From: Planctomycetota bacterium
GTDB lineage: Bacteria; Planctomycetota; Planctomycetia; Pirellulales; Pirellulaceae
DNA length: 15,726 bases
Direction: 5' to 3'
Assembly: GCA_024277285.1 (NCBI GenBank)
Contig: JAJRVM010000328.1
Coordinates: forward strand, 1 to 15,726
Each line of letters starts with the position of its first letter. Position 1 is the stretch's first letter. Shown one piece after another: positions 1-15,726 of the stretch. The translations under genes were made by a program, and so were the position numbers. Under the pieces are notes generated by a model. The model was not told where the DNA came from and did no database searches. It saw nothing but the letters and a program-made list of their open reading frames with translations.

Positions 1-90
1 ACTGGTTGTTCTTCCCTCATCCATCCAGTGAAGTGTGCGGTGTCGATGGGCGGTCATCGGCGGGCGGTCAAGCGTCAACAGGCGGTATAT

Positions 91-185
91 TGACACGCTG
101 GACCGCATATTGACACACCGGACAGTGACACACCGGACAGTGACACACCGGACAGTGACACACCGGACAGTGACACGCTGAACCA
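91..185. repeat. 15-bp tandem repeat, intergenic
   Basis: The unit TGACACACCGGACAG occurs four times without mismatch at 111-170. Diverged copies beginning TGACACGCTG flank it at 91-105 and 171-185. The left flank also contains two related 20-bp blocks ending in ATATTGACAC. There are no spacers between the units, so this is a minisatellite and not a CRISPR array. Confidence 0.95.
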
Positions 186-528
186 TTGGCGCCCCGAGAC
201 AGGGGATCTTACGCTTGCGGGAGGTTTTTCTACGCCAGACGCGACAGCTTCGCTCGATAGAGCAGCTTTGCCAAATGTGGCATCGCGGCTATGACATGAG
301 ACACGATGACACGAAGCCAACTTGATTGCGGCAGCGTGTGGGCATGCACAGGCGTGGCACTCACGACTGCGGCGTGCAGCTTGGCTGAGTGCTGGCTATG
401 TGTCGGCGCGGGCGTTTTGAAAGCTTTCCTATTTACCTGGCGTTACCTCATCCTTGAAGCGTGCCGGCACAATCGGTACGCGGCGGGGATTCCGCAGCAT
501 CGCTTCGCTGTTTTTTTCCTCGTCCGTA

Positions 529-556
529 TTGCATGGTAGCAGTGCTTCGCTATATT
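529..556 (+). promoter_or_regulatory. Candidate sigma-70-type promoter for the tRNA-tuf transcript
   Basis: A TTGCAT hexamer at 529-534 is separated by 16 bp from TATATT at 551-556. This lies about 30 bp upstream of the first tRNA, a sensible place for a start site near 563. It is a consensus match only; promoter preferences of this lineage are poorly known to me. Confidence 0.4.
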
Positions 557-586
557 TACTGGTTTTCATCAATGGAATGAATATGG

Positions 587-659
587 GCCAGCGTAGCTCA
601 ACTGGCAGAGCAGTTGATTTGTAATCAACAGGTTGTGGGTTCAAGTCCCTCCGCTGGCT
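587..659 (+). tRNA. tRNA-Thr (UGU)
   Basis: A full cloverleaf is present. The acceptor stem is GCCAGCG (587-593) with CGCTGGC (652-658), and the anticodon stem GTTGA/TCAAC encloses TTTGTAA with anticodon TGT at 620-622. The discriminator is T659 and no CCA is encoded. The T stem (635-639 with 647-651) has an apparent T636-T650 mismatch. It is the first tRNA of a four-gene cluster and has the same identity as E. coli thrU in the matching operon. Confidence 0.95.
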
Positions 660-742
660 TCGCGATGAAGGGTGCAAGTGTTTGGGCTCAGGCGTGCCGC
701 CAGCGCGCTTCGCAGCGTACTCCGTGGCGTGCAGCTACACAA

Positions 743-782
743 GTTTTTGCTGACGCACGCTTGTTTTTGCTGACGCACGCTG
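743..782. repeat. 20-bp direct tandem duplication between tRNA genes
   Basis: GTTTTTGCTGACGCACGCT occurs twice head to tail (from 743 and from 763) in the spacer between tRNA-Thr and tRNA-Tyr. The two 20-bp units differ only at their last base. Nothing else recognisable lies in this 138-bp spacer. Confidence 0.9.
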
Positions 783-797
783 GCGAGCAGTGACAAC

Positions 798-879
798 GGG
801 GGGTTTCCCGAGCGGTCAAAGGGGTCAGACTGTAAATCTGATGGCAACGCCTTCGCAGGTTCGAATCCTGCACCCCCCA
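798..879 (+). tRNA. tRNA-Tyr (GUA)
   Basis: This is a class II tRNA of 82 nt with a long variable arm. The acceptor stem is GGGGGGT (798-804) with ACCCCCC (872-878), and the discriminator is A879. Anticodon stem TCAGA/TCTGA encloses CTGTAAA, anticodon GTA at 832-834. The T arm contains GGTTCGAATCC. CCA is not encoded. It matches the second position (tyrU) of the E. coli tufB operon. Confidence 0.96.
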
Positions 880-1065
880 TTTATATGTGTATTTTTATTG
901 ATTGATAATGCAGCCGAGTGCGGCATGAACCAAAGCGAGTGGCGTGCAGGCAGTGCCTGTGCAGTTGGCTCACAAGGTGGCCAAAGCGGAAAGGTTTATC
1001 GAGGCGTTCGCTGATTGGAACGTCTGATTGGGGCGTCAAGGATTGCGAGCAGTCCGGTAGGAGAT

Positions 1066-1136
1066 GCGGGTGTAGCTCAGTGGCAGAGCCACAGCCTTCC
1101 AAGCTGAAGACGAGGGTTCGATTCCCTTCACCCGCT
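1066..1136 (+). tRNA. tRNA-Gly (UCC)
   Basis: The acceptor stem is GCGGGTG (1066-1072) with CACCCGC (1129-1135), discriminator T1136. The anticodon loop is CTTCCAA with TCC at 1098-1100, and the T arm contains GGTTCGATTCC. The outermost anticodon-stem pair is A1091-A1107, a mismatch where most tRNA-Gly have a pair. CCA is not encoded. It matches the third position (glyT) of the E. coli tufB operon. Confidence 0.95.
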
Positions 1137-1147
1137 CTTGCGTGTCG

Positions 1148-1220
<73 letters not shown>

Positions 1221-1323
1221 CCTTTGTGGATAGGTAGTTTAACCTGTAGAGTTTTTTCTTAATTCGCTGTGTTGTGTTTAGCGTTGATCGCGAACAGCAT
1301 CCGTAATTTAGGTGTGGAAAGCA

Positions 1324-2520
1324 ATGGCCAAGGATACATTCAAACGAGACAAGCCGCACGTTAATGTGGGTACGATCGGTCACATCGATCATGGTAAAAC
1401 GACTCTTACCGGTGCTATCCTGGCGGTTCAGGCCGTCAAGGGGCTGGCTGAGTTCAAGTCCTATGCGGACATCGCCAAGGGCGGTACCGTGCGTGACCAG
1501 ACCAAGACGGTGACCATCGCCGTAGCGCATGTCGAGTACGAGACGGAAAACCGTCACTATGCTCACATTGACTGCCCGGGGCACGCGGACTTCATTAAGA
1601 ACATGATCACCGGTGCCGCGCAGATGGACGGAGCGATTCTGGTCGTTTCGGCCGCGGATGGCCCGATGCCGCAAACCAAGGAGCACGTTCTGTTGGCTCG
1701 TCAGGTAGACGTGCCGGCGATCGTCGTGTTTCTGAATAAAGTCGACTTGGTCGACGACGAGGAATTGCTCGATCTGGTCGAAATGGAAGTTCGCGAACTG
1801 TTGACCAAGTACGACTTCCCTGGCGACGATCTGCCGATCGTGCGTGGTGCCGCGTTGAAGGCGTATCAGAACCCGAAAGATGACGACGCCAACAAGTGCA
1901 TTGGCGAGCTGATGGACGCGATTGACGGGTACATCCCCGAGCCAGAGCGTATCGTGGACAAGCCCTTCCTGATGGCCATCGAAGACGTCTTCTCGATCGA
2001 AGGTCGTGGTACGGTGGCGACCGGTCGTATCGAGCGTGGGATCGTTCACGTTGGCGACGAAGTCGAGATCGTTGGGCTGCACCCCGAGAACCGCAAGACG
2101 ACCTGTACGGGTGGCGAGATGTTTCGCAAGTTGCTTGATGAAGGTCAGGCTGGCGACAATGTTGGTTGCTTGTTGCGTGGTGTTAAGCGAGACGAGATCG
2201 AACGCGGCCAAGTTTTGGCTAAGCCTGGTTCGATCACGCCGCACACGCAATTTGAAGCCGAAGTGTACTGCCTGTCGAAAGACGAAGGTGGTCGTCACAC
2301 GCCGTTCTTCAGTGGCTATCGGCCGCAGTTTTACTTCCGTACGACCGACGTCACCGGGACCGCCGATTTGGTCGATGCCGAGATGTGCATGCCTGGCGAT
2401 AACGTCAAGGTGACGGTGTCACTGCATAAGTCGATTGCCATGGATGACGGCGTTCGTTTCGCGATTCGCGAGGGTGGCCGAACGGTCGGCTCGGGCGTCG
2501 TCACGAAGATCATTGAATAA
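1324..2520 (+). CDS. tuf: Translation elongation factor Tu
   Basis: EF-Tu is the GTPase that delivers aminoacyl-tRNA to the ribosomal A site. The 398-residue product has the usual family length. Nucleotide-binding motifs are in order: GHIDHGKT at residues 19-26, DCPGH at 83-87 with the catalytic His87, NKVD at 138-141, and a G5 loop reading AAL at 176-178 where many bacteria have SAL. Domains 2 and 3 follow, with [21 protein letters not shown] and MPGDN, ending VVTKIIE. I chose ATG 1324, preceded by GGAAAG, because the family begins MAKDTF; an in-frame GTG at 1312 would add four unlikely residues. It follows the tRNA cluster and is probably co-transcribed with it. Identification is certain; whether the genome has a second tuf cannot be seen. 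Confidence 0.98.
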
Positions 2521-2548
2521 TTCGGCCTTGGGCTGGTCGTGCCGGTGT

Positions 2549-2573
2549 CGCTCGGGCCCCTTCAGCCCGAGCG
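2549..2573 (+). terminator. Stem-loop after tuf
   Basis: CGCTCGGGC (2549-2557) pairs perfectly with GCCCGAGCG (2565-2573) around a 7-nt loop, starting 28 bp after the tuf stop. No T run follows, so it is not a classical intrinsic terminator. It could weaken read-through, stabilise the tuf mRNA 3' end or mark a processing site before tRNA-Trp. Confidence 0.45.
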
Positions 2574-2609
2574 TCGTGGTGGCGAGACGCGGCCGTGTAA
2601 GGATCATGC

Positions 2610-2685
2610 AGGGGTGTAGCTCAATTGGCAGAGCGCTGGTCTCCAAAACCAGAGGTTGCGAGTTCGATTCCCGCCGCCCCTGCCA
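2610..2685 (+). tRNA. tRNA-Trp (CCA), with encoded 3' CCA
   Basis: The acceptor stem is AGGGGTG (2610-2616) with CGCCCCT (2675-2681), discriminator G2682, followed by an encoded CCA at 2683-2685. Anticodon stem CTGGT/ACCAG encloses CTCCAAA, anticodon CCA at 2643-2645. Six T residues follow immediately (2686-2691), so the GC-rich acceptor region plus this run might give partial termination. Position between tuf and secE is common in bacteria. It is the only one of the five tRNAs here with a templated CCA. Confidence 0.96.
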
Positions 2686-2839
2686 TTTTTTAGTCCGTCA
2701 CGACAATAACGACATGATGTTCGACTTGTGCCTCTAGTTGGCTGGCGGTCCTGCTAGCCGTTGCGAGCTTGGTGGCTCGTGGTTGTTGACTGAGAGCGCG
2801 GTGGGACAACGGGTCGTCGAGAGATGTGTGGATCACCAG

Positions 2840-3271
2840 ATGGGTAAGGAAAAGACGTTGACGGCCGGATCGCTGTTTGCCGAGCTCTTTCAGTTCGGTG
2901 TATACAAGCGAAGTCAGGGACGGATCGCCCGCCAGGTGACCTGCGCCACGATTTGGGTGACGTTTGCACTCGGTGCATGGCGCGCATGGGTCAACCTGAG
3001 CGGCAGTTCAAGCACGCGTTACCTGATTGGCGGCGCCATTTTGGCGTTCGGCGTTTGGATCGGCTACCGCGTGGTCAACGTGCCACAGTTTGCTGACTTC
3101 TTGATCGCGGTCGAAGCCGAAATGAACAAGGTTTCATGGCCTTCGCGTGCCGAATTGATTCGGAGCTCGATCGTCGTGATTTTCGTCATTTTCCTGTTGG
3201 CGTCCGTGCTGTTTGGTTATGACCTGATTTGGCAATCTTTATTTAAGCTTATCGGCGTGCGGCCTGGTTAG
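2840..3271 (+). CDS. secE: Protein translocase subunit SecE (three-span form)
   Basis: SecE is the clamp-like subunit that holds together the SecYEG channel in the cytoplasmic membrane. The predicted protein has 143 residues. Hydrophobic segments are visible at about 34-51, 62-79 and 110-136. The family hallmark, an amphipathic helix plus hinge (AEMNKVSWPSRAELIRS, about 93-109), precedes the last span. This three-span arrangement resembles E. coli SecE; most bacterial SecE proteins have one span. I chose ATG 2840 because MGKEKT fits as a cytoplasmic start. The frame is open upstream to a TTG at 2738, but that stretch shows no family features. No strong ribosome site is seen. It lies 61 bp before nusG, the classic secE-nusG pair. 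Confidence 0.93.
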   Translation: MGKEKTLTAGSLFAELFQFGVYKRSQGRIARQVTCATIWVTFALGAWRAWVNLSGSSSTRYLIGGAILAFGVWIGYRVVNVPQFADFLIAVEAEMNKVSWPSRAELIRSSIVVIFVIFLLASVLFGYDLIWQSLFKLIGVRPG

Positions 3272-3320
3272 TTCCACGGGTCAGATGTGATTTCTGCGCG
3301 TGAATTGACGCCCCGAGCCT

Positions 3321-3335
3321 AGAGGTAAAAACGTG
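3321..3335 (+). promoter_or_regulatory. Ribosome binding site and GTG start of nusG
   Basis: AGAGG at 3321-3325 is followed after 7 bp by GTG at 3333. This fixes the start upstream of the repeat-rich extension. No in-frame ATG was found close to the conserved NusG core that could bypass the extension. Confidence 0.7.
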
Positions 3336-4298
3336 ACAAGCGACCCGCAGCCCCAGGACGACCAGGCACCTGCCCCGAGCGACCCTGTGTCCGAGGTTGA
3401 TAGCGCGTCCGAGGTGGATAGCGTGGCAGAGCAACCTGTTGCCGCTGATAGTGTTGCCGCTGATAGTGTTGCCGCTGATAGTGTTGCCGCTGATAGTGTT
3501 GCCGCTGATAGTGTTGCCGCGAGTGATCGGCAGGAGGAGAGCGAAGCAGGGCAGCCTGAGAGTGAGGAAGCCGGTGACGCCGCCGGCTCGACAGCCGAGG
3601 CCACTGCGGTTGATGACGCGAGCGCATCGTCGGCCGTCGAAACGACGTCGAGCGTAGAGGAACCGAGCATAGAAGAACCGAGCGTAGAAGAACCGAGCGT
3701 AGAAGAGCCGAGCGTAGAAGAGCCGAGCGTAGAAGAGCCGGCCGAAGAGGATGAAAACGTCAAGCAGTGGTACATTCTGAAGGTACAGGTGAATCGCGAG
3801 GAGTCGATTCGTCGCGCGTTGGAGCGGCGGATTAAGGTCGCTGGGCTCGATGAATTTGTAGGTGATATTGTTGTGCCGACCGAGGACGTGGCGGAGTTCA
3901 ACAAGAACGGCAAGCGGCGCATCGTAAAGAAGAAGCTGTATCCCGGCTACATCATGATCAACCTGGTGTTGAATGACGACACGTGGTTTTTGGTACGTGA
4001 GACACCGGGCATTGGGGACTTTACCGGCTCGGCCGGCAAGCCGACGCCGATGGAAGCGCACGAAGTGGCGCGCATTATAAAGGCCTCGGCGGGCGATGCT
4101 TTGGGTGAGGCGCCGGTCAAGACCGCGATCCCATTCAAGCCGGGTGATCGGGTACGCGTCAAGGAAGGGTATTTCGAGAATTTTGAAGGGGATGTCGAGA
4201 CGATTGACGAGGCGAATGGCCGTATCACGGTCATGATCAACATATTCGGTCGTTCGACACCGGTTGAATTAGAACATTGGCAAGTCGAGTCGGTTTGA
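3333..4298 (+). CDS. nusG: Transcription termination/antitermination factor NusG with long repeat-rich N-terminal extension
   Basis: NusG binds the RNA polymerase clamp through its NGN domain and links polymerase to Rho or to ribosomal S10 through its KOW domain. The product is 321 residues, against about 180 in E. coli. The NGN domain starts near residue 144 (KQWYILKV) and includes VVPTEDV and KKLYPGYIMINL. The KOW domain runs from about 268 (FKPGDRVRVKEGYF) through FGRSTPVELE to the end. Residues 1-143 are low complexity and acidic: two SEVDS(A/V) units, five VAADS units (36-60) and about six EEPSV-type units (107-136). The underlying DNA is tandem 15- and 18-bp repeats. The extension is probably disordered; a role for it is not known to me. 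The frame is uninterrupted, so it appears translated. Confidence 0.96.
   Translation: MTSDPQPQDDQAPAPSDPVSEVDSASEVDSVAEQPVAADSVAADSVAADSVAADSVAADSVAASDRQEESEAGQPESEEAGDAAGSTAEATAVDDASASSAVETTSSVEEPSIEEPSVEEPSVEEPSVEEPSVEEPAEEDENVKQWYILKVQVNREESIRRALERRIKVAGLDEFVGDIVVPTEDVAEFNKNGKRRIVKKKLYPGYIMINLVLNDDTWFLVRETPGIGDFTGSAGKPTPMEAHEVARIIKASAGDALGEAPVKTAIPFKPGDRVRVKEGYFENFEGDVETIDEANGRITVMINIFGRSTPVELEHWQVESV
3390..3425. repeat. 18-bp tandem duplication within nusG
   Basis: TCCGAGGTTGATAGCGCG (3390-3407) is followed directly by TCCGAGGTGGATAGCGTG (3408-3425). It keeps the frame and encodes SEVDSA SEVDSV just before the VAADS repeats. Confidence 0.85.
3438..3520. repeat. 15-bp in-frame tandem repeat within nusG (VAADS)
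   Basis: GTTGCCGCTGATAGT occurs five times without mismatch (3438-3512), followed by the first 8 bases of a sixth copy. Each unit encodes VAADS. The perfect identity at synonymous positions points to recent expansion by slippage or unequal exchange. Confidence 0.96.
3650..3739. repeat. 15-bp in-frame tandem repeat within nusG (EEPSV)
   Basis: There are six units of GAGCGTAGAAGARCC type. The first three carry small variants (GTAGAGGAACC, ATAGAAGAACC, GTAGAAGAACC) and the last three, at 3695-3739, are identical. They encode S(V/I)EEP. The gradient from variant to identical units suggests growth at the 3' side. Confidence 0.95.
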
Positions 4299-4360
4299 GT
4301 TGCAGGCAGTCGCTTGCGAGTTGCAATCGGTTTGGACGAAGTGATTGAGTCACGAAAACC

Positions 4361-4789
4361 ATGGCAAAAAAGCTAGTTGGACAAGCGAAGTTTCAAGTCC
4401 CCGGCGGGCAGGCGACTCCAGCGCCTCCGGTCGGTACATCGCTTGGTAGATTCGGTATCAATCTGGGGCAGTTTGTACAGCAGTTCAACGATCGAACCAA
4501 AGAGTACAACGGCACGCCGATCCCCGTCATTGTCAGCGTCTACAATGACCGGACATTCGATTTCGTGACCAAGAGTCCTCCGGCCGCGTCGCTCCTAAAG
4601 CAAGCGGCCGGCATCGCAAAGGGCTCGGGGGTCCCACACGTCGAGAAGGTGGGCACGGTGACACGGGCGCAAATTGACGACATCTGTCAGAAAAAAATAG
4701 CCGACCTGAATGCCAGCGATCTGGAAAATGCTCGACGCATGATTGAGGGTATGGCGCGCAGTATGGGGTTGGAGGTTATCGAAGGGTAG
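4361..4789 (+). CDS. rplK: 50S ribosomal protein L11
   Basis: L11 binds 23S rRNA at the GTPase-associated centre at the base of the ribosomal stalk. The 142-residue length is typical. The N-terminal domain contains the proline-rich PAPPVGTSLGRFGINLGQF segment (about 21-39), where many bacteria have PVGxALGQxGVN; as I recall, the TSLG(R/K)FG(I/V)N form occurs in planctomycetes. The C-terminal rRNA-binding domain has TKSPPAASLLKQAAG, KGSGVPHVEKVG and RMIEGMARSMGLEV. ATG 4361 gives the normal MAKK start, though no strong ribosome site precedes it. Its stop is 2 bp before the rplA start, so the two are probably translationally coupled. Confidence 0.97.
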   Translation: MAKKLVGQAKFQVPGGQATPAPPVGTSLGRFGINLGQFVQQFNDRTKEYNGTPIPVIVSVYNDRTFDFVTKSPPAASLLKQAAGIAKGSGVPHVEKVGTVTRAQIDDICQKKIADLNASDLENARRMIEGMARSMGLEVIEG

Positions 4790-4791
4790 TC

Positions 4792-5469
4792 ATGGCGAAA
4801 CCATCAAAACGTTATACGACCTTGGCCAAGACCGTGCCAGAAGTGCCGTTGTCGCTGGCCAAGGCGATCGAACAACTGAAGAAATTTGGCACGACCAAAT
4901 TTGAACAAACTGTTTAAATCCATATGCGGTTGGGAATCGACCCAAAGCAAGCGGAGCAGATCATTCGTGGTTCGATTGTGCTGCCGCACGGGATCGGCAA
5001 GACTCAATGCGTCATCGTGTTTGCCAAAGGCGACTTGGCCAAGGAGGCCGAGGAAGCGGGCGCGGATGAAGTTGGTCAAGAGGAAATGGCCAAGCGCATT
5101 CAGGACGGCTGGGTCGACTTTGATGCCTGCATCGCAACGCCTGACATGATGGGCGTCGTCGGTCGATTGGGGCGTGTTTTGGGACCGCGTGGCTTGATGC
5201 CGTCGCCCCGGAGCGGCACCGTCACTAAGGACGTCACAAAGATTGTCAAAGAGTACAAGGCGGGCAAGGTCGAGTTCCGTAACGACTCGGGCGGTAACGT
5301 GCACGCAGTGGTTGGCAAACTCGGTTTTGACGATGCAAAATTGCAGGAAAATATCGAGGCGTTTATCGATCGAATCACCGGCATGAAGCCAAATGCCGTG
5401 AAGGGGACTTATGTGCGTGGCGTGACCATTTGTGCCACGATGAGTCCCGGGATTCGTATCGCCGCGTAA
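4792..5469 (+). CDS. rplA: 50S ribosomal protein L1, interrupted by an in-frame TAA at codon 42
   Basis: L1 forms the mobile L1 stalk near the ribosomal E site and, in E. coli, represses the rplK-rplA mRNA. Read from ATG 4792 the frame encodes MAKPSKRY through [12 protein letters not shown], then TAA at 4915-4917, then [14 protein letters not shown] and a complete L1 body ([43 protein letters not shown]) to TAA 5467-5469. Ignoring the stop gives 225 residues, normal for the family. The family has Glu or Asp at the stop position, so one G-to-T change of GAA would explain it. An in-frame ATG at 4924, six bases after the stop, could restart a 181-residue product that lacks the KFxxTV RNA-binding segment; no ribosome site precedes it. 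L1 is dispensable in E. coli, so truncation could be tolerated. Sequencing error is the main alternative. Confidence 0.92.
4915..4917 (+). other. Premature in-frame TAA in rplA
   Basis: The codon order is GAA CAA ACT GTT TAA ATC CAT ATG CGG. Family members read on with Glu or Asp at this place. Sequence similarity to L1 is continuous and in the same frame on both sides, so this is a substitution and not a frameshift. Confidence 0.95.
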
Positions 5470-5546
5470 CAAGCTTGATCGACCCAATGGGGAATCTTCC
5501 ATCTCACCAAACACGTCCCAGCGACCACAAATGTGGCTGATGAATC

Positions 5547-6095
5547 ATGAGTAAATACGTAAAGCAACTGATTTCGCGCGACATCTCCCAACGACTCGAC
5601 GGAGTCGAGGATGCCTTGTTGGTCAATGTGATTGGGATCAATGCCAATCAAACCGTCGTTTTGCGACGGGAATTGCGTGACAAGGACATCAAACTGTTGG
5701 TGGTCAAGAACAGCATGGCGCGGCGTGCCACCGAAGGAACACCGCTGGCACCGGCGTTTGAAGGAGTCGAGGGAACGCTCGCCGTGGTCTGGGGGGGCGA
5801 GGACTTCATTTCGCTCGTCAAAGAAGTTTCGCGACTCGACAAGTCAGCCGACTATGAGCGGTTTGAGGCGCGTGGCGGCGTGATGGACGGCGAGCAACTG
5901 GACGCCGACCGGGTGCGTGAGATCAGCAAATGGCCCAATCGCTTGGAGCAGTTGAGCATTTTGTCCGGCCAGATGTTGGCCCCAGGTGCGGCATTGGTGT
6001 CGCAGTTGCTCGCCCCTGGTGGCGCCTTGGCGAGCCAGATCGAGCAAAAATCGGAACAGTCGGAAGAGTCGGAAGAGAGCGAGTCGGACCAATAG
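5547..6095 (+). CDS. rplJ: 50S ribosomal protein L10
   Basis: L10 anchors the L7/L12 dimers to the ribosome, forming the stalk. The product has 182 residues. The N-terminal rRNA-binding domain includes ALLVNVIGINANQTVVLRRE and KLLVVKNSMARRAT (about 23-60), then TLAVVWGGEDF. The C-terminal helix that carries L7/L12 is represented by residues about 130-165. The protein ends in an acidic Ser/Glu tail (SEQSEESEESESD) encoded by short 9-bp-like repeats. ATG 5547 gives MSKYVKQLI, which fits the family; the Shine-Dalgarno signal is weak. It lies 77 bp after rplA. No convincing L10 autoregulatory leader was identified in that gap. Confidence 0.96.
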   Translation: MSKYVKQLISRDISQRLDGVEDALLVNVIGINANQTVVLRRELRDKDIKLLVVKNSMARRATEGTPLAPAFEGVEGTLAVVWGGEDFISLVKEVSRLDKSADYERFEARGGVMDGEQLDADRVREISKWPNRLEQLSILSGQMLAPGAALVSQLLAPGGALASQIEQKSEQSEESEESESDQ

Positions 6096-6444
6096 CCACA
6101 CAATCCCAGCAACTCGATCCACGGGGGATTTGAGTTTGCTGAACGCCGGCAGGTCGGCGGCCAGACTGCCGACACTGCATTTTGCCGACACTGCATTTTG
6201 CCGACACTGCATTTTGCCGACACTGCATTTTGCCGACACTGTGTCTTGCCGATACCGCAGATGGCCACTACGGAAGACGACCCATACTGACGAGAGTTAC
6301 GAAACCTAAAGATTTTGGGCAGCCGCGAGCGTCGCTCTGGTACTGCCGAGATACCATTCAACGTTCATCATAACCGGTACGCTGCAGCGATTGGTGTCGC
6401 TCTCGCGTGACGCCGGAGTATTTCGAGAAAGGGAACCATCCGCC
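6096..6444. other. 349-bp non-coding spacer between rplJ and rplL
   Basis: No protein gene is supported; open frames across it are translations of the 16-bp repeat at 6168-6247. The right part (6248-6444) holds no clear promoter. A 5-bp inverted pair TGGTA/TACCA (6338-6356) is too weak to call. The usual rplJ-rplL spacer is much shorter, so much of this is probably accreted sequence or an rplL-specific leader. Confidence 0.6.
6168..6247. repeat. 16-bp tandem repeat in the rplJ-rplL spacer
   Basis: GCCGACACTGCATTTT occurs four times without mismatch (6168-6231). A fifth unit ending GTGTCTT (6232-6247) and a decayed start of a sixth (GCCGATACCGC) follow. The 16-bp period is not a multiple of three, in keeping with a non-coding position. 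Confidence 0.96.
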
Positions 6445-6870
6445 ATGTCTGACGATACTGCCACAATGGAAACTGCCACAATAGAATTTTCGGACGCCGC
6501 CAAGGAATTGGGCGACAAGATTGCCGGCCTGACGCTCAAGGAAGCGAAGGAGCTGAGCGACTACTTGAAAGAAGAACATGGCATCGAGCCCGCCGCTGGC
6601 GGTGGTGTTATCATGGCAGCTCCGGGCGCCGGTGACGGTGGCGCGGAGGCTGAGGAGCAGACGGAATTCGACGTCGTGATGACCGGCTTTGGCGACAAGA
6701 AGCTAAACGTCGTGAAGCTGGTGAAGACCCTGACGGGTTCGACATTGATGGAATCGAAGAAGTTGGTCGAAAGCGCGCCGGTTGCCATCAAGGAAAAAGT
6801 CTCGAAGGAAGAGGCCGAGAAGGTCAAGGCCGAACTGGAAGAGGCTGGCGCGTCGGTTGAACTCAAGTAA
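6445..6870 (+). CDS. rplL: 50S ribosomal protein L7/L12
   Basis: L7/L12 is the multicopy stalk protein that recruits and activates translational GTPases. From ATG 6445 the product has 141 residues. The N-terminal dimerisation domain ([20 protein letters not shown], about 15-34) is followed by the Ala/Gly-rich hinge and a C-terminal domain ([19 protein letters not shown] to the final ASVELK). The usual GLGLKEAK stretch reads GSTLMESK here, a lineage or strain difference in the factor-binding face. GAAAGGGA at 6426-6433 supports this start. An in-frame start at 6391 would add 18 unconserved residues. A 15-bp duplication near the start adds [10 protein letters not shown] before the conserved part; ATG 6466 lies within it and is an alternative start. 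Confidence 0.96.
6456..6485. repeat. 15-bp in-frame tandem duplication at the rplL 5' end
   Basis: ACTGCCACAATGGAA (6456-6470) is followed by ACTGCCACAATAGAA (6471-6485). The units encode TATME and TATIE and differ at one base. The length is again 15 bp and the frame is kept. Confidence 0.9.
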
Positions 6871-6893
6871 CTCTGCCGATCCTGGAATCAACA

Positions 6894-6926
6894 GCCCCGC
6901 CGGCCCGTTGAAGGGTGCTGCGGGGT
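6894..6926 (+). terminator. Possible attenuator-like hairpin between rplL and rpoB
   Basis: CCCCGC (6895-6900) pairs with GCGGGG (6920-6925). An inner GCCC/GGGT helix lies around GTTGAA, and a G-T closing pair is possible outside. There is no downstream T run. The location matches the partial terminator known between rplL and rpoB in E. coli. Confidence 0.3.
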
Positions 6927-6978
6927 AGAGGTTGAACGCCGCTTGATTTTCAACATCCTGCAGTGCAAGCGTTTGTTC

Positions 6979-7026
6979 GTGCTTGTGTTGGCGCGTGCTG
7001 GTGTTAGCGCGTGCTGGTGTTGGCTT
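6979..7026. repeat. 16-bp tandem repeat upstream of rpoB
   Basis: There are three units of GTGCTGGTGTTAGCGC type at 6979-6994, 6995-7010 and 7011-7026, with two to three differences between copies. This is the same period as the repeat in the rplJ-rplL spacer but an unrelated sequence. Confidence 0.88.
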
Positions 7027-7171
7027 GGGGAGGGTGCGCGCCAACGCTCCCCCGCTCTGCTCTGTTTCTCTGCTTGCCGTGACCCGCGCAAGGGTGTCGC
7101 CGTACGCTTGGGCGATCGGCTACGGCAGCCGTTCTATCCGTGATCCGCTTTGCATGGAGCTTTTTCTGCAT

Positions 7172-10100
7172 ATGGCTACTCCAGAGCAACGACGTCTTGA
7201 ACCGACTGAAATTCGTCGTTTTGGCAGTGGTCGGGAGTCTTTTGTGACGCCCGATCTGACGATGATCCAAACGGTCAGCTACAACGCTTTCTTGCAAAAA
7301 GAGACTCCCGCCGATAAGCGGAAGGATCACGGGCTCGAAAGCGTGCTGCGGGAGATATTCCCGATCGAGAGTTACGATAAGCAAATCTCGCTCGAATACA
7401 TGAGCTATGATCTGGGCAAACCGCGCTACACCCCCGACGAATGCCGTCAGTTACGGCTGTCCTACGGTCGGCCGTTTCGCGTCCTGCTGCGGCTCAACAA
7501 AGAGGAGCCGTACGAGGAAGAGGTCTACCTGGGCGACTTGCCGATCATGCTCGGCGGTGGCGAATTCATCATCAACGGTGCGGAGCGCGTGGTGGTCAGC
7601 CAGTTGCACCGCAGTCCGGGCGTCGACTTTGTACTGGAACAGGACGGCACCAGCGATCGCAAGCTGCCGAGTTGCCGCATTATCCCGGAACGGGGCAGCT
7701 GGATCGAGGTCAACGTTACAAAAAAGGACCTGTTTAGCGTCCGGATTGACCAGAGCGGCAAGTTTTCGGCCGTCACGTTGCTACGGGCGATGAACCCGGC
7801 CCTCAGTTCGGATGCCGATATCATTCGTGCCTTCTACGACACCCGCTCGGAAAAAGTGGTTGACGGACGGAGTGTTGGCAAAATTGTCGACAAGATCGCC
7901 GTCGACGATGTGATCTATCCCAGTGCGAGTGATCGGGCGGGCGAGATCGTGGTCGAAGCCGGCCACAAGATCACCAAGAATGTGGCCGAGACGATCTGCA
8001 CGGCGGGGATCAACAAGATCGAGATCATGGATCCGCCGAAAGTTAATCTGATCTTCAACTCGCTGATCGACGACACGACTTCGAGTCATGAAGAGGCGTT
8101 GCTGCGGATCTACCAGCGGTTGCGGCCCGGCAACCCACCTCAATTGGAAAAAGCGCGAACGCTTTTTAACGAGAAATTCTACGACGTTAATCGATACCGA
8201 CTGGGGCGAGTCGGGCGTTTCCGCATCAACCGCAAACTGCAACTCGGCGTTTCCGAACAGGAAATGACGTTGCGGCCCAATGACTTGATCGCATCGATTG
8301 CCTACTTACTGAAGTTGGCCGAAGGATCGGAAGATGCCGAGATCGACGATATCGATCACCTTGGCAACCGGCGTCTACGAACGATCGACGAACTGGCAAG
8401 CGATGAGTTGCGCAAGGGGTTTTTGAAGCTTCGGCGGACGGTGCAAGAGCGAATGAGTTTGAAGGATGCGGCGGACATGACACCGCGCAGCCTGATCAAC
8501 CCCAAGAGCATCTCGGCCGCGATCGAGTATTTCTTCGGGCGAGGCGAACTATCTCAGGTTGTCGACCAGACCAATCCGCTATCGCAACTGACACACGAAC
8601 GGCGTTTGTCCGCATTGGGACCGGGTGGTTTGAATCGCAAGCGTGCCGGGTTCGAGGTGCGTGACGTTCACATCTCTCACTACGGTCGTATTTGTCCGAT
8701 CGAGACTCCTGAAGGTACCAACATCGGCTTGATTTCCAGTTTGGCCATTTACGCCGGAGTCGACGACTACGGGTTCTTGATCACGCCCTACCGATTGGTC
8801 AAGAAGGGCAAGCTGACTGACGAAACAAAGTGGCTGCGCGCCGACGAAGAGGCTGAAGCCCATGTGGCACCGGCTGACACCGAGGTCAATGACGGTAAAC
8901 TGCAGGCAGGTCCCAATCTCATCGCGAGGTATCGCGCGGACTTCCGCATCGTCAGTCCGGAGGAAGTGGATTACATCGACGTAGCGCCAAGTCAGATGGT
9001 CGGTGTTTCCGCCGGCTTGATTCCGTTCTTGGAGCATGACGATGCCAACCGCGCGCTGATGGGCTCAAACATGCAGCGTCAAGCGGTACCGTTGCTGATC
9101 ACGGAACCACCGATTGTCGCCACCGGCATGGAAAAGGACGTTGCGACGAATTCAAGCATGGTGATCCGGGCCCGACTCGCCGGGAAGATCACTTATTGCG
9201 ACGCTGATCGGATCGAAATCGGCAGCGAAATCTACCCATTGAAGAAGTTCGTCGGACTGAACGAACGCACTTGCCTCAATCAAAAGCCGGTGATCCAGTT
9301 GGAAGAGCGCGTTGAAAAAGGACAAGTCATCGCGGACGGGGCAGCCATTTTCAATGGCGAGCTGGCTTTAGGGCGAAACGTCCTGGTCGGCTTCATGTCG
9401 TACGATGGCTACAACTTTGAGGATGCGATCATCATCAGCGAAGAGCTGGTGAAACGAGACACTTATACGTCGCTGCACATCGAGGAATTCGACGTCGAGA
9501 TTCGTGAAACCAAGCTGGGACGGGAAGAGTTCACGCGCGATATCCCGAATGTCAGCGAGAAGACGCTGCGAAACCTGGATGAGAGCGGAATTGTTCGCAT
9601 CGGGACTTACGTTCGTCCTGGCGATATCTTGGTCGGAAAGGTTTCCCCCAAGTCGAAAACCGAGTTGACGCCTGAAGAAAAATTGTTGCATGCGATCTTC
9701 GGTCGCGCTGGCGAAGACGTCAAAAACGACTCGTTGGAAGTCCCGTCGGGAATCGAAGGAATCGTAATCGACACCCAGAAGTTCTCGCGTCGCATGAGCT
9801 TGTCGGAAGACGAACGCAAACTATTCGAGAAGGAATTAAAGGACGCCGAATCGGAAGGCAATACCTACATCGCCAATGTGTTCGGTGAAATGATCCGCGA
9901 GATGGAGACCGCGTTGGCTAGGCAACTGACCGACGAAGACGGTACTCCGCTGGCCGGAGAACAGGATGCCAAATTTGTCGCCGAACGGGCGCAACAGTTC
10001 CGTTTGCAGGCGATCGTCGGCAAGATGCGGAGCCAGGAAAAGATCGCGGAAGCGAAACGCGTCTACAAGTCCCATTGGCCCGACGTGGAAGCAGCGATCG

Positions 10101-10894
10101 ATTGCCGTGACCGGAAGCTGAACAGCATGAAGCGAGGCGACGAGTTGCGTAGTGGCGTGTTGCAGATGGTCAAAATCTACATCGCCACCAAACGTGTGAT
10201 TTCGGTCGGCGACAAGATGGCCGGGCGTCACGGCAACAAGGGTGTGATCGCCAAGATCCTGCCGGTCGAAGATATGCCGTTCCTCGAAGACGGTACTCCG
10301 CTGCAAATTATGCTCAACCCACTGGGCGTTCCGAGTCGTATGAATGTGGGCCAGATTCTGGAGACGCACCTCGGTTGGGCTGGCGCGAAACTCGGGTTCC
10401 AAGCAGTAACTCCCGTATTCGATGGTGCCAGTGAACAGGACATCAACGAGTGTTTGGCGGAAGCCGGTTTGCCGCGGCACGGCAAGACGCGTTTGTTTGA
10501 CGGCCGCACGGGCGAACCGCTGCATCAGGAAACGACCGTCGGCTACATCTACATGCTGAAGCTGCACCACTTGGTCGACGACAAAGTGCACGCGCGCAGC
10601 ACCGGCCCGTATTCACTGATCACTCAGCAGCCGCTCGGCGGCAAGGCGCGTTTCGGCGGCCAGCGTTTCGGAGAGATGGAAGTCTGGGCATTGGAGGCTT
10701 ACGGGGCAGCTTACATCCTACAAGAGCTGTTGACCGTGAAGAGCGACGACGTGGAAGGACGTACCAAGATCTACGAATCGATGGTCAAAGGCGAAAACAC
10801 ACTCGAGGCAGGCACCCCCGCCAGCTTCGATGTGTTGACCAACGAGATTCGTGGATTGGCGCTGAATATGCAGCTCGAAAAACGGCGCGTTTGA
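7172..10894 (+). CDS. rpoB: DNA-directed RNA polymerase subunit beta
   Basis: The beta subunit forms one pincer and half of the active site of RNA polymerase. From ATG 7172 it has 1240 residues, shorter than E. coli (1342), as expected without the enterobacterial insertions. The frame is uninterrupted. The rifampicin region (about 457-480) reads [23 protein letters not shown]; contact residues Q462, D465, H475, R478 and S480 are kept. Next come [20 protein letters not shown] and [26 protein letters not shown] lies near 1018-1028, and the C-terminal clamp part is [21 protein letters not shown] chose 7172 because [18 protein letters not shown] fits the family; GGAG at 7155-7158 is rather distant. 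ATG 7154 would add six residues, and the open frame to 6983 is not supported. It forms the usual pair with rpoC, with a long 270-bp gap. Confidence 0.97.
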
Positions 10895-10913
10895 GCCGTA
10901 ACGGCACCGAGTT

Positions 10914-10943
10914 GCTGATTGGGAAAACGCTGATTGGGCGAAC
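10914..10943. repeat. 15-bp tandem duplication in the rpoB-rpoC spacer (first)
   Basis: GCTGATTGGGAAAAC (10914-10928) is followed by GCTGATTGGGCGAAC (10929-10943), with two mismatches. Confidence 0.85.
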
Positions 10944-11015
10944 TCGCCCGGAACGGCGACGAAGAAGCGGGTCGTGACGGCGATCGACGTGTGACGTCCG
11001 ACCGCGACCGCCCAC

Positions 11016-11045
11016 AGAATCGCCAGTGGCAGAATCACCAGTGGC
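11016..11045. repeat. 15-bp tandem duplication in the rpoB-rpoC spacer (second)
   Basis: AGAATCGCCAGTGGC (11016-11030) is followed by AGAATCACCAGTGGC (11031-11045), with one mismatch. The sequence is unrelated to the pair at 10914. Confidence 0.85.
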
Positions 11046-11150
11046 TGATTAGAGCAGAAGAAATAGACCTCGACTAATACGTTAATCCGGAATTCGTCTG
11101 CTTGCCGAGCACGCTCGACCTGCAGTAACGACCGATCTGAGATTTCCAAA

Positions 11151-11155
11151 AGGAG
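11151..11155 (+). promoter_or_regulatory. Ribosome binding site of rpoC
   Basis: AGGAG sits 9 bp before ATG 11165, the clearest Shine-Dalgarno in the window. It shows that rpoC is translated independently of rpoB in spite of the long spacer. Confidence 0.75.
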
Positions 11156-11164
11156 CACGGGCAC

Positions 11165-14100
11165 ATGACCATCAGCGAAAGCTCATATGATCGAATCAAC
11201 GACTACGCTTCGGTCAAGATCAGCCTCGCCCGACCGCACGACATTCGCAGCTGGTCTTTTGGTGAGGTAAAAAAGCCCGAGACGATTAACTACCGCACCT
11301 ACCGGCCGGAGAAGGATGGCCTCTTTTGCGAACGGATTTTCGGTCCTGAAAAGGATTGGGAATGTGCCTGCGGCAAGTATCGTGGCATGAAGTACAAGGG
11401 AATGATCTGCGACCGCTGCGGTGTCAAAGTGACGCATTCGCGCGTGCGGCGCAAGCGAATGGGGCACATTGAATTGGCCGCTCCGGTCGTTCACATCTGG
11501 TTTTTCAAGGCGATGCCAAGCCGGTTGGGCAATCTGCTGAACATGAAGACGACGAGCCTGGAGAAAGTGATCTACTTGCAGGATTACGTCGTCGTCGACC
11601 CGGGCGAAACGGAACTGGAAAAACAACAACTGCTGACCGAAGAAGAGTATCGATCGGCGCGTGAGCATTACGGTGAAGGTAGCTTTCAGGCCGACATGGG
11701 CGCCGAAGCGGTGCGGGAACTGTTACGGTCACTCGACCTGGTAACGCTCTCGGTCGACCTGCGCAAGGAATTGAGCGAAACGCGTTCAAAACAAAAGACC
11801 AAGGACCTTACCAATCGGCTGAAGATCGTTGAGGCGATTCGGGACAGCGATAATCAGCCTGAGTGGATGGTATTGGACGCGATCCCGGTGATTCCACCCG
11901 ACCTGCGTCCCCTGGTCCTGCTCGATTCCGGCAACTTCGCGACCAGCGACTTGAATGACTTATACCGACGCATCATCAACCGAAACAACCGTCTTCGCAA
12001 GTTGGTCGACCTCAACGCTCCGGAAGTGATTATTCGCAACGAAAAGCGAATGTTATAGCAATCGGTCGACGCGTTGTTCGACAACAATCGCTGCAAACGC
12101 CCGGTGTTGGGTAGCAGCAACCGCCCCTTGAAATCATTGACCGACATGATCAAGGGCAAGCAAGGGCGTTTCCGTGAAAACCTGCTGGGCAAGCGAGTCG
12201 ATTACTCGGCACGGAGCGTTATCGTGGTCGGCCCGACGCTGAAGTTGCATCAGTGTGGTTTGCCGAAGAAAATTGCGCTCGAGTTGTACCAGCCTTTCAT
12301 CATTCGCAAGCTGAAAGAACTGGGGCACGCTGACACGATCAAGAGTGCCAAGAAGATGTTGGAGCGGAAGGACGAGGAGGTGTGGGACATTTTGGAGGCC
12401 GTGATCCAGAACCACCCCGTCCTGCTGAATCGTGCTCCGACCTTGCACCGCATGGGCATCCAGGCATTTGAACCGATCTTGGTCGAGGGTAACGCCATTC
12501 ACTTGCACCCGCTGGTCTGCAAGGGGTTCAATGCGGACTTCGACGGTGATCAGATGGCAGTTCACCTGCCACTTTCGATCGAAGCTCAGGTGGAAGCCCA
12601 CACCTTGATGATGTCGACCAACAATATTTTCGCTCCCTCCAACGGTCGTCCCATCATGAGCCCGTCTCAGGATACGGTGATGGGATGCTACTTCATCACG
12701 CTCGTAATCCCAGGGCATAAAGGTGAAGGAATGCAGTTCGCAACCCTCGAGGAAGCGGACCTGGCTTTCGCGCTCGGCGCGATCGACTTGCATGCGGAAA
12801 TCGAAGTTCGGTTGCCGAAGAAGACGCGTGCACGCTCTGGCGAGGAAACTCGAACGGAGCCGGGCGTGCGTGTCAAAACCAGCTACGGTCGCGTGCTCTT
12901 CAATTTGATGCTCCCCAAGGGGATGGACTTCTACAACATGGCGATGCGTGGTGGTGACCTGGCAATGGCCATTTCAGATTGCTATCACACGCTCGGACGG
13001 AGCGCCACGATCGACCTGCTCGATGATATGAACCAACTTGGGTTCCGTGAAAGTACGCGTAGCGGCCTGTCATTCGCGACCGACGATCTGGTAACGCCGG
13101 CCGCAAAGACGAAGATCATTGCGGAAAGCGAAAAGAAGGTCCTGCGATTTCGCAAACTGTACAACAACGGCGTGATCACCGAGGCGGAACGGTACCACCA
13201 GGTGCTTGATACCTGGACACACGCACGTGAACGGATCACGACGGAAATGATGTCCGCGATGAAGGCCGACGATCGAGGGCTGATCTATGTGAACCCCGTG
13301 TTCCTGATGGCTCACTCCGGTGCTCGTGGTGGCGTTGAACAGATTCGCCAACTGGCCGGGATGCGTGGACTCATGGCCAAGCCAACCGGGGAAATCATCG
13401 AAACCCCCATTAAGGCGAATTTTCGGGAAGGCCTGTCGGTGCTCGAGTATTTCAGCTCGACCCATGGAGCGCGTAAAGGTTTGGCCGACACGGCGCTCAA
13501 GACCGCCGACTCGGGTTACTTGACGCGAAAGCTCGCCGATGTGGCCCAAAACGTCGTGGTAACCATGTACGATTGTGGTACGACGCAGGGAATCACCAAG
13601 GGGGTGATTTATCGCGGCGAGAAGGTTGAAGTGCGGTTGGCCGATGCGGTCAAGGGCCGTGTCAGCCGACAAAACATCGTCAATCCGGTCACCGATGAAT
13701 TGATCGTGCACGAGAGCGAAATGATCACGCCCGAAATCGCGCGAAAAATCGAATCGCTCGGCCTCGAAAAGATCCAGGTGCGCAGCCCGATGACGTGTGA
13801 CGCGTCACTCGGTGTCTGCCGTTGTTGCTACGGAATGGATTTGTCGACCGGCAATCTGGTCGAAGAAGGCATGGCCGTCGGCATTATTGCCGCGCAGAGC
13901 ATCGGTGAGCCGGGGACGCAGCTGACGATGCGGACGTTCCATATCGGCGGTACCGTGAACATGAGCGTCGAGGAAAGTGAGACTCGCGCCAAGAAAGATG
14001 GGACCGCCAGCTTTACGCGGATGCGGTTGGTCCGCAACGCGGAAGGTAAGGAGATCGTGCTGACCCGCAACGGCGAGATTTCGATCCTCGATGCCAAGGG

Positions 14101-15726
14101 ACGTGAGATCGAGAAGTGCGAAGTACCGACCGGAGCCGTCTTGATGGTGCAAGAAGGCGATCCCGTCAAAGCCGGCTCCGTGCTTTGCGAATGGGACCCG
14201 CACAGTATCCCGATCCTGGCCGAGAAGGCGGGTAAAGTTCGCTATGAGGATCTTGTCGAGGGCGAAACACTCCGCACCGAGCCAGACCAGAGCGGGCACG
14301 TGCGACGCATGGTCATGGATCTTAAGGGCGATCTGCATCCGCAAGTTGTGCTCGAAGATACCGATGGCAGGCCGTTGGACGTCTATTACCTGCCGGAACG
14401 AGCCTACATTGAAGTGACCGAGGGCGAGGAAGTACCCGCCGGTGCCGTCCTGGCCAAAATGCCGCGTGAATCCTCGGGGATTTCAGACATCACCGGTGGC
14501 CTGCCGCGCGTCACGGAGATTTTCGAGGCACGTAAGCCGAAAGATCCCGCGGTCATCGCCGAAGTTGATGGCGTCGTCGAGATTACCGGCAAGAAGCAAC
14601 GTGGCAAACGGACGATCGTCGTTCGCAGTGAAACGGGAATCGAACGCGAACACCTCGTTCCACACGGAAAACGGTTCCTCGTCCACGCAGAAGATTTTGT
14701 CAAAGCAGGTCAGGCGCTGGTCGATGGCCCATTGGTCCCCCACGACATCCTTCGCGTCTCGGGTGAGGAAGAAGTACAGCAATACCTGGTACATGAAGTG
14801 CAGCAGGTCTATCGCAGTCAGCGCGTGGAAATCAATGATAAACACATTGAGATCATTATCGCACGCATGCTGCGAAAGGTCCGAGTCGAAAATGCTGGCG
14901 ATACTAACTTGCTGCCAGGTCTGGTGATGGATCGGTTCGAGTACCGACAGGTGAACCGTGACCTCCGTGGTTGTGGCAAGGTTTCCGGTAAGGGCGACAG
15001 CGAGTTCGAGGAAGATGCGATCGTGCCGATCGATGCGATCGAGCAGGCCAATGTGCAAATCGAACGTCTTGGCGGTGCGCCGGCGAAGCATGTCCGGCCC
15101 AAGCCGGCCGTCGCCAGCACCCAATTGCTCGGTATTACCAAAGCGGCCGTGCAAAGCTCCAGCTTTATCTCGGCAGCCAGCTTCCAGGAAACCACGAAAG
15201 TACTGACCGAAGCCGCTCTGGCCGGTAAAATCGATAACCTGGTCGGATTGAAAGAAAATGTTATCCTCGGCCATCTGATTCCGGCCGGAACCGGGTTCCA
15301 CACGTTCCAGGCGTCGGAAGTCCGATATCGTCCCGAAGTGCTGCAAAAGATGGCAGCTGAAGAAGATCAGGCGCTCGTTACCAGCTTCCCACTGCTGCAA
15401 TCGGGTGAAGGCGATGGGGAATCGCAAGGCGGCGATTCGGCTGGCAGCAGAGGAGAAAGCACGCTCGCTGAACTGATGGGTGACACGTCCTCGCCAAACG
15501 ATGGCGCTGAAACCGGTCCCGAAATCGGTTCGGTCACCGAAGGACTGACGATGGCAGACTTGCAAGGCTTGGCCGACAAGTCGCTCGGCGAAGGGTCAGC
15601 ACGCGAGGAACCGGCAGCAGAGGAACCGGCAGCGGAGGAACCGGCAGCGGAGGAACCGGTAGCAGAAGAACCGGTAGCAGAAGAACCGGTAGCAGAAGAA
15701 CCGGTAGCAGAAGAACCGGTAGCAGA
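11165..15726 (+). CDS. rpoC: DNA-directed RNA polymerase subunit beta-prime, partial, with an in-frame TAG at codon 298 and a repeat tail
   Basis: Beta-prime carries the catalytic magnesium site and the clamp. Reading from ATG 11165, the zinc ribbon has C67, C69, C82 and C85. The clamp coiled coil [12 protein letters not shown]...[10 protein letters not shown] leads straight into TAG (12056-12058). The same frame then continues [15 protein letters not shown] and is open to the window end, over 1,220 codons. It includes the catalytic NADFDGDQM (456-464), bridge-helix region [15 protein letters not shown], second zinc site C804, C878, C885 and C888, trigger-loop region [13 protein letters not shown], and the C-terminal [13 protein letters not shown]. 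coli has Gln300 at the stop position, so a C-to-T change of CAG explains it. Conserved core ends near residue 1400. A Ser/Gly/Glu tail follows, with [10 protein letters not shown] repeats from codon 1481 that run off the window. A 297-residue fragment alone could not be functional, so error, suppression or a split subunit must be considered. Confidence 0.95.
12056..12058 (+). other. Premature in-frame TAG in rpoC
   Basis: The codon order is CGA ATG TTA TAG CAA TCG GTC GAC. Homologues read RMLQ followed by (E/Q)(A/S)VDAL, so the stop replaces a conserved Gln. The numbering offset to E. coli is two residues on both sides, which excludes an indel. The next in-frame ATG (12146) has no ribosome site. 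Confidence 0.95.
15605..15726. repeat. 15-bp in-frame tandem repeat in the rpoC 3' region ([10 protein letters not shown])
   Basis: Eight units of GAGGAACCGGCAGCA / GAAGAACCGGTAGCA type occupy 15605-15724 and the array continues past the window. Units 1-3 encode EEPAA and units 4-8 EEPVA. Units 5-8 are identical, so the array appears to have grown toward its 3' side. Confidence 0.96.

Follow-up and report, generated by a model that had tools for sequence, protein, structure and literature searches.

Two in-frame stop codons in essential genes of a short planctomycete contig, probably base-level errors

Stop codons in rpoC and rplA

How can the gene for an essential protein contain a stop codon and otherwise look sound? 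RpoC, the beta-prime subunit of RNA polymerase, is an established essential protein, and its gene carries an in-frame TAG in the stretch of DNA analyzed here (hereafter the window, a contig of 15,726 bases). A set of tRNA genes, tuf, secE, nusG, rplK, rplA, rplJ, rplL, rpoB, and most of rpoC all lie on one strand of the window, which ends before the 3′ end of rpoC is reached. The closest relatives of the encoded RpoC are 87–89% identical and, where named, come from metagenome genomes of Pirellulaceae bacteria.

The rpoC frame begins with the ATG at 11165 on the (+) strand and extends over 297 codons to the TAG (11165..12058 with the stop included), so that the TAG at 12056..12058 is codon 298, as an earlier reading of the sequence only had stated. 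The remaining frame (12059..15726, [+] strand; first listed start codon, TTG at 12074) is open until the window ends, and with the TAG read as Gln, it is the sole stop in the 1,520 codons within the window. The earlier description of rpoC as otherwise intact thus holds up to the window end, beyond which the 3′ end of the gene lies. Aligned to the beta-prime model of 1,147 positions, the two pieces follow one another, covering 2–281 and 284–1074. Because query residues 11–297 align with residues 14–299 of the E. coli protein, the TAG stands at the site of E. coli Gln300, again in agreement with the sequence-only reading, and we take this site to lie in the clamp coiled coil. A comparison with sister genomes, which that reading had proposed, revealed a Gln codon at this site in 80 of 80 genome loci (66 CAG and 14 CAA) and Gln in all 150 other rows of the RpoC alignment (120 proteins and 30 loci), with a stop in none of them. 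The codon that precedes the TAG (the two codons span 12053–12058) is TTA, a rare Leu codon in the window (9 of 358 Leu codons) that occupies this position in only 1 of the 80 loci, and two adjacent bases may have changed together here.

The rpoC stop had been regarded as a lone lesion, which proved incorrect, as rplA, the gene for ribosomal protein L1, is interrupted too. Its frame (4792..5469, [+] strand; 225 sense or stop codons plus the terminal TAA) contains an in-frame TAA at codon 42 (4915..4917). Among 120 listed L1 proteins, the 119 others covering the site all have Glu, and the remaining one is the window's own fragment (P0271). At the nucleotide level, the aligned codon specifies Glu in 44 of 52 loci and is a different sense codon in the other 8, and a check of 20 relatives showed no stop there in any of them. 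With the TAA read as Glu, L1 is 92% identical over its whole length to the closest listed L1 protein (P0242), which has Glu at the site. The window's L1 also has Cys at residue 73 (R73C), compared with Arg in 118 of the 119 others, and it deviates at three columns that are at least 98% conserved, the highest number for any of the 120 rows. P0271 forms a single-member cluster; hence, clustering found no second sample of the species.

The window also contains short tandem arrays with units of 15–16 bases, located at 111–176, 3437–3520, 3649–3751, 6167–6252, 6978–7024, and 15608–15726, some of them intergenic and others in frame within nusG and the rpoC tail. The last of these, a 15-bp array in the 3′ part of rpoC (15608..15726, [+] strand), reaches the end of the contig, and we infer that a contig end inside such a repeat is typical of short-read assembly.

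Stops and broken frames in related genomes

Stops within the conserved core of these genes proved rare in loci from named genomes: 0 of 80 for rpoC, 0 of 52 for rplA, 0 of 75 for rpoB, and 1 of 49 for tuf. The single case (L002, from a named metagenome genome) is a TAG at tuf codon 153 (locus position 737), a site occupied by Glu codons in the four relatives compared. Stops did occur in 11 rpoC loci, every one in the variable tail (query position of at least 1,406), as well as in nusG (three loci) and rplJ (two loci), where they are confined to the extreme end or to a leading part that aligns poorly. A search of the family matched RpoC in 230 of 241 genomes; stops were placed for the 30 fetched loci among the matches listed, and 1 of these 30 has a stop in the rpoC core. 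Two stops in one contig are therefore out of the ordinary and call for a common cause.

Frames that break within rpoC are a different matter. Among 120 listed N-terminal RpoC fragments, 104 were testable by length, and 32 of these 104 truncated records finish with residues encoded by a different frame of rpoC itself, indicating that interruptions of the rpoC frame are common in assembled sequences; since the records were selected by length, this fraction is not a rate. Four such records from related planctomycetes (P0122, P0123, P0124, and P0131, on contigs of 155–542 kb) resemble the window in that a conserved rpoC frame terminates early while the gene continues. However, they carry frameshifts, whereas the window has substitutions to stops without a frameshift. 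The breaks in these four are presumably sequence errors. In P0122, P0131, P0142, and P0160, the tail in the other frame starts at residues 303–306, just past the position of the window's TAG, and this coincidence could reflect either a recurrent error site or chance. A likely frameshift was also seen in the rpoB of one locus (L061), which matches in two frames (query residues 1–874 and 894–1239).

The one family locus with a core rpoC stop belongs to a related, fragmented genome, G079, which is among the three best RpoC matches in the family search. G079 resembles the window in having in-frame stops in essential genes with frames conserved on both sides, but the stops lie at other sites and in other genes, and its rplA is free of them. 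Specifically, G079 has a TAG at query codon 962 of rpoC (L083) and both a TAA and a TAG in gyrA (L150); for the 19 other genomes compared, in two of which gyrA is partial, no gyrA stop was listed. No internal stop was found in its rplA or alaS, and among the matches listed for valS, none from G079 exceeded the cut-off. The contigs of G079 are short (4,875 bases for that of L083), and its RpoC deviates at 10 columns with a conservation of at least 98%, a high number among rows of similar distance. This suits an error-prone assembly, although divergence could produce the same. Three of its contigs (C201, C271, and C1082; L147, L148, and L149) hold dense tRNA arrays with 26, 4, and 10 genes by ARAGORN in 6.8, 6.8, and 3.6 kb, respectively, an arrangement reminiscent of tRNA arrays of the mobile or phage type.

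We also scanned by codon score for stops flanked by coding sequence. In G079, 361 kb contained 8 candidates (four TAG, three TAA, and one TGA, including the rpoC and gyrA stops); the 48 control loci, with a total of 913 kb, contained 9, and the window 2. The controls were loci from named genomes with 50–60% GC; 9 of 37 G079 stretches (read as N) and the three tRNA-array contigs were excluded, and some of the candidates are gene boundaries by eye. An earlier version of the scan, which returned 13 candidates for G079 and 94 for another genome, G063, was dropped, as those from G063 were judged to be mostly anti-sense frames. The stops in G079 are too sparse for a changed code.

Genetic code and the possibility of read-through or a divided beta-prime subunit

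The gene ends in the window bear directly on the meaning of TAG and TAA. TAA terminates tuf, rplA, and rplL; TAG terminates secE, rplK, and rplJ; and TGA terminates nusG and rpoB. Since TAA or TAG ends six of the eight complete genes, neither codon is reassigned, and a code of this kind was ruled out. A known case of such reassignment is found in crAss-like phages, in which TAG is reported to be reassigned to glutamine (genetic code 15; PMC9523058). In comparison with these phages, the window is similar in that its TAG stands where relatives have Gln but differs in that TAG and TAA end most of its genes and the rplA stop replaces Glu.

Neither programmed read-through nor suppression gained positive support. 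We rejected programmed read-through, as the stop is not kept in relatives, which uniformly have Gln at the rpoC site. The other possibility, which the sequence-only reading had raised for the rpoC stop, is a natural suppressor tRNA (both TAA and TAG would be read by one of the ochre type) or some other form of read-through, here yielding full-length beta-prime and L1. Both stops are indeed TAA or TAG, the frames downstream of them are conserved, G079 likewise has internal TAG and TAA codons, and the RNA 3′ of the rplA stop folds slightly better than shuffled sequences (z of −1.2 and −1.9). Nevertheless, the same codons end six of the eight complete window genes, where the next in-frame stop lies 3 to 91 codons further on, and the lack of TGA among the lesions is expected by chance (see below). 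No CTA or TTA anticodon was found among the five tRNAs of the window, which are its only Rfam matches, or among the 74 tRNA genes identified by ARAGORN on every G079 contig with a listed tRNA match; 2 of these 74 lack a defined anticodon, and the genome may be incomplete. The RNA 3′ of the rpoC TAG shows no structure, as it folds no better than shuffled sequences (z of +0.7), and a stop at rplA codon 42 is shared by none of the 20 relatives compared. Taken with these results, suppression or read-through is very unlikely.

A broader version of the same idea would place the window (rpoC and rplA) and G079 (rpoC and gyrA) in a planctomycete lineage that tolerates internal TAG and TAA codons in essential genes, read as sense by a suppressor that acts weakly or conditionally, with most genes still terminating at these codons. 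We give this idea very little credence. Were stop read-through of this kind real, a free-living bacterium would rely on it for a ribosomal protein and for an essential subunit of its RNA polymerase, and recoding of this form would be very unusual.

A further proposal was that beta-prime is made in two pieces, which here would meet at codon 298 through re-initiation, with L1 arising likewise from the ATG at 4924. Start codons do follow both stops (TTG at 12074 in rpoC and the ATG in rplA, six bases past the TAA). However, re-initiation at the first listed rpoC start would lose five conserved residues after codon 298, and the cut would sever what is presumably the clamp coiled coil. None of the 120 listed RpoC fragments has 297 residues, and a stop at codon 298 is absent from the 80 loci and the 150 other rows, leaving the proposal without positive support from any relative. 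The arrangement known from cyanobacteria, in which rpoC1 and rpoC2 encode beta-prime as two pieces, is similar in that respect, but the window's stop falls in the middle of the rpoC1 model and not at the rpoC1 end; both pieces match within that model (4–300 and 303–560 of 619 positions). We therefore rejected a split of the cyanobacterial type, and the earlier remark that the cut site differs from it is borne out. A beta-prime divided at codon 298 in any other manner is most improbable.

Probable base-level error and the alternative of real mutation

Two nonsense codons in two essential genes of a single 15.7-kb contig, without a frameshift, are best explained by base-level error, and the second stop, in rplA, favors such a general cause over a special amber site in beta-prime. 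Substitutions from the reads, the library, or the assembly would have created both stops in one short metagenome-type contig. The two lesions differ, as Gln became TAG in rpoC and Glu became TAA in rplA. Considering all possible single-base nonsense changes in the window's nine genes, 53% yield TAG, 34% TAA, and 12% TGA (TAG and TAA together, 88%), with Glu the commonest source (392 of 1,408) and Gln accounting for 142 of 1,408. Both the kinds of stop and the residues that they replace thus match random change, and the absence of TGA is uninformative. The scattered stops of a similar kind in G079, the frequent frame breaks in assembled rpoC genes, and the contig end within the 15-bp array also speak for error.

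Next to the nonsense changes, we looked at missense changes. Only 3 of 1,413 conserved columns carry an odd residue (T131M in rplK, A104S in rplL, and G711E in rpoB), and a general decay of the contig was accordingly not seen. The expected ratio of missense changes at conserved columns to nonsense changes is 6.5, compared with the observed 3 to 2; the probability of at least two nonsense changes among five is 0.13, falling to 0.018 (two of two) should all three missense changes be genuine. Compared with closer relatives, RpoC has two further odd residues (F138L and N678H). At columns at least 98% conserved, RpoC taken alone shows no excess of deviations (two, set against 0–11 in 39 rows of similar distance), which counts against error, as does the finding that no frameshift was seen in the window's genes; at the 95% conservation level, RpoC has 15 deviations, towards the upper end of its peers.

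The paucity of odd missense changes is what a recent loss would give, and the stops might instead be real mutations in the sampled cells, either in a cluster copy that is decaying or is one of two, or in a nonsense-bearing clone, with working copies elsewhere. As the tuf stop in L002 illustrates, other assemblies contain in-frame stops as well, perhaps in genes with more than one copy, as is often the case for tuf. It would be unusual, however, for the cluster to be present twice, since each of the six genomes with the closest loci has one full-length rpoC match (one of them with an additional short, weak match). Besides the essential nature of RpoC, two independent lesions without a frameshift or deletion would not be the usual look of decay. 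Real mutation is, in our assessment, unlikely.

Judging from the pattern of the lesions, both stops are very probably base-level errors, in line with what the sequence-only reading had named as the simplest explanation for the rpoC stop. The main lesson of this case is that when a metagenome contig has a stop within an essential gene, the neighboring genes should be considered too, as another lesion close by suggests a problem of sequence quality. The living cell, a Pirellulaceae-like planctomycete, would then have an ordinary rpoC and an ordinary rplA.
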